Of a stretch of 64,000 bases of DNA, positions 1-64,000 are shown one piece after another. Origin of the DNA: Gemmatirosa kalamazoonensis (lineage in GTDB: Bacteria; Gemmatimonadota; Gemmatimonadetes; Gemmatimonadales; Gemmatimonadaceae); assembly GCF_000522985.1 (NCBI RefSeq), contig NZ_CP007128.1:3146220-3210219 (forward strand), read 5' to 3'. Position numbers and translations under genes: made by a program. Numbering within the stretch: the first letter of the stretch is position 1; each line of letters starts with the position of its first letter. The notes under the pieces were generated by a model that had not been told where the DNA came from, searched no databases, and saw only the letters and a program-made list of their open reading frames with translations.

Positions 1-294
1 GAGCGCTTCCCGCAGGCCGAGGAGCCGACGCTCGAGGCCAGCGTGACGCGCGCGCTGCGGCGGCTGGATGCGAGCGTGACGCTCGACTGGGTGAAGGACA
101 CGATCGCGTTCTACGACGAGCGCGAGGTGCTGAAGGCGCGCGACCGGACGCTGCACGCGCGGCCGTCGGACGTGCGCGCGTTCTTCAAGTCGCAGTTCCG
201 CGCCGTGGTGCCGCCGAAGGCCGCCGCGGTGCCGGCGGCGCCCGGGGTGTCGCGGCTCCGCTCGACGCCGTCGGACGACCCGTACGGGTTCTGA
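1..294 (+). CDS. 3' end of an unrecognised protein
   Basis: The reading frame is open from the first base of the window (gag cgc ttc ccg) to a TGA at 292-294, so this is the last 97 residues of a gene that starts upstream. The visible part is a charged helical segment followed by a Pro/Ala-rich linker and a short C-terminal tail ending DDPYGF. A GTG at 43 could start a shorter protein, but the frame is open before it. The stop overlaps the next start (ATG at 294), which indicates translational coupling. I do not recognise the family. The position just before a secreted protein and sbcDC gives no clear functional hint. Confidence 0.6.
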   Translation, partial: ERFPQAEEPTLEASVTRALRRLDASVTLDWVKDTIAFYDEREVLKARDRTLHARPSDVRAFFKSQFRAVVPPKAAAVPAAPGVSRLRSTPSDDPYGF

Positions 295-1202
295 TGATCC
301 GTCGATGGAGCGCGCTGCTCCTCGTGCCCTTGCTCGCGACGGCGCGGGGCGAGCGGAGCGTGGAGCGGGGAGCGTGGAGCGTGGAGAGCCAGTCCGCTCC
401 ACGCTCCACGCTCCACGCTCCACGCTCGGCCAGTCAGCCGAGGAAGGTCGCGCTGCGCATCAAGCCGCGCGTCGGCGACACGCTGCGCATGCGCTTCGAC
501 CAGGTCGTGCAGTCGGCCGGCCCGGCGCCGCCGAGCGACCCGGTGGCGTCGCGGTCGAGCGCGATGCACGTCATGTCGCGCTCCGTGGTCGAGCGCTCGG
601 ACGACGCCGGCGCGGTGGTGCTGACGATCACCGACTCCGCGACGTTCGAGGCGCCGGGGATCGACCCGCGGCAGGTGGACGCGGCGCGGCGCGCGCTGCG
701 CGGGCGGTGGGCACGGCTGCGCGTGTCCCCGGTCGGCGCCATGGAGATGGTGGACGCGCGCCCGGGCGACGTGCAGGGCAGCACGGTCGCCGCGTTCTCG
801 CGCCTGCCGGGGACGCTCCCGGAGTCGCCGGTGAAGGTGGGGGAGACGTGGACGCGCGACCTCGCCCTGCCGTGGGGCGCCGGCGGCGGGACGTCGCCGT
901 TCAGCGCGGGGGGGAAGGTGCAGGTGATCTTCCGCCTCGACTCGATCGCCTCCGGCGGCTCGCACGCGTACGTGTCGATGCGCGGCGCGCTCGCGCGCAG
1001 CGGCGTGGCGCAGGGGGGCACGCACGTCACCACGCGCGGGACGATGACCGGCACGCTGCTCGTCGACCTGAAGCGCGGCTGGATGACCGACTCGCGCGCG
1101 GAGTTCGCGATGGTGACGACGTGGCTCCCGATCGCCGGCACGAAGGCGAGGCCGATGCAGCTGCGCGTCACGGTCACGCAACGGCTGCACTGCGACGACT
1201 GA
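294..1202 (+). CDS. Secreted protein of unknown function carrying a hairpin-repeat insert
   Basis: A 302-residue protein. The N-terminus (MIRRWSALLLVPLLATARG) looks like a Sec signal peptide. Directly behind it, residues about 19-45 are encoded by an inverted array of the 7-bp word GTGGAGC (351-428), giving the low-complexity peptides [10 protein letters not shown] and STLHAPRS. The remaining roughly 255 residues (from RKVALRIKPRVGDTLRMRF) look like a beta-rich periplasmic domain, loosely reminiscent of the DUF6263 group of exported proteins, but this is a weak impression. ATG 294 overlaps the preceding stop (ATGA). The repeat is in frame, so the gene appears intact despite the insertion. Downstream lies another inverted array and then sbcD. 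Confidence 0.7.
   Translation: MIRRWSALLLVPLLATARGERSVERGAWSVESQSAPRSTLHAPRSASQPRKVALRIKPRVGDTLRMRFDQVVQSAGPAPPSDPVASRSSAMHVMSRSVVERSDDAGAVVLTITDSATFEAPGIDPRQVDAARRALRGRWARLRVSPVGAMEMVDARPGDVQGSTVAAFSRLPGTLPESPVKVGETWTRDLALPWGAGGGTSPFSAGGKVQVIFRLDSIASGGSHAYVSMRGALARSGVAQGGTHVTTRGTMTGTLLVDLKRGWMTDSRAEFAMVTTWLPIAGTKARPMQLRVTVTQRLHCDD
351..428. repeat. Inverted array of the 7-bp word GTGGAGC (family A, copy 1)
   Basis: The left arm (351-387) holds degenerate tandem copies of GTGGAGC. The right arm (396-428) holds tandem copies of its complement GCTCCAC. About 8 bases separate the arms, so the segment can fold into a long GC-rich hairpin. It lies in frame within the exported-protein gene, just after the signal peptide. 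Because 7 bp repeats three times in 21 nt, the unit translates as a 7-residue period (VERGAWS on one arm, STLHAPR on the other). Confidence 0.9.
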
Positions 1203-1316
1203 ACAGGGCAGGAGGGCAAGAGAGCAGGAGGGCAGGAGGGCACGAGCGACATTACCTTTCCGGAGTCTCCTCCTGCCCTCACGCGCTCCTGCCCTCCTGC
1301 CCTCCTGCCCTCGGTA
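1203..1316. repeat. Inverted array of the 8-bp word GGGCAGGA (family B)
   Basis: The gap before sbcD is filled by tandem, slightly degenerate GGGCAGGA words at about 1204-1243 and the inverted word TCCTGCCC at about 1270-1315. A roughly 26-base unique loop containing ATTACC separates them. The design matches family A but the word differs in sequence and length. It may act as a terminator or mRNA processing hairpin between the secreted protein and sbcD. No other promoter is evident in the gap. Confidence 0.85.
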
Positions 1317-1320
1317 GTAG

Positions 1321-2529
1321 ATGCGGCTCGTCCACCTCTCCGACCTGCACCTCGGGTTCCGCCAGTATCAGCGGCTGACGCCCGCCGGGATCAATCAGCG
1401 CGAGGCCGACGTCGCGCTGAGCTTCCGGCGCGCGATCGATCGCACGATCGAGCTGCGCCCGGAGCTCGTGCTGATCGCCGGAGACGTGTTCCACACGGTG
1501 CGGCCGTCGAACCCCGCGATCCTCGCCGCGTTCCAGCAGTTCGTGCGGCTGCGCGCCGCGCTCCCCGACGCGCTCGTCGTCATGGTCGCCGGCAACCACG
1601 ACGCGCCGCGCACGCGCGAGACGGGATGCATCCTGCGGCTGTTCCGCGAGACCGGCGTCGAGGTCGTCGACGAGGAGGCGCAGCGACTCACGTACGCGGA
1701 CCGCAACCTGTCGATCCTCGCCGTGCCGGACACGCCCGGGATGACGCGCCCGAAGCTGGAGCCGGACCCGGCGTGGAAGTACAACGTGCTGCTGCTGCAC
1801 GGCGAGATCGCCGGCGTGCTGCCGAAGGAAGCGACGCCGCTCGACCGCGCCGCGGTGGAGATCTCGCGCGAGGAGCTCGGCGCCGCGCGGTGGGACTACG
1901 TCGCGTTAGGCCACTACCACGTGTACCGCGCGGTGGAGGCGAACGCGTACTACTCGGGCTCCATCGACTACACGAGCGCGAACGCGTGGGGGGAGCTCGT
2001 CGAGGAGCGGCAGGCGCGCATCGGCGGGAAGGGGATCATCGAGCGCGACCTCGACACGGGGCGCCATCATTTCCACGCGCTGCCCGCGTCGCGCGACATG
2101 GTCGACCTGCCGAGCGTGAACGCGCGCGGCATGAGCGCCGCGGAGCTCGACGCGGCGATCCGCGCCGCGGTCGAGTCGGTGCCCGGCGGCATCGACGACA
2201 AGATCGTCCGGCTCGTCGCGCGCGACGTGCCGCGCCACGTGACGCGCGAGCTCGATCACAAGGCGCTGCGCGAGTACAAGCGGCGCGCGACGCACTTCCA
2301 CCTCGACACGCGGCGCCCGGAGATCCTCCGCCAGTCGGCGAGCGGCTCCGCCGGACGGCGTCCCTCGCTCGCCGACACGGTGCGCGACAAGCTGCGCACG
2401 CGCCTGCTGCCGTCCGACGTCGACCGCGACGCGCTCGTCGCGTTAGGCCTGCGGTACCTCGAGGAGGCGGACGCGATCGTCGCCGCGCAGGGCGCGTCGC
2501 CGCTCGAGGGGTCGGAGGGGCTGACGTGA
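1321..2529 (+). CDS. sbcD: SbcD/Mre11-type exonuclease subunit
   Basis: A calcineurin-like metallophosphoesterase of 402 residues, the nuclease subunit of the SbcCD (Mre11-Rad50) complex that cleaves DNA hairpins and processes broken ends. All metal-binding motifs are visible in order: HLSDLHLG (5-12), GDVFH (54-58), GNHD (91-94), a histidine in LLLHGE (about 160) and GHYH (about 197-200). ATG 1321 is the first start after the inverted repeat. The stop overlaps the GTG of the ATPase partner (GTGA at 2526-2529), so the two subunits are probably co-translated. Length is typical of the family. It is notable that a hairpin nuclease sits among sequences that fold into hairpins. Confidence 0.93.
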   Translation: MRLVHLSDLHLGFRQYQRLTPAGINQREADVALSFRRAIDRTIELRPELVLIAGDVFHTVRPSNPAILAAFQQFVRLRAALPDALVVMVAGNHDAPRTRETGCILRLFRETGVEVVDEEAQRLTYADRNLSILAVPDTPGMTRPKLEPDPAWKYNVLLLHGEIAGVLPKEATPLDRAAVEISREELGAARWDYVALGHYHVYRAVEANAYYSGSIDYTSANAWGELVEERQARIGGKGIIERDLDTGRHHFHALPASRDMVDLPSVNARGMSAAELDAAIRAAVESVPGGIDDKIVRLVARDVPRHVTRELDHKALREYKRRATHFHLDTRRPEILRQSASGSAGRRPSLADTVRDKLRTRLLPSDVDRDALVALGLRYLEEADAIVAAQGASPLEGSEGLT

Positions 2530-5027
2530 GACTCGTCTCGCTCCGGCTGGTGAACTTCCGCCAGCACGCCGACTCGTTCCTCACGTTCGACTCGGGGCTC
2601 ACGGGGATCATCGGGCCCAACGGCGCCGGCAAGTCCACCGTGCTCGAGGCGGTGGCGTGGGCGCTCTACGGCAACCAGGCGGCGCGCGGCACGCGCGACT
2701 CCATCCGCTTCGTGCGTGCGGCGCCGCGCTCCAGCGTGCGCGTGGAGCTGGAGTTCGACCTCGCGGGGCACCGCTACCGCGTGGTGCGCGGCCTCACGAG
2801 CGCCGAGGTGTTCCTCGACGGCGCGTCGCAGGCGATCGCGAACTCCATCACCGGCGTCGGCGAGCTGCTGCAGCGCCGGCTCGGGATGTCGCGCGGGGAG
2901 TTCTTCAACACGTACTTCACGGGGCAGAAGGAGCTGAACGTGATGGCGGCCATGGGGCCGTCGGAGCGCGCGCAGTTCCTCTCCCGCGTGCTGGGCTACG
3001 AGAAGCTGCGCGCCGCGCAGACGCTCGTGCGCGAGCGGCGGCGCCTCGTCGTCGCCGAGATCGCCGGGCTGCAGAGCGGCATGCCCGACGCCGACGCGGT
3101 GTGGCGCCAGATCTCCGACGCGGAGGCGCGCCTCGCGGCGGCGCGCGCCCGCGCCGAGGAGAGCGAGGCGCGGCGCAACGAGACCGCCGCACGCCTCGCC
3201 GAGCTCGCGCCGCGGTGGACGCGCGCCCAGGGCGAGCGCGAGCGGCTGCAGGAGCTGCTGGGCGAGATCCGCATCGCCGAGGGCGAGGAGGCGACGCTCG
3301 CCCGCGACCACGACCGCGCGACGCGCGCGCTCGCCGAGGTGGCCGCCGCGCGCGCGGACCTCGAGCGGCTCACGACGGCGCTCGCGCCGCTCGACGGCCT
3401 GCGCGCGGAGCTCAAGCGCCTCGATGCCCTGTGCAACGCCGAGGGGCGCCGCGCCGCGCTCGCCGACTCCGAGCGCGCGCTCGCCGAGGACGTCGCGCGC
3501 CTCGTCGACCGCGCGGCGAAGCTCGCGACCGCGCAGGACTACGAGCGCGAGACGCTCGCCGGGCTGGAGGCGAAGCGCGCCGAATCGGAGAGCGTGCAGG
3601 CGTCGCACGAGACGTCGCGCACGGCGTGGGTGCGCGACCAGCAGGAGGCGAGCACGCGGCTCGACCAGCTCCGCGCGCAGTTCGCCGACGTGCAGGAGCA
3701 GAAGAACAAGCTCGTCGCGTTGGGCCCGGAGAGCCCGTGCCCGACGTGCACCCGGCCGTTAGGCGCGAACTACACCACGGTGCTCGAGTCGCTGGAAGGG
3801 CAGCTCGACACGCTGAAGGCCGACGGCAACTACTACCGCCAGCGCACGAAGCAGCTCGAGACGGAGCCCGAGGAGGTGGCGACGTTGGGCGAGCGGCGCC
3901 GCGCGCTCGCCGCCGACGTGACCGCGCTCGAGCGGCGACTGGCGAAGTGCCAGGCCGGCGTGCAGGAGCTGGCGAGCGTGGAGCGCGATCTCGCGCAGCG
4001 GCGCGACCGCCTGGCCGCGGTGCGCGCCGACCTCGCGGCGCTCCCCGCCGGCTACGATGCCGCGCGCCACGCGCTCGTGCGCCGCGAGGTGGAGGCGCTC
4101 GCTCCGCGCGAGACGGAGCGGATGCGCGCCGAGGCGCTGCTCGCGCGCGAGCCGCAGGTCGCGGCCGACCGCGATCGGGCCGAGCGCGCGCTCGCCGACG
4201 TGCGCGCGCGACTGGCCGGGCTGCGCGAGCGGCGCGAGGCGCTCGCGTTCTCGGAGGAGGAGTTCACGACGCTGCGCGCGAGCTACGAGCGCACGACGGC
4301 GGAGTCGCGCGCCGCGGAGCTGGCCGCCGTGCAGGCGCAGGGCGACGCGCTCGCCGCGCGCGCCTCGCTTGACGCGGCCGAGCGCGCACGGCTGGATCTC
4401 GCGCGCATGCAGGAGCGGCTCGGCGAGCTGCAGCGCGACAAGAAGCTGCACGACGAGCTCGATCGCGCGTACTCCGACCTGCGCACGGACCTCAACTTCC
4501 AGCTTCGCCCCGAGCTCTCCGAGATCGCGAGCGCGTTCCTCGACGAGCTCACCGACTCGCGCTACTCGGAGCTGGAGCTCGACGACCAGTACAACGTCGT
4601 GGTGCTCGAGGACGGCGTGCCGAAGCCGGTCATCTCCGGCGGCGAGGAGGACCTCGCGAACCTCGTGCTCCGCCTCGCGATCTCGCAGATGATCGCCGAC
4701 CGCGCGGGGCAGTCGTTCTCCCTGCTCATCCTCGACGAGATCTTCGGCTCGCTCGACGAGACGCGCCGCGCGAACGTGGTCGACCTGCTGCGGCGGCTGA
4801 ACGACCGCTTCGAGCAGGTGATCCTCATCTCGCACATCGAGGATGTGCGCGAGGGATTGGACCGCGTGATCCACGTGCGCTTCGACGAGGAGCGCGGCAC
4901 GTCGGTGGTCGAGGTGGGCGACGACGAGGACGATCCCTCCACGCTCCACGCTCCACGCTCCACGCTCGCGTCCACGTCCGACGGAGCGAGCGTGGAGCGT
5001 GGAGCGTGGAGCGAGGAGGTGGCGTGA
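2526..5027 (+). CDS. sbcC: SbcC/Rad50-type SMC-like ATPase
   Basis: The ATPase and coiled-coil arm of SbcCD, 833 residues from the GTG that overlaps the sbcD stop. Evidence: an N-terminal Walker A GPNGAGKST (about 29-37), long coiled coils rich in Ala/Arg/Glu, a zinc hook CPTC at about 405-408, a C-terminal ABC signature ISGGEEDLANL (about 703) and Walker B LLILDEIFGSLD (about 733-744). The frame stays open far upstream inside sbcD, but the conserved RLVSLRLVNFRQH start fixes GTG 2526. The last 30 residues ([16 protein letters not shown]) are encoded by an inverted family A repeat, which extends the protein beyond its conserved end. The stop overlaps the ATG of the next gene. Confidence 0.93.
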   Translation: MRLVSLRLVNFRQHADSFLTFDSGLTGIIGPNGAGKSTVLEAVAWALYGNQAARGTRDSIRFVRAAPRSSVRVELEFDLAGHRYRVVRGLTSAEVFLDGASQAIANSITGVGELLQRRLGMSRGEFFNTYFTGQKELNVMAAMGPSERAQFLSRVLGYEKLRAAQTLVRERRRLVVAEIAGLQSGMPDADAVWRQISDAEARLAAARARAEESEARRNETAARLAELAPRWTRAQGERERLQELLGEIRIAEGEEATLARDHDRATRALAEVAAARADLERLTTALAPLDGLRAELKRLDALCNAEGRRAALADSERALAEDVARLVDRAAKLATAQDYERETLAGLEAKRAESESVQASHETSRTAWVRDQQEASTRLDQLRAQFADVQEQKNKLVALGPESPCPTCTRPLGANYTTVLESLEGQLDTLKADGNYYRQRTKQLETEPEEVATLGERRRALAADVTALERRLAKCQAGVQELASVERDLAQRRDRLAAVRADLAALPAGYDAARHALVRREVEALAPRETERMRAEALLAREPQVAADRDRAERALADVRARLAGLRERREALAFSEEEFTTLRASYERTTAESRAAELAAVQAQGDALAARASLDAAERARLDLARMQERLGELQRDKKLHDELDRAYSDLRTDLNFQLRPELSEIASAFLDELTDSRYSELELDDQYNVVVLEDGVPKPVISGGEEDLANLVLRLAISQMIADRAGQSFSLLILDEIFGSLDETRRANVVDLLRRLNDRFEQVILISHIEDVREGLDRVIHVRFDEERGTSVVEVGDDEDDPSTLHAPRSTLASTSDGASVERGAWSEEVA
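4937..5016. repeat. Inverted array of the 7-bp word GTGGAGC (family A, copy 2)
   Basis: Tandem GCTCCAC words (about 4937-4968) are followed after about 15 bases by tandem GTGGAGC words (about 4984-5014). The arm order is reversed relative to copy 1. The array encodes the C-terminal tail of SbcC. Its right end runs into GAGGAGG, which is the likely ribosome binding site of the next gene. The hairpin could therefore sequester that site. Confidence 0.9.
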
Positions 5028-6004
5028 TGGCGGGATTGAAGCCGTGGCGCGCGACGCGTGCCGTCGACGGGCCGCACGTCGTTCGCGTGGAAGACATCCC
5101 CGCGCTGAACGACGTGTTCAGCGAGGCGTTCACGGAGCGCTACCGCCGCGACGGCATGGTGGGCGTGCGCGTGCCGGCGCTGAACCCCGCGGTGTGGCGC
5201 TACGCGATCGAGGACGCGGCCGACGGCGCGATGCTGTGGCGCGGCGAGCGCGGCGAGATCATGGCGTTCAACATCGCGCACCTCTCCGGCGCCGAGGGAT
5301 GGATGGGGCCCCTCGCCGTCCGGCCGGAGGCGCAGGGGGGCGGGCTCGGGAAGGAGATCGTGCGCACCGGCGTGGAGTGGCTGCGCGCGCGCGGCGCACG
5401 TGCCATCGGCCTGGAGACGATGCCGCGCACGATGGACAACATCGGCTTCTACTCGTCGCTCGGCTTCGTGCCCGGCCGGCTCACCGTCACGCTCACGGTC
5501 GACGCCGCACCGGCCGACGCGCCGCCGTCGCTGCTGGGCAGGCTGCCGTCGCGCGAGCGCGAGGCGGTGATGGCGGAGTGCCGCGCGCTCACCGACGCGC
5601 TGCTGCCGGGGTGGGACTTCGCGCGCGAGATCGCGCTCACCGAGCGGCTGGCGCTGGGCGACACGGTGCTGCTGCGCGAGGCCGACGGCGACGTGCTGGG
5701 ATTCGCGCTCTGCCACTCGGTACCGCTCGTGGAGGGGCGCGTGCGCGAGGAGCTGCGCGTGCTGAAGCTCGTGTTGCGCCGCGCGGACGACGGGCCCGCG
5801 CTCATGAGCCGCGTGGCCGACTTCGCTCGGCGCAGCGGCGCGCGGCGGGCCGCGGTGCGCGTGCAGGGTGAGTACGAGACGTTCTACCGCGCGCTGATCA
5901 CCGGCGGCGCGCGCGTGCGGTGGACCGACCTGCGGATGACGTACGTCGGCTACCCGGAGCCGCGCGCGGGGAAGGGCGTGGTGTTGTCGAACTGGGAGAT
6001 CTGA
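5027..6004 (+). CDS. GNAT-family N-acetyltransferase
   Basis: A 325-residue protein from ATG 5027, which overlaps the sbcC stop and follows GAGGAGG at a good distance; in-frame upstream starts fall inside the repeat. Residues about 20-165 form a GNAT domain. The acetyl-CoA motif A reads GPLAVRPEAQGGGLGKEIV and is followed by LETMPRTMDNIGFYSSLGF, the typical C-terminal half of the fold. The second half (about 180-325) may be a degenerate GNAT repeat and shows no clear motif. The substrate cannot be inferred. Coupling to sbcC looks positional rather than functional. Confidence 0.82.
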   Translation: MAGLKPWRATRAVDGPHVVRVEDIPALNDVFSEAFTERYRRDGMVGVRVPALNPAVWRYAIEDAADGAMLWRGERGEIMAFNIAHLSGAEGWMGPLAVRPEAQGGGLGKEIVRTGVEWLRARGARAIGLETMPRTMDNIGFYSSLGFVPGRLTVTLTVDAAPADAPPSLLGRLPSREREAVMAECRALTDALLPGWDFAREIALTERLALGDTVLLREADGDVLGFALCHSVPLVEGRVREELRVLKLVLRRADDGPALMSRVADFARRSGARRAAVRVQGEYETFYRALITGGARVRWTDLRMTYVGYPEPRAGKGVVLSNWEI

Positions 6005-6009
6005 GACGA

Positions 6010-6037
6010 CCGCAACCACGCAGCCAGCCTCTCTCTC
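6010..6037. repeat. Single arm of a family C repeat (CCACGCAG) before a start codon
   Basis: The short leader contains ACCACGCAGCC followed by CTCTCTC and the ATG of the next gene. The same layout (CACGCAG words, CTCTCTC, ATG) is found at 14436-14464, where the full inverted array is present. This may be a remnant with only one arm. Confidence 0.5.
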
Positions 6038-6337
6038 ATGAACATCGCCATCTGCGACGCCATCCGGGCCCGCCGCCTCCTCCGCTTCTCGTACGGCGGC
6101 TACGAGCGGATCGTCGAGCCGCACTACTACGGGGTGAACACCGCCGGCCACGAAGCGGTCAGCGGTTGGCTGGTCGGCGGGTGGAGCGCGTCCGAGCCGG
6201 AACCCGGGTGGCGCATGTTCCTCGTCGACGCCATGAGCGACGTGGCCGCGACGGCCGATTCGTTCGAGGGGCCACGCGAGGGCTACAACGCGAACGACCC
6301 CCACTTCGTCCGCGTGTACTGCCAGCTCGAGACCTAA
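6038..6337 (+). CDS. Small WYL-domain-like protein
   Basis: A 99-residue protein. The N-terminal part (AICDAIRARRLLRFSYGGYE, then IVEPHYYG) resembles the WYL ligand-sensing domain found in transcriptional regulators and defence systems, here without a helix-turn-helix. Stand-alone WYL-like proteins of this size are known. ATG 6038 follows CTCTCTC and no strong Shine-Dalgarno is visible. A strong hairpin (6362-6391) follows the gene. The function is not predictable; a sensory or accessory role is only a guess. Confidence 0.65.
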   Translation: MNIAICDAIRARRLLRFSYGGYERIVEPHYYGVNTAGHEAVSGWLVGGWSASEPEPGWRMFLVDAMSDVAATADSFEGPREGYNANDPHFVRVYCQLET

Positions 6338-6361
6338 GACATTCTGCGGCAACGCGCTGAC

Positions 6362-6391
6362 TCGGCGCCCCGGCCTCCCGGCCGGGGCGCC
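6362..6391 (+). terminator. Perfect GC hairpin after the WYL-like gene
   Basis: A 13-bp perfect stem (CGGCGCCCCGGCC and its complement) closes a TCCC loop, 25 bases after the stop at 6337. There is no T-tract, so it would be a non-canonical intrinsic terminator or an mRNA 3' stabiliser. Confidence 0.6.
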
Positions 6392-6536
6392 GTCGGCGTT
6401 GCATGACGGAAGCGCTAAAGTCCGCGCCCCCGTGTGCCGAGACTGCCACCCGTGGCGGTCCGTGTACCCGGGAGCACCCCTCCTTCGCCGGCCGCCCCGA
6501 AAGGACATCCGCAACCGGAACCCAATTGGAGGCCCC

Positions 6537-7283
6537 ATGCGCATCCGTGATCACCGTCATCTTCTCACCGCCGCCGTCGCTGCCGTCGCAGTCACGCTCG
6601 CGGCCTGCTCCGACTCGTCGGTCTCGTCGGTCGAGCCCTCCGCCAACGCGCTGAAGCCGAGCGGCGTCCGCATGACGATCGCGTCGACGTCCGTCACCAC
6701 GGCGACGCTCTTTCCCCAGTACGACAACGTCTACGTCAGCGTCGAGGGACACCGGATCGTCATCCCGGCGTATTCCATCTGCGCCGTCGGCGTCTCTGGC
6801 TACGGCCCCGGCTACTGGAACGCGCCCTGCGCCCCGCAGACGGCGCCCATCACGTTCGTGATCACGACCTCCGTGAACACGGACGGCTCGTCGCGCGTGA
6901 CCGTGCAGCCCGACGTGCGCTTCGCGCCCGGCAAGACGGTCATGGCGTACATGAAGGACGCGGTCGGCGCCCGCACGGCGGGCTCGTTCATCGCCTACTG
7001 CAACCTCCTGGGCTGCGTGGACGAGGGCCAGACCGACCCGCAGATGACGACCTACCGCGACGCGTCGCAGGGGATCATCTACCGCCGCCTCAAGCACTTC
7101 AGCGGCTACAACGTCGTCTTCGGCTTCGGCGACGACGGGTCCAGCTCGAGCATGAACAAGGCGACGATGGGCGCCGCGAACGCGCGGTCCGGCTACATCA
7201 CGACGGTCGGCCTGGATGGCGGCTCGACGCCCGACGCCCCGAGCCCGGCGGCCGATCCGAGCGGTTTCGACTCGAGCCACTGA
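6537..7283 (+). CDS. Predicted lipoprotein of unknown function
   Basis: A 248-residue protein from ATG 6537, preceded by TTGGAGG at a suitable distance. The N-terminus is a lipoprotein signal (hydrophobic stretch ending LAAC), then a Ser-rich linker. The mature domain has four further Cys (CAVG, APCAP, YCNLLGC) that could form disulfides, a central beta-rich part and the segment YRRLKHFSGYNVVFGFG near the C-terminus. The tail is Ser/Pro/Asp-rich. I do not recognise a named family. It appears monocistronic, between the hairpin at 6362 and the structured gap before the next gene. Confidence 0.75.
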   Translation: MRIRDHRHLLTAAVAAVAVTLAACSDSSVSSVEPSANALKPSGVRMTIASTSVTTATLFPQYDNVYVSVEGHRIVIPAYSICAVGVSGYGPGYWNAPCAPQTAPITFVITTSVNTDGSSRVTVQPDVRFAPGKTVMAYMKDAVGARTAGSFIAYCNLLGCVDEGQTDPQMTTYRDASQGIIYRRLKHFSGYNVVFGFGDDGSSSSMNKATMGAANARSGYITTVGLDGGSTPDAPSPAADPSGFDSSH

Positions 7284-7361
7284 GTCGTCTTCTGCACGCT
7301 CACTCGCGGTATCCCCTTTTCACGACCGTATGCTGAGCGTGTTCTGCGCGCGCCCATCACA

Positions 7362-7409
7362 CCGCACGGCGTCGGCGCTCCCCTCGCGGGGGGCGTGGGC
7401 GCCGTGCGG
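7362..7409. terminator. Long-stem hairpin between the lipoprotein and the giant signalling gene
   Basis: CCGCACGGCG (7362-7371) pairs with CGCCGTGCGG (7400-7409). The enclosed bases contain a further imperfect stem (CTCCCC with GGGGGG). It lies 79 bases after the lipoprotein stop and just upstream of the GTG at 7421. It may be a terminator of the lipoprotein transcript or a leader structure of the next gene. Confidence 0.45.
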
Positions 7410-7420
7410 CGTGGCGCGTC

Positions 7421-10400
7421 GTGGACAGCCCGCACGACCCGGACGCCGCGCGGATGGCTAGCCCGCCGCTCCGGAAGCCGCGCCCCGCGCATCTGCAGCT
7501 GGTCGGCGAGGTGCCGGTGGAGTCGCTGCAGGAGCTGATCGAGCGCGGGCACGCCGCCGAGCGCGAGGGGCAGCGCACGGAGGCGCGCGCATGCTACGAG
7601 CGCGCGCTCGTGCACGCGCGGGAGACGCGCGACGAGCCGCGGGTCACCGCCCTGCTGCGCTGGGTGGCGCGCACGTGGAGCGCCGAGGGGCGCTTCGACG
7701 AGGCCAATCGCGCGCTCGACGAGGCGCTCGCCGTCGCGGAGCGCATCGCCGACGACGGCGCCGCCGGCCACGCCGTCAACGGCAAGGCGGCGCTCTACTC
7801 GGCGCAGGGCGAGCTCGACGAGGCCGAGCGGCTGTACCTGCGCGCGCGCTCGCTCGCCCTCCAGGCGGGCGACTCGAAGCTCGCCGCGCTCACCGCGCAG
7901 AACCTCGGCGTCATCGCGTGCGTGCGTGGTGAGCTCGAGGAAGCCAGGCGCCACTACGAGCTCTGTCTCGCCGAGTACCGCACCCTCGGCCTCGCGCGCG
8001 ACGTCTGCGTCGCGCTGACGAACCTCGGCAAGCTGCACACGGCGCAGTCGGCGTGGGACGTCGCCGAGAAGTACTTCGACGAGGCGCTGCACATCTGCGA
8101 CGCCCTCGGCGAGGTCGCCGTGCGCGCGCAGCTCGACGTGAACCTCGCGGAGCTCGCGGTGGCGCGCTGCGACTGGGGGCGCGCGCAGGCCACGCTCGAC
8201 CACGCGATCGAGGCCGCGCAGCTCGCGGGCGACGCCGGATCGTTAGGCGAGGCGCACAAGCTGGCCGGCGTGGTGGCCCGCGAGACCGGGCAGCTCGCGG
8301 CCGCGGAGCGCCACTTCGTCGAGGCGGAGCGCGTCGCCGAGTCGCACGTCGACGCCGTGCTGCTCGCCGAGACGACGCACGAGCGCGCGGCGATGTACCG
8401 CCGGCAGGGGCGCAGCCGCGAGGCGCTGCAGTACCTGAACCGCGCCCACAAGCTGTTCACGCAGCTCCGCGCGCGTCGCCACCTCGCCGACATCGACGGC
8501 CGCCTCGACGAGCTCGAGTCGGAGTTCGAGACCGTGGCGCGCCGCTGGTCGGAGTCGATCGAGGCGAAGGACGAGTACACGCAGGGTCACTGCGTGCGCG
8601 TGGCCGACCTCGCGTGCCTCATCGCGGCGCGCGCGGGCTTCGGCGCGCGCGACCTCGTGTGGTTCCGCATCGGCGCGCTGCTGCACGACGTCGGGAAGCT
8701 CGTCATCCCGTCGGACGTGCTGAACAAGGCCGGGCGCCTGACGGAAGAGGAGTGGGCGCTCATGCGGCGCCACCCCGAGGCCGGCGTCGAGATGCTCGCC
8801 GGCATCGACTTCCCGTGGGACGTGCGGCCGATGATCGAGTCGCACCACGAGCGGTGGGACGGCACCGGCTACCCGAGGGCGGCCGCCGGCGAGGCGATCC
8901 CGCTCACGGCGCGCATGCTCGCCATTGCCGACGTGTACGACGCGCTCACCACGCACCGCAGCTACAAGCCGGCGCTGTCGCACGACGCGGCGGTGGAGCT
9001 CATGCGCCGCGACATCGGCTACGCGTTCGACCCGGCGCTGTTCTCGCTGTTCGAGGAGATCGTTAGGCACGGGCCGCCGGTCCCCGGCCAGTCGCCGCGC
9101 GTCGAGCCGCGTCTCACGGGGCGCCGTCCGCGGCGTGGCATCGAGGAGGACGCGCCGGCGTTCGCGCCGCAGCCGCCCGGCGCGCACCGGCCGACGGGTG
9201 GCCACGCCGCCGTCGAGACGGACGCGCTCGACGACCTCACCGGGCTGCCGCTGCGCAAGGCGTTCGGCGACACCGCGGCGCGGCTGCTCGATGCCGCGGG
9301 GCGCGCGTCCGCGCCGTCGGCGCTGCTCGTCATCGACGTCGACTACTTCAAGCTCGTCAACGACAGCTTCGGCCATCTGCAGGGCGACGACGTGCTGCGC
9401 ACCGTGGCCGACGCGCTGCGCGAGGGCGTGCGCGTGGGCGACGTCGTGGGGCGCTACGCCGGCGACGAGTTCGTCGTGCTGCTGCCGGAGTGCGATCCGG
9501 AGACCGCGCACACCGTCGCCGAGCGCCTGCGCCGCTCGGTGGAGCTGCGTCGCTGCCCGCGGCGCGACGAGCCGGGCGAGAGCGTCGGCGTCACGCTGTC
9601 GATCGGCCTGTCGTTCGCGCCGACGCACGGCGACAGCTTCGAGTCGCTGTTCGCGGCCGCCGACAGCGCGTTGTACGGCGCGAAGCGGCGCGGCCGCAAC
9701 GCGGTCACGCCGGCGGCGGGCGCGGGGGCGCGCGAGGCGGAGCTGCAGATCGAGCGGTTCGCCGGCCGGCGCGAGGAGCGGCAGCGCGTCGAGCGGCTGT
9801 TCACGACGAGCGCGGCGGGCGATCCGCGCGTGCTCGCCGTCGTCGGCGAGGCCGGCGTCGGCAAGTCGACGCTCGTCCGCCAGCTCGGCCCGTCGGCCCG
9901 CGTGCGCAGCGGCGCGCTCGTCGGCGCGGCGTGCCTCGAGGCCGACGTCAGGCCGCCGTACGGCCCGTGGGCCGACGTGATCGCGGCGCTGCACGCGTTA
10001 GGCGCCGTGGCCCCGCGCGCGTGGCGCGAGCTGCCGCGCCTCGTGCCCGCGCTCCGCCATCCCGCCGCGCCGCTGCAGACGGCGGAAGGCAGCCGCTACG
10101 CGCTGCTCGAGGAGATCAGCGACTACCTGCGCGCGGCGAGCGCCGAGCGGCCCCTCGTGCTCGTGCTCGACGACATGCAGTGGGCCGACGGACCGACGTG
10201 GGACGCGCTGGAGTTCGTCGTCTCGCGGCTCGAGTCGGAGCGGCTGCTCATCTGCCTCACGGTCCGCGTCGAGGACCTGCGCGGCGAGGGCGCGGACCGC
10301 CGCCGCCGGCTCTCGCGCCAGCCGCGCTACGAGGAGCTCGCGCTGCGGCGCCTGTCGCGCGAGGAGGTCGCGCAGTGGCTCGACGTCGTGTTCGAGGGGA

Positions 10401-12307
10401 AGCTCGTCGGCGACGATCTGCTCGCGCACCTCGCGGACACGGCCGAGGGGAACCCGCTGTTCACGAGTCAGATGCTCCGCACACTGCTCGAGGAGGACGC
10501 AGTGCGGCGCGTGGGCGACCGGTGGCAGTTCGAGTCGCGCACCGCCACGGCGATCCCGGTCGCCGTCGAGGACCTCCTCACGCGCCGCCTCGATCGCCTC
10601 TCCGACGACGCGCGCCGCATCCTCACCGTGGCGGCCGTGATCGGCCGCGAGTTCGACGCCGAGGTGCTCGTCGAAGCGACCGAGGGGACCGAGGACGCGG
10701 TGCTCGACGCGCTCGACGCGGGGATGGAAGCGGCGGTGCTGAAGCAGGCGGGGACGCACGACGGCACGCGCTACGGCTTCGCGCACGCGCTGCTCGTCGA
10801 CGCGCTGCGACGCGGCGTGAACCCGCTGCGGCTGCGGCGCACGCACGAGCGTGTGGCGCGCGTGCTCGCCGACCGCAACCCGGACGCGGTGAGCGAGATC
10901 GCCTTGCACTACGACCGCGCGGGCTGCGCCGAGCCGGCGTTCCACGCGGCGATGGCGGCCGGCGCGCGCGCCGCGGCGGTGTACGCGCACGAGCAGGCGG
11001 CGGTGTTCTTCGAGCTCGCGGCGAAGCACGCGCCGGCGCCCGCCGACGCCGCGGCCGCGGAGTGGGAGCAGGCGCGCCTCGCCGATTCGCGCGCCCGCTA
11101 CGCCGAGGTGGAGACGCGCTGCGCGCGCCTGGCCACGGAGCTCGTCGAGGGCGCCGCGGACGCGGGGCTGCTGCGCCCCGCGCGTCGCCTGCGCGAGAAC
11201 GCGCGGCTGCTGCGCGGCGACGACGCGGCGGGGGTGCGCGGCCGCGCCGAGACGCTGCTCGCCGACGCCGAATCGGCGGGCGACGAGGTGGAGACGGTGG
11301 AGCTGCTCGGCCTCCTGTCGCAGTCGTACAGCCGCGTCGGCGACGCCGAGGCGGCCGAGCGCGTCGCGGCGGAGGGCGTGCGCGTCGCCGAATCGTTAGG
11401 CAAGCAGCGGCTGCTCGCGCAGCTCGTCATGCGCCTCGGCACCGCGCAGATCACGCACCGCCCGAGCGACGCGGTGCGGCACTTCCGCCGCGCGCTGGAG
11501 ATCTACGCCGCGCTCGACGACGTGCGCGGGCAGCTGCGCTGTCACATCAACACCGGCGTCGCGAACGACCGCGCCGAGAACCAGCCCGCGGCGGAGACGT
11601 CGTACGCGGCGGCGCTCGAGCTCGCGCGCCGCGTGAAGGCCCCCGACATGGCCGGCGGCGCGTCGCTCAACCTCGGCGTGCTCCTCATGAAGACCGGCCG
11701 CTACGAGCGCGCGGCGGCATGCTTCGACGAGGCGCTGCGCCACTTCACCGCGATCGAGAACGAGCCGCTGCGCCTCGCCGCGATCTACAACCAGGCGAAC
11801 CTTTCGCGCGAGCGCGGCGACACGGTGGCCGCCGTGCCGCTCTACGAGCGCGCGGCATCGCTCGCCGCGGCGATGGGGCAGCTCGACGTGCACGCCGGCG
11901 CGCTCTCCGGGCTCGCGCTCACGCAGCTGGAGCTCGGCGCGCGTGCGTCGGCCGAGGCGCGCTGCGGCGAGGTCGCGGCGCTGCTCGCGTCGCGCGACGG
12001 GTGGTGGTTCCAGGGCGCGGAGCTGTACGAGGCGCTGCAGGTGCGCCTCACCGCGGAGCGCGAGCCCGAGGCCGCGTTCGCGCGGCTGTCGAAGGCGGTG
12101 GAGCGCGCCGCGGCGCTCGACGGCTACGCCGCGGCGTGGCTGCTCGCGACGTGCGCGCGTCCGCTCGTCGCCGCCGGCCCCGCGATGCGCGCCGCGCTCG
12201 AGCCGCTCGCGCAGCGCCACCTCGTGCGCGTGCGCGCCCGCGGCTACGCGCCGCTGCTCGAGCGCTTCGCCGGCGCCGAGCTGCTGACCGTCAGCGCCGC
12301 GGAGTAG
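7421..12307 (+). CDS. Giant TPR / HD-GYP / GGDEF / ATPase signalling protein
   Basis: A 1628-residue multidomain protein. Order: N-terminal TPR helices (about 30-370); an HD-GYP phosphodiesterase domain (about 380-550) with HDVGK near 421, then a GYP-type loop (ESHHERWDGTGYP); a GGDEF domain (about 610-770) whose signature is AGDEF near 680; a STAND/AAA-like ATPase with Walker A GEAGVGKST near 810 and Walker B LVLVLDDMQWAD near 914; and a long C-terminal TPR array (about 1180-1620). It could both make and break cyclic di-GMP under control of an ATP-driven TPR scaffold. GTG 7421 gives the longest form; ATG 7454 is an alternative. No transmembrane segment or DNA-binding domain is seen, so it is probably cytoplasmic. 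Confidence 0.88.
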   Translation: MDSPHDPDAARMASPPLRKPRPAHLQLVGEVPVESLQELIERGHAAEREGQRTEARACYERALVHARETRDEPRVTALLRWVARTWSAEGRFDEANRALDEALAVAERIADDGAAGHAVNGKAALYSAQGELDEAERLYLRARSLALQAGDSKLAALTAQNLGVIACVRGELEEARRHYELCLAEYRTLGLARDVCVALTNLGKLHTAQSAWDVAEKYFDEALHICDALGEVAVRAQLDVNLAELAVARCDWGRAQATLDHAIEAAQLAGDAGSLGEAHKLAGVVARETGQLAAAERHFVEAERVAESHVDAVLLAETTHERAAMYRRQGRSREALQYLNRAHKLFTQLRARRHLADIDGRLDELESEFETVARRWSESIEAKDEYTQGHCVRVADLACLIAARAGFGARDLVWFRIGALLHDVGKLVIPSDVLNKAGRLTEEEWALMRRHPEAGVEMLAGIDFPWDVRPMIESHHERWDGTGYPRAAAGEAIPLTARMLAIADVYDALTTHRSYKPALSHDAAVELMRRDIGYAFDPALFSLFEEIVRHGPPVPGQSPRVEPRLTGRRPRRGIEEDAPAFAPQPPGAHRPTGGHAAVETDALDDLTGLPLRKAFGDTAARLLDAAGRASAPSALLVIDVDYFKLVNDSFGHLQGDDVLRTVADALREGVRVGDVVGRYAGDEFVVLLPECDPETAHTVAERLRRSVELRRCPRRDEPGESVGVTLSIGLSFAPTHGDSFESLFAAADSALYGAKRRGRNAVTPAAGAGAREAELQIERFAGRREERQRVERLFTTSAAGDPRVLAVVGEAGVGKSTLVRQLGPSARVRSGALVGAACLEADVRPPYGPWADVIAALHALGAVAPRAWRELPRLVPALRHPAAPLQTAEGSRYALLEEISDYLRAASAERPLVLVLDDMQWADGPTWDALEFVVSRLESERLLICLTVRVEDLRGEGADRRRRLSRQPRYEELALRRLSREEVAQWLDVVFEGKLVGDDLLAHLADTAEGNPLFTSQMLRTLLEEDAVRRVGDRWQFESRTATAIPVAVEDLLTRRLDRLSDDARRILTVAAVIGREFDAEVLVEATEGTEDAVLDALDAGMEAAVLKQAGTHDGTRYGFAHALLVDALRRGVNPLRLRRTHERVARVLADRNPDAVSEIALHYDRAGCAEPAFHAAMAAGARAAAVYAHEQAAVFFELAAKHAPAPADAAAAEWEQARLADSRARYAEVETRCARLATELVEGAADAGLLRPARRLRENARLLRGDDAAGVRGRAETLLADAESAGDEVETVELLGLLSQSYSRVGDAEAAERVAAEGVRVAESLGKQRLLAQLVMRLGTAQITHRPSDAVRHFRRALEIYAALDDVRGQLRCHINTGVANDRAENQPAAETSYAAALELARRVKAPDMAGGASLNLGVLLMKTGRYERAAACFDEALRHFTAIENEPLRLAAIYNQANLSRERGDTVAAVPLYERAASLAAAMGQLDVHAGALSGLALTQLELGARASAEARCGEVAALLASRDGWWFQGAELYEALQVRLTAEREPEAAFARLSKAVERAAALDGYAAAWLLATCARPLVAAGPAMRAALEPLAQRHLVRVRARGYAPLLERFAGAELLTVSAAE

Positions 12308-12479
12308 CGCTCGGCGGCGAGTCGGGCGGCGTCGGCGTGCCGCGCACGACGATGCGCCAGATCAGCACGAACACCGCCACCGTGAGCAGCACGTGGATCC
12401 ACCCGCCGGCGGCGAGCGCGAACGTGCCCACGGCCCACAGCACGAGCAGGACGAGGGCGGCGACGGTCCAGAGATCCAT
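12291..12479 (-). CDS. Lmo0937-family small membrane protein
   Basis: A 62-residue protein from ATG at 12479. It begins MDLWTVAALVLLVLWAVGTF and continues with GGWIHVLLTVAVFVLIWRIV, the two hydrophobic segments and central Gly-Ile-His pattern of the Lmo0937-type small membrane family. The C-terminus is Pro/Ser-rich. It converges on the giant signalling gene and overlaps its 3' end by 17 bases. The function of this family is unknown. Confidence 0.75.
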   Translation of the reverse strand: MDLWTVAALVLLVLWAVGTFALAAGGWIHVLLTVAVFVLIWRIVVRGTPTPPDSPPSATPRR

Positions 12480-12587
12480 GGGCGCGAGCGGGGCGCGAGA
12501 GGACGGAGAGAGTCGGCGGCGCCTCGCGTCGTACCCGTGGCGCCCCCCGGGTGGCTCCGGGTAACTTACCACGTGCCCGCCGAGGAT

Positions 12588-12615
12588 GCGCCCCGCGCCC
12601 ACCCGCGCGGGGCGC
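12588..12615. promoter_or_regulatory. Leader hairpin upstream of the pterin operon
   Basis: An 11-bp perfect stem (GCGCCCCGCGC at 12588-12598, complement at 12605-12615) with a 6-base loop. It lies 32 bases before the ATG of the PTPS-like gene and has no T-tract. It may be a leader structure affecting expression of the operon. No riboswitch class could be recognised. Confidence 0.4.
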
Positions 12616-12647
12616 GTCGCGTTCGGCCTGGACGGAATAGGCTGCCG

Positions 12648-13061
12648 ATGCCCCACGTCACCGTAACGAGGCGGATGCGCTTCAACGCCGCGCACCGCGT
12701 GCACAACCCCGAGCTCTCCGACGAGGAGAACCGGCGACTGTTCGGCAAGTGCAACAACCCGAACTGGCACGGGCACAACTACGTGCTCGAGGTGTCGGTC
12801 GCCGGCGAGGTCGATCCGCGCACCGGCTACGTCATGGACCTCGGCGCGTTGCGCGACGTGGTCGAGCGCGAGGTGATCGAGCGGGCCGACCACCGGAACA
12901 TGAACATCGACGTCGACTTCATGCGCGGCGTCATCCCGACGGCGGAGAACATCGTCGTCCAGTGCTGGCGCGTGATCGAGTCCCACGTCGCGCCGGCGCG
13001 GCTCACGAGGCTGCGGTTGTGGGAGACGGAGAACAACTATGTCGAGTACGAAGGACGGTAG
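12648..13061 (+). CDS. 6-pyruvoyltetrahydropterin synthase / QueD-like protein
   Basis: A 137-residue T-fold enzyme that converts dihydroneopterin triphosphate. Zinc ligands are the histidine of FNAAHRVHN (about 17) and the two of HGHNY. The catalytic Cys lies in [14 protein letters not shown] and the Asp-His pair in ADHRNMN. The CNNPN-HGHNY loop resembles eukaryotic-type PTPS more than typical QueD. Neighbours support pterin rather than queuosine synthesis: folE overlaps its end by 23 bases and a sepiapterin-reductase-like SDR follows. QueD activity cannot be excluded. ATG 12648 is chosen because the conserved domain begins there; the frame is open further upstream. Confidence 0.82.
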
Positions 13062-13674
13062 CATCGCGCTGTTCGCGTCGGACACCGTCGCGGCGGGCGA
13101 GGCGTGCGCGAACATGGCCGCGGTCGTGCGGCGTCAGCTCGAGCTGCTCGGCGAGGACCCCGAGCGCGACGGGCTGCTGAAGACGCCGGAGCGCGTGGCG
13201 AAGTCGCTCACCTGGCTCACGCGCGGCTACTCGCTCAACGTGCACGACGCCATCGGCGACGCGCTGTTCGAGGTGGACAGCGAGAGCATGGTGATGGTGC
13301 GCGACATCGAGCTGTACTCGCTGTGCGAGCACCACATGCTGCCGTTCTTCGGCAAGGCGCACATCGCCTACCTGCCCAACGGCAAGGTGGTCGGCCTCTC
13401 CAAGCTCGCTCGCGTCGTCGAGGTGTTCTCGCGCCGGCTGCAGGTGCAGGAGCGGCTCACCGAGGAGATCGCCGACGCGCTCGAGGACGTGCTGCGCCCG
13501 GCCGGCGTCGGCGTGGTGATCGAGGCGGTGCACCTGTGCATGATGATGCGCGGCGTGGAGAAGCAGAACTCGCAGACGATCACGAGCGCGCTCCGCGGCG
13601 CGTTCCGCGACGACGGGCGCACGCGCGACGAGTTCCTGCGCCTCGCGCACAACGGCGGATCCTACCACCGGTGA
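13039..13674 (+). CDS. folE: GTP cyclohydrolase I
   Basis: A 211-residue enzyme catalysing GTP to 7,8-dihydroneopterin triphosphate, the entry step to folate and tetrahydropterins. The zinc and active-site motifs are clear: [40 protein letters not shown], and [17 protein letters not shown] with the second zinc Cys. It starts inside the PTPS-like gene (23-base overlap) and its stop overlaps the GTG of the SDR gene. The three therefore form a tight operon consistent with supply and conversion of dihydroneopterin triphosphate. Confidence 0.95.
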
Positions 13675-14399
13675 GCGGCGCGCTCGCCGGACGCTCGGCC
13701 GTCGTCACCGGCGCGTCGCGCGGCATCGGACGCGCGGTGGCGCAGTCGCTCGCCGCGGCCGGCGCGCGCGTCGCGCTCGTCGCGCGGAGCGAGGCGCGGC
13801 TCGCGGTGCTCGCCGACGAGCTCGCGCGGCACGGCGAAGCGCCGCTCGTGCTGCCGTGCGACGTGCACGACGCGGTGCAGGTGCGCGCGACCGCGGAGCG
13901 TGCGGCGGCCGCGTTCGGCGGCGTACCGGACGTGCTCGTGAACGCGGCGGGCGTGTTCGCGCTCGCGCCGATCGACGCGACGGATCCCGACGACTTCGCG
14001 CGTGCGGTCGACGCGAACCTCGTGGGGCCGTTCCGCATGCTGCACGCGTTCGTCGGCGGCATGCGCGCTCGGGGGACCGGCCACGTCGTGACGATCGGCT
14101 CCATCGCCGACCATGCGACGTTCCCGGAGAACGGCGCATACGCGGCGAGCAAGTTCGGGCTGCGCGGGCTGCACGAAGTGTTGCGCGCCGAGCTGCGCGG
14201 CACCGGCGTGCGCGCGACGCTCGTCTCGCCCGGCCCCGTGGACACGGCCCTGTGGGACGCGATCGACCCCGACGCGCGCCCCGGCTTCACGCCGCGCGCG
14301 AAGATGCTGCGCGCCGCCGACGTCGCCGACGCCGTGTTGTACGCGGTGACGGCGCCGCCTAACGTGAACGTGGATCTCGTCAGACTGACACCGACGTAG
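13671..14399 (+). CDS. Short-chain dehydrogenase, sepiapterin-reductase-like by context
   Basis: A 242-residue classical SDR from GTG 13671 (GTGA overlap with folE). The NAD(P)-binding motif GASRGIG lies near the N-terminus. NAAGVF, the catalytic Ser in IGSIAD and the YAASK Tyr-Lys pair follow in order. Sequence alone supports only an SDR; 3-oxoacyl-ACP-reductase-like proteins look similar. Coupling to folE and a PTPS-like gene suggests it reduces a pterin side chain, as sepiapterin reductase does in tetrahydrobiopterin synthesis. This is inference from the operon. Confidence 0.8.
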
Positions 14400-14400
14400 C

Positions 14401-14453
14401 CGCGTGGCTGCGTAGCTGCGTGACGGCGCTACGCAGCCACGCAGTCACGCAGA
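14401..14453. repeat. Inverted array of an 8-bp GCGTGGCT-like word (family C, copy 1)
   Basis: Immediately after the SDR stop, three related words (GCGTGGCT, GCGTAGCT, GCGTGACG) are followed by their complements (ACGCAGCC, ACGCAGTC, ACGCAG), giving a hairpin of about 23 bp arms with a short loop. It ends in CTCTCTC directly before the ATG of the next gene. It probably ends or processes the pterin-operon transcript. Confidence 0.85.
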
Positions 14454-14461
14454 ACTCTCTC

Positions 14462-15106
14462 ATGTTCGTCGAGCTGATCGACCTGCTCCGCTGCCCGCGC
14501 CCGCACGAGGACACGTGGCTCGTCGCCGCCGCCGAGGAGACGGTGGGCCGGCACATCGTGCGCGGCACGCTCGGCTGCCCGCTGTGCGAGGCTGAGTATC
14601 CCGTCGTCGATGCGGTCGCCGACTTCGGTGAGGCGCAAGTCGCCGGCTCGGCGGCCGATGCGATCACCGCCGACGACACCATGCGCGCTGCGGCGCTGTT
14701 GGGCCTCGATGCGCCCGGCACGACGGTGGTGCTGGGCGGCGCGTGGCAGGCCGTCGCCGCGCCGCTCGCCGAGCTCGCGGGAACGCGCGTGCTGCTCCTC
14801 GACCCCGTGCACGCCGAGCCGCTGCGCGAGGAGGTCTCGGCGCTGCGCGGCGGCGGCGGGCTCCCGGTCGCCGCGAACGCGCTGCGCGGCGTGGCGCTCG
14901 ACGCCTACACGGCCGACGAGCCGCGCGTCGCCGCCGCCGTGCGCGCGCTCGCGCCGCGTGGCCGCCTGGTCGCTCCCGCCGACGTGCCCGTGCCGGCGGG
15001 GCTGACGGAGCTCGCGCGCGACGCGCGGCACTGGGTGGCCGAGCGCGATGCGTCCTCGGAGTCGCGACCGATCGCGCTCAGTCGGCCGCGTAGATCCGAT
15101 CGATGA
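14462..15106 (+). CDS. Trm112-like protein
   Basis: A 214-residue protein from ATG 14462. The N-terminus (ELIDLLRCPRPHE, later LGCPLCEAEYPVVDAVADF) matches a Trm112-type zinc-binding fold with a Cys and CPLC motif. The remainder (about 75-214) resembles a Rossmann-like but motif-poor region; it is not a recognisable complete methyltransferase. Trm112 proteins activate methyltransferases, and a fused partial partner is possible. The gene converges on the acyl-CoA synthetase gene and the two overlap by 29 bases at their 3' ends. Confidence 0.65.
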   Translation: MFVELIDLLRCPRPHEDTWLVAAAEETVGRHIVRGTLGCPLCEAEYPVVDAVADFGEAQVAGSAADAITADDTMRAAALLGLDAPGTTVVLGGAWQAVAAPLAELAGTRVLLLDPVHAEPLREEVSALRGGGGLPVAANALRGVALDAYTADEPRVAAAVRALAPRGRLVAPADVPVPAGLTELARDARHWVAERDASSESRPIALSRPRRSDR

Positions 15107-16922
15107 CGTCCTTGTACTGCTGATCGACGACGCGGCGCCGCACGCTCAGCTTCGGCGTCAGCTCGCGCTCGATCGTGAACTCGCGGTCGAGCAGCGCGAT
15201 CTTCTTCGGCGTCTCGAACGGCGCGAGCCCGCCCAGCGTGGCGCGCACCTCGGCGTCCATCTTCTCGCGCACCGGCGCGAGCGCGACGAGCTCCGTGCGC
15301 GTCGCCCACGACAGCCCGGCCTCGCGCGCCCAGCGCTCCAGCGTCTCCCACTCGGGCACGACGAGCAGGATCGGGTACTTGCGTCGGTCGGCGATGAGCA
15401 CCGCGTGCGCGACGAACTTGCACGTCTTCGCCGCGTTCTCGATCGGCTGCGGGGCGATGTTCTTGCCGCCCGCGGTGATCACGATGTCCTTCTTGCGGTC
15501 GGTGATGCGGAGGAAGCCGTCCTCCAGCGCGCCGACGTCGCCCGTGTGCAGCCACCCGTCCGCGTCGACCGCTTCCGCCGTCGCGCCGGGCTTGTTGAAG
15601 TAGCCCTTCATCACGTGCGGGCCGCGCGTGAGGATCTCGCCGTCGGCCGCGATCGCCACCTCCACGCCGTCGATCGGCCGCCCCACGGTGCCGATGCGGA
15701 AGCCGTCGGGCGTGTTCACCGCGATCACCGGCGACGACTCCGTGAGGCCGTAGCCCTCGAGAATCGTGATGCCGGCGGCGAAGAAGAACTTGTTGATCTC
15801 CGGCGACAGCGGCGCGCCGCCGCTCACGAAGTAGCGCAGCCGTCCGCCGGTGCGCTCCTTCAGCTTCGAGAACACGAGCTTCTGCGCGAGCGCGTACTGC
15901 GTGGCGAGCAGCCCGGCCGGCGTGCGGCCGGCGAGCCGCTCGTCGGCCCACCGGTTCGCGACCGCGCGCGCCCATCGGAAGATGCGCCACTTCACCGCGC
16001 CGCCGCCCTGCGCGTTCTCGAGCACGCGCGCGTACATCTTCTCGTACAGCCGTGGGACGGACATCGCCATCGTCGGCCGCACCGACTGCAGCGCGGCCCC
16101 CACGTCGTCGAGCGACGCGACGTAGGCGATCGACGTGCCGCACGAGAAGAACATGTAGTCGCCCATCCGCTCGAACACGTGCGACAGCGGCAGGAAGCTG
16201 AGCGCGACGTCCGACGACGCGAACGGCACGGCACGCCGCGCGGCCATCACGTTCGAGTGGAAGTTGTCGTGCGTCAGCATCACGCCCTTCGGCTCGCCCG
16301 TCGTGCCCGACGTGTAGATGATCGTCGCGAGGTCGTCGGGCTGCACCGCGTCGGCGACGCGCCGATACTCCGCCGCGCGCTCCGGCGTGTCCAGCGCGGT
16401 GCCGCGCGCCTCGAGCTCGGCGAGCGTACCGTCGCAGCCGTCGCCCGCCGTCGCGTCGATGCCGATGACGTGGCGCAGGGCGGGGCACTGCGCGCGCACC
16501 GCGGCGAGCTTCTGCGCCTGCGCGGCGGTGGACACGAACGCGAGCACGGCCCCTGAGTCGACGAACAGGTAGGGCAGCTGCTCGGCCGGGAGCGTCGGGT
16601 ACACGGGCACGTCGGTGACGCCGATCGTGAGGCACGCGTAGTCGGCGATCGCCCACTCGGGACGGTTCTCCGACAGGATCGCCACGCGGTCGCCGGGCTT
16701 CACGCCGAGGTCGAGCAGCGCGAGCGCGAGCCGGCGGACGCGCTGCTCCACCGTGCGATGCGAGATCGGCACCCACGCGCCCTCGACCTGGTGCTGCAGC
16801 GCGTCGGCGCGGTCGTGGTCGCGCACCGCGTCGAAGAACATGCGCGTGAGCGTCCCCGGCTCGGGGCGCGGGCCGCCGCGGGCGACGGCGGCGGACATGG
16901 TGCGGGGAGCCTCGGTGAGCAT
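15078..16922 (-). CDS. Long-chain fatty acid--CoA ligase
   Basis: An AMP-forming acyl-CoA synthetase of 614 residues (an internal ATG at 16898 would give 606). The ATP-binding P-loop motif reads YTSGTTGEPKGV. The later conserved region includes GYGLTESSPVIAVN, the A8-type loop GWLHTGDVGALEDGFLRI and TDRKKDIVITAGGKNIAPQ. The length and the NIAPQPIEN motif fit the long-chain (FAA1/FadD15-like) group, which activates fatty acids for beta-oxidation or lipid synthesis. It is the last gene of a minus-strand operon (TPR, ParA, lipoprotein, ligase) and starts 6 bases after the preceding stop. Confidence 0.9.
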   Translation of the reverse strand: MLTEAPRTMSAAVARGGPRPEPGTLTRMFFDAVRDHDRADALQHQVEGAWVPISHRTVEQRVRRLALALLDLGVKPGDRVAILSENRPEWAIADYACLTIGVTDVPVYPTLPAEQLPYLFVDSGAVLAFVSTAAQAQKLAAVRAQCPALRHVIGIDATAGDGCDGTLAELEARGTALDTPERAAEYRRVADAVQPDDLATIIYTSGTTGEPKGVMLTHDNFHSNVMAARRAVPFASSDVALSFLPLSHVFERMGDYMFFSCGTSIAYVASLDDVGAALQSVRPTMAMSVPRLYEKMYARVLENAQGGGAVKWRIFRWARAVANRWADERLAGRTPAGLLATQYALAQKLVFSKLKERTGGRLRYFVSGGAPLSPEINKFFFAAGITILEGYGLTESSPVIAVNTPDGFRIGTVGRPIDGVEVAIAADGEILTRGPHVMKGYFNKPGATAEAVDADGWLHTGDVGALEDGFLRITDRKKDIVITAGGKNIAPQPIENAAKTCKFVAHAVLIADRRKYPILLVVPEWETLERWAREAGLSWATRTELVALAPVREKMDAEVRATLGGLAPFETPKKIALLDREFTIERELTPKLSVRRRVVDQQYKDVIDRIYAAD

Positions 16923-16928
16923 GGGTGC

Positions 16929-17890
16929 CTAACGGCCGCAGCCGGTGCCGGTGAGCGCGCCGGAAGTCGGAAGGGACGTGACCCGGCGCAGCCGCACGAC
17001 GAACTCGACGGGGCTGCGGACGACGCTGTCGGGCCGCGTGCGCGCCGTCGCACGCACCCGCACGCTGACGATGCTGTCGGCGAACGCGCCGCTCGGCGGC
17101 AGTCCGCTCGGGACCACGCGGAGATATGCCGTCGCCGTGCCGCTGCTGGACGTCGTGTCGTTGTTCGTCGGCCGGTCGGTGCCGAGGTCCGCGATGATGC
17201 TGATCGCCGGACGCGTCACGCCGCGGTACTGCGTCGTCGGGATCGACGTCGGCGACACGATCTCCCACCGCACGAAGTAGTCGGGCACCGCGACCCGCAG
17301 CGTGCCCGTGGAGTCGGCGGTGAGCGTCACGGCCATCGGCTGCGCGTTGCCGACGGGAATGGTCGACGTATCCGGCGCCTGGCCGACCCTGAGGCTGATC
17401 GGCGCCGCCGCGCGCGCCGTGTCCTGGTTGCACACGAAGCCCATCAGCAGCACGCTGTCCTCGCCCTCGCGCGCGAGCCGCGTCGGCCGCTTCACGAGCG
17501 TGATCGTGTCGAGCACCTGCAGCCGGTCGCCGACGCGCACCGCGAGGCGCGCGCGCGCGAGTTCGCAGCGGTCGGCTTCGCGACCACGAAGCCCGTGAGC
17601 GAGTCGACGACGAGCGGGATCGCGCGCTGCGCCTCGGTCGTGTCGCGCGGCAGCGCGAGCGCGGTGAAGCGGAACGGCGCGTCGCCGATGGTGTCCCCGC
17701 GCTCGCCGAACGCGACGGCGCGCAGCCTCACCACCGCGCCCGTCGAGTCGCGCAGCGTGTCGCCGAGGATGATCGACGGCGGCACGCCGAGCAGGCGGAT
17801 CGACGCGATGCCGCTCGGTCCCACGGCGATCTCCACGCACGCGCCGATGGCGAGCGCGATCGCGAGCGGCAGCAGACGACGCACCCTCAC
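16929..17890 (-). pseudogene. Lipoprotein gene interrupted by a frameshift
   Basis: Two overlapping frames together encode one plausible exported protein. The first starts at GTG 17890, which overlaps the parA stop (GTGA), and gives a lipoprotein signal (LLPLAIALAIGAC) and a beta-rich start ending GFVVAKPTA. The second picks up at about 17580 (CELARARLAVRVGDRLQVLD) and runs to the stop at 16929. A one-base shift near 17578-17592, beside a CG-dinucleotide run, is needed to join them. It may be a real mutation, an assembly error or a programmed shift. The repeated Asp/Thr/Val-rich strands suggest Ig-like or Big-type domains. Function unknown. Confidence 0.65.
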
Positions 17891-18654
17891 CGGAAGCGCT
17901 CCGCGAGCAGCGTGGCGAGGTTCACGTACGCCTGGCTCGCCGCGTCGCCGGGCTCGCGCACGACGACGGGCTGTCCGGCGGCGAATGCGTCGGCGGCGGC
18001 GGGAGAGCGGGGAACCACGAGATCGAACACCATGTTGTGAGGCAGATGACGTCGCACGTACTGCACCGTGCGCTCCGCGGCCGGATTGCCCGGCTCGAAC
18101 ATCGTGAGCAGGATCCCGTCCAGCGTGAGCTCCTCGTTCACGCGCACGACGTCCTGGATACCCCGCAGGATCTGCGGGGTTGTCTGGAGCGCGAGCGGCT
18201 CCGCCTGCAGCGGCACGATGACGTGCTGGCTCGACTCCAGCGCGCGGCGCGTGATGGGGCCGAGCCCCGGCGGCGTGTCGACGATCACCACGTTCGCGCG
18301 CTCGCGCGCCATCCCGAGCAGGTCGCGCAGGATGGTCGTCTCCGCCACGAGCTGCTGGTAGAACGCGTGCTCCGCCTCGTCGCTCACCGTGCCGGCGAGG
18401 ATGACGCGCAGCCACGGCAGCGACGTCGGGAGGATGACGTCACGCAGCTGGCGCGAGCCGTTCAGGTAGTCCGCGAAGCCGAACGTCTCGTGGCCGCGCC
18501 GCAGCCCGGCGCCGTAGCGCACGGAGCCCTGCGGATCGACGTCGACGAGCAGCGTCTTCAGCCCTCGGCGGGCGAACGCCGCGGCGAGATTCACCGCCGT
18601 CGTCGTCTTGCCGACGCCCCCCTTCTGGCTGACGATCGAGAGAACGTGGCCCAC
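17887..18654 (-). CDS. ParA/Soj-family ATPase
   Basis: A 255-residue P-loop ATPase of the ParA/MinD group. The deviant Walker A is [16 protein letters not shown], with VDVDPQGS following and [11 protein letters not shown] as the Walker B region. No parB is present in the window. Instead it is preceded by a TPR protein and overlaps a lipoprotein gene, so it may position another cargo rather than segregate the chromosome. Chromosomal parA is usually beside parB, which makes that role less likely here. Confidence 0.88.
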
Positions 18655-18677
18655 GGGTTACGCCGCGTGGTCGCGCG

Positions 18678-19160
18678 TCACCCGCGCGGCCCGCCGTCGG
18701 GCCACTCGTTCCGAACGTCGGTCTCGTCCTCCAGCCGCAGCTGCTCGAGCGTGCTCGACGCGTGCTCCACCCACCGCTGCGCCTCGGGCGAGCGCGGCGC
18801 GCGCGCGAGGAACTCCTCGAGATGCCGCTGCGCCTCGCCGCGGTCGCCGCGCTTCAGCAGCAGGAACGCCAGCCCGTAGTGCGCGCCGGACAGCGACGGA
18901 TCGAGGTCGAGCGCCCGTCGATAGCAGCGGATCGCCTCGTCCTGCTGGCCGAGCTTGCTGTACGCGATCGCCATGTTCTGGAGCACGCGCTGGTCGTTCG
19001 GGCGATCGCGCAGCGCGAGCCGGTACGAAGTCAGCGCGGCGTCGTAGTCGCCCTGCCGCTCGAGGGCGAGCGCCTCGTTCAGGTAGTCGACGCGCCCCGA
19101 CTTCGAGGACTTCGCATCGCTCTCCGACTTCCCGCCCGTGAGGCGACTCCACCAGGACAT
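18678..19160 (-). CDS. TPR-repeat protein
   Basis: A 160-residue protein from ATG 19160 (MSWWSRLTGGKS). After a charged linker it has about three TPR units (ALERQGDYDAALTSYRLALR, AYSKLGQQDEAIRCYRRALD, AFLLLKRGDRGEAQRHLEEF). No signal peptide is seen. It lies 23 bases upstream of parA, so it is probably co-transcribed and may scaffold the ParA system. A longer overlapping frame on the same strand is judged spurious because only this frame gives TPR spacing. Confidence 0.8.
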   Translation of the reverse strand: MSWWSRLTGGKSESDAKSSKSGRVDYLNEALALERQGDYDAALTSYRLALRDRPNDQRVLQNMAIAYSKLGQQDEAIRCYRRALDLDPSLSGAHYGLAFLLLKRGDRGEAQRHLEEFLARAPRSPEAQRWVEHASSTLEQLRLEDETDVRNEWPDGGPRG

Positions 19161-19845
19161 GCGGTCGAGGGTGCGCGAGGATGAGGCTGGGCCCACGCTG
19201 CGGCCGCGCTGGCGCGGCCGCGAACCGGTCGCCCGTGATCCGTTCGCCGGTCGTCGGGGGCGCTCCCAGGGAGGGCAAGCTATCGGGTGCGTTCGACGCC
19301 AACAAGCCGATTCGCGGGGTACCGCTCCACGGTCGCGCGGCTACCTTACGCCCTCATGCCGGCGCGCAGGAGCATCGATCCGAACAAGGGAATTCTCGTC
19401 GTCGAGTGGCCGCTCTTCGGCGAGCTGTCGCGCGCCCTCGCGCTGAAGGTCGCGCGCGAGTACGACCCCGAGATCGTCGTCGGCGTGGCGACGGCCGGCG
19501 TCGTTCCCGGTGCGGTGATCGCCGCGATCCTCGACCGCCCGTTCGCGGCGATCACCGTGAGTCGCCGCTTTCGCGCCGAGACGGTGCGCCAGACGCCCGC
19601 CGTCATCGGCGCGGCGCCGCAGGAGGTGCGCGGCAAGCGTGTGCTCATCGTCGACGAGACGTGCGACTCGGGCGACACGCTGCGTCTCGCCGTCGGCGCG
19701 ATCGTGAACGCCGGCGCGCACACCGTCCGCACCGCCGTCGGCTTCAAGACGGGGAGCTACGTGCCCGACTTCCACGCGCTCGCCACCGAGAGCACGATCG
19801 TGCTGCCGTGGGACCGCGAGGTGCTCGTGCGCGGCGAGCTGCTGC

Positions 19846-22400
<2,555 letters not shown>

Positions 22401-22411
22401 CTAGCTGCGTG

Positions 22412-22457
22412 GCCGCGTGGCCGCGTAAGGGCTCACGCAGCCACGCGGCCACGCAGC
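22412..22457. repeat. Inverted array of GCGTGGCC words (family C, copy 2)
   Basis: Words CTGCGTGG, CCGCGTGG and CCGCGTAA are followed by GGGCTC and then their complements ACGCAGCC, ACGCGGCC, ACGCAG. It fills the gap between the response regulator gene and ligA (both minus strand) and could form a strong hairpin that uncouples the two transcripts. It resembles the copy at 14401. Confidence 0.85.
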
Positions 22458-22459
22458 GG

Positions 22460-23374
22460 TCACTCTCCGTCGAACACCTCGACGCGGTTTCTCCCGTGCT
22501 GCTTCGCCTCGTAGAGCGCGTCGTCGGCCGCCTTCACGAGGCCCTCCTGGTGGCGGATCTCGGGGTGCGGCCACGCGGCGGCGCCGGCGCTCAGGGTGCG
22601 GCGCAGCGAGCCGCCGTCGTACGTGAACTCGCGCGCCTCCACCGCCTGCCGCACGCGCTCCGCGAACGCGCGCGCGTCGTCGATGTTCGCGTTCGGCAGC
22701 AGCACGATGAACTCCTCGCCGCCGTAGCGACCCACGCGGTCGATCTCGCGCGCCGAGTCCTTCAGGATCTCGGCGACCTGGCGCAGCACCGCGTCGCCGG
22801 CCTGGTGGCCGTACGTGTCGTTGACGCTCTTGAAGTGGTCGACGTCGCACATCACGCAGCCGAGCGGCTCGTTGAGCCGCGTCGCGTGCACGTACATCTC
22901 GCACAGCCGCTCCTCGATGTGCCGGCGGTTGTCGAGTCCCGTCAGCCCGTCGGTCTGCGACGCCTTCAGCAGTGCCTCGTTCGCGCGCGCGAGCTCGTCC
23001 TGCAGCTCCTTGATGCGCAGCAGCGACTTCACGCGCGCCTCGAGCTCCGCGAAGTTGATCGGCTTCGTGATGTAGTCGTCGGCGCCCGCGTCGAGTCCCT
23101 CCACCTTGTCCTCGGTGGTCTCGAGCGCGGTCTGCATGATGATGGGGATGAAGGGCAGGGAGGAGTCGCCCTTGATCTGCCGCGTGACCTCGATGCCGTC
23201 GATGCGCGGCATCATCACGTCGAGCAGGATGAGATCCGGCGGCGTGGCGCGGACCTTGTCCAGCGCCTCCTGTCCGTCCATCGCGCAGTCGACGTCGTAG
23301 CCACGCGCCTCCAGGCGCGCGCGCAGCAGCTCGACGTTGTCTTCATGATCGTCGACGACGAGGATGCGACTCAC
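22460..23374 (-). CDS. PleD-like response regulator (REC-GGDEF)
   Basis: A 304-residue two-domain protein. The receiver domain (1-120) has the acidic pocket DDHEDN, the phospho-acceptor Asp in LILLDVMMPRIDG and the Lys in DYITKPINF. A linker helix leads to a diguanylate cyclase domain with GLDNRRHIEERL, DVDHFKSVNDTYGH and an active GGEEF signature. It should make cyclic di-GMP when phosphorylated. It lies 66 bases downstream of a single-domain response regulator on the same strand, so the two may be co-expressed. Confidence 0.92.
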   Translation of the reverse strand: MSRILVVDDHEDNVELLRARLEARGYDVDCAMDGQEALDKVRATPPDLILLDVMMPRIDGIEVTRQIKGDSSLPFIPIIMQTALETTEDKVEGLDAGADDYITKPINFAELEARVKSLLRIKELQDELARANEALLKASQTDGLTGLDNRRHIEERLCEMYVHATRLNEPLGCVMCDVDHFKSVNDTYGHQAGDAVLRQVAEILKDSAREIDRVGRYGGEEFIVLLPNANIDDARAFAERVRQAVEAREFTYDGGSLRRTLSAGAAAWPHPEIRHQEGLVKAADDALYEAKQHGRNRVEVFDGE

Positions 23375-23404
23375 TGCCGTGCCCGCCCGGCCGTACGCGT
23401 CATG

Positions 23405-23440
23405 CCGTGGATGCCGATGATGCCGACGATGCCGATGGCG
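23405..23440. repeat. Short GATGCC word array between two response regulator genes
   Basis: The gap holds several degenerate copies of GATGCC (gatgcc, gatgatgcc, gacgatgcc, gatggc). No inverted partner is evident, unlike the other word arrays in this window. Confidence 0.5.
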
Positions 23441-23860
23441 TCACGCGGCGCCGCTCGCCGAGCCGCTCCCCGCGCCGACGTTCCCCTTGCCAAGGAAGCG
23501 CTGCACTTCGGCGACGACCGCGCGCGGCTCGCACGGCTTCGCCAGGTAGCCGTCGCAGCCGACCTCCATCGCCTTCTCGCGGTCGGACGCGAGGGCGTGC
23601 GCGGTCAGCGCGATGATCGGGATGGAGCTCGTTGCCGGGTCGTGCTTCAGCACCTGCGTCGCTTCCCAGCCGTCGATGATCGGGATGGAGATGTCCATCA
23701 GGATCAGATCCGGCTTCTCCGCCTTCGCCTTGGCGATCCCTTCCTCGCCGTTCAGCGCCTCGCTGACGCTGTAGCCGAAGTGACGGAGGATGGTGGAATA
23801 GACGATGCGGTTGTCCTCGTTGTCTTCGACGAGAAGCACGGTCTTGCCGTTCGCGCTCAT
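23441..23860 (-). CDS. Single-domain response regulator
   Basis: A 139-residue CheY/DivK-like receiver from ATG 23860, which has GAGGAG just upstream. The acidic residues are in LLVEDNEDN, the phospho-acceptor in LILMDISIPIIDGW, and the switch Thr/Lys in ALTAHALASDRE and YLAKPCEP. The C-terminal tail is Gly/Ser/Ala-rich and probably unstructured. No output domain is present. It likely relays phosphate within the pathway that includes the REC-GGDEF protein encoded next. Confidence 0.9.
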   Translation of the reverse strand: MSANGKTVLLVEDNEDNRIVYSTILRHFGYSVSEALNGEEGIAKAKAEKPDLILMDISIPIIDGWEATQVLKHDPATSSIPIIALTAHALASDREKAMEVGCDGYLAKPCEPRAVVAEVQRFLGKGNVGAGSGSASGAA

Positions 23861-24018
23861 GTCGCTCCTCGAGACGGGCGGGCGGGAAGGTAGGCGGTGA
23901 CGCGGGTCCGGATGCGCCACTCGACGACGACGCTCGTGACGAGCGCGACGCGGAAGGATCCGAAGTGATCTGCTTCAGGCCGTCGCAAGTTTCTTACCAG
24001 CACACGGGAGTATCGACG

Positions 24019-24564
24019 ATGCATGCTCCGCAGGGGCCCCTCGGCGGCACCCCTCGACCGACCGCCGAGCGATCCGGCGAGTCCCGCACCGCGGGCACCG
24101 CGGGCACCGCGGGCACCACGGGCACCACGGGCACCACGGGCGCCGATGGTCGGCTCCCGCCGCCTCGGCTCACCCTCCGCCACGGCGCCGCCGCGCGCTC
24201 GGCCGCACGCCCCGAGGCGCCCCGCCGGCTCTCCGCCGCCCCCGACGTTCCCGAGCCCGCCGACGAGGGGGGCGAGGTCGACTGGCGCGCGGTCGGCCTG
24301 TTCGGCGCCGGTGTCGCGCTCGGGGCGCTGCTCGGTGCCGGTGCCGCGCTCCTGATGGCGCCGGCGAGCGGCTTCGAGACGCGCATGCGGCTGGCCCGCG
24401 GCGCGCGCCGCGCGCGGCACCAGGCCGCCGATCGCTGGGAGTCGCTCGAGGACCGCGCCCGCCACGCCGCCCGCCAGGGCAAGCGTCGGCTGGCCCGGCG
24501 CCTCACCATGGCCCGCTGGCGGGCCCAGGACGCCTGGGAGCGGAAACGCTACGGCGACGCCTGA
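24019..24564 (+). CDS. YtxH-like small membrane protein with a TG-repeat segment
   Basis: A 181-residue protein from ATG 24019. Residues about 24-43 are low complexity (AGTAGTAGT, TGTTGTTGA), encoded by six tandem 9-bp units at 24090-24145. A single membrane segment (VGLFGAGVALGALLGAGAALLMAPASG) is followed by a long basic amphipathic helix, the pattern of YtxH-type general stress proteins. The N-terminal 90 residues are Pro/Arg-rich and probably disordered. The start is uncertain; an upstream in-frame ATG at 23965 exists. Confidence 0.6.
   Translation: MHAPQGPLGGTPRPTAERSGESRTAGTAGTAGTTGTTGTTGADGRLPPPRLTLRHGAAARSAARPEAPRRLSAAPDVPEPADEGGEVDWRAVGLFGAGVALGALLGAGAALLMAPASGFETRMRLARGARRARHQAADRWESLEDRARHAARQGKRRLARRLTMARWRAQDAWERKRYGDA
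24090..24145 (+). repeat. Tandem 9-bp repeat within the YtxH-like gene
   Basis: Three copies of GCGGGCACC are followed by three of ACGGGCACC, coding for three AGT and three TGT triplets. Being a multiple of three, copy-number change would alter protein length without breaking the frame. Confidence 0.85.
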
Positions 24565-24577
24565 TCGCGGCCGGCCT

Positions 24578-25354
24578 TCAGCGAAGCTTCGCCATCAGCG
24601 CGGAGGCTTCGCGCTTGAACGCGGGATCGCTCGACTCGGTGATGGGCGCGCGGAGGATGTAGTCGATCTGCTCGCGCGCCTTCGCCTTGTCGCCGCGGTC
24701 CGCGTACACCTCGGCGAGATCGATCCGGTGCGTGAGACGCGTCGGCGCGATCTGCACGGCTTCCTCGAGGTAGCGCTGCGCGTCGTTCCAGCTCGCGGAG
24801 TTGAAGATCTTCCCGCCGAGGAAGTTCTTCGCCATGAAGCGCTCGATGCCGCTGATGCGCATGACCTCCGCGTTCCACACGCCCATGACGTGCAGCGCGC
24901 CGTCGTGCCGCGGGTTCAGACGCAGCGCCTCGAGCGCCTGCGCGCGCACCTCGCCGGCGTACTTCACCTTGTCGCGCGCGCCCATCGTCTGCGCGTTGCG
25001 GCCGACCGCGCGCGCGAGCTGGAAGTGGCCTTCCGCGCTGTCGGGGCTCACCTGCACGGCGCGCCGCGCGTACTGCTCGGCCCTGTGGTACATCGCCGTG
25101 CGCGCGTCGCGGTCGTTCGTCGACAGCTGTCCCGCCTCCACCGCCGCGTCGGCGGCCTTGATCAGCGCGTCGAAGTTGTTCGGCTCCGCCGCGAGCGCGG
25201 CGTCGAAGTGCGCGAGCGCACTCGCGGGGTTCGTGTCCCGGTCGCGGTCCCCGGCCGCGATGTGCTCCGCCACCGACTGCGCGCGCGCGACGGACGCATG
25301 CAGCGCCGGGACGGTCCAGAGGGCGAGCGCCAGCAGCGCGGCTCGAAGCGTCAT
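24578..25354 (-). CDS. Exported TPR protein of the RMDN-like type
   Basis: A 258-residue protein with an N-terminal signal peptide (MTLRAALLALALWTVPALHA, cleavage near ARAQS). It contains TPR units and the stretch GVWNAEVMRISGIERFMAKN, then RYLEEAVQIAPTRLTHRIDLAEVYADRGDKAKA. This resembles bacterial relatives of the eukaryotic RMDN (regulator of microtubule dynamics) family. In bacteria the function is unknown; a periplasmic scaffold is the simplest guess. It is divergent from thymidine phosphorylase across a 79-base gap that must hold both promoters. Confidence 0.75.
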   Translation of the reverse strand: MTLRAALLALALWTVPALHASVARAQSVAEHIAAGDRDRDTNPASALAHFDAALAAEPNNFDALIKAADAAVEAGQLSTNDRDARTAMYHRAEQYARRAVQVSPDSAEGHFQLARAVGRNAQTMGARDKVKYAGEVRAQALEALRLNPRHDGALHVMGVWNAEVMRISGIERFMAKNFLGGKIFNSASWNDAQRYLEEAVQIAPTRLTHRIDLAEVYADRGDKAKAREQIDYILRAPITESSDPAFKREASALMAKLR

Positions 25355-25433
25355 GGTGGAACTCCGGCGGTGCGTCGGGGTGGGTAGCGGGTGACGCGCC
25401 GACTAGCATAGAGGCACGTCTCAACCCGGGTCA

Positions 25434-26765
25434 ATGCTCGCAAAACAGCTCATCGAGCGGAAACGCGACGGCGGTCGGATCTCCCCCGACGAGTTCCGCA
25501 CGTTCGCGCGCGCGTACGCCGCCGGCGACGTCCCCGACTACCAGATGGCCGCGTTCCTCATGGCGGTCTTCTGGCGCGGGCTCGATCGCACGGAGACCGC
25601 CGCGCTCACCGACGCGATGCTGACGAGCGGGGAGACGCTGCGCCTCGATCACCTGCACGTCGGCCGCGTCGACAAGCACTCCACGGGCGGCGTCGGCGAC
25701 AAGGTGTCGCTCGTGCTCGCGCCGCTCGTCGCCTGTCTCGGCGTCGCCGTGCCGATGATGTCGGGCCGCGGACTCGGTCACACCGGTGGTACCCTCGACA
25801 AGCTCGAGTCGATCCCCGGCTTCCGCACGAGCATCCCGCTCGACGAGGCGACGCAGCAGCTCGAGCACATCGGCTGCGTGCTGATCGGACAGTCGCGCGA
25901 GATCGCGCCCGCCGACCGCAAGATGTACGCGCTGCGCGACGCCACGTGCACCGTCGAATCGATCCCGCTCATCTCGGCGAGCATCATGAGCAAGAAGCTC
26001 GCGGAGGGACTGACGGGGCTCGTGCTCGACGTGAAGAACGGATCGGGCGCGTTCATGCCGCAGCTCGATCGCGCGCTCGAGCTGGCGCGCACCATGGTCG
26101 CGTTGGGCGACGATCACGGCTGCCCCGTCGTCGCGCTGCTCACCGCGATGGACCGCCCGCTCGGCCGCGCGTGCGGCAACGCGCTCGAGGTGGAGGAGTC
26201 GATCGCCGCGCTCCGTGGCGAGGGCCCGGACGATCTCATGGACGTGACCTACGCGCTCGGCGCCGAGATGCTGGTGCTCGGCGGCGCGGCGCGCGACCAC
26301 CGCGAGGCGCGCGGCGCGATGGAGCGCGCGATCGCCGACGGGCGCGCCGCCGAGAAGTTCCGCGAGATCGTCGACGCGCAGGGAGGCAACCCGTCGGTGC
26401 TCGACGACCCGTCGATCCTTCCGCAGGCGCCAGCGCGCGAGGTCTATGTCGCATCGCGCGCCGGCGTCGTCGCGCGGATCGAGCCGAAGACGATCGGGCG
26501 CGGCGTCATCGCGCTCGGCGGCGGCCGCACGCGCGTCGAGGACACGGTGGACCCGGCCGTCGGCTTCGTCATCACCGCACGACCGGGCGACGTCGTGCGC
26601 GCCGGCACCCCGCTCGCCACGACGTACGCCCGTGACGCCGCGGGGCTCGCGGCCGGCCGTGCCGCGCTCGACGAGGCGATCGTGCTCGCCGACGCGATGG
26701 CCGATCCGCCGCTGCCGCTCGTGTCGCACCGCGTCACGCTCGCCGGCGTCGAGACCCTGGCCTGA
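25434..26765 (+). CDS. Thymidine/pyrimidine-nucleoside phosphorylase
   Basis: A 443-residue enzyme that splits pyrimidine (deoxy)nucleosides with phosphate in nucleoside salvage. Conserved segments: KRDGGRISPDEF near the start, DKHSTGGVGDKVSLVLAPL (phosphate loop), MMSGRGLGHTGGTLDKLESI, and KKLAEGLTGLVLDVKNGSGAFM. The length suits both DeoA and Pdp, and the two cannot be told apart by eye. No other deo genes are adjacent. ATG 25434 lacks an obvious Shine-Dalgarno. Confidence 0.92.
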   Translation: MLAKQLIERKRDGGRISPDEFRTFARAYAAGDVPDYQMAAFLMAVFWRGLDRTETAALTDAMLTSGETLRLDHLHVGRVDKHSTGGVGDKVSLVLAPLVACLGVAVPMMSGRGLGHTGGTLDKLESIPGFRTSIPLDEATQQLEHIGCVLIGQSREIAPADRKMYALRDATCTVESIPLISASIMSKKLAEGLTGLVLDVKNGSGAFMPQLDRALELARTMVALGDDHGCPVVALLTAMDRPLGRACGNALEVEESIAALRGEGPDDLMDVTYALGAEMLVLGGAARDHREARGAMERAIADGRAAEKFREIVDAQGGNPSVLDDPSILPQAPAREVYVASRAGVVARIEPKTIGRGVIALGGGRTRVEDTVDPAVGFVITARPGDVVRAGTPLATTYARDAAGLAAGRAALDEAIVLADAMADPPLPLVSHRVTLAGVETLA

Positions 26766-26845
26766 GACCGCTGGCGTGCGCCGCGTCGCCCGTTAGACTT
26801 TTCCTGGTTCCCGATCCCGTCACGTCACGAAGAGGCAAGCGTCGC

Positions 26846-27124
26846 ATGCCGTCTCCCCGTCTTCCCTCCAAGGTCGCCCGGCTGCTCGCCGCGCAGATGG
26901 TCGTCGTCATCGGCGTCCTCGTGGTGCTGTGGGCCTTCCTGCTCTGGGGCACGCGTCCGAACCATCCGCTGCAGACGCACGGTGGGATCGACACGACGAA
27001 CGTGACCATCACGTGGATCGCGTTCACGGTCGTGCTGCTCGCGCTGGCGCTCATCCACTACATCTTCGCGCGCCAGCTCTTCGGTGAAGCCAAGGGCGTG
27101 CGCCGTGGCGTGAAGAGTTGGTGA
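26846..27124 (+). CDS. Small two-helix membrane protein, unknown
   Basis: A 92-residue protein with two hydrophobic helices (QMVVVIGVLVVLWAFLLWG and ITWIAFTVVLLALALIHYIFA) separated by a short polar loop. The C-terminus is basic, so both ends are likely cytoplasmic. A strong hairpin (27173-27205) follows. I do not recognise the family, and nothing in the context assigns a role. Confidence 0.65.
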   Translation: MPSPRLPSKVARLLAAQMVVVIGVLVVLWAFLLWGTRPNHPLQTHGGIDTTNVTITWIAFTVVLLALALIHYIFARQLFGEAKGVRRGVKSW

Positions 27125-27172
27125 CGGTGCGGCGGCGCGGACGGCGCCGCGACGTCGGTCGCTCACGTCTCC

Positions 27173-27205
27173 GGGGGCCCGTGGTCTGGTCGACCGCGGG
27201 CCCCC
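27173..27205 (+). terminator. GC-rich hairpin before the sensor kinase gene
   Basis: GGGGGCCCG (27173-27181) pairs with CGGGCCCCC (27197-27205) around a 15-base loop. It separates the small membrane protein gene from the kinase start at 27216, with no T-tract. It probably limits read-through. Confidence 0.55.
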
Positions 27206-27215
27206 GCGTCGTCGC

Positions 27216-29556
<2,341 letters not shown>

Positions 29557-29573
<17 letters not shown>

Positions 29574-30021
29574 TCCCGCCGCCGCCGCGACCCCCGACCG
29601 CGGCACCGTCGTCGCCCGCAACGCGGGCCCGGGGTTCACCACCACGCTGACCGCCGGCGCACACGCCCTGGTCGTCGACGAGCCGGTCGCGGCCGGCGGC
29701 GCCGACGAGGGAGCCACGCCGTACGACCTGCTGTTAGGCGCCGTCGGCGCGTGCACCGCGATCACCGTGCGCATGTACGCGCGCCGCAAGGGATGGCCGC
29801 TGGAGGACGTGGTGGTGCGCGTGCGCGCCGGCGGCCGCTCGCACGCCGCCGACTGCGCCGAGTGCGTGGACCGCGCGGTGAGCGCGCCGGCCGTGGTCAG
29901 CGAGGTCGAGCTGCATGGCCCGCTCAGCGACGAGCAGCGCGCGCGGCTGCGCTACATCGCCGGCCGCTGCCCGGTGAAGCAGGTGCTGCGCGGCGGCCTG
30001 TCCGTGATCGACGCGGAGTAG
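29557..30021 (+). CDS. OsmC-family protein
   Basis: A 154-residue protein of the OsmC/Ohr fold, which typically reduces organic hydroperoxides. Two redox-type Cys are in place: the first in LLGAVGACTAITVRMYARRK, the second in YIAGRCPVKQVL near the C-terminus. Two extra Cys (DCAECVD) lie in the middle. The N-terminus is Ala/Pro-rich. It starts within the 3' end of the sensor kinase gene, in another frame. The C-terminal RCPVKQVL matches the OsmC rather than the Ohr subgroup. Confidence 0.83.
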
Positions 30022-30042
30022 CGGCACCGCGCGACGGCGCGA

Positions 30043-30072
30043 TTGGACGGCGCGCGAAGGGCGGCGTATCGT
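30043..30072 (+). promoter_or_regulatory. Candidate sigma-70 promoter of the first PQQ dehydrogenase
   Basis: TTGGAC (30043-30048), an 18-base spacer and TATCGT (30067-30072) lie 54 bases before the ATG at 30126. The pattern is like the one before the second PQQ dehydrogenase at 33481. Prediction by eye only. Confidence 0.35.
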
Positions 30073-30125
30073 CATGGGCCGGCACGTCCCCAGCCCGTCG
30101 ATGGCCCTTCTCGTCGGAGCCTGCC

Positions 30126-32150
30126 ATGTCGCTGCGACACGCATTCCGCGGTGCGCTCGTCCTCGCGTCGCTCGCCCGGCTCGCGCCGGCGCAGCCGGCG
30201 GCCTACACGACGGCACAGGCCGAGCGTGGGCGCGCGGTCTACGACGCCAGCTGCGCGTCGTGCCACGGCCGCGCGCTCGAGGGTGTCTCGGCCCCCACGT
30301 TGGGCGCGGCGTTCGTCGCGAGCTGGGGACGCCGCGGGCTCACCGCGGACGACCTGCTGTTCGTCGTCGGCACCACCATGCCGCGCGGCGCGTCGCAGAA
30401 GCTCGCCGCGCGCGAGGTCGCCGACGTGGTGGCCTACCTGCTGGCGCGCAACGGCTTCGCCGCCGGGCGCACGGAGCTCGGCGCCGACCGCGCGGCGCTC
30501 CGCGCACTGAGGATCGCGCCGCCCGGGGGCATGCGCGGCGACGGCAGCGCACGCGTCGCCAGCGCCGCGGCGCCCACCGGGCGACCGCTCGCCGTTCCCG
30601 TCGCCGATACGCCGACACGCGCGCCCACCTCGGCGCTCGTCGCGCAGCGCGATCTGAGCGCCGCGGACCGCGACGCGTCGAACTGGCTCGTCGCCACGCA
30701 CGACTACGCGGGACGGCGTTACTCGCCGGCGGCGGAGATCACGAGCGCGAACGCGGGACAGCTCCGCGCGGTGTGCGCGTACCAGGTGGGCCAGACCGGC
30801 GCCGGCACGTTCCAGACGATCCCCGTCGTGTATGCGGGCACGATGTACGTCACCACCGTCTCGTCCACCATCGCGCTCGACGCGCGGACGTGCCGGCCGC
30901 GCTGGACGCACGAGTGGAAGCTCGACGGCATCCGCTTCGTGCCCAACAATCGCGGCGTCGCGGTGAAGGACGGCCGCGTCGTGCGCGGAACGCTCGACGG
31001 GAACCTCGTCGCGCTCGACGCGGCGACGGGCGCGGAGCTGTGGCATCGCAAGGTGGCGGACACCGACAAGGGCGAGGTGTTCACCATGCCGCCGCTCGTC
31101 TACGACGATCTCGTGTTCATCGGCCCCGCGGGGAGCGAGAACGCGATCCGCGGCTGGGTGGGCGCGTTCCGGCTGAGCGACGGCGCGCCGGTGTGGCGTT
31201 TCGACGTCATCCCCGACCGGCGCACGTGGGTCGGTCCCGATTCCATCCCCATCGGCGGCGGCGCGACCTGGACGCCGTTCACGCTCGACGAGGCGACCGG
31301 CACGCTGTTCGTCGCGACGACGAACCCGGCACCCGACTTCGCGCTCAGCGTGCGGCAGGGCGACAACCTGTACTCGAACTCCGTCGTCGCGCTCGACGCG
31401 CGCACGGGGGCGCTCCGGTGGCACAAGCAGACGGTGCCTAACGACGACCACGACTGGGACGTCACGCACGCGGGTCCGCTCTACACCACGACGATCGGCG
31501 GGCAGACGCGCGACGTCGTCGCCACGGCGGGCAAGGACGGCCTGCTGCGCGCGCTCGACCGGCGCACGCAGGCGGAGCTGTGGAGCGCGCCCGTCACCAC
31601 GCGCGAGAACGTGGAGGCGCCGGTGACGGTGCAGGGCACCCACGCCTGTCCCGGTGTGCTCGGCGGCGTGGAGTGGAGCGGCCCCGCGTACTCCGAGCGC
31701 ACGAACATGATCTACGTGAACGCCGTCGACTGGTGCTCCACGTTCAAGCTCGCCGAGACGATCCGCCACGTCCCCGGTCAGGTGTACCTCGGCGGCACCG
31801 TGCAGCCGGATGCCCCGCCGAAGTGGGGCGGCTGGCTGACCGCGGTCGACGCGGCCACGGGCGAGGTGCGCTGGCGCTATCGCTCGCCCATGCCGATGCT
31901 CGCCGGCGTCGTCGCGACGGCGGGCGACGTCGTCGTCACCGGCGAGCTCACGGGCGACGTCGTGGCGTTCGACGCGCGCACCGGCGCGGAGCGGTGGCGA
32001 TTCAACACCGGCGGCCCGATCGCCGGCGGCGTCGTGACCTACGCCGTCGACGGCAAGCAGTACGTCGCGGTCGCCTCGGGTCGCCCGTCGGGCCTGTTCG
32101 TGAGCGAGCAGGTGGGATCGCCCACGGTGTTCGTGTTCGCGCTGCCCTGA
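30126..32150 (+). CDS. PQQ-dependent dehydrogenase with N-terminal cytochrome c domain
   Basis: A 674-residue exported quinohaemoprotein. A signal peptide (about 1-22) is followed by a cytochrome c domain with CASCH at 43-47 and a distal Met in TTMPRGAS. Then a PQQ beta-propeller runs from about 165, with repeated DARTG, DAATGAELWHR and GALRW blades and the Asp-rich segment TVPNDDHDWD near the predicted active site. The vicinal Cys-Cys pair of methanol dehydrogenases is not seen. Placement of the haem domain before the propeller, rather than after it, differs from classical type II alcohol dehydrogenases. The substrate is probably an alcohol or sugar. It converges on the P450 gene with a 112-base overlap. 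Confidence 0.85.
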   Translation: MSLRHAFRGALVLASLARLAPAQPAAYTTAQAERGRAVYDASCASCHGRALEGVSAPTLGAAFVASWGRRGLTADDLLFVVGTTMPRGASQKLAAREVADVVAYLLARNGFAAGRTELGADRAALRALRIAPPGGMRGDGSARVASAAAPTGRPLAVPVADTPTRAPTSALVAQRDLSAADRDASNWLVATHDYAGRRYSPAAEITSANAGQLRAVCAYQVGQTGAGTFQTIPVVYAGTMYVTTVSSTIALDARTCRPRWTHEWKLDGIRFVPNNRGVAVKDGRVVRGTLDGNLVALDAATGAELWHRKVADTDKGEVFTMPPLVYDDLVFIGPAGSENAIRGWVGAFRLSDGAPVWRFDVIPDRRTWVGPDSIPIGGGATWTPFTLDEATGTLFVATTNPAPDFALSVRQGDNLYSNSVVALDARTGALRWHKQTVPNDDHDWDVTHAGPLYTTTIGGQTRDVVATAGKDGLLRALDRRTQAELWSAPVTTRENVEAPVTVQGTHACPGVLGGVEWSGPAYSERTNMIYVNAVDWCSTFKLAETIRHVPGQVYLGGTVQPDAPPKWGGWLTAVDAATGEVRWRYRSPMPMLAGVVATAGDVVVTGELTGDVVAFDARTGAERWRFNTGGPIAGGVVTYAVDGKQYVAVASGRPSGLFVSEQVGSPTVFVFALP

Positions 32151-33337
32151 GTGGTGGCTGATGCGCTGCGCGGCGTGACGTGGATGGGCAGCCGCGTCGC
32201 GCCGTGCACGTGGAAGGCGGCGCGCGGCTCCCACGGCTGGTCATCCGCGAGCGCGATCGTCTCGGTGCGCGCGAGCAGCTCGCCGAGCGCGACGCGCGCC
32301 TCGAGCCGGGAGAGCGGCGCGCCGAGGCAGAAGTGGATGCCATGGCCGAACGCGACGTGCGCGTTGGGCGCGCGCGCGACGTCGAACGCGTCCGGAGCGG
32401 GGAAGCGCGACGGGTCGCGGTTCGCGGAGCCGATCATCGCCAGCACGAGCGAACGCGCCGGGATCGCGTGGCCGCCGAGCGTCACGTCGCGCCGCGTCAC
32501 GCGGAACACGGCCTGCACCGGCGACCGGTAGCGCAGCACCTCCTCGACGGCCGAGGGCAGCAGCGTCGGATCCGCGCGCAGCCGCGCGAGCTGCTCGGGA
32601 TGCTCGGCGAACGAGATGACGGCGTTCCCGATGAGGTTCGTCGTCGTCTCGTGTCCGGCGAGCAGCAGCAGCTGGAAGAACGCGAGGATCTCGCCGTCGC
32701 TGAGACGGCTCCCGTCCACCTCCGCGGCGAGCAGTCGCGAGAGCAGGTCGTCGCGCGGCGCGTCGCGTCGCACGTCGAGCAGCTCGGCGAGGTAGCGCGC
32801 CATCTCCGCGCGCACCGCGGTGAACGCCGCGACCGCGTGCTGCGCCTCGGCGCCTCCCTGCAGCGTGAGCGCGAGCTCGAGGATGACGTCGCTCCAGCGC
32901 CGGAAGCGCGACCAGTCGTCCGCCGGAGCGCCTAACAGCTCGGCGATCACCATGAGCGGCAGCGGCACCGCGAAGTCGCCGACGACGTCGAACGCGTCGC
33001 GCCCCGCGGTGGTGTCGAGCAGGCCGCGTGCGATCTCGCGCACCCGCGGCTCCAGCCCCGCGACCGTCCGCGGCGTGAACGCGCGCGAGATCAGCGCGCG
33101 CATCTTCGTGTGCCGCGGCGGATCGAAGAAGATGAACCAGCCCAGGTTCCCGTAGCCGGCGGCGGAGACGTCGGAGCCGAACGCGTCGTGGTCGTCCAGC
33201 GCGCGGCGCACGCCGTGGTAGTCGAAGACCATCCACGTGCCCGTGCGCGGGTCGCGCAGCACGGGCGAGGCGCGACGCAGCTCGGCGTACCACGGATACG
33301 GGTCGCGCCGCACGTCGTCGGAGAAGAGAAAGCGCAT
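32039..33337 (-). CDS. Cytochrome P450
   Basis: A 432-residue soluble P450 from ATG 33337. Hallmarks: the I-helix AGHETTT, the K-helix EEVLRYRSP, and the haem-binding FGHGIHFCLGAPLSRLEA with the thiolate Cys. The conserved domain ends around TRLPIHVTP. About 35 further residues are encoded antisense to the end of the PQQ dehydrogenase gene, an unusual extension. It resembles the CYP107/CYP102-like bacterial class I enzymes that need separate ferredoxin and reductase; none is adjacent. Substrate unknown. Confidence 0.92.
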   Translation of the reverse strand: MRFLFSDDVRRDPYPWYAELRRASPVLRDPRTGTWMVFDYHGVRRALDDHDAFGSDVSAAGYGNLGWFIFFDPPRHTKMRALISRAFTPRTVAGLEPRVREIARGLLDTTAGRDAFDVVGDFAVPLPLMVIAELLGAPADDWSRFRRWSDVILELALTLQGGAEAQHAVAAFTAVRAEMARYLAELLDVRRDAPRDDLLSRLLAAEVDGSRLSDGEILAFFQLLLLAGHETTTNLIGNAVISFAEHPEQLARLRADPTLLPSAVEEVLRYRSPVQAVFRVTRRDVTLGGHAIPARSLVLAMIGSANRDPSRFPAPDAFDVARAPNAHVAFGHGIHFCLGAPLSRLEARVALGELLARTETIALADDQPWEPRAAFHVHGATRLPIHVTPRSASATTQGSANTNTVGDPTCSLTNRPDGRPEATATYCLPSTA

Positions 33338-33480
33338 CACGGGGCGAGTCCTCGCAGCGCCGGGTCGACGACGCCGCGCGCGGGTTACGAGACGCGAGCG
33401 TTCGATCATCGACGAATCTGCGGCGTCTAAATACGAAACGCAAGCGGATCGTAATTGCCGCGCGGGTCGCAGGGCCGGCT

Positions 33481-33510
33481 TTGACTCCCGCGCGACACGC
33501 CGATTAGCGT
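33481..33510 (+). promoter_or_regulatory. Candidate sigma-70 promoter of the second PQQ dehydrogenase
   Basis: TTGACT (33481-33486), an 18-base spacer and TAGCGT (33505-33510) lie just before a short leader frame and the GTG at 33558. The stretch upstream (33401-33460) is locally AT-rich and probably also holds the divergent P450 promoter. Confidence 0.4.
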
Positions 33511-33516
33511 GTCCGC

Positions 33517-33561
33517 ATGCCGATCGACCCCAGGCCGCCCCGGATGCCCGCACGCGCGTGA
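33517..33561 (+). CDS. Possible 14-residue leader peptide
   Basis: ATG 33517 opens a frame encoding MPIDPRPPRMPARA and ends at TGA 33559-33561. That stop overlaps the GTG start of the second PQQ dehydrogenase, the GTGA arrangement used throughout this window. Its Pro content could cause pausing. It might equally be chance. Confidence 0.3.
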   Translation: MPIDPRPPRMPARA

Positions 33562-35294
33562 AGGGACGCGCTCGGCCGTCACGTCCTTCGCTCGGCTCGT
33601 CCGTCGTCGCGTTAGGCGCCGTCGCGGTGCTCACGTTCGGGTGCATGCGCCGCGAGCGCCCCGCCATCTGCGCCGCCGGCGGCGAGCTCGCGTCGTCGGG
33701 CCCCGCCCGGATCGACTCGCTCCCCGCGCCCGGCGCTGCCGCGGTGCCGGACGTCGACTGGCCCACGTACGGCGGCAACGACGCCGGTCAGCGATATTCG
33801 CTGCTGGCGCAGATCGACAGCGGCAACGTGCGCCGCCTCGTGCCGGTATGCCTGCATCGCGCGCAGGTCGGCCTCGAGACCCAGCAGAGCACGCCGGTCG
33901 TCGACGGCGACGCGCTGTTATACACGCTGCCGTACGACGTCGTCGTCGCGATGGACCCGCGCACCGGCCGTGAGCTCTGGCGCTACACGCCGAGGCTCGC
34001 GCGCGACTCCCTCGTGTTGTGCTGCGGCCCGCACAACCGTGGCGTCGCCGTCGACGGCGCGCGCGTCTATCTCGCGACGCTCGACGCGCGGCTGGTCGCG
34101 CTCGACCGGCGCACCGGCGCGGTGGCGTGGGAGGTGCGCGTCGCGGAGCCGATGAAGGGCTACTCGTTCACGGCCGCGCCGCTCCTCGCCGACGGCAAGG
34201 TCATACTCGGCACCGCGGGCGGAGAGTTCGGCATCCGCGGCTGGGTAGACGCGTACGACGCGGGCACGGGCCAGCGCGCGTGGCGGTTCTACACCGTGCC
34301 GTCGCCCGACGAGGGTGGCTGGTGGGGACGGTGGGCCGCCACGACGCCGGACGGGGAAGACCTCCATCGCGACCTCGCCCGCGAGCGGGCCGACAGCGCG
34401 CGCTATGCCGACGCGTGGCGCACGGGCGGGGGACCGGTGTGGATGACGCCCGCGTTCGACGCGGCGCTCGGCCTCGTCTTCATCGGCATCGGCAACCCCG
34501 CGCCGGACATCGACGAGTCGAAGCGGCCGGGCGACAATCTCTACACGTCGTCCATCGCCGCGCTCGACGTGCGCACCGGCGCGCTGAAGTGGTACCACCA
34601 GCTCGTGCCCCACGACCGGTGGGACTACGACGCCGCGAACCCGGTCGTGCTGCTCGACGCGACGGTGAACGGCGCGACCGTGCCGGCGATCGCGCACGCC
34701 GGCAAGGCCGGCTGGGTGCACGTGCTCGACCGCCGCGACGGCCGACGGCTCGTGCGCACCGAGGCGCTCGTTCCGCAGAAGAACCTGTTCATGAGCGCGA
34801 CGGCGGAGGGGATCGAGGTCGCGCCGGGGGGACACGGCGGCGCCAACTGGGCGCCGTCGGCGTACTCGCCGCGCACGCGATTGATGTACGTGCTCGCGAA
34901 CCACGAGCCCTCGGTCTTCAAGCTCGTCCCGGCTCCGCTCTCGCAGGGCGCGCAGTGGTTCGGCGGCGAGATGACGGTGGCGAACCGCGGCCGCGGCGCG
35001 TTCGGGCGGCTCAACGCGGTCGACCCGAGCACCGGCAAGATCCGCTGGCAGCTCACCGAGAAGAACCTCAAGAACTACAGCGGCGGCACGCTCGCGACCG
35101 CGGGCGATCTCGTGTTCTTCGGCGATGCGGACGGCTACCTGAACGCCGTCGACGCGCGGAGCGGCGCACGGCTCTGGCGGCACTGGACCGGGCGTCCGTC
35201 GATCGACGCCGCGCCGATGACGTTCAGCCGCGGCGGGCGGCAGTACGTGGCCATCGCGACGCAGGGCGCGCTCGTCGCGTTCACGCTCCGCTGA
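33558..35294 (+). CDS. PQQ-dependent dehydrogenase, membrane-anchored or lipoprotein type
   Basis: A 578-residue exported PQQ propeller from GTG 33558. A hydrophobic leader ends in TFGC, an imperfect lipobox. The propeller starts at WPTYGGNDAGQRYS (substrate-side W motif). The vicinal cysteines of methanol/ethanol dehydrogenases appear in VLCCGPHNRGV. Active-site segments GNPAPDID and VPHDRWDYDAANP match quinoprotein alcohol dehydrogenases. No cytochrome domain is present, so electrons must pass to a separate carrier, possibly the haem-bearing paralogue encoded 1.4 kb upstream on the same strand. Confidence 0.88.
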   Translation: MKGRARPSRPSLGSSVVALGAVAVLTFGCMRRERPAICAAGGELASSGPARIDSLPAPGAAAVPDVDWPTYGGNDAGQRYSLLAQIDSGNVRRLVPVCLHRAQVGLETQQSTPVVDGDALLYTLPYDVVVAMDPRTGRELWRYTPRLARDSLVLCCGPHNRGVAVDGARVYLATLDARLVALDRRTGAVAWEVRVAEPMKGYSFTAAPLLADGKVILGTAGGEFGIRGWVDAYDAGTGQRAWRFYTVPSPDEGGWWGRWAATTPDGEDLHRDLARERADSARYADAWRTGGGPVWMTPAFDAALGLVFIGIGNPAPDIDESKRPGDNLYTSSIAALDVRTGALKWYHQLVPHDRWDYDAANPVVLLDATVNGATVPAIAHAGKAGWVHVLDRRDGRRLVRTEALVPQKNLFMSATAEGIEVAPGGHGGANWAPSAYSPRTRLMYVLANHEPSVFKLVPAPLSQGAQWFGGEMTVANRGRGAFGRLNAVDPSTGKIRWQLTEKNLKNYSGGTLATAGDLVFFGDADGYLNAVDARSGARLWRHWTGRPSIDAAPMTFSRGGRQYVAIATQGALVAFTLR

Positions 35295-35455
35295 TCCGAG
35301 CGGTCGCACGGCGCGGAATGCGCGCCGATTGCGACGTGGCGCACAGTCGAGCGTCGTTCCGGCGCCTATCGTCGAGGACGTATGCGGTGCGGCGACCGCG
35401 CAGGCCGGTCGCCGCCACCCAGCGTCCGTCCACGTCGCCAGGAGCTACGCGAGCC

Positions 35456-35722
35456 GTGAACGTCATGTTCCACAGCAGCACTTACTCCGCCCTGCGCACC
35501 GTGCTCCTGGAGCACGGCGCCCACGCGACGGCCCTCACCGGCCTCGCGGAGCTCGCGGGGCTGCTCGGCGGACGCCACCGACTCTCGGCGAGCGCCGCGA
35601 CGCGGTGGATGCTCGGGCCTAACGCGCGGCTCGGCGACCGCTCGCCGCTCGAGGTGTGGCTCAGCGACGGCGCCGGGCACGTGATCGACGCCGCGCGCGC
35701 CGAGTCCACGCACCGGATCTGA
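35456..35722 (+). CDS. MbcA/ParS-like (DUF2384) C-terminal domain protein, orphan
   Basis: An 88-residue protein from GTG 35456, preceded by AGGAG 11 bases away (ATG 35465 is an alternative). The segment RWMLGPNARLGDRSPLEVWLSDG is typical of the MbcA/ParS/Xre antitoxin C-terminal domain (RES-toxin partner families). No RES-domain or other toxin gene is adjacent and no helix-turn-helix is evident, so it looks like an orphan or domesticated antitoxin-like protein. Confidence 0.6.
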   Translation: MNVMFHSSTYSALRTVLLEHGAHATALTGLAELAGLLGGRHRLSASAATRWMLGPNARLGDRSPLEVWLSDGAGHVIDAARAESTHRI

Positions 35723-35737
35723 CCGCGCCGCGCGCCG

Positions 35738-36267
35738 TCAGACGCACGTCGGCAGATCGCCGGGTACGCTCTCCAGGCTCACGGCGGTGGCGCCGTCCGG
35801 CGTGATGGTCACCCGGTAGCGGTACTGCGTCCCGTAGACGATCCCCGTGCTGGGCTGCACGAGATACAGCCGGTTGACCGACGTCGAGGTGAACGGGGCG
35901 CTCGGGTCCGACACGTCGAACGCGTTGTACACCGTGTTCCCGGCGCCGTTGGCGACGACGCTCGATCCGTCGGGCAGCGTGCCGGTGAGGCCCTGGAGAT
36001 TGGTGTGCACGCCGTAGCTGAGGCGGTCCCCGACGGGCACCATGCGGACCACCCACTGGACCGTGCCGGAGAGCGGGATCTGCACGACACCGGTCGGCAC
36101 CGCGCACACGCTGACGAACAGTCGCATGCCGATCTGGAAGGTCTGCACCGTCGGTGCGACGTCGAGCGCAGGGCGCACGGCGCTCGGCCGGGGGGCGCGG
36201 TGAGATCGGGGGACGCGCTGCAGGCCGCGAGCGCGAGCGCGGCGATCACGGCGGGGACGAGCCGCAT
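35738..36267 (-). pseudogene. Lipoprotein gene with a frameshift at a G6 tract
   Basis: ATG 36267, preceded by GGAGG, starts a lipoprotein signal (MRLVPAVIAALALAAC) and runs into SPDLTAP. The frame then continues nonsensically, while the adjacent frame gives a coherent exported domain (SAVRPALDVAPTVQTFQIGM to VPGDLPTCV, stop at 35738). The switch falls at six G on the plus strand (36190-36195). A one-base length change would restore a protein of about 175 residues with strand patterns like an Ig or fibronectin-type domain. It could be a mutation, phase variation or an assembly error. Confidence 0.65.
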
Positions 36268-36393
36268 CTGCGAACCTCCGGAGGCGGGGGGGCGGAGGAG
36301 GGACTCGAGCGCGGTGGCTGCGCGCGCCGAGGACCGGTGGAAGGGGGCGAACCGTGCGCTACCATATGCCCGGGTCCGCGAGCCCGCCAGCGG

Positions 36394-36444
36394 CCGATGC
36401 AAAGAAGGGCGATCCCCGGTAAGGGACCGCCCTCCTTGCATCGG
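36394..36444 (-). terminator. Terminator hairpin downstream of gyrB
   Basis: CCGATGCAAAGAAGGGCG (36394-36411) pairs imperfectly with CGCCCTCCTTGCATCGG (36428-36444). It lies 22 bases beyond the gyrB stop on the minus strand and before the divergent start of the frameshifted lipoprotein gene. Confidence 0.65.
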
Positions 36445-36466
36445 CGGGAGCGCCGCCGGATCGAGC

Positions 36467-38572
<2,106 letters not shown>

Positions 38573-38608
38573 GCCGAGGTTCCGGCGGCCCCGGCCGGCC
38601 TGCCGATC

Positions 38609-38917
38609 TCAGCGCTTGAGCACCAGCCGCAGCCGCCCGATCGGGGGACGGCCGGGCACCCCGTTGAGCTGCTTCAGCAGCTCCGGCTCGAGCAGCGACA
38701 GCTCCGTCATCCACGCGTGCGTGGTCACCGCCACGAACAGCGTGCCGTCCGGCGCCACCGACAGCGGCTCCGTCACCGCCGCGATCTGCGCCCCCACCAG
38801 CGAGGCCCACTCCGGCACGACCGACGCCTGCGCCACCCGGTCCGTGATGCCCGCCTGCGCGAGCACCGACGCGAGCACGTCACCGAGTGGGGTGGGACGG
38901 GAGGGGCGATCGGGCAT
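38609..38917 (-). CDS. DciA-like protein (DUF721)
   Basis: A 102-residue protein matching the DUF721/DciA family, the ancestral loader or chaperone of the replicative helicase DnaB in bacteria lacking DnaC. The N-terminal TPLGDVLASVLAQAG and the central VPEWASLVGAQIAAVTEP match the family pattern, and the C-terminal half (LFVAVTTHAWMTELSLLEPELLKQLN) forms the KH-like domain. Its place between recF and gyrB is the usual one. A plus-strand PEP-CTERM gene separates it from recF. Confidence 0.82.
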   Translation of the reverse strand: MPDRPSRPTPLGDVLASVLAQAGITDRVAQASVVPEWASLVGAQIAAVTEPLSVAPDGTLFVAVTTHAWMTELSLLEPELLKQLNGVPGRPPIGRLRLVLKR

Positions 38918-38944
38918 CGGTGGAAGCTAGTCGGTGTGTCCGCG

Positions 38945-38986
38945 GCCGTACTGAGCATTGACAGAACAGCCGTACTGAGCCATAGT
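38945..38986 (+). promoter_or_regulatory. Near-consensus promoter with two 12-bp direct repeats
   Basis: TTGACA (38958-38963), a 17-base spacer and CATAGT (38981-38986) form a strong sigma-70-type promoter for the PEP-CTERM gene. The word GCCGTACTGAGC occurs at 38945-38956, directly before the -35, and again at 38969-38980, directly before the -10. The 24-base spacing puts the two on nearly opposite faces of the helix. The repeats look like paired binding sites for a regulator. Confidence 0.6.
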
Positions 38987-39044
38987 CGCCCGGCAGCTGG
39001 CAGCACCAGTCCCGCTTCTTCTATCCCTCCCGGAGACCGCCGCC

Positions 39045-39653
39045 ATGCTCCGCCGTCCCGTCGCCGTCGCCGTGCGCTGCCTCGCCGCCGCCGTAGCGTT
39101 GCTCCCGGCCGCCGCCCGCGCTCAGGTCCACTTCGACAACCTGTCCGGCGGCAACGGTGCCGCGTACGCGGGCCACAGTGAGAACGGCTTCGACGTGGCC
39201 ACCACCGGTGGCGCCTGGTTCGAAGCGCACGTGTTCGGCAACCCGGTCCCGTCGATCTTCGGTGGTCCGATCGGGAGCCCGTCGCTCTCGTCGCTCTTCG
39301 TCACCCGCAGCGGCGGGGGCGCGTTCACGTTCGGCAGCGTCGATCTCGTGAGCCAGAACGGCCGCAGCAGCTATCAGATCATCGGCTACTCGGGGATCAA
39401 CTCTGTCTTCACGATGAACGGCTTCCTCGGCTCGAGCACGACGTTCGAGACGATCTTCAGCACCAACCCGGCGACGCTCATCGACGGGCTCTCCATCGCG
39501 ATCGACCCGATCGGCCAGCCGACGTCGTTCAACCTCGACAACATCGAGGTCATCGCCGCGACATCGTCGGTGCCCGAGCCGGCGACGCTGCTGCTCACGG
39601 CGGCCGGCATGCTGGGCGTCGCCGGCGCGGCGCGGCGCCGCCGCACGACCTGA
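39045..39653 (+). CDS. PEP-CTERM sorting-domain protein
   Basis: A 202-residue exported protein. It has an N-terminal signal peptide (to ARAQ), a Gly/Ser-rich beta domain without known catalytic residues (FDNLSGGNG, SLFVTRSGGG, YSGINSVFTMNGF), and a C-terminal PEP-CTERM tag: VPEPATLLLTAAGMLGVAG followed by ARRRR. Such proteins are processed by an exosortase/EPS system, which is not in the window. It sits on the opposite strand within the recF-dciA-gyrB group, so it is probably an insertion, and it has its own promoter and terminator. Confidence 0.88.
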   Translation: MLRRPVAVAVRCLAAAVALLPAAARAQVHFDNLSGGNGAAYAGHSENGFDVATTGGAWFEAHVFGNPVPSIFGGPIGSPSLSSLFVTRSGGGAFTFGSVDLVSQNGRSSYQIIGYSGINSVFTMNGFLGSSTTFETIFSTNPATLIDGLSIAIDPIGQPTSFNLDNIEVIAATSSVPEPATLLLTAAGMLGVAGAARRRRTT

Positions 39654-39672
39654 CGCCGTCGCCGACTCGGAT

Positions 39673-39706
39673 CGAGCGCCCGGAGCCGATCGGCTCCGGG
39701 CGCTCG
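39673..39706. terminator. 34-bp perfect palindrome, bidirectional terminator
   Basis: CGAGCGCCCGGAGCCGA is followed immediately by its exact complement, giving a perfect palindrome between the convergent PEP-CTERM and recF genes. This position suits a shared terminator. Confidence 0.7.
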
Positions 39707-39719
39707 TCTCGTCAGGCCC

Positions 39720-40877
39720 TCACGCACCGAGCACGCCGTCGCGGATCGTGGTCCGTTCGAGCCGCGTGAGCTCCGCGGGAATGTCGGTCGCGCGCGGCAC
39801 GACGAGCACCGTCTGGCCGAGCCCCGCGTCGCCCAACAGCTCCAGGATGCGGTGCGCCCGGCGCGCATCCAGCTCGGCGAACGGGTCGTCGAGCAGGAAC
39901 AGCGGCTCGCAGCCGCTCGCGTCGCGCAGCGTCGCCGCCTCGAGCAGCCGGAGCGCGATCGCCGCGGTCCGCTGCTGCCCCGCCGAGCCGTAGAGCCGCA
40001 GATCGCGCCCGCCTAACGTCAGCTCCAGATCGTCGCGGTGCGGGCCGGCGTGCGTCACGCCGCGCTTCACGTCGAGCAGCCGCTTCTCGGCGAGCGCGCG
40101 CTCCAGCGCCGTGCGCGCCGCCGCGACCGGATCGGCCGCGTCGTCCACGACGAGCGCGGAGGTGTAGCGCATGCGCGCCGCGGCGCGCTCGCCGATCGCC
40201 GCGCACAGCGCCGCGAAGGCGTCCGCCCGCGCCGCGCACCACGCGCGCCGCTCCACCCAGAGCACCGCGCCGTGCTCGGCGAGCGCGGGCTCCCACACCG
40301 CGGCGCGGCTCTCCCCGCGACCGGTGCGCGCCGCGTCGCGCAGCGCGGCGTTGCGGCGCACGAGCGCGCCGCGGTACGACTGCAGCGCCGAGAGATAGCG
40401 TCGCGACGTGAGTGCCAGCACGACGTCGAGGTAGCGCCGACGCTCGGCGGGACTGCCCGCCACGAGCGCCACGTCCACCGGCGAGAAGATCACGCTCGGC
40501 ACCGCCCCGAGCGCGTCGCTGAGACGGGGCGGCTCGGCGCCGTCCAGCCGGACGCGCTTCTTCTTTCCCGTGCGCTCGAAGCCGACGCCGATCTCGTGCG
40601 CGCCGACCGACCCCGGGGGACGCGCCACCGTCGCGCCGAGGTGGAAGCCCGGCGCGCCGAACCGCACGAGGTCCTGGTCGCGCGCGCCACGCACGGAGCG
40701 GAGCAGCTGCAGGTAGTAGATCGCCTCGAGCAGGTTGCTCTTCCCGTGGCCGTTCTCGCCGATCACCACGAGCCCGTCGGCGGGGAACGGCACGTCCTGC
40801 CGCTCGAAGTTGCGGAAGTCACGCAGGGCGAGCCGGAGCAGCCGCACACGCGGCCGCGCCGCGTCGGGCGACGTCAC
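39720..40877 (-). CDS. recF: DNA replication/repair protein RecF
   Basis: A 385-residue ATPase that helps load RecA at gapped DNA. It starts at GTG 40877, which overlaps the stop of the crotonase gene (GTGA). Motifs: the N-terminal LLRLALRDFRNFE, Walker A GENGHGKSNLLEAIYYL, a signature-like YGSAGQQRTAAIALRL, and Walker B LFLLDDPFAELD. Upstream one would expect dnaN, but here a crotonase gene precedes it. Downstream come dciA and gyrB. Confidence 0.93.
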   Translation of the reverse strand: MTSPDAARPRVRLLRLALRDFRNFERQDVPFPADGLVVIGENGHGKSNLLEAIYYLQLLRSVRGARDQDLVRFGAPGFHLGATVARPPGSVGAHEIGVGFERTGKKKRVRLDGAEPPRLSDALGAVPSVIFSPVDVALVAGSPAERRRYLDVVLALTSRRYLSALQSYRGALVRRNAALRDAARTGRGESRAAVWEPALAEHGAVLWVERRAWCAARADAFAALCAAIGERAAARMRYTSALVVDDAADPVAAARTALERALAEKRLLDVKRGVTHAGPHRDDLELTLGGRDLRLYGSAGQQRTAAIALRLLEAATLRDASGCEPLFLLDDPFAELDARRAHRILELLGDAGLGQTVLVVPRATDIPAELTRLERTTIRDGVLGA

Positions 40878-41653
40878 CGCCCCGTGAACTGGGCGGCGCG
40901 CTTGGCGAGGAACGCGCCGGTCCCCTCGCGCATGTCGTCGGTGCTCGCGGACAGCCCGAACTGGTGCGCCTCCATCTGCATCGCCTCCTCGAGCGGCAGG
41001 TCGTAGCCCGCGTTCACCGCCTCGATGCAGAGCGCGAGCGCGACGGGCGCGTTCGCGAGCATCTGCTGGAGCATGGCGCGCGCGCGGTCGAGCAGCTCGG
41101 CGGCCGGCACCACCGCGTTCGCGAGGCCGATGCGGTACGCCTCGTTCGCGTCGATCATCTCGGCCGTCATCAGGAGCTGCAGCGCGCGCCCCTTGCCGAC
41201 CAGGCGCGGGAGCCGCTGCGTGCCGCCGTACCCCGGGATGAGGCCGAGCTTCACCTCGGGCTGCCCGAACTTCGCCGCGTCCGACGCGAGGCGAACGTGG
41301 CACGCCATGGCCAGCTCGCAGCCGCCGCCGAGCGCGAAGCCGTTCACGGCGGCGATCGTCGGCTTCGGCGACGTCTCGAAGCGGCGGAACACGAGCTGCC
41401 CTCGGCGCGCCATGCGCTGCATCTCGAGCGTGCTCTGGCCGCTCATCTCGGAGATGTCGGCGCCGGCGACGAACGCGCGCCCCGCGCCGGTGAGGATCAG
41501 GCCACCGACGTCGTCGCGACCGATCGCCTCGTCGATCGCCTGACCGAGCTCGCCGATCGTGGCGGCGTTCAGCGCGTTGAGCTTGTCCGGCCGGTTCACG
41601 GTGATCGTCGCGATGCGGTCCGCGACATCGAAGGTCAGGGTGCTGTAGGCCAT
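40874..41653 (-). CDS. Enoyl-CoA hydratase/isomerase family protein
   Basis: A 259-residue crotonase. The two oxyanion-hole segments are LTGAGRAFVAGADISEM and ALGGGCELAMACHVRLAS. The catalytic Glu pair region reads FGQPEVKLGLIPGYGGTQRLPRLVG, with Glu in the positions typical of true enoyl-CoA hydratases. It should hydrate 2-enoyl-CoA in beta-oxidation or a related pathway. It is coupled to recF by a GTGA overlap, which is probably incidental. Confidence 0.9.
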   Translation of the reverse strand: MAYSTLTFDVADRIATITVNRPDKLNALNAATIGELGQAIDEAIGRDDVGGLILTGAGRAFVAGADISEMSGQSTLEMQRMARRGQLVFRRFETSPKPTIAAVNGFALGGGCELAMACHVRLASDAAKFGQPEVKLGLIPGYGGTQRLPRLVGKGRALQLLMTAEMIDANEAYRIGLANAVVPAAELLDRARAMLQQMLANAPVALALCIEAVNAGYDLPLEEAMQMEAHQFGLSASTDDMREGTGAFLAKRAAQFTGR

Positions 41654-41740
41654 GCGAGAGGCGAGGGCATGAGGGCGGGCGCTCGGATCGGTCGCCAATC
41701 TACTCGCCGGGGACCAGGATTTGCCCTGACGAGCCGTGCC

Positions 41741-42805
41741 ATGGCCGAGCGGTGGATCCTCCGAAAGGGAAGCAAACGGAGCGGGTTCCGGTACGTGACG
41801 GAGGCCGGGGCGCCGGTGCGCGCCGCGGCGACGCTCGCACGCGCCGACGCGCTCCGCATCCCGCCCGCGTGGACCGACGTGCACGTCGCCGCGTCGCCGA
41901 CGTCGGCGATCCAGGCATGGGGCTTCGACGCGAAGGGGCGCAAGCAGTACCGCTACCACGACCGCGAGGTCGCGCGCGGGCAGCTGCGGAAGTACTACCG
42001 CGTGCGGCGGCTCGCCCACGACCTGCCGGGCATCCGCGCCGCGCTCGACCGCGACCTGCGCAAGCGCACGCTCGACCGGTGCCACGTGGCCGCCGGCGTG
42101 GTGCGCCTCATCTCGGAGGGGTTCTTCCGCGTCGGCAACGAGCGCTACGCCGCGGAGAACGCGACGTTCGGCATCGCGACGCTGCGCAAGGAGCACGTCG
42201 TGCTGCACGACGACCGCGCGGTGTTCCACTACGTGGGCAAGAAGTCCATCGAGCAGCACCAGACGGTGTGCGAGCCGGCGCTGGTGGAGTTCGTGCGCGC
42301 GCTCGCGCTCACGCCGGGGTACCGGCTGTTTCGCTGGGTCGACGACGACGGCGAGTGGCACGACCTCACCGCGCGCGACGTGAACGAGTACCTCCACGAG
42401 CTGCTCGGCGTGCCGTACACGGCGAAGGACTTCCGCACGTGGGGCGGCACGCTGCGCGTCGCGACGATCCTCGCGGACCTCGGCGAGCCGGCGAGCGACC
42501 GCGACGCGAAGAAGAACGTCGTGACGGCGGTGCGCCTCGTCGCCGCGGAGCTCGGGAACACGCCCACGGTGTGCCGCGCGTCGTACGTGCATCCGCTCGT
42601 CATCGCGCGCTATCTCGACGCCGGAACGACGATCGCGCCGTTCCTGCCCAACGGCATCAGTCCGGCGCGCGACGCGCACCGGCCCGAGGAGCGCGCGCTC
42701 ATCCGCTTCCTCGACAAGTTCTTCCCCGAGCGCCGGCGCCACAAACGCGATCGGCGCCGCCGCGGTCGCGACGACGCCGATCGGCGAGCGCTCCGCGCCG
42801 CCTAA
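41741..42805 (+). CDS. DNA topoisomerase IB (poxvirus type)
   Basis: A 354-residue enzyme that relaxes supercoils through a 3'-phosphotyrosine intermediate. The N-terminal domain has RIPPAWTDVHVAASPTSAIQAWGFDAKG-type sequence with RKQYRYHDR. The catalytic core includes GFFRVGNERYA (first Arg), the Lys/Arg segment KDFRTWGGTL, and the active-site Tyr in CRASYVHPLV. The C-terminus is strongly basic. ATG 41741 is divergent from the crotonase gene across an 87-base gap. Confidence 0.92.
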   Translation: MAERWILRKGSKRSGFRYVTEAGAPVRAAATLARADALRIPPAWTDVHVAASPTSAIQAWGFDAKGRKQYRYHDREVARGQLRKYYRVRRLAHDLPGIRAALDRDLRKRTLDRCHVAAGVVRLISEGFFRVGNERYAAENATFGIATLRKEHVVLHDDRAVFHYVGKKSIEQHQTVCEPALVEFVRALALTPGYRLFRWVDDDGEWHDLTARDVNEYLHELLGVPYTAKDFRTWGGTLRVATILADLGEPASDRDAKKNVVTAVRLVAAELGNTPTVCRASYVHPLVIARYLDAGTTIAPFLPNGISPARDAHRPEERALIRFLDKFFPERRRHKRDRRRRGRDDADRRALRAA

Positions 42806-42812
42806 CGGCGCG

Positions 42813-43235
42813 CTACTTTCCGTCGTCGTCCGACAGGAACTCGGCGCGCAGCCACGTCGCCCACTGATCGGCGAGCGCCGCGCGACAGCGTGCGGCCACC
42901 ATGGGCGCCGCGGAGCCGGCGCCGTAGAGCGAGCGGGCCGCCGCGCACTGCAGATCGCGCGCACGCCGCCACGCATCGCGGCTCTGCGTCACGAGCCGCA
43001 GCGTCGTCGCACGCTCGCGACCACGCAGCCGGGCGCGCACGCTGTCGTACGTCGCGGCGGCGGCGGCCTCGCGATGCTTCGCCGCGTCCGACCAGCAGCC
43101 GGTGAGCTCGAGCTGCGTGCTCGCCTCGGCGCAGGGCGCGTCGCCGTCGCGCGCCGGCTGCGCCCGGAGCGGCGCGGCGCCGAGCGCCAGAGCGAAGAGC
43201 GGGCCGAGGTGGGCCATGCGTGCGCGCGAGCTCAT
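42813..43235 (-). CDS. LprI-like (DUF1311) exported lysozyme-inhibitor family protein
   Basis: A 140-residue protein from ATG 43235, which overlaps the lysozyme gene stop (ATGA). The N-terminus contains a signal peptide (AHLGPLFALALGAAPLRAQ). The mature part begins with the LprI N-terminal pattern CAEASTQLELTGCWSDAAKHRE, then AATYDSVRARL, with further Cys (LQCAAARS, ARCRAAL) in the second half. LprI of mycobacteria inhibits lysozyme. The direct coupling to a GH24 lysozyme gene supports an inhibitor or immunity role here, as inference. Confidence 0.75.
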   Translation of the reverse strand: MSSRARMAHLGPLFALALGAAPLRAQPARDGDAPCAEASTQLELTGCWSDAAKHREAAAAATYDSVRARLRGRERATTLRLVTQSRDAWRRARDLQCAAARSLYGAGSAAPMVAARCRAALADQWATWLRAEFLSDDDGK

Positions 43236-44092
43236 GGCAGTGGTACCCGCCACGACGGCGCGTTGTTCATCAGCAGCGGCGGCTGCGGCGCCTGCCGACG
43301 CATGCGCTCCTTGTCCTCCAGCTCCTGGAGCTCCTGACGGGCGGGCCCGAGGAACAGGTCGGCCTCGTCCTGGCGGCGCGTCGTGAGGCCCTTCAGCACC
43401 ACGCCGCCCGACTTGTTCCACTTCTTGAACTGCGCCTCGACGTCGACGATCGCCGCGCGACGCACGGCGGGCGTGCCGCACCGGTAGCTGCCGTCGTTGA
43501 TCCGCTTCAGCAGCGTGGACGCGCTGAAGTTGCCGACGCCCACGTTGAACGTGAACGACACGAGCGCGTCGAACTCGTCCTGGTCGAGGTTGCGCGTGAC
43601 CTTGTCGCGGACCGCCTGCTCGAACCGCTGCGCGTCCTGCGCCAGCACCTGGTCGGCCTTGCGCGCGAGCATGTCGACCTCGACACGCACGGCGTCGTCG
43701 AGCACACCGTCGACGATGGCCTGCTGCGCGGCGTTGAGCTGCGCGTACGTCTTGCCGCCGAATTGCTTTCGCCCGGCGACGATGTCGCGCCCGAGCTCCG
43801 CCGCCTTGGTCTGGAGCTGGTCGAAGCCCGTCACCGCCACCGCGGCGCGCTCGAGGTAGAACGTCGACTTCGTCTTCGACCACTTGCGCTCCTTCACGCT
43901 CGACGACCACGCAGGGTCGGCGCGCGCCGCCTTCAGCAGGAAGCTCGGCCACTTGTGCGTGGGGTGCACGAGATGCCCCACGCCGAACGTCGCGTATCCC
44001 GAATCGTCGTCGTACAGCCCGTCGATGAGCGCCTCGTGGGCGATGAGCGCCGCGAGCCCGTCGGCGCTGAGGGTGAGGTTGCTCTGTGCCAT
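43232..44092 (-). CDS. GH24 (T4-type) lysozyme with an insertion domain
   Basis: A 286-residue peptidoglycan hydrolase. The catalytic triad is visible with exact T4-lysozyme spacing: Glu20, Asp29 and Thr35 in HEALIDGLYDD then GYATFGVGH. The C-terminal lysozyme half begins about residue 165 (DALVSFTFNVGVGNFSASTLL) and ends with the family motif GLTTRRQDEADLFLG. About 110 residues lie between these halves, longer than in phage enzymes. No signal peptide is present, so export would need holin-like or contractile-injection delivery. AGGAG precedes the ATG. No phage genes are nearby. The next gene, an LprI-like protein, is translationally coupled. Confidence 0.83.
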   Translation of the reverse strand: MAQSNLTLSADGLAALIAHEALIDGLYDDDSGYATFGVGHLVHPTHKWPSFLLKAARADPAWSSSVKERKWSKTKSTFYLERAAVAVTGFDQLQTKAAELGRDIVAGRKQFGGKTYAQLNAAQQAIVDGVLDDAVRVEVDMLARKADQVLAQDAQRFEQAVRDKVTRNLDQDEFDALVSFTFNVGVGNFSASTLLKRINDGSYRCGTPAVRRAAIVDVEAQFKKWNKSGGVVLKGLTTRRQDEADLFLGPARQELQELEDKERMRRQAPQPPLLMNNAPSWRVPLP

Positions 44093-44170
44093 GGTGTCTC
44101 CTGGGGATCGGACGGCGACGGGACCGACGTGGGTGCCGACTCACCGTACGAAACCCGCGCCGGGATCCGC

Positions 44171-46666
44171 TCAGTGGCGCTCGACGTCGCGGACGTTGTC
44201 CTTGTGGTTGCGGTCGATCAGCAGGTGGTACGGGTCGATCCCCGCGCGCTCGGGCGGCCGGTCCACGACGACCTCGATGCGCGACGTCGCCGCGGTGATG
44301 CGGTGCTTGCCGAGGTAGAGCGGCTCGCCGAGCGCATCGTCCTTCGCCTTCTTCGGGCCGAACACGCCGACGGTCACGTAGTCCCCCATCGGGATCGGTC
44401 TCTCGGCGCCCGCCGTGTCGGCGCGCACCTTCTTCGCCGCGACGCCGAGCGTCACCACCCACTTGCCGTCGGCGCGCCGGACGGCGGTCGCGGTGTCGGT
44501 CTTGAGATCCCAGAGCGTGATCGTCTCGAACAGGTCCTTCACGAGGTACTGCAGCGAGTCCGGCGTGACGGCGCGGAACTCGGCGAGGAGATCCTTCGTC
44601 GTCGTGAACGGCGCCTCCTGGAACGCGACCTTGCGCACGTACGACGACAGCGCGCGGTTCATCGCGTCCTCGCCGATGTAGTCGCGCAGCGCGTACAGCG
44701 TGAGCCCGCCCTTGCCGTAGCGGATGTAGCCCTGGCCCTCGACGAGGGCGAGCGGCAGCTCGCGCTTGTCCTCGGTGCCGCGGCCGCGCAGGTACCAGTC
44801 GAGCTCCGCGCGCAGATACTTCTCCATCGCGTGGCGCCCGTACTCCTTCTCCGTCGTCATGAGCGCGGAGTACTCGGCCATGGACTCGACGAGCATCGTC
44901 TCGCCCTGCACACCGGCCGGCATCACCTGGTGTCCCCACCACTGGTGCGCGACCTCGTGCGCGGTGACCATGAACGGCAGGTCGCGCCCCGCGTCGTCCT
45001 TGTCCGCCTCGGTGATGAAGCCGATCCCCTCGGAGAACGGGATCGTGTTCGGGAACGACTGCGCGAACGTCGCGTAGCGCGGAAACTCGAGGATGCGCAC
45101 CCCGAACTGGTAGAGCAGGTGCTCGAAGCCGAGCGTGTCGAGCGTGATGAGCGACACCCACCACGCGAGCAGCAGCACGTGGCCCACCGCCTTGTTGTTC
45201 ACCACCGTGTGCACCACGAACGCGAGCAGCGCGTACTGCAGCACGAACGGGAACTCGATGAGGAACACGGTGCGGAGGTACACCGACAGCTCGTACTCGT
45301 GGTACCCCTTCACCGTCTGCACGGCGATGCCGGCGAGGATGAGCACCGCCTGCAGCACGGCCATGGCGCCCACGAGCCCCGCCGCGCGACCCACGAGATG
45401 CAGCGCCGGGCTCACGGGCAGCGCGTCCTGGATCTGGTCCGCGCCGAGCTGTCGCTCGCGCCACACCAGCTCGCCCACGAACGTCGTGAGCAGGATGACG
45501 AAGAACAGCCCGAAGCCGCCCACCACCGCGTCGGCGATGAGATAGGTGCGCGGATAGACGGTGACCTGGTCCATGCGATTCGCGAACCAGGCGGACATGA
45601 TCACGTTCACCGCGCCGACGGTGGCGATGGCGAGGAAGCTCACCTGCCGCGTCATCGACGCGAACGCGAGCCGCGTGACGGCCAGGAGCTGGCGGCCGCG
45701 CGATGCCGCACCGCTCACGCCGGCCCACGCCGTCGCCAGTCGCTCGGCCGCCGCGTGCGCCGCGCGCGAGCCGATCGTGATCCCTGGACGATCGTCGCCG
45801 CCGAGGCCACCGGGCACGCCGGCGACGGCGAGCTTCGGGTGCCGCCAGCGCAGCCCGAGCGACGCCGGCTGCGCGCGGAAGCGGAACGCGCCCAGCGTGA
45901 GCGCGACGAGCCCACCGGACACGGCGAGCCACGCGAGCCGGTTCCACAGGACGAATCCGGAGAGCGGCACGAGCAGCGTGTTCTTGTCGGCCACCGTCCA
46001 GTAGCGCGTGGCGAGCGTGAACGGCTGGATGCCGAACGGATCGAGCAGGGCGCCGATCCAGTCGTTGCGCAGGTCGCGCGTGAGCTGCCCCGTGACCGAC
46101 CACGCGACGAGGAGGAAGATCCCCATCGTGTAGACGACGAACTGGTTGCGCGTGAGCGCGCCCGCCGCGAAGAACGCCGCGCTGATGAACAGCACGTTGG
46201 TCAGGCCTAACAGCAGGAACGGGTGCAGGTAGTTCGCGAGGTGGATCGGCAGCATCTTGTCGTGGTCGATCCACGGCATCACGCTGCCGACGAGCGCGCC
46301 GAGCGGGATCGCGAGATACACGACGAGCATGGCGACGAACGCGCCGCCGAACCGGCCGGCGAGGTAGCCCACTCGACTGATGCGCGTCGTGAACAGCAGC
46401 TCGTGCGTGCGGGTCTGGAAGTCGCGCAGGATCGACGTGCCGACGAGCGCCGAGGTGATGACCTGGCCGATGGCGGTGAGGATGATCGTCGTGTTCGCGA
46501 GCACCCACGGTGCGTTCTTCAGCACCTTGCCGCGGCCGCCGCCGATCTCCACCGCGTCGGACGACAGGAAGCCGAACGCGAGCAGGAACAGGATCGCGAA
46601 GTACAGCCACGTCGCGGGGCGGCGCAGCTGATACCGGATCTCGAAGAAGAGAATCTGTCGCAGCAC
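44171..46666 (-). CDS. ABC-2 permease fused to M1 aminopeptidase, internally shortened
   Basis: An 831-residue membrane protein. The N-terminal half has many transmembrane helices of an ABC-2 permease (LFFEIRYQLRRPATWLYFAI through LLLAWWVSLITLDTLGFEH). The C-terminal half is a peptidase M1 catalytic part with HEVAHQWWGHQ and the downstream Glu of VESMAEYSALM. From memory, proteins of this fused type usually run near 1,200 residues; here the later membrane helices and the M1 N-terminal domain with GxMEN are missing between QFG and RILEFPRYATFAQSF (near residue 522, about 45100). The cognate ABC ATPase is encoded 12 bases upstream. Confidence 0.82.
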   Translation of the reverse strand: MLRQILFFEIRYQLRRPATWLYFAILFLLAFGFLSSDAVEIGGGRGKVLKNAPWVLANTTIILTAIGQVITSALVGTSILRDFQTRTHELLFTTRISRVGYLAGRFGGAFVAMLVVYLAIPLGALVGSVMPWIDHDKMLPIHLANYLHPFLLLGLTNVLFISAAFFAAGALTRNQFVVYTMGIFLLVAWSVTGQLTRDLRNDWIGALLDPFGIQPFTLATRYWTVADKNTLLVPLSGFVLWNRLAWLAVSGGLVALTLGAFRFRAQPASLGLRWRHPKLAVAGVPGGLGGDDRPGITIGSRAAHAAAERLATAWAGVSGAASRGRQLLAVTRLAFASMTRQVSFLAIATVGAVNVIMSAWFANRMDQVTVYPRTYLIADAVVGGFGLFFVILLTTFVGELVWRERQLGADQIQDALPVSPALHLVGRAAGLVGAMAVLQAVLILAGIAVQTVKGYHEYELSVYLRTVFLIEFPFVLQYALLAFVVHTVVNNKAVGHVLLLAWWVSLITLDTLGFEHLLYQFGVRILEFPRYATFAQSFPNTIPFSEGIGFITEADKDDAGRDLPFMVTAHEVAHQWWGHQVMPAGVQGETMLVESMAEYSALMTTEKEYGRHAMEKYLRAELDWYLRGRGTEDKRELPLALVEGQGYIRYGKGGLTLYALRDYIGEDAMNRALSSYVRKVAFQEAPFTTTKDLLAEFRAVTPDSLQYLVKDLFETITLWDLKTDTATAVRRADGKWVVTLGVAAKKVRADTAGAERPIPMGDYVTVGVFGPKKAKDDALGEPLYLGKHRITAATSRIEVVVDRPPERAGIDPYHLLIDRNHKDNVRDVERH

Positions 46667-46678
46667 GGGCGCCTCCCG

Positions 46679-47605
46679 TCAGACGGACTGCAGGGCGGGG
46701 GCGTCGGCGCTCGGCGAGCCCGACGCACCGTCGATCGTGCCGCCGGCGAGCGTGTGGAAGTACACGTCCTCGAGATCCGGATCGACCGGCACCCAGCGCG
46801 GATCGGGGCACGCATCGGCGAAGACGTGCACCACCGGCCGTCCGGCGACGAGTCGCACCGAGATCACCTCGTGCGTCGCCCGGGTCGCCTCCAGCTCGTC
46901 GCGCGACATCTCGCGCCGCCAGATGCGCCCCGCCACGCCGGCGAGCACCTGCGTCGGCTCGCCGGCGAGCACGACGCGCCCGCGGTTGATGATCGCCATC
47001 CGCGGGCACAGCTCGCGCACGTCGTCGACGATGTGCGTCGACAGGATCACGATGCGCTCCTGTCCGATCTCGGCGAGCAGGTTGAGGAAGCGGTAGCGCT
47101 CCGACGGATCGAGTCCCGCCGTCGGCTCGTCGACGATGATGAGCCGCGGGTCGCCGGCGAGCGCGATGGCGATCCCGAGTCGCTGCTTCATGCCGCCCGA
47201 GAAGCCGCCGACCGCCTTCTTGCGCGCGTCGGCGAGATTCACCTGCTCGAGCAGCGCGTCGACGACTCGGCGGCGCGCCTTCGATTCCGTTAGGCCCTTC
47301 AGCGTGGCGAAGTGGTCGAGCACCATCTCCGCCGAGAGATTCGGGTAGAGCCCGAACTCCTGCGGCAGGTAGCCGAGCAGCCGCCGCACGGCGTCCGCGG
47401 ACTTCAGGACGTCGAGGTCGCCGAGCGTGATGGTGCCGGTGTCGGGCTGCTGGAGCGTCGCGATCGTGCGCATGAGCGACGACTTGCCCGCGCCGTTGGG
47501 GCCGAGGAGCCCGAACATCCCGGGCGGGATGCTGAGCGACACGTCGTCGAGCGCGCGGACGCCGTTCGGATAGGTCTTCGACAGGTGGCGGATCTCGAGC
47601 TGCAC
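46679..47605 (-). CDS. ABC transporter ATP-binding protein
   Basis: A 308-residue ATPase from GTG 47605, preceded by GGAG. Walker A is GLLGPNGAGKSSLMR, the Q-loop lies in LGYLPQEFGLYPN, the signature is GGFSGGMKQRLGIA and Walker B LIIVDEPTAGLD. The tail has an extra domain (RIWRREMSRDELEATRA, then PDLEDVYFHTLAG). It ends 12 bases before the permease/peptidase fusion, so the two form one transporter. The exported substrate is unknown. Confidence 0.93.
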   Translation of the reverse strand: MQLEIRHLSKTYPNGVRALDDVSLSIPPGMFGLLGPNGAGKSSLMRTIATLQQPDTGTITLGDLDVLKSADAVRRLLGYLPQEFGLYPNLSAEMVLDHFATLKGLTESKARRRVVDALLEQVNLADARKKAVGGFSGGMKQRLGIAIALAGDPRLIIVDEPTAGLDPSERYRFLNLLAEIGQERIVILSTHIVDDVRELCPRMAIINRGRVVLAGEPTQVLAGVAGRIWRREMSRDELEATRATHEVISVRLVAGRPVVHVFADACPDPRWVPVDPDLEDVYFHTLAGGTIDGASGSPSADAPALQSV

Positions 47606-47911
47606 GGGGCGCTCCGGGGCGAAGAAGGGTGGGACCGCCACGATGCGGCCTGGAGCTCGTTCCGGCAACGGCGACGGCGCGGGGGCATGCCCGCCGGGCG
47701 CGGTCCACGGCGAAACGTGGCCGCCTAACGGAATGCGCGCGGCGCGAGGTCCGGGATCGCGACGTCGTCCGGCGCTGGGCGGAGCCGCACTACTGGGCGC
47801 CGTTCGTGCTGACCGGCGGTCGCCGAGCGCCGAAATGACGATGGACCGACTCGCCGTCATCGGTGAGATGATGCGAGCCCACGCCATCGTCCCCCGTCGC
47901 CCCGCCACACG
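47606..47911. other. 306-base gap without a supported gene
   Basis: Between the divergent ABC ATPase and zinc-finger genes. Short frames exist on both strands, but none has a start, composition or motif I can support. One GCCTAAC heptamer occurs (47723-47729). Promoters for both neighbours should lie here but none is clear. Confidence 0.5.
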
Positions 47912-48284
47912 ATGTCGCCCAACAGCCATCTCACCGGTCTGCAGCTCCTCGACGTCGGCGGCTCGGCGAGCGCCGACGCGCGCACACATCTCGCCGCGTG
48001 CCCCGTGTCGTGCGCGGCTCGACGCGGCGCGCCGGCGCGACGCGGCGCTCGCGCACGCCCTGCGCGCCCTCGAGGACCGGTCGCCCGGACGGAGCCGCGC
48101 CGAGGAGGACGCGCGCCTGCACACGATCATCGACCGCATGCTGACCAGCCTGCGCGCGGCGGCGAGCGCCGGCGCGTCGCCGCCGTCCGCGATGACCACC
48201 GCGCGCACGGGCGAGGGCCCCCGGGGGTTCCACCCCGGCCCGCGGAGCTGGGTGATCCTCGGCGCGCCGGGGCTGGCGCGTTAG
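47912..48284 (+). pseudogene. Zinc-finger anti-sigma-like gene with a frameshift
   Basis: ATG 47912 starts SHLTGLQLLDVGGSASADARTHLAACPV, the start of a zf-HC2-type zinc finger (H then CxxC). The frame then breaks near 48010-48025, in GTGTCGTG. The expected continuation (CRARLDAARRRDAALAHALRALEDRS to the stop at 48284) lies in another frame. Loss of two bases from a TG run would explain it. The restored protein would be about 124 residues with no membrane helix and no sigma factor beside it. Confidence 0.5.
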
Positions 48285-48362
48285 GCGGCGCGGCCCGCGC
48301 GGGGAACCGGACGTGATGGATCGGGTTACTCTCCGGGTCCGCTCGTCGAATCCCCGGTCGCC

Positions 48363-49007
48363 ATGTCACGCCGTCTCCCGATCTCCGCCGCGCTCGAGTC
48401 GCACCGCGCCGCGCTCGCGGCCTGCCGCCGCTGCACGCTCCCGCCCGACGTCCGCCCCGTCGTCTCCCACGCCCGCGAACCGCGCATCGTGCTCGTCGGC
48501 CAGGCGCCCGGCCGGGCCGAGGTCTCGAACGGACGCGCGTTCTCGGGGCGCGCGGGGAAGACGCTGTTCCGGTGGTTCGAGCGCGCCGGGTTCACCGAGG
48601 ACGTTGTGCGCGAGCACGTCTACATCGCGGCCGTCACGCGGTGCTTTCCCGGCGCCCATCCCTCCGGCCGCGGCGACCGCGTGCCGAACCCGTCGGAGCG
48701 GACCGCGTGCGCGGGGTGGCTCGACGCGGAGCTGCGGATCATCCGGCCGGAGCTGATCATCCCCGTCGGCCGGCTGGCGATGGACCGCTTCTTCGGGCCG
48801 CGCCCGCTCGACGCGCTCGTCGGGCGCGAGCACGAGGTTGCGTATGACGGGGGGCGCGCCGTCGCCGTGCCCCTGCCGCATCCCTCCGGCGCGAGCTCCT
48901 GGGTGCACGCGGCGGAGCACCAGGCGCTGCTGCAGCGCGCGCTCGAGCTGCTCGCCGTGCGCTTCGCCGCGCTCGGCATCGGCGAGGGCGTGCGGAGCGC
49001 CGCGTGA
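48363..49007 (+). CDS. Uracil-DNA glycosylase superfamily protein (family 4/5-like)
   Basis: A 214-residue protein. N-terminal CRRC and a later Cys pair (TRCFPG and TACAGWL) suggest the [4Fe-4S] cluster of family 4/5 glycosylases. Motif A reads LVGQAPGRAEVSNGRAFSGRAGKTL and motif B PLPHPSGASSW. It probably removes uracil or related deaminated bases from DNA. ATG 48363 is the first start. Its stop overlaps the GTG of the next gene (GTGA). Confidence 0.85.
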   Translation: MSRRLPISAALESHRAALAACRRCTLPPDVRPVVSHAREPRIVLVGQAPGRAEVSNGRAFSGRAGKTLFRWFERAGFTEDVVREHVYIAAVTRCFPGAHPSGRGDRVPNPSERTACAGWLDAELRIIRPELIIPVGRLAMDRFFGPRPLDALVGREHEVAYDGGRAVAVPLPHPSGASSWVHAAEHQALLQRALELLAVRFAALGIGEGVRSAA

Positions 49008-49369
49008 CGCGGTGCTCGGCGCTCGTCGCGCTGCTGCTCGCCGCTGCCCCCGTTGCGGCCCAGCCGCCGCGCGATTCCACCCGCGCCGTCCGACCCGTGC
49101 TCCCTCCCGACCGATGGCTCGGCGCCGACAAGGCGAAGCACTTCTTCATGGCCGGGTTCACGGCGGCCGCGGGCTTCTCGGCAGCGCGGCTCGCGGGGCT
49201 CGACCGGCGGCCGGCGCTCGGAATGGCCGCCGGGCTCGCGGCGACGATCTCCATGGGGAAGGAAGTTCGCGACCGGCGCGTCACGGGACGGTTCAGCGCG
49301 CGCGACCTCGTCGCCGACGCCCTCGGGGCCGCGGCGTACGCGGCGCTGCTCGCGCGGACGGCGCGATGA
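49004..49369 (+). CDS. YfiM-like (DUF2279) exported protein
   Basis: A 121-residue protein from GTG 49004. It has a signal peptide (to PVAAQ), then GADKAKHFFMAGFTAAAGFSA and KEVRDRRVTGRFSARDLVADALGAAAY. This K-H and D-x-x-A-D-x-x-G pattern resembles DUF2279/YfiM and VanZ-like membrane proteins. Function unknown. It is coupled to the UDG-like gene. The roughly 90-base gap after it is AT-rich and should hold the ccm promoter. Confidence 0.68.
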   Translation: MTRCSALVALLLAAAPVAAQPPRDSTRAVRPVLPPDRWLGADKAKHFFMAGFTAAAGFSAARLAGLDRRPALGMAAGLAATISMGKEVRDRRVTGRFSARDLVADALGAAAYAALLARTAR

Positions 49370-49406
49370 CCCGCCGTGACCGCCCGCATCGCATTATGCC
49401 GCATGG

Positions 49407-49412
49407 TATTAT
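49407..49412 (+). promoter_or_regulatory. Candidate -10 element (TATTAT) before the ccm operon
   Basis: TATTAT lies in the most AT-rich stretch of this region (49390-49418), 48 bases before ccmE. No convincing -35 is visible. Confidence 0.35.
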
Positions 49413-49460
49413 TGTGGTAGTCGGCCGTCCCGGTCGGACACTCCAGCAGGACACGCATTC

Positions 49461-49931
49461 GTGAAAGCGCGGACCAAGTTTCTCATCGGGGGCCTGCTGG
49501 TCCTCGGCAGTGCCGGCTTCCTCATGGCCAGCTCCATCAAGGAGACCGGCCAGTACTACCTCACGCCCGGCGAGCTCGCGGCGAAGGTTTCCCGCGACCC
49601 GAGCTTTCGCGAGAGCGGCGTGAAGGTCGGCGCGCGCGTCGTGCCGGGGAGCATCAAGCGCGATCCCGGTGGGCGCTCGCTCACGTTCGACATGACCGAC
49701 GGCCAGCAGACCTACGCCGTGGCGTACCGCGGCATCGCCCCCGACACGTTCACCGACGGGGTCGACGTCATCGTCGAGGGTCGCCTCGGCTCCGACGGGA
49801 CGTTCCGGGCCACGACGCTGCTCGCGAAGTGCGCGTCGCGCTACGAGAACGCGCCCGACAAGTACAAGAGCACGCCCGGGTATCAGGCACCCGGCACCCA
49901 GCGCGCGCCGGTGCCCGGCGCGCGCGCCTGA
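49461..49931 (+). CDS. ccmE: Cytochrome c maturation protein CcmE, Cys-type
   Basis: A 156-residue haem chaperone from GTG 49461. It has an N-terminal membrane anchor (FLIGGLLVLGSAGFLMASSI) and an OB-fold domain (QYYLTPGELA to VDVIVEGRLGSDGTF). The haem-binding motif is CASRY (Cys124, Tyr128) instead of the usual HxxxY, the variant known from some archaea, Desulfovibrio and other bacteria. It hands haem to CcmF, which is encoded 3 bases downstream. The C-terminal tail is Pro/Tyr-rich. Confidence 0.9.
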   Translation: MKARTKFLIGGLLVLGSAGFLMASSIKETGQYYLTPGELAAKVSRDPSFRESGVKVGARVVPGSIKRDPGGRSLTFDMTDGQQTYAVAYRGIAPDTFTDGVDVIVEGRLGSDGTFRATTLLAKCASRYENAPDKYKSTPGYQAPGTQRAPVPGARA

Positions 49932-49934
49932 GCC

Positions 49935-52052
49935 GTGGGCTCCGGCATCGCCCCCGGGCTGGTCCTGCTCGGGGAGCTGTCGCTGTGGGTGGCGCTGCTC
50001 ATGGCCGCGTGGAGCGCGACCGTCTCCTTCGCCGGCGCCACGAACGGTCGGCGTGACCTGATTCACAGCGGCGAGCGGGCGCTGTACGCGACCACGGGCT
50101 TCGTGGCGCTCGCCAGCGTCGGCCTGTGGGCGGCGCTCTTCTCGCACGACTTCTCGGTGAAGTTCGTCGCCAGCTACACGAGCGCGAACCTGCCGAAGGT
50201 CTACACGTTCACCGCGTTCTGGGCGGGGCAGGCGGGGTCGCTGCTGTTCTGGTGCCTGATCCTCTCCGCGTACGCGGCGACCGCCGTCGCGACCGGGCGC
50301 GTGCGCGCGAACCGTGAGCGTGGCGCCGCGGAGCTGCTGCCGTACGTCACGGGCACGCTGAGCGTCGTCACGCTGTTCTTCCTGCTGACGATGTGCTTCG
50401 GCGCGAACCCGTTCGAGCGGCTCGACTGGATCCCCGCCGACGGCCGCGGCATGAACCCGCAGCTCCAGAACCCGGGCATGGCGGTCCACCCGCCGATGCT
50501 CTACCTGGGGTACGTCGCCACCGCGGTGCCGTTCGCCTACGCGATCGCCGCCCTCGTCACGCGGCGGCTCGACGCCTCGTGGCTCGCGCCGGTGCGCCGC
50601 TGGTCGCTCCTGAGCTGGTTCTTCCTGACCATCGGCATCACGCTCGGCATGTGGTGGGCGTACGTCGAGCTCGGGTGGGGCGGCTACTGGGTGTGGGATC
50701 CCGTCGAGAACGCGTCGCTGCTGCCGTGGCTCACCGGCACCGCGTTCCTCCACTCGATCATGATCCAGGAGAAGCGCGGCATGCTGCGGAAGTGGAACGT
50801 CACGCTCGTCGTGTCGACGTTCCTGCTCGCGATCCTCGGCACGTTCATCACACGCTCCGGCGTCATCCAGAGCGTGCACTCGTTCGCGCAGTCGCCGGTG
50901 GGCAACTGGTTCGCCGGCTTCCTCGCGCTCAGCATCGCGACCACCGGGTACCTCGTCGCGACGCGCCTCCGCGACCTCAAGGCACACGCGGAGCTGGAGA
51001 GCATGCTGAGCCGCGAGGCGGCGTTCCTCTACAACAACGTCGCCCTCGTCGGCATCGCGTTCTCGGTGCTGTGGGGCACGCTGTTCCCGATCATCTCCGA
51101 GGCGGTGCGCGGCGAGAAGATCACGGTCGGGCCGCCGTTCTTCAACACGGTGAACGTCCCGTTAGGCCTGCTGCTGCTCGCGCTCACCGGCATCGGGCCG
51201 CTCATCGCGTGGCGGCGGGCGTCGGTGGCGAACCTGCGGCGCCAGTTCACCGTGCCCGGAGCCATCGGCCTCGTCACCGGCGCGGTGCTCGTCGCCGCCG
51301 GCATGCGCGACTTCTACGCCGTGGTCTGCTACACGCTCGCCGCGTTCGTGCTCGGCACCATCCTGCAGGAGTTTCAGAAGGGGGTCGCGGCGCGCATGCG
51401 CATGCACGGCGAGGCCCCGCCGCGCGCGTTCGTGCGGCTCGTCGCGCGCAACCGGCGGCGCTACGGCGGCTACGTGGTGCACTTCGGCATGATCACCATG
51501 TTCGCCGCGTTCGCCGGCCTCGCGTTCAAGAAGGAGATGGACGTCACGCTGAAGCCGGGCGAGAGCTACGCGACCGTCGACCCGTGGGGGCACCGCTGGC
51601 GCTTCACGAGCACCGGCGCGTCGCAGTACAAGGCGCTCAACCGCTACGTCACCGCGATCTCGCTCGAGACGGAGCGCGACGGCCAGCCGATGGGGATCAT
51701 CACGAGCGAGAAGCGGCAGCACGTCGACAGCCGCGACCAGCCCACGTTCGAGCCGTCCACCGAGGTCGGCATCCGGGCGTCGCTGAAGCAGGACGTGTAC
51801 GTCGTCCTCGCCGGCGTCACGCAGAGCGAGACGGCCGAGCTGCGCATCCAGTTCAACCCGCTCGTCGAGTGGGTGTGGATCGGCGGCCTCTTCATGGCGA
51901 TCGGTGGGCTGATCGTGATGTGGCCGCAGGCGGAGCGCAAGCGCTCGCAGAGCGGCTACGTCGCCGTGCTGCCGCCGGAGCACGTCGAGCTGCCGCGGCC
52001 GCTCGTCGCGCCCGAGCCGGTGCCCGCCGGCGCGAACCTCCGCGCGACGTGA
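49935..52052 (+). CDS. ccmF: Cytochrome c haem lyase subunit CcmF
   Basis: A 705-residue polytopic membrane protein from GTG 49935. The tryptophan-rich haem-handling motif WGGYWVWDPVENASLLPW is intact. Conserved His-bearing segments AVHPPMLYLGYV and FLHSIMIQEKRGM flank it. With CcmH it attaches haem from CcmE to apocytochromes. The stop overlaps the GTG of ccmH. The ccmABC and ccmD genes are not in the window. Confidence 0.95.
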   Translation: MGSGIAPGLVLLGELSLWVALLMAAWSATVSFAGATNGRRDLIHSGERALYATTGFVALASVGLWAALFSHDFSVKFVASYTSANLPKVYTFTAFWAGQAGSLLFWCLILSAYAATAVATGRVRANRERGAAELLPYVTGTLSVVTLFFLLTMCFGANPFERLDWIPADGRGMNPQLQNPGMAVHPPMLYLGYVATAVPFAYAIAALVTRRLDASWLAPVRRWSLLSWFFLTIGITLGMWWAYVELGWGGYWVWDPVENASLLPWLTGTAFLHSIMIQEKRGMLRKWNVTLVVSTFLLAILGTFITRSGVIQSVHSFAQSPVGNWFAGFLALSIATTGYLVATRLRDLKAHAELESMLSREAAFLYNNVALVGIAFSVLWGTLFPIISEAVRGEKITVGPPFFNTVNVPLGLLLLALTGIGPLIAWRRASVANLRRQFTVPGAIGLVTGAVLVAAGMRDFYAVVCYTLAAFVLGTILQEFQKGVAARMRMHGEAPPRAFVRLVARNRRRYGGYVVHFGMITMFAAFAGLAFKKEMDVTLKPGESYATVDPWGHRWRFTSTGASQYKALNRYVTAISLETERDGQPMGIITSEKRQHVDSRDQPTFEPSTEVGIRASLKQDVYVVLAGVTQSETAELRIQFNPLVEWVWIGGLFMAIGGLIVMWPQAERKRSQSGYVAVLPPEHVELPRPLVAPEPVPAGANLRAT

Positions 52053-52681
52053 CGCGCACGATGTCCATGCATCGCCGACAGTTCGTCGCCGCGGCCGTGT
52101 CGTTGGCGGCCGGTCGCCGCTTGCTGGCGCAGGGCGAGGTGCAGGGCACCTCGTCGGACACGACGCAGTCGCAGTCCGCGGCGTCCAACATGGTGATGAA
52201 CCAGAGCGCGATCCGTCCCGTGCGCCTGCCGGTGAAGCCGGGCGCGCGGCCCGTGCTCACGACGCAGCAGCGCGACGATCTGGAGCACCGCATCCACTGT
52301 CAGTGCGGCTGCACGCTCGACGTCTTCACCTGCCGCACGACCGACTTCTCGTGCTCCGTGTCGCCCGCCATGCACGGCGACGTGCAGCGCCTCGTCGAGG
52401 GCGGCTACTCGGCCGACGAGATCGTCGCCGCGTTCACCGACGTGTACGGCGAGCGCGTGCTGATGGTGCCGAAGAAGGAAGGCTTCAACTGGGCGGGCTA
52501 CGTGGCGCCGTTCGTCGCCATCGGCACCGCGGGCGCCGTGGTGGCCACCACGCTTCGGCGGTGGCGCGCGCGCGCCGCCGTCGTCACGCCCGCGTCGCGC
52601 GGCGACGTCCAGGCGGACGTCGACGCCACGCCCGAGGAGCTCGCGCGCCTCGACGCCGCGGTGCGCGCGGAGGAAGCCTGA
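52049..52681 (+). CDS. ccmH: Cytochrome c maturation protein CcmH, Cys-rich variant
   Basis: A 210-residue protein from GTG 52049 (GTGA overlap with ccmF; ATG 52061/52067 possible). The N-terminus has two Arg (MHRRQFVAAAVSLAAG) and may be a Tat-like signal. The redox region reads HCQCGCTLDVFTC with further Cys downstream, rather than the usual LRCxxC. The following RLVEGGYSADEIVAAFTDVYGERVLM matches CcmH. A C-terminal membrane helix (YVAPFVAIGTAGAVVATTL) ends in a basic stretch. No ccmG lies between ccmF and ccmH. Confidence 0.85.
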   Translation: MTRTMSMHRRQFVAAAVSLAAGRRLLAQGEVQGTSSDTTQSQSAASNMVMNQSAIRPVRLPVKPGARPVLTTQQRDDLEHRIHCQCGCTLDVFTCRTTDFSCSVSPAMHGDVQRLVEGGYSADEIVAAFTDVYGERVLMVPKKEGFNWAGYVAPFVAIGTAGAVVATTLRRWRARAAVVTPASRGDVQADVDATPEELARLDAAVRAEEA

Positions 52682-53223
52682 TGGCGCTCCCCGATGGCGT
52701 CATCGCGCTCGGCGCGGGCACCGTGCTCGCGCTGGGCGCCGCGGCGCTCGTGCTCGGCCCGCTGCTGCGCGACGAGACCGACGCACCGCGCGCGCGGCGT
52801 CCGGTACCGTCGCGCGCGAGGGAGGCGACCACCGGCGCCGTCGACGCGCTGCGCGAGATCGAGTTCGACCGCGCGACGGGCAAGCTCTCCGACGCGGACT
52901 ACGATGCGCTGAAGGCGACGTACACCCGCGAGGCGCTCGCCGAGCTGCGCGCCCGCGACGCCGCCGCGGCGTTAGGCACTCGCGCGGCCGCCGCCGCTTC
53001 GGACGACATCGTGGAGCGCACGATCCGTCGCTATCGCGCCTCGTCCGCCCACGCCGCGGTCTGCCCGGTCGACGGCCCGCGCCCGGAGGCGGACGCGGTG
53101 TTCTGCTCCGCGTGCGGCCGCTACCTGCCGGCGGTCTGTCCGCGCTGCGGCGCGGCGTGCGACCAGCCGGAGCAGCGGTTCTGCGGCGCGTGCGGCGTGC
53201 CGCTCGACGCGGCCGCGGCCTGA
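52681..53223 (+). CDS. CcmI-like protein with C-terminal zinc ribbons
   Basis: A 180-residue protein whose ATG overlaps the ccmH stop (ATGA). It has one N-terminal membrane helix (ALGAGTVLALGAAALVLGPLL), then the segment ALREIEFDRATGKLSDADYDALK, which is typical of CcmI. The C-terminus has two CxxC-type pairs arranged as zinc ribbons (CPVDG, FCSACGRYLPAVCPRCGAAC, FCGACG). CcmI holds apocytochromes for haem attachment; the zinc-ribbon tail is a departure from the usual TPR domain. Confidence 0.75.
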   Translation: MALPDGVIALGAGTVLALGAAALVLGPLLRDETDAPRARRPVPSRAREATTGAVDALREIEFDRATGKLSDADYDALKATYTREALAELRARDAAAALGTRAAAAASDDIVERTIRRYRASSAHAAVCPVDGPRPEADAVFCSACGRYLPAVCPRCGAACDQPEQRFCGACGVPLDAAAA

Positions 53224-53227
53224 CGCG

Positions 53228-53578
53228 TCAGGGCGCGACGATCTCCTCGTCGCGCCCCTCGCCCGTCTCGCGGGCGATCCAGCCGAGGTACTTCTCGAGC
53301 CCCGCCGCTACGGGGAGCGCGAGCAGCTCCGGCACCTTGTACGGGTGCAGCTCGGCGAACACGGTCGCGAGGTCGCCGAGCCGGCCGGCCGCGCTCTTCA
53401 GCAGCACGACGACCTCGCGCTCGTCGGCGAGCTGGCCCTCCCAGCGATAGAGCGAGCGGGCGCCGGGGAGGATCGTGCCGCAGGCGACGAGGCGCCGATC
53501 GAGCAGCGCGCGCACGAACGCGACTGCCTCGTCCTCGGAGGCGAGCGTGGTGAGAACGACGGTGGCGTCGGAAGACAT
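53228..53578 (-). CDS. cutA: CutA family divalent-cation tolerance protein
   Basis: A 116-residue trimeric CutA1-like protein: VVLTTLASEDEAVAFVRALLDRRLVACGTILPGARSLYRWEG, then EREVVVLLKS and the end ELHPYKVPELLALPVAAGLEKYLGWI, the full family pattern. CutA is linked to copper tolerance in E. coli, but its real role is unsettled. It converges on the ccmI-like gene with a 4-base gap. Confidence 0.93.
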   Translation of the reverse strand: MSSDATVVLTTLASEDEAVAFVRALLDRRLVACGTILPGARSLYRWEGQLADEREVVVLLKSAAGRLGDLATVFAELHPYKVPELLALPVAAGLEKYLGWIARETGEGRDEEIVAP

Positions 53579-53688
53579 GCCGTAATTCTAGCCGAGTCAA
53601 CCTTCCGGGCGCAGCCAGCGTCTAACGCGGAACGATCGAGCGATCCATCCAACGATCTATCAGCGCGTGCTATCGCGGCGCGCGATAT

Positions 53689-53703
53689 TTCTACATTGTA
53701 GAA
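53689..53703. promoter_or_regulatory. Perfect palindrome TTCTACA-T-TGTAGAA before the permease gene
   Basis: A 7-bp inverted repeat with a 1-base centre, ending 3 bases before the ATG at 53707. It lies in an AT-rich patch (GATATTTCTACATTGTAG) within GC-rich DNA. It resembles the TACA/TGTA boxes bound by winged-helix regulators such as PadR and BlaI. The permease gene is followed by a padR gene, so autoregulation of this unit is likely. Confidence 0.6.
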
Positions 53704-53706
53704 GCC

Positions 53707-56400
53707 ATGGCACCGTCCGAGCCCCGCCTCCCGCGACTGCCGCTCGTCCTGCTCGGCGCGCTCCTCCCGCGCGCGGAGCGCGACGAGCTGCTCGCCGATG
53801 TCGTCGAGGAGTTCGGCGAGCGGTCGCGCGCCGCCGGCACGCCGGCGGCGCGGCGGTGGCTGTGGGCGCAGCTCGTCGGCTCCGCGCCGGCCGTGCTGCG
53901 CTGGAGATGGTGGCGCGGGTGGACCGGCTTCGAGCCCCGCGCGAACGCGTACCGCCCCGGAGGGCCCATGCTCAAGAGCTGGATCTCGGACGCTCGCTAC
54001 GCGGCGCGCCGCCTGCGCGCGCGCCCCGGCTACACCGTCCTCGCCGTGCTCACGCTCGCCCTCGGCGTCGGCGGCACCGCCGCCGTGTACGGCGTCGCGC
54101 GCGGGCTGCTGTTCGACCCGCTCCCGTACGCGAACGCGCCCGAGCTGGCGACGTTCTGGTCGACGTTCTCGTGGAGCGAGGAGGAGTTCTCGTACCTCCG
54201 CGGCCGCTTCCCGGGCTTCCGCCAGGTCGCCGCCTACCGCAACCGGGACGTGACGCTGCGCGTGGGCGACGCGCCGGCGCGCTTCGTTCCCGGCATCGCC
54301 GCGTCGGCCGAGCTGTTCGACGTGCTCGGCGCGCGCCCCGCGCTCGGCCGCCCGCTCCGCGCCGGCGACGATGCGTTGGGCACGGCGCCGGTCGCGGTGC
54401 TCAGCGACGGTCTGTGGCGCGAGCTCGGGGCCGACCCGTCGATCGTCGGCCGGAGCCTCGTCCTCGACGGCGCGCCGACGACGGTCGTCGGCGTGATGCC
54501 GCGGGGCTTCTGGTTTCCCGACCCCTCGGTACGCGTGTGGACCTCGACGCCGATGCGCCCGGACAACGGCGCCGGCAACTACACGCTCGTGGGTCGCGTC
54601 GCGCCCGGCCTCGACCCCGGCAACATGGGTCCCTACGTCGCGCGGCTCACCGCGATGCTCGGCGAGCGGTTCCACTATCCCGAGAAGTGGGACAAGACGA
54701 AGAACGCGAGGGTGACGCCCATCCGCGAGTCGATGACCGGCACGATGCGTCCGGCGCTGCTCGCCACGCTCGGCGCGATGGGGCTCATCCTGCTCATCGC
54801 CTGCGCCAACGTGGCCGCGCTCATGCTCGGCCAGGTCGACGCGCGCTTCACGGAGCTCGCGGTGCGCTCGGCGCTCGGCGCGAACCAGCGTCGTCTCACG
54901 CAGCAGCTCGTGGTCGAGGCGCTGCTCATCGCGATCGCGGCGGGCGCGCTGGGCGCGGGGCTGGCCGCCGGCGGCTTCCGGGTGCTGGCGCACGCGCTGC
55001 CGTTAGGCGCCTGGGGCGAGACGGTCTCTCCCGACTGGCGCGTCTTCGTGGCGGCGCTCGGTCTCGCGATCGCCGCGGCGCTGCTCGTCGTCGCCGTGCC
55101 CACGGTCTCGCTGTGGCGCGGCGACCTGCGCGGGGTGCTGGGACGCGCGCGCACCGGGGGGCTCGAGGGGCGCGGCGGTCGGCTGGAGAACGGCCTCGTC
55201 GTGGCCGAGGTGGCGCTGGCGGTGCTCATCGCGTCAGGGGCCGCGCTGCTCGTGCGCAGCGTGGGCAACCTCTACGCGCTCGACCCGGGCCTCCGCGCCG
55301 AGCAGGTCGCCGTCGTCGACGTGGTCGCGCCCAACGATATCGGCGGCGTCGCGCAGTGGCGCGCCGTCGATGAGGTGGTGACCGCGCTGCACGCACTCCC
55401 CGGCGTGCGCGCCGTCGCCGCGACCACGCAGCTCCCGCTTCGCGGCGGCAGCGACAGCTACGGCTTCACCATCGAGGGGCTGAAGGACACGGACGACGGT
55501 TCGACGACGTACATGCGCATTGTGACGCAGGAGTACTTCGCCGCGCTGGGGATCCGCCGGCTCACCGGGCGCACGTTCGAGCTCACGGACCGTCGCGCCG
55601 CGGACAGCGTCCGCGCGGAGACGCAGCGCGGCGAGCGCCGCGACAGCACGCCCCCCGAGCGTGTGGTCGTCATCAACCAGGCGCTGGCGAAGAAGTACTT
55701 CCGCGGCGAGAGCCCGATCGGCCGGCGCATGGGCGGCACGTTCCGCGGCGCGGAGCGCATCATCGGCGTGGTCGTCGACGTCGCCGAGGGCAAGCTCACC
55801 GACGCGCCCGAGCCCGCGCGCTACTTCCTGGCCGACGAGGTGCCCATGCGCCACGGCACGTACACGCTCGCGCTCCGCGTCTCGCCCGGCATCGACCCCA
55901 CGTCGGTCCTCGACGCGGCGCGCCGGACGGTGTCGCGTCTCGCGCCCGGGTTCGCGGTGCAGGAGCTCACCACGATGCAGCGCGTGCTCGATCGTGCCGT
56001 CGGCCCCGCGCGGCAGGTGATGACGCTGCTGTCGCTGCTCACCGGGCTCGCGCTCGTGCTGGGCGCCATCGGCATCTACGGCGTCATCGCGCACTTCGCC
56101 GCGCGCCGTCGGCGCGACTGGGCCATCCGCGTCGCGCTCGGCCTGCCCGGCGGGCGCGTGGTGGCGCGCGTGCTCGGCCACGGTACCGCGCTCGTCGCCG
56201 TCGGCATCGTCATCGGTGTCGCCGCCGCGTCGGTCCTCGCGCGCCTGCTCTCGGCGCTGTTGTTCGGCGTGAGCGCGTTCGACCCGCTCGCGCTGGCCGG
56301 CGCCGGCGTCGCGCTGCTCGTCGTCGGGTTCCTCGCCGCGGCCGCGCCCGCGTGGAGGGCCGGCATGACCGACCCCGCCATCGCGCTCCGTGAGCAGTGA
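53707..56400 (+). CDS. Orphan ABC permease (ADOP/MacB-FtsX type)
   Basis: An 897-residue membrane protein. The first 85 residues form the permease prefix domain (LLPRAERDELLADVVEEFGE). Then there are two MacB periplasmic core plus FtsX modules; helices lie near ARPGYTVLAVLTLALGVGGTAAVYG, ATLGAMGLILLIACANVAALML, LLTGLALVLGAIGIYGVIAHFAARRR and the C-terminal end. No ATPase gene is adjacent, as is typical of these duplicated orphan permeases. They pair with PadR regulators, and one follows 10 bases downstream. Substrate unknown. Confidence 0.9.
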   Translation: MAPSEPRLPRLPLVLLGALLPRAERDELLADVVEEFGERSRAAGTPAARRWLWAQLVGSAPAVLRWRWWRGWTGFEPRANAYRPGGPMLKSWISDARYAARRLRARPGYTVLAVLTLALGVGGTAAVYGVARGLLFDPLPYANAPELATFWSTFSWSEEEFSYLRGRFPGFRQVAAYRNRDVTLRVGDAPARFVPGIAASAELFDVLGARPALGRPLRAGDDALGTAPVAVLSDGLWRELGADPSIVGRSLVLDGAPTTVVGVMPRGFWFPDPSVRVWTSTPMRPDNGAGNYTLVGRVAPGLDPGNMGPYVARLTAMLGERFHYPEKWDKTKNARVTPIRESMTGTMRPALLATLGAMGLILLIACANVAALMLGQVDARFTELAVRSALGANQRRLTQQLVVEALLIAIAAGALGAGLAAGGFRVLAHALPLGAWGETVSPDWRVFVAALGLAIAAALLVVAVPTVSLWRGDLRGVLGRARTGGLEGRGGRLENGLVVAEVALAVLIASGAALLVRSVGNLYALDPGLRAEQVAVVDVVAPNDIGGVAQWRAVDEVVTALHALPGVRAVAATTQLPLRGGSDSYGFTIEGLKDTDDGSTTYMRIVTQEYFAALGIRRLTGRTFELTDRRAADSVRAETQRGERRDSTPPERVVVINQALAKKYFRGESPIGRRMGGTFRGAERIIGVVVDVAEGKLTDAPEPARYFLADEVPMRHGTYTLALRVSPGIDPTSVLDAARRTVSRLAPGFAVQELTTMQRVLDRAVGPARQVMTLLSLLTGLALVLGAIGIYGVIAHFAARRRRDWAIRVALGLPGGRVVARVLGHGTALVAVGIVIGVAAASVLARLLSALLFGVSAFDPLALAGAGVALLVVGFLAAAAPAWRAGMTDPAIALREQ

Positions 56401-56410
56401 GGGCCGTGCG

Positions 56411-56743
56411 ATGAGCGATCAGTCGCCGCTCGGCGTGTTCGAGGAGCAGATCCTCGTCGCCGTGCTCCGCGTGCAGGGGGACGCGTACGGCATGAACGTG
56501 CGCCGCGAGATCGAGCGCGTCACCGAGCGCGAGGTGGCGATCGGCGCCGTGTACGCCACGCTCGACCGGCTGGAGGCGAAAGGGCTCCTCGTCTCCAGCC
56601 GGCCGCGCTCGCAGATCTCGCCGCGGCGGTTGTTCGCGCTCACCGCGGCCGGGGCGCAGGCGCTGGCCGACACGCGCGCCATGCGCGACCGGCTCTGGCA
56701 GGGGGTCGACCTGCGGCGGCTGGCGGCGCTCGGCCGCGGCTGA
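56411..56743 (+). CDS. PadR-family transcriptional regulator
   Basis: A 110-residue winged-helix protein from ATG 56411. The pattern FEEQILVAVLRVQGDAYGMNVRREIER, VAIGAVYATLDRLEAKGLL and FALTAAGAQAL is typical of PadR. It lies 10 bases after the orphan permease gene and probably represses this unit through the palindrome at 53689-53703. Confidence 0.9.
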   Translation: MSDQSPLGVFEEQILVAVLRVQGDAYGMNVRREIERVTEREVAIGAVYATLDRLEAKGLLVSSRPRSQISPRRLFALTAAGAQALADTRAMRDRLWQGVDLRRLAALGRG

Positions 56744-56802
56744 GCCCGCGCTCCTACCTGCCGGCTTGTCTTCGGGCCATCTCCCGCGCAGCTTAGGATG
56801 TT

Positions 56803-59700
<2,898 letters not shown>

Positions 59701-59775
59701 GCACCCGGGTCGACCGACCCTGGGCGCCGTTCGGCGGCCGCCGCATGATGGAGCGCAACCACGGCGGATCCCATC

Positions 59776-60957
59776 ATGTCCATCCCATCGCGCAGCTCCA
59801 CCGCGACGAGCAGCGTCGGCCGCGTCGCGATCATCGGCGGCGGCATCGGCGGTCTCACGGCCGCCATCGCGCTGCGCCAGCGCGGCATCGACGCGCACGT
59901 CTTCGAGGCCGCGTCGGCGCTGGGCACGGCGGGCGCCGGGCTGTGGATCTCGCCTAACGCGATGCAGCTGCTGCAGCGGCTCGACCTCGCCGGCGCCGTC
60001 ATCGCCGCCGGCGTGCCCCTCGGCCGCGCGGAGGTGCACGACGCCGAGCGTGGGCTGCTGCAGCGGCTCGATTTCTCCGACGCCTCGCAGCGCTTCGGCG
60101 TGCCGACCGTCGCGATCCTCCGCCACCGCCTGCACGCGATCCTCGCCGCGCGGCTGCCGAACGACCGGTTGCACGTGGGTGCGCCGTGCGTGTCCGTCAC
60201 GACGACGCACGGGGTGCGCGCGCATCTCGCCGACGGCCGCACCATCGACGCGGACCTGCTCGTCGGCGCGGACGGCCTGCGCTCGGTCGTGCGCGAGTAC
60301 GTGTCGCCCGGCGTCGCACCGCGCTACTCCGGGCAGACGTCGGTGCGCGGCGTCGCGTCGCTCGCGCTGCCGCCGTCGCTCGCCGGCGTGTCGCGCGAGA
60401 TTTGGGCGCCCGGACGACGCTTCGGCTTCTCCGCCGTCGCGCCCGGCGAGGTGTACTGGTTCGCGACGTTCGACGCGCCGCCCGGCATCGCCGAGCCGCC
60501 CGCCGAGTCCGCGCACCACCTGCACGCGCTGTTCGACCGCTTCCCGCCGCCCGTCTCCGATCTGATCGAGACCACCGACGACGCGCGGCTGGTCCGCACC
60601 GATCTGCACGACCTGCCGCGCCTCGCGACCTGGCATCGCGGCCGCGTGGCGCTGCTCGGCGATGCGTCGCACGCCACCACGCCGAATCTCGGACAGGGCG
60701 CGGCGCAGGCGATCGAGGATGCGTGGGTGCTCGCCGACCGTCTCGCGCGGTCGGTCTCCGTGGAGGCCGCGCTGCGCGAGTACGAGGCGATCCGCAAGCC
60801 GAAGGCGCGCTTCGTCGTCGATCGCTCGTGGCAGGTGGGCCGCCTCGCGCACCTCTCCAATCCGGTCGGACGCGCGGTGCGAAACCTCGCGCTCCGTTGT
60901 ACGCCCGCATCGGTGGCGCGCCGACAGCTCGATCGCGTGTACGTGCTCGACTACTGA
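59776..60957 (+). CDS. FAD-dependent aromatic-type monooxygenase
   Basis: A 393-residue flavoprotein of the p-hydroxybenzoate hydroxylase/UbiH group. The FAD-binding GIIGGGIGGL-type loop (VAIIGGGIGGLTAAIALRQRG) is at the N-terminus, ADLLVGADGLRSVVRE is the second FAD/NADPH motif, and VALLGDASHATTPNLGQGAAQAIEDA is the third. The substrate is unknown. It starts 75 bases after uvrA and probably has its own promoter. Confidence 0.88.
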   Translation: MSIPSRSSTATSSVGRVAIIGGGIGGLTAAIALRQRGIDAHVFEAASALGTAGAGLWISPNAMQLLQRLDLAGAVIAAGVPLGRAEVHDAERGLLQRLDFSDASQRFGVPTVAILRHRLHAILAARLPNDRLHVGAPCVSVTTTHGVRAHLADGRTIDADLLVGADGLRSVVREYVSPGVAPRYSGQTSVRGVASLALPPSLAGVSREIWAPGRRFGFSAVAPGEVYWFATFDAPPGIAEPPAESAHHLHALFDRFPPPVSDLIETTDDARLVRTDLHDLPRLATWHRGRVALLGDASHATTPNLGQGAAQAIEDAWVLADRLARSVSVEAALREYEAIRKPKARFVVDRSWQVGRLAHLSNPVGRAVRNLALRCTPASVARRQLDRVYVLDY

Positions 60958-61032
60958 CGCGGCGGGCGGGGCTTGTGCGGTTCGGAGGCGGGGCGCATCG
61001 TCTCGCACCCTTTCCGCACCGGAGGTCGGGCC

Positions 61033-62913
61033 GTGACGTGGTTCGCCCCGCTCCTCGCCGCCATCATCCTGAGCGCAGCGAAGGATCCGCCCTCGCGCTC
61101 TGCGCCCGTCGCACTGCCTAACGACAACCGCGTGCCGGCTGGCGTGACCGTCGCGGGCGTGCGGCGCATCCGTCTCGTCGTGCAGCGTGCCGTGTGGCAC
61201 CCCGACGCCGATGACGGGCCGTCGCTCGTCACCGAGGTGCTCGGCGAGGAAGGGAAGACGCCGATGATCCCCGCGCCGCTCATCCGCGTGCTCGTCGGCA
61301 CGCGCGTCGATGCGACGGTGCGCAACACGCTCGCCGACACGATCGTCTTCTTCGCGCAGTGCGGCATCGACTGCCGCGACAGCCTGTTCGTGGCGCCGGG
61401 GCAGACGCGCGCGCTGCCGGTGCGCACGAGCCGGCCCGGCACGTACTCGTACGCGTCGTTCCTGTACCGCGGCGGCCACCCGTACTTCGAGAGCGCGGCC
61501 GCCACCCAGACCGGTGGCGCGATCGTCGTCGACTCCGCGGGCGCGCCCCCCGACCGCGTCTTCGTCATCGCCGAGTGGATCCAGCGCTTCGACACGACGA
61601 AGGTGGGCGACGACGAGCGGCTCGTGATGACGATCAACGGGCGCATGTGGCCGCACACGGAGCGCCTCCACCTCACCGTCGGCGACACGGTGCACTGGCG
61701 CATCGTCGACGCGAGTGGCGACACGCACCCGATGCACCTGCACGGCTTCTACTTCCGCGTCGACTCGCGCGGCGACGGCGCGACCGACACGATCTACTCG
61801 GCCGCGCAGCGGCGTTGGGCGGTCACCGAGGAGCCGCCGCGGCTCGGAGCGTTCACGCTCACCTGGGTGCCGCAGCGGTCGGGGAACTGGATCTTCCACT
61901 GCCACAAGGCCGTGCACATGGGCGGCTTCCAGCACGCGCACCTCGCCGAGGAGCGCGTCGACCCGATCCGCGACACGACGCACGACGCGCACACCACCGA
62001 CGCGGAGCACATCGCGTCCGGCATGGGCGGACTCGTGCTCGGCATCGAGGTCGCGCCGCGTCCGAGCGCCGTGCCCGCCGCGATCGCGGTGTCGTCGACC
62101 GCGCCGCCGGCTCCGGTCGCGCCGAGGCGCATCCGCCTGCTCGCGCAGCGGCTTCCCGGAGCGCTCGGCGTGCATGGGTACGTCGTGCAGGGCGGGGACT
62201 CCGCGCCCGCGCGCGACTCGGTGCGCGTGCCCGGGCCGCCGATCGTGCTCACGCGCGGCGAGCCGGTGGAGATCACCGTCGTCAATCATCTCGACGTGAA
62301 GACCGGTGTGCACTGGCACGGAATAGAGCTGGACAGCTACTACGACGGCGTGGGAGGATGGAGCGGCGCCGGCGCCCACCTCGCGCCGCGCATCGCGCCT
62401 AACGACTCGTTCGTCGTGCGCTTCACGCCGCCGCGCGCCGGCACGTTCATGTACCACACGCACAACGACGAGGTGCGACAGCTCGTGCTCGGCCTCTACG
62501 GGCCGCTCGTCGTGCTCGAGCCCGGGCAGACGTTCGACGCGTCCACCGACCATCTCGTGGTGATCGGCGAGACGATGTCGAGCGGCCGACGCGTGGTCGG
62601 CGTGAACGGCGCCGCGGGCGCGAGGCCGATGCACCTCGCCGCGGGCAAGCCGCACCGCTTCCGGCTGCTCAACGTCCTCATCGACGACGACGCCGAGGTC
62701 TCGCTCGTCGACAGCGCGAATGCGCCGCTCGTCTGGCGTGCCGTCGCGAAGGACGGCGCCGACCTCCCGGTCGCGCAGCGCACCGAGCGTCCGGCGCGTC
62801 TCTCGCTCGGTCCCGGTGAGACGGTCGACGTGGAGATCGTGCCGAAGCCGGGGCGCTACGCACTGCTCGTGCGCGGCTACAGCAACGTCCTCATCGACGT
62901 TGACGTCCGTTAG
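61033..62913 (+). CDS. Multicopper oxidase with permuted copper-ligand order
   Basis: A 626-residue exported protein from GTG 61033, chosen because GGAGG lies 7 bases upstream; the frame is open earlier. The signal peptide overlaps an interspersed-repeat-like segment (IILSAAKDPPSRSA). Copper motifs occur in the order HPMHLHG (about 232) and HCHKAVHM (about 289), normally the last domain, then HWHG (about 427) and YHTHND (about 475), normally the first domain. A degenerate first cupredoxin domain (FFAQCGIDC, YSYASF) has lost the His ligands. The trinuclear centre would need the middle and C-terminal domains. Substrate unknown. Confidence 0.82.
   Translation: MTWFAPLLAAIILSAAKDPPSRSAPVALPNDNRVPAGVTVAGVRRIRLVVQRAVWHPDADDGPSLVTEVLGEEGKTPMIPAPLIRVLVGTRVDATVRNTLADTIVFFAQCGIDCRDSLFVAPGQTRALPVRTSRPGTYSYASFLYRGGHPYFESAAATQTGGAIVVDSAGAPPDRVFVIAEWIQRFDTTKVGDDERLVMTINGRMWPHTERLHLTVGDTVHWRIVDASGDTHPMHLHGFYFRVDSRGDGATDTIYSAAQRRWAVTEEPPRLGAFTLTWVPQRSGNWIFHCHKAVHMGGFQHAHLAEERVDPIRDTTHDAHTTDAEHIASGMGGLVLGIEVAPRPSAVPAAIAVSSTAPPAPVAPRRIRLLAQRLPGALGVHGYVVQGGDSAPARDSVRVPGPPIVLTRGEPVEITVVNHLDVKTGVHWHGIELDSYYDGVGGWSGAGAHLAPRIAPNDSFVVRFTPPRAGTFMYHTHNDEVRQLVLGLYGPLVVLEPGQTFDASTDHLVVIGETMSSGRRVVGVNGAAGARPMHLAAGKPHRFRLLNVLIDDDAEVSLVDSANAPLVWRAVAKDGADLPVAQRTERPARLSLGPGETVDVEIVPKPGRYALLVRGYSNVLIDVDVR
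61062..61104. repeat. CATCCTGAGCGCAGCGAAGGATC-type interspersed repeat copy
   Basis: The stretch from 61065 (atcctgagcgcagcgaagg, then atccgccctcgcgctctgc) encodes ILSAAKDPPSRSA. In the other direction it reads as the GGATCCTTCGCTGCGCTCAGGATG type that I recall as a recurring short repeat in environmental bacterial genomes. It is embedded in the leader of the multicopper oxidase gene. Recognition is from memory. Confidence 0.55.
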
Positions 62914-62977
62914 AATTCCCGTCCTCACCGTTCGACTGTCCCGGCGCGCCGGGATTCACGCTTCGGCCCGATCCGCC

Positions 62978-63652
62978 GTGGTCAGTCTGCTCGACATCAT
63001 CGGCCCCGTCATGGTGGGGCCGTCGTCCTCGCACACCGCGGGCGCGTGTCGCCTCGGTCTACTCGCGCGCAATCTCGTCGGCGGCACGCCCGAGCACGCG
63101 CGCATCGAGCTGCACGGATCCTTCGCCCGCACCGGCGAGGGGCACGGCACCGACAAGGCGATCGTCGGTGGCCTCATGGGCTTCCGCCCCGACGACGAGC
63201 GCCTGCGCGACGCGCTCGACATCGCCGAGCGCGAAGGGCTCGACTACCGCTTCGAGAAGACCACGCTCGGCGAGGACGCGACGACGCACCCGAACACCGC
63301 GCGCTTCACCGTCACGCGCGGCGACCGCGAGGCGGTCATGGTCGGCTCCTCGCTCGGCGCCGGCCGCGTGCTCGTCACGGAGATCGACGGCTACCCGGTC
63401 GAGATCACCGGCAACTATCACACGATCGTGCTCGTCGCCGAGGACGTGAAGGGATCAATCGCGTCCATCGCGACCATCCTCGCCACGAACGGCGTGAACA
63501 TCGCCACGCTCCGCGTCTCGCGGCAGCAGCGCGGCGGCGACGCGTTCATGGTGTGGGAGGTCGACGAGCGCCCCGACGAGAAGGTGCGCGACACGCTGCG
63601 CGCCCTGCCCTGGGTGCGGTGGGCGTTCCGCCTCGAGAAGGTGAGCGCCTGA
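62978..63652 (+). CDS. sdaAB: L-serine dehydratase, beta subunit
   Basis: A 224-residue subunit from GTG 62978. The N-terminal SLLDIIGPVMVGPSSSHTAGACRLG is the signature of the iron-sulfur serine dehydratase beta domain, followed by HGSFARTGEGHGTDKAIVGGLMGF. The C-terminal ACT domain (HTIVLVAEDVKGSIASIATIL) binds serine or another effector. The enzyme deaminates L-serine to pyruvate. The alpha subunit gene follows after one base. Confidence 0.93.
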   Translation: MVSLLDIIGPVMVGPSSSHTAGACRLGLLARNLVGGTPEHARIELHGSFARTGEGHGTDKAIVGGLMGFRPDDERLRDALDIAEREGLDYRFEKTTLGEDATTHPNTARFTVTRGDREAVMVGSSLGAGRVLVTEIDGYPVEITGNYHTIVLVAEDVKGSIASIATILATNGVNIATLRVSRQQRGGDAFMVWEVDERPDEKVRDTLRALPWVRWAFRLEKVSA

Positions 63653-63653
63653 C

Positions 63654-64000
63654 ATGTACCGCTCGCTCGCCGACGCCATCCGCGACGCCGAGGCGCGCGG
63701 CGTCACGCTGCACGAAGTCGCGCTCGACGCCGAGAGCGCCGACTCCGGCCGGCCGGTCGACGACATCCGCGCGTCGCTGCGCCGCGCGCTCGAGGTGATG
63801 CGCGGCGCCGTCGCGCAGGGGCTGCGCGGCGATCTGCGCTCCGCCTCGGGCCTCGTCGGCGGCGACGCGGCGAAGCTGCGCGAGGGTCCCCCGGGGCCGC
63901 TCGCCGGCACGCCGTTCCGCGACGTGCTCGCGCGCGCGCTCGCCGTGCAGGAGGTGAACGCCGCGATGGGCGTCATCGTCGCCGCGCCGACCGCGGGCGG
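63654..64000 (+). CDS. sdaAA: L-serine dehydratase, alpha subunit (5' part)
   Basis: ATG 63654 starts 1 base after the sdaAB stop and the frame is open to the window edge (115 residues). The visible part includes a helical N-terminus and AMGVIVAAPTAGG, the conserved start of the catalytic SDH alpha domain that binds the [4Fe-4S] cluster with later Cys. Truncated by the window. Confidence 0.9.
   Translation, partial: MYRSLADAIRDAEARGVTLHEVALDAESADSGRPVDDIRASLRRALEVMRGAVAQGLRGDLRSASGLVGGDAAKLREGPPGPLAGTPFRDVLARALAVQEVNAAMGVIVAAPTAG

What the first reader, a model, noticed from the sequence alone, without database searches (positions are those of the whole stretch)
42813..44092. Lysozyme translationally coupled to an LprI-like exported inhibitor
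A GH24 lysozyme with an exact E-D-T triad and no signal peptide overlaps (ATGA) a predicted exported LprI-family protein. A cytoplasmic peptidoglycan hydrolase plus a periplasmic inhibitor is the layout of interbacterial effector-immunity pairs. No phage or secretion genes are adjacent, so this may be an orphan effector cassette.
Basis: inference. Interest (0 to 1): 0.68.

Follow-up and report, generated by a model that had tools for sequence, protein, structure and literature searches.

The report
Unlinked type VI lysozyme-immunity pair
Two overlapping genes in a soil bacterium most likely encode a cell-wall-cutting toxin for stabbing rival bacteria and the protein that protects the owner; the closest known relative of the pair sits inside the genes of the injection machine itself, and this genome carries such a machine on another replicon.

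Summary
Window 43232-44092 (-) encodes a 286-aa GH24 muramidase with the E20-D29-T35 triad, a strong Shine-Dalgarno site and no signal peptide. It overlaps by ATGA an exported four-cysteine LprI/DUF1311 protein (42813-43235, -). The only full-length homologue found (Candidatus Nitrospira defluvii; 38-40% identity, sharing a rare ~80-residue insertion) is also followed by an LprI gene. That pair lies inside a type VI secretion (T6SS) operon: tssA-tssB-tssC-hcp-lysozyme-lprI-tssE-tssF-tssG. The window pair is unlinked, but the same genome has a T6SS on a 1.1-Mb replicon (Hcp, VgrG, PAAR, TssA/B/C/F/K, ClpV, TssL, TssM). In three phyla, GH24 genes with LprI directly downstream occur in 4 of 33 GH24-bearing genomes. 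All 4 have a T6SS sheath gene, against 5 of the other 29 (Fisher p=0.003). Best explanation: a T6SS-delivered periplasmic muramidase with a periplasmic LprI immunity protein, detached from its secretion locus. LprI immunity for T6SS wall hydrolases is already proposed in Enterobacterales, so this is a new member of a known kind, in an effector subfamily I found no description of. Secretion, toxicity and inhibition are inferred, not shown.

The parts
43232..44092 (-). GH24 muramidase, 286 aa, 31.6 kDa, pI 8.6, no signal peptide: proposed T6SS effector
42813..43235 (-). LprI/DUF1311 protein, 140 aa, exported, four invariant cysteines (35, 47, 97, 117): proposed periplasmic immunity protein
43232..43235 (-). 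ATGA stop-start overlap (translational coupling)
44098..44102 (-). Shine-Dalgarno AGGAG of the lysozyme gene
43988..44035 (-). catalytic segment E20 (44033-44035), D29 (44006-44008), T35 (43988-43990)
   Evidence: invariant in ten GH24 proteins
43727..43966 (-). approximate extent of the insertion (residues about 43-122) between the catalytic hairpin and the helical lobe, shared only with the N. defluvii homologue among relatives found
43161..43235 (-). predicted signal peptide of the LprI protein (residues 1-25, by eye)

Best explanation
The two genes are an antibacterial type VI secretion effector-immunity pair that is not linked to its secretion locus. The muramidase is made in the cytoplasm, where there is no substrate, and is loaded on the T6SS carried by the 1.1-Mb replicon, most likely as Hcp-bound cargo. 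It is injected into the periplasm of neighbouring Gram-negative cells, where it cuts the N-acetylmuramic acid-N-acetylglucosamine bonds of peptidoglycan. The coupled LprI protein is exported by Sec, stabilised by two disulphides, and binds the muramidase in the periplasm, so that kin cells survive injected or leaked enzyme. Shown here: gene layout, families, catalytic triad, predicted folds, the colinear pair in a T6SS operon of N. defluvii, and the T6SS genes in the genome. Inferred: enzymatic activity, Hcp loading, secretion, toxicity, disulphides, and inhibition by LprI.
For: GH24 fold with intact triad. AF2 model pLDDT 93.1, best PDB match 6et6 muramidase, Z 17.1, rmsd 2.6 A over 136 residues. 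Exported LprI with ATGA coupling. The N. defluvii homologue covers residues 3-266 including the insertion, followed by LprI, between hcp and tssE/tssF. P0002's best match in a set of LprI proteins is the N. defluvii one, ahead of those of its own family. T6SS in the window's genome: TssC 461 bits; Hcp, TssB/C, TssK, TssF, TssA, ClpV-like, VgrG and PAAR at C3 ~955-975 kb; TssL and TssM at C3 ~1,007.8-1,012.5 kb; single Hcp. GH24+LprI pairs go with T6SS genomes: 4/4 against 5/29, Fisher p=0.003, or p=0.011 without the window genome. Literature: LprI proteins as proposed immunity of T6SS wall hydrolases (PMC8867033; PMC12135965).
Against: No T6SS gene lies next to the pair; it is on a different replicon from the T6SS. 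No PAAR, VgrG, Rhs or other recognised T6SS delivery domain was seen in the lysozyme, so the loading route is a guess. Only one other insertion-bearing homologue was found. LprI proteins are promiscuous: one sits in a S. meliloti urease operon, and Salmonella ScwA has no role in lysozyme resistance (PMC7933661). In G029 the paired GH24 may carry its own lipoprotein signal, so not every GH24-LprI pair need be a T6SS pair. The statistic treats related genomes as independent.
Confidence: 0.84

Rival explanations
1. A domesticated phage endolysin left by a decayed prophage, next to an LprI gene by accident.
For: The closest families by profile are phage endolysins (PHROG 7), with 939 phage records matched.
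Against: No phage gene was seen next to the pair; flanks are topoisomerase IB, an ABC transporter and gyrB. No phage record aligns over 80% of it. The same two-gene order recurs in N. defluvii inside a T6SS operon. Among 80 GH24 loci from genomes, LprI lies directly downstream only in N. defluvii and the Terriglobia MAG.
Confidence: 0.04
2. An endogenous wall-remodelling enzyme with an LprI regulator, working on the cell's own peptidoglycan.
For: LprI-domain ScwA controls levels of Salmonella's own wall hydrolases (PMC7933661). The paired GH24 of G029 may have its own lipoprotein signal. In the window the pair follows an ABC/M1-peptidase gene by 78 nt and may share its transcript.
Against: The window lysozyme has no export signal, so it could not reach the wall by Sec. 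GH24 genes are rare in the class (5 of 295 genomes), not what a housekeeping enzyme would show. The nearest relative is in a T6SS operon.
Confidence: 0.07
3. An effector-immunity pair of another export route (extracellular contractile injection system, type IV killing system or vesicle release).
For: Effector-immunity pairs exist in other killing systems, for example the Xanthomonas type IV system (PMC10933484, listed).
Against: No PF04984 sheath in the genome. A T6SS is present, and the relative is inside a T6SS operon. The type IV route was not searched for.
Confidence: 0.05

Closest known systems
GH24 gene and LprI gene in the T6SS operon of Candidatus Nitrospira defluvii (FP929003.1 ~1,892,633-1,893,915)
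   Same: Same gene order, 40% and 32% identity, same insertion in the lysozyme, no signal on the lysozyme, signal on LprI
   Different: Embedded between hcp and tssE of a T6SS operon; 53-bp gap instead of ATGA overlap; no experimental work found
Salmonella Dublin SPI-19 SED_RS06235/SED_RS06230 (PMC8867033)
   Same: Predicted T6SS peptidoglycan hydrolase with a downstream signal-peptide LprI protein in a bicistronic unit
   Different: Effector has LysM and a predicted transglycosylase domain, not this insertion-bearing GH24; encoded in the T6SS island
Pantoea agglomerans pv. betae lysozyme-like T6SS effector (Carobbi et al. 2022; cited in PMC12135965, paper not held)
   Same: Lysozyme-like T6SS effector; cited there for LprI as a domain implicated in toxin antagonism and T6SS immunity
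   Different: Sequence not compared here; details not read
Acinetobacter prophage muramidase 6et6 and phage endolysins (PHROG 7)
   Same: GH24 catalytic fold (Z 17.1)
   Different: No insertion; phage lysis genes as neighbours where annotated (holin, lysis protein), not LprI

Membership tests
GH24 muramidase (PF00959) | profile match over curated cut-off and E-D-T catalytic triad | tested here: met
   101.7 bits vs 22.3; E20, D29, T35 invariant
LprI/DUF1311 (PF07007) | profile match over cut-off, exported, conserved cysteines, three-helix fold | tested here: met
   42.4 bits vs 22; Cys 35, 47, 97, 117 invariant in four; best PDB match 3gi7 DUF1311, TMt 0.82 but Foldseek E only 0.09; export judged by eye
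T6SS effector-immunity pair | toxin gene directly coupled to an exported cognate protein | tested here: met
   ATGA overlap, signal on LprI only
T6SS effector-immunity pair | encoded in or near T6SS genes, or T6SS in the genome | tested here: met
   not linked, but T6SS on C3; homologous pair inside a T6SS operon
Cargo effector with a recognised T6SS delivery domain (specialised effector) | PAAR, Rhs, VgrG or similar domain in the effector | tested here: not met
   Pfam shows only PF00959; not required of Hcp-cargo effectors (own knowledge)
T6SS effector-immunity pair | T6SS-dependent secretion, toxicity, and neutralisation by the immunity protein | not testable with these tools
   needs bench work
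Phage lysis cassette | holin/spanin or other phage genes nearby | tested here: not met
   ORFs and Pfam of the flanks
Extracellular contractile injection system cargo | phage-type sheath (PF04984) in the genome | tested here: not met
   no match

The most novel reading that the evidence does not exclude
The insertion-bearing GH24 lysozymes with LprI are a distinct, undescribed T6SS effector family shared by Nitrospirota and Gemmatimonadota. The insertion would serve as an Hcp-loading or target-range module, and LprI proteins broadly would be T6SS immunity proteins for lysozyme-fold toxins (GH24, pesticin-like) in phyla where T6SS effectors are almost unstudied.
Probability: 0.35. Interest if true: 0.65.

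Novelty: new member of a known kind. Interest (0 to 1): 0.55.

Why it matters
T6SS effectors of Gemmatimonadota and Nitrospirota, abundant in soils and nitrifying communities, are hardly known. This pair gives a testable effector in a genome with a plasmid-borne T6SS and a single Hcp. It also gives the LprI domain, whose role is disputed (lysozyme inhibitor or wall regulator), a concrete partner enzyme to test.

Tried and rejected
Scans with P0001 alone found no relative in genome contigs or viral contigs; an alignment was needed. Plasmid search with P0002 found nothing. Plasmid search with the N. defluvii lysozyme gave only partial, phage-like matches. Nitrospirota (295 genomes) and Acidobacteriota (347) gave no further insertion-bearing GH24. 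Viral contigs gave only ordinary endolysins. LprI neighbours on plasmids were mostly unrelated to lysozymes. The LprI tree is poorly resolved, with long branches, and cannot show that paired LprIs form one clade. Fold search for the LprI model had no hit at E<=0.001. The Pantoea paper was not held. No paper was found on Gemmatirosa plus T6SS by name, though a plasmid T6SS survey lists a Gemmatimonadaceae plasmid of 1,106 kb, subtype i4b (PMC9113992), which matches the size of C3.

Full report
Observation. The lysozyme gene (43232-44092, minus strand) starts 5 nt after AGGAG, encodes 286 aa and belongs to PF00959 with 101.7 bits. The catalytic residues E20, D29 and T35 are invariant in an alignment with nine other GH24 proteins. 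There is no room upstream for a signal peptide: the open frame is 302 aa in all. Its last codons overlap the start of the LprI gene (42813-43235) by ATGA. The LprI protein (PF07007, 42.4 bits) begins with a basic, hydrophobic segment. Its four cysteines are invariant among four relatives, fitting a disulphide-bonded periplasmic protein. Both genes have the codon-position GC of real genes here.

Surroundings. Upstream on the same strand, with a 78-nt gap, lies an ABC-permease/M1-peptidase gene preceded by an ABC ATPase gene; downstream is a convergent topoisomerase IB gene; recF-like and gyrB genes follow. Nothing phage- or secretion-like was seen next to the pair.

An unusual lysozyme. Compared with phage endolysins, the protein carries about 80 extra residues between the catalytic hairpin and the helical lobe (about 43-122), plus a small second insertion and a C-terminal tail. 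The AF2 model is confident (pLDDT 93.1). Its core matches solved GH24 muramidases (6et6, Z 17.1, rmsd 2.6 A over 136 residues). Whether the insertion alone has a known fold was not tested.

Relatives. GH24 is rare in the class (5 of 295 genomes) and LprI occurs in 29 of 295. In G029, from another family, the two are again adjacent and in the same order. A scan of bacterial and archaeal species genomes with a GH24 alignment returned 80 loci. Only one, Candidatus Nitrospira defluvii, matches the full length including the insertion (38% over residues 3-266, E=1e-47; 40% in the global alignment). Screening these loci for LprI found it directly downstream in just two: N. defluvii and a Terriglobia MAG.

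The decisive locus. In N. defluvii the order on one strand is tssA-like, tssB-like, tssC, hcp (PF05638), lysozyme, LprI (PF07007, 56.7 bits), gp25/tssE (PF04965), tssF (PF05947, 794 bits), tssG-like (tssA, B and G were named by eye from position and sequence, tssC by PF05943). The relative of the window pair is thus inside a T6SS operon, next to hcp. P0002's best match in a test set of LprI proteins was the N. defluvii LprI (64 bits), above all LprIs of its own taxonomic family; the tree itself is too weak to settle co-inheritance.

T6SS in this genome. TssC matches with 461 bits on contig C3 (1,106,233 bp). Around it are Hcp, TssB, TssK, TssA, TssF, a ClpV-type ATPase, VgrG and a PAAR-like protein followed by a gene with an AHH nuclease match. 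TssL (DotU) and TssM (IcmF), with a second TssK-like match, lie about 35 kb away. TssE, TssG and TssJ were not identified by profile; the gaps where TssE and TssG would be expected gave no match in the frames tried. A published survey of plasmid T6SS lists one Gemmatimonadaceae plasmid of 1,106 kb with subtype i4b (PMC9113992), so this T6SS is probably already on record. No PF04984 sheath was found, and Hcp is single-copy.

Association test. Across Gemmatimonadota, Nitrospirota and Acidobacteriota samples, 33 genomes with a GH24 gene were tested for the T6SS sheath gene. All four with LprI directly downstream have it (G000, G029, G295, G296); 5 of the 29 others do. Fisher p=0.003, or 0.011 without the window genome. 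Relatedness is not corrected for, and the G296 sheath match is partial at a contig end. A further hint: on a Thioclava plasmid an LprI gene follows tssH in a T6SS cluster, and the next gene has a sub-threshold pesticin-like (lysozyme-fold) match.

Mechanism. The most likely reading is a T6SS muramidase effector, kept harmless in the cytoplasm by lack of substrate, delivered into the periplasm of neighbours, with LprI as periplasmic immunity. Hcp loading is suggested by the hcp neighbour in N. defluvii and by the absence of other delivery domains; it is an inference. Caution on LprI: family members also occur in unrelated contexts (S. meliloti urease operon), and Salmonella ScwA has no role in lysozyme resistance, so the domain alone does not prove inhibition.

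Novelty. LprI as immunity to T6SS wall hydrolases is already proposed for Salmonella Dublin and noted for WHIX effectors. NCBIfam has no family over cut-off for the lysozyme. I therefore file the pair as a new member of a known kind, with an undescribed effector subfamily, and an unlinked location that resembles the orphan T6SS effector described in Aeromonas jandaei.

Noticed in passing
L196:19206-19844 (N. defluvii, ~1,918.2-1,918.8 kb) and L129:5539-6285 (Terriglobia GH24): Both proteins begin with copies of a motif like TPGP(L/I)G(L/I)N; one lies downstream of T6SS VgrG/PAAR-like genes, the other is the LprI-paired GH24. It could be a T6SS sorting or spike-docking tag.
   Followed up: partly
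L159:3914-5058 (Thioclava plasmid): LprI gene directly after tssH, followed by a gene with a weak pesticin/lysozyme-like match (PF16754, E 0.0014, below cut-off): a possible further LprI-lysozyme T6SS pair.
   Followed up: partly
G000:C3 ~954.8-956.1 kb (L042:4850-6148): PAAR-like gene followed by a gene with an AHH nuclease match near the VgrG gene of this genome's T6SS: likely another T6SS effector.
   Followed up: partly
window 48204-48302 (+): The only tRNA call (Arg, anticodon GCG, 99 nt) does not look like a tRNA by eye and may be a false positive.
   Followed up: partly
window 44171-46666 (-): ABC-2 type permease fused to an M1-peptidase domain, with its ATPase gene upstream; may be co-transcribed with the pair.
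   Followed up: no
L046:7686-10457 (G219): Large 923-aa protein with a GH24 domain in the middle, in a genome with a T6SS sheath gene but without LprI directly downstream of it; possibly another effector type.
   Followed up: no
L161:3444-3863 (S. meliloti): An LprI-family gene sits inside a urease operon, showing that the family is not tied to lysozymes.
   Followed up: no
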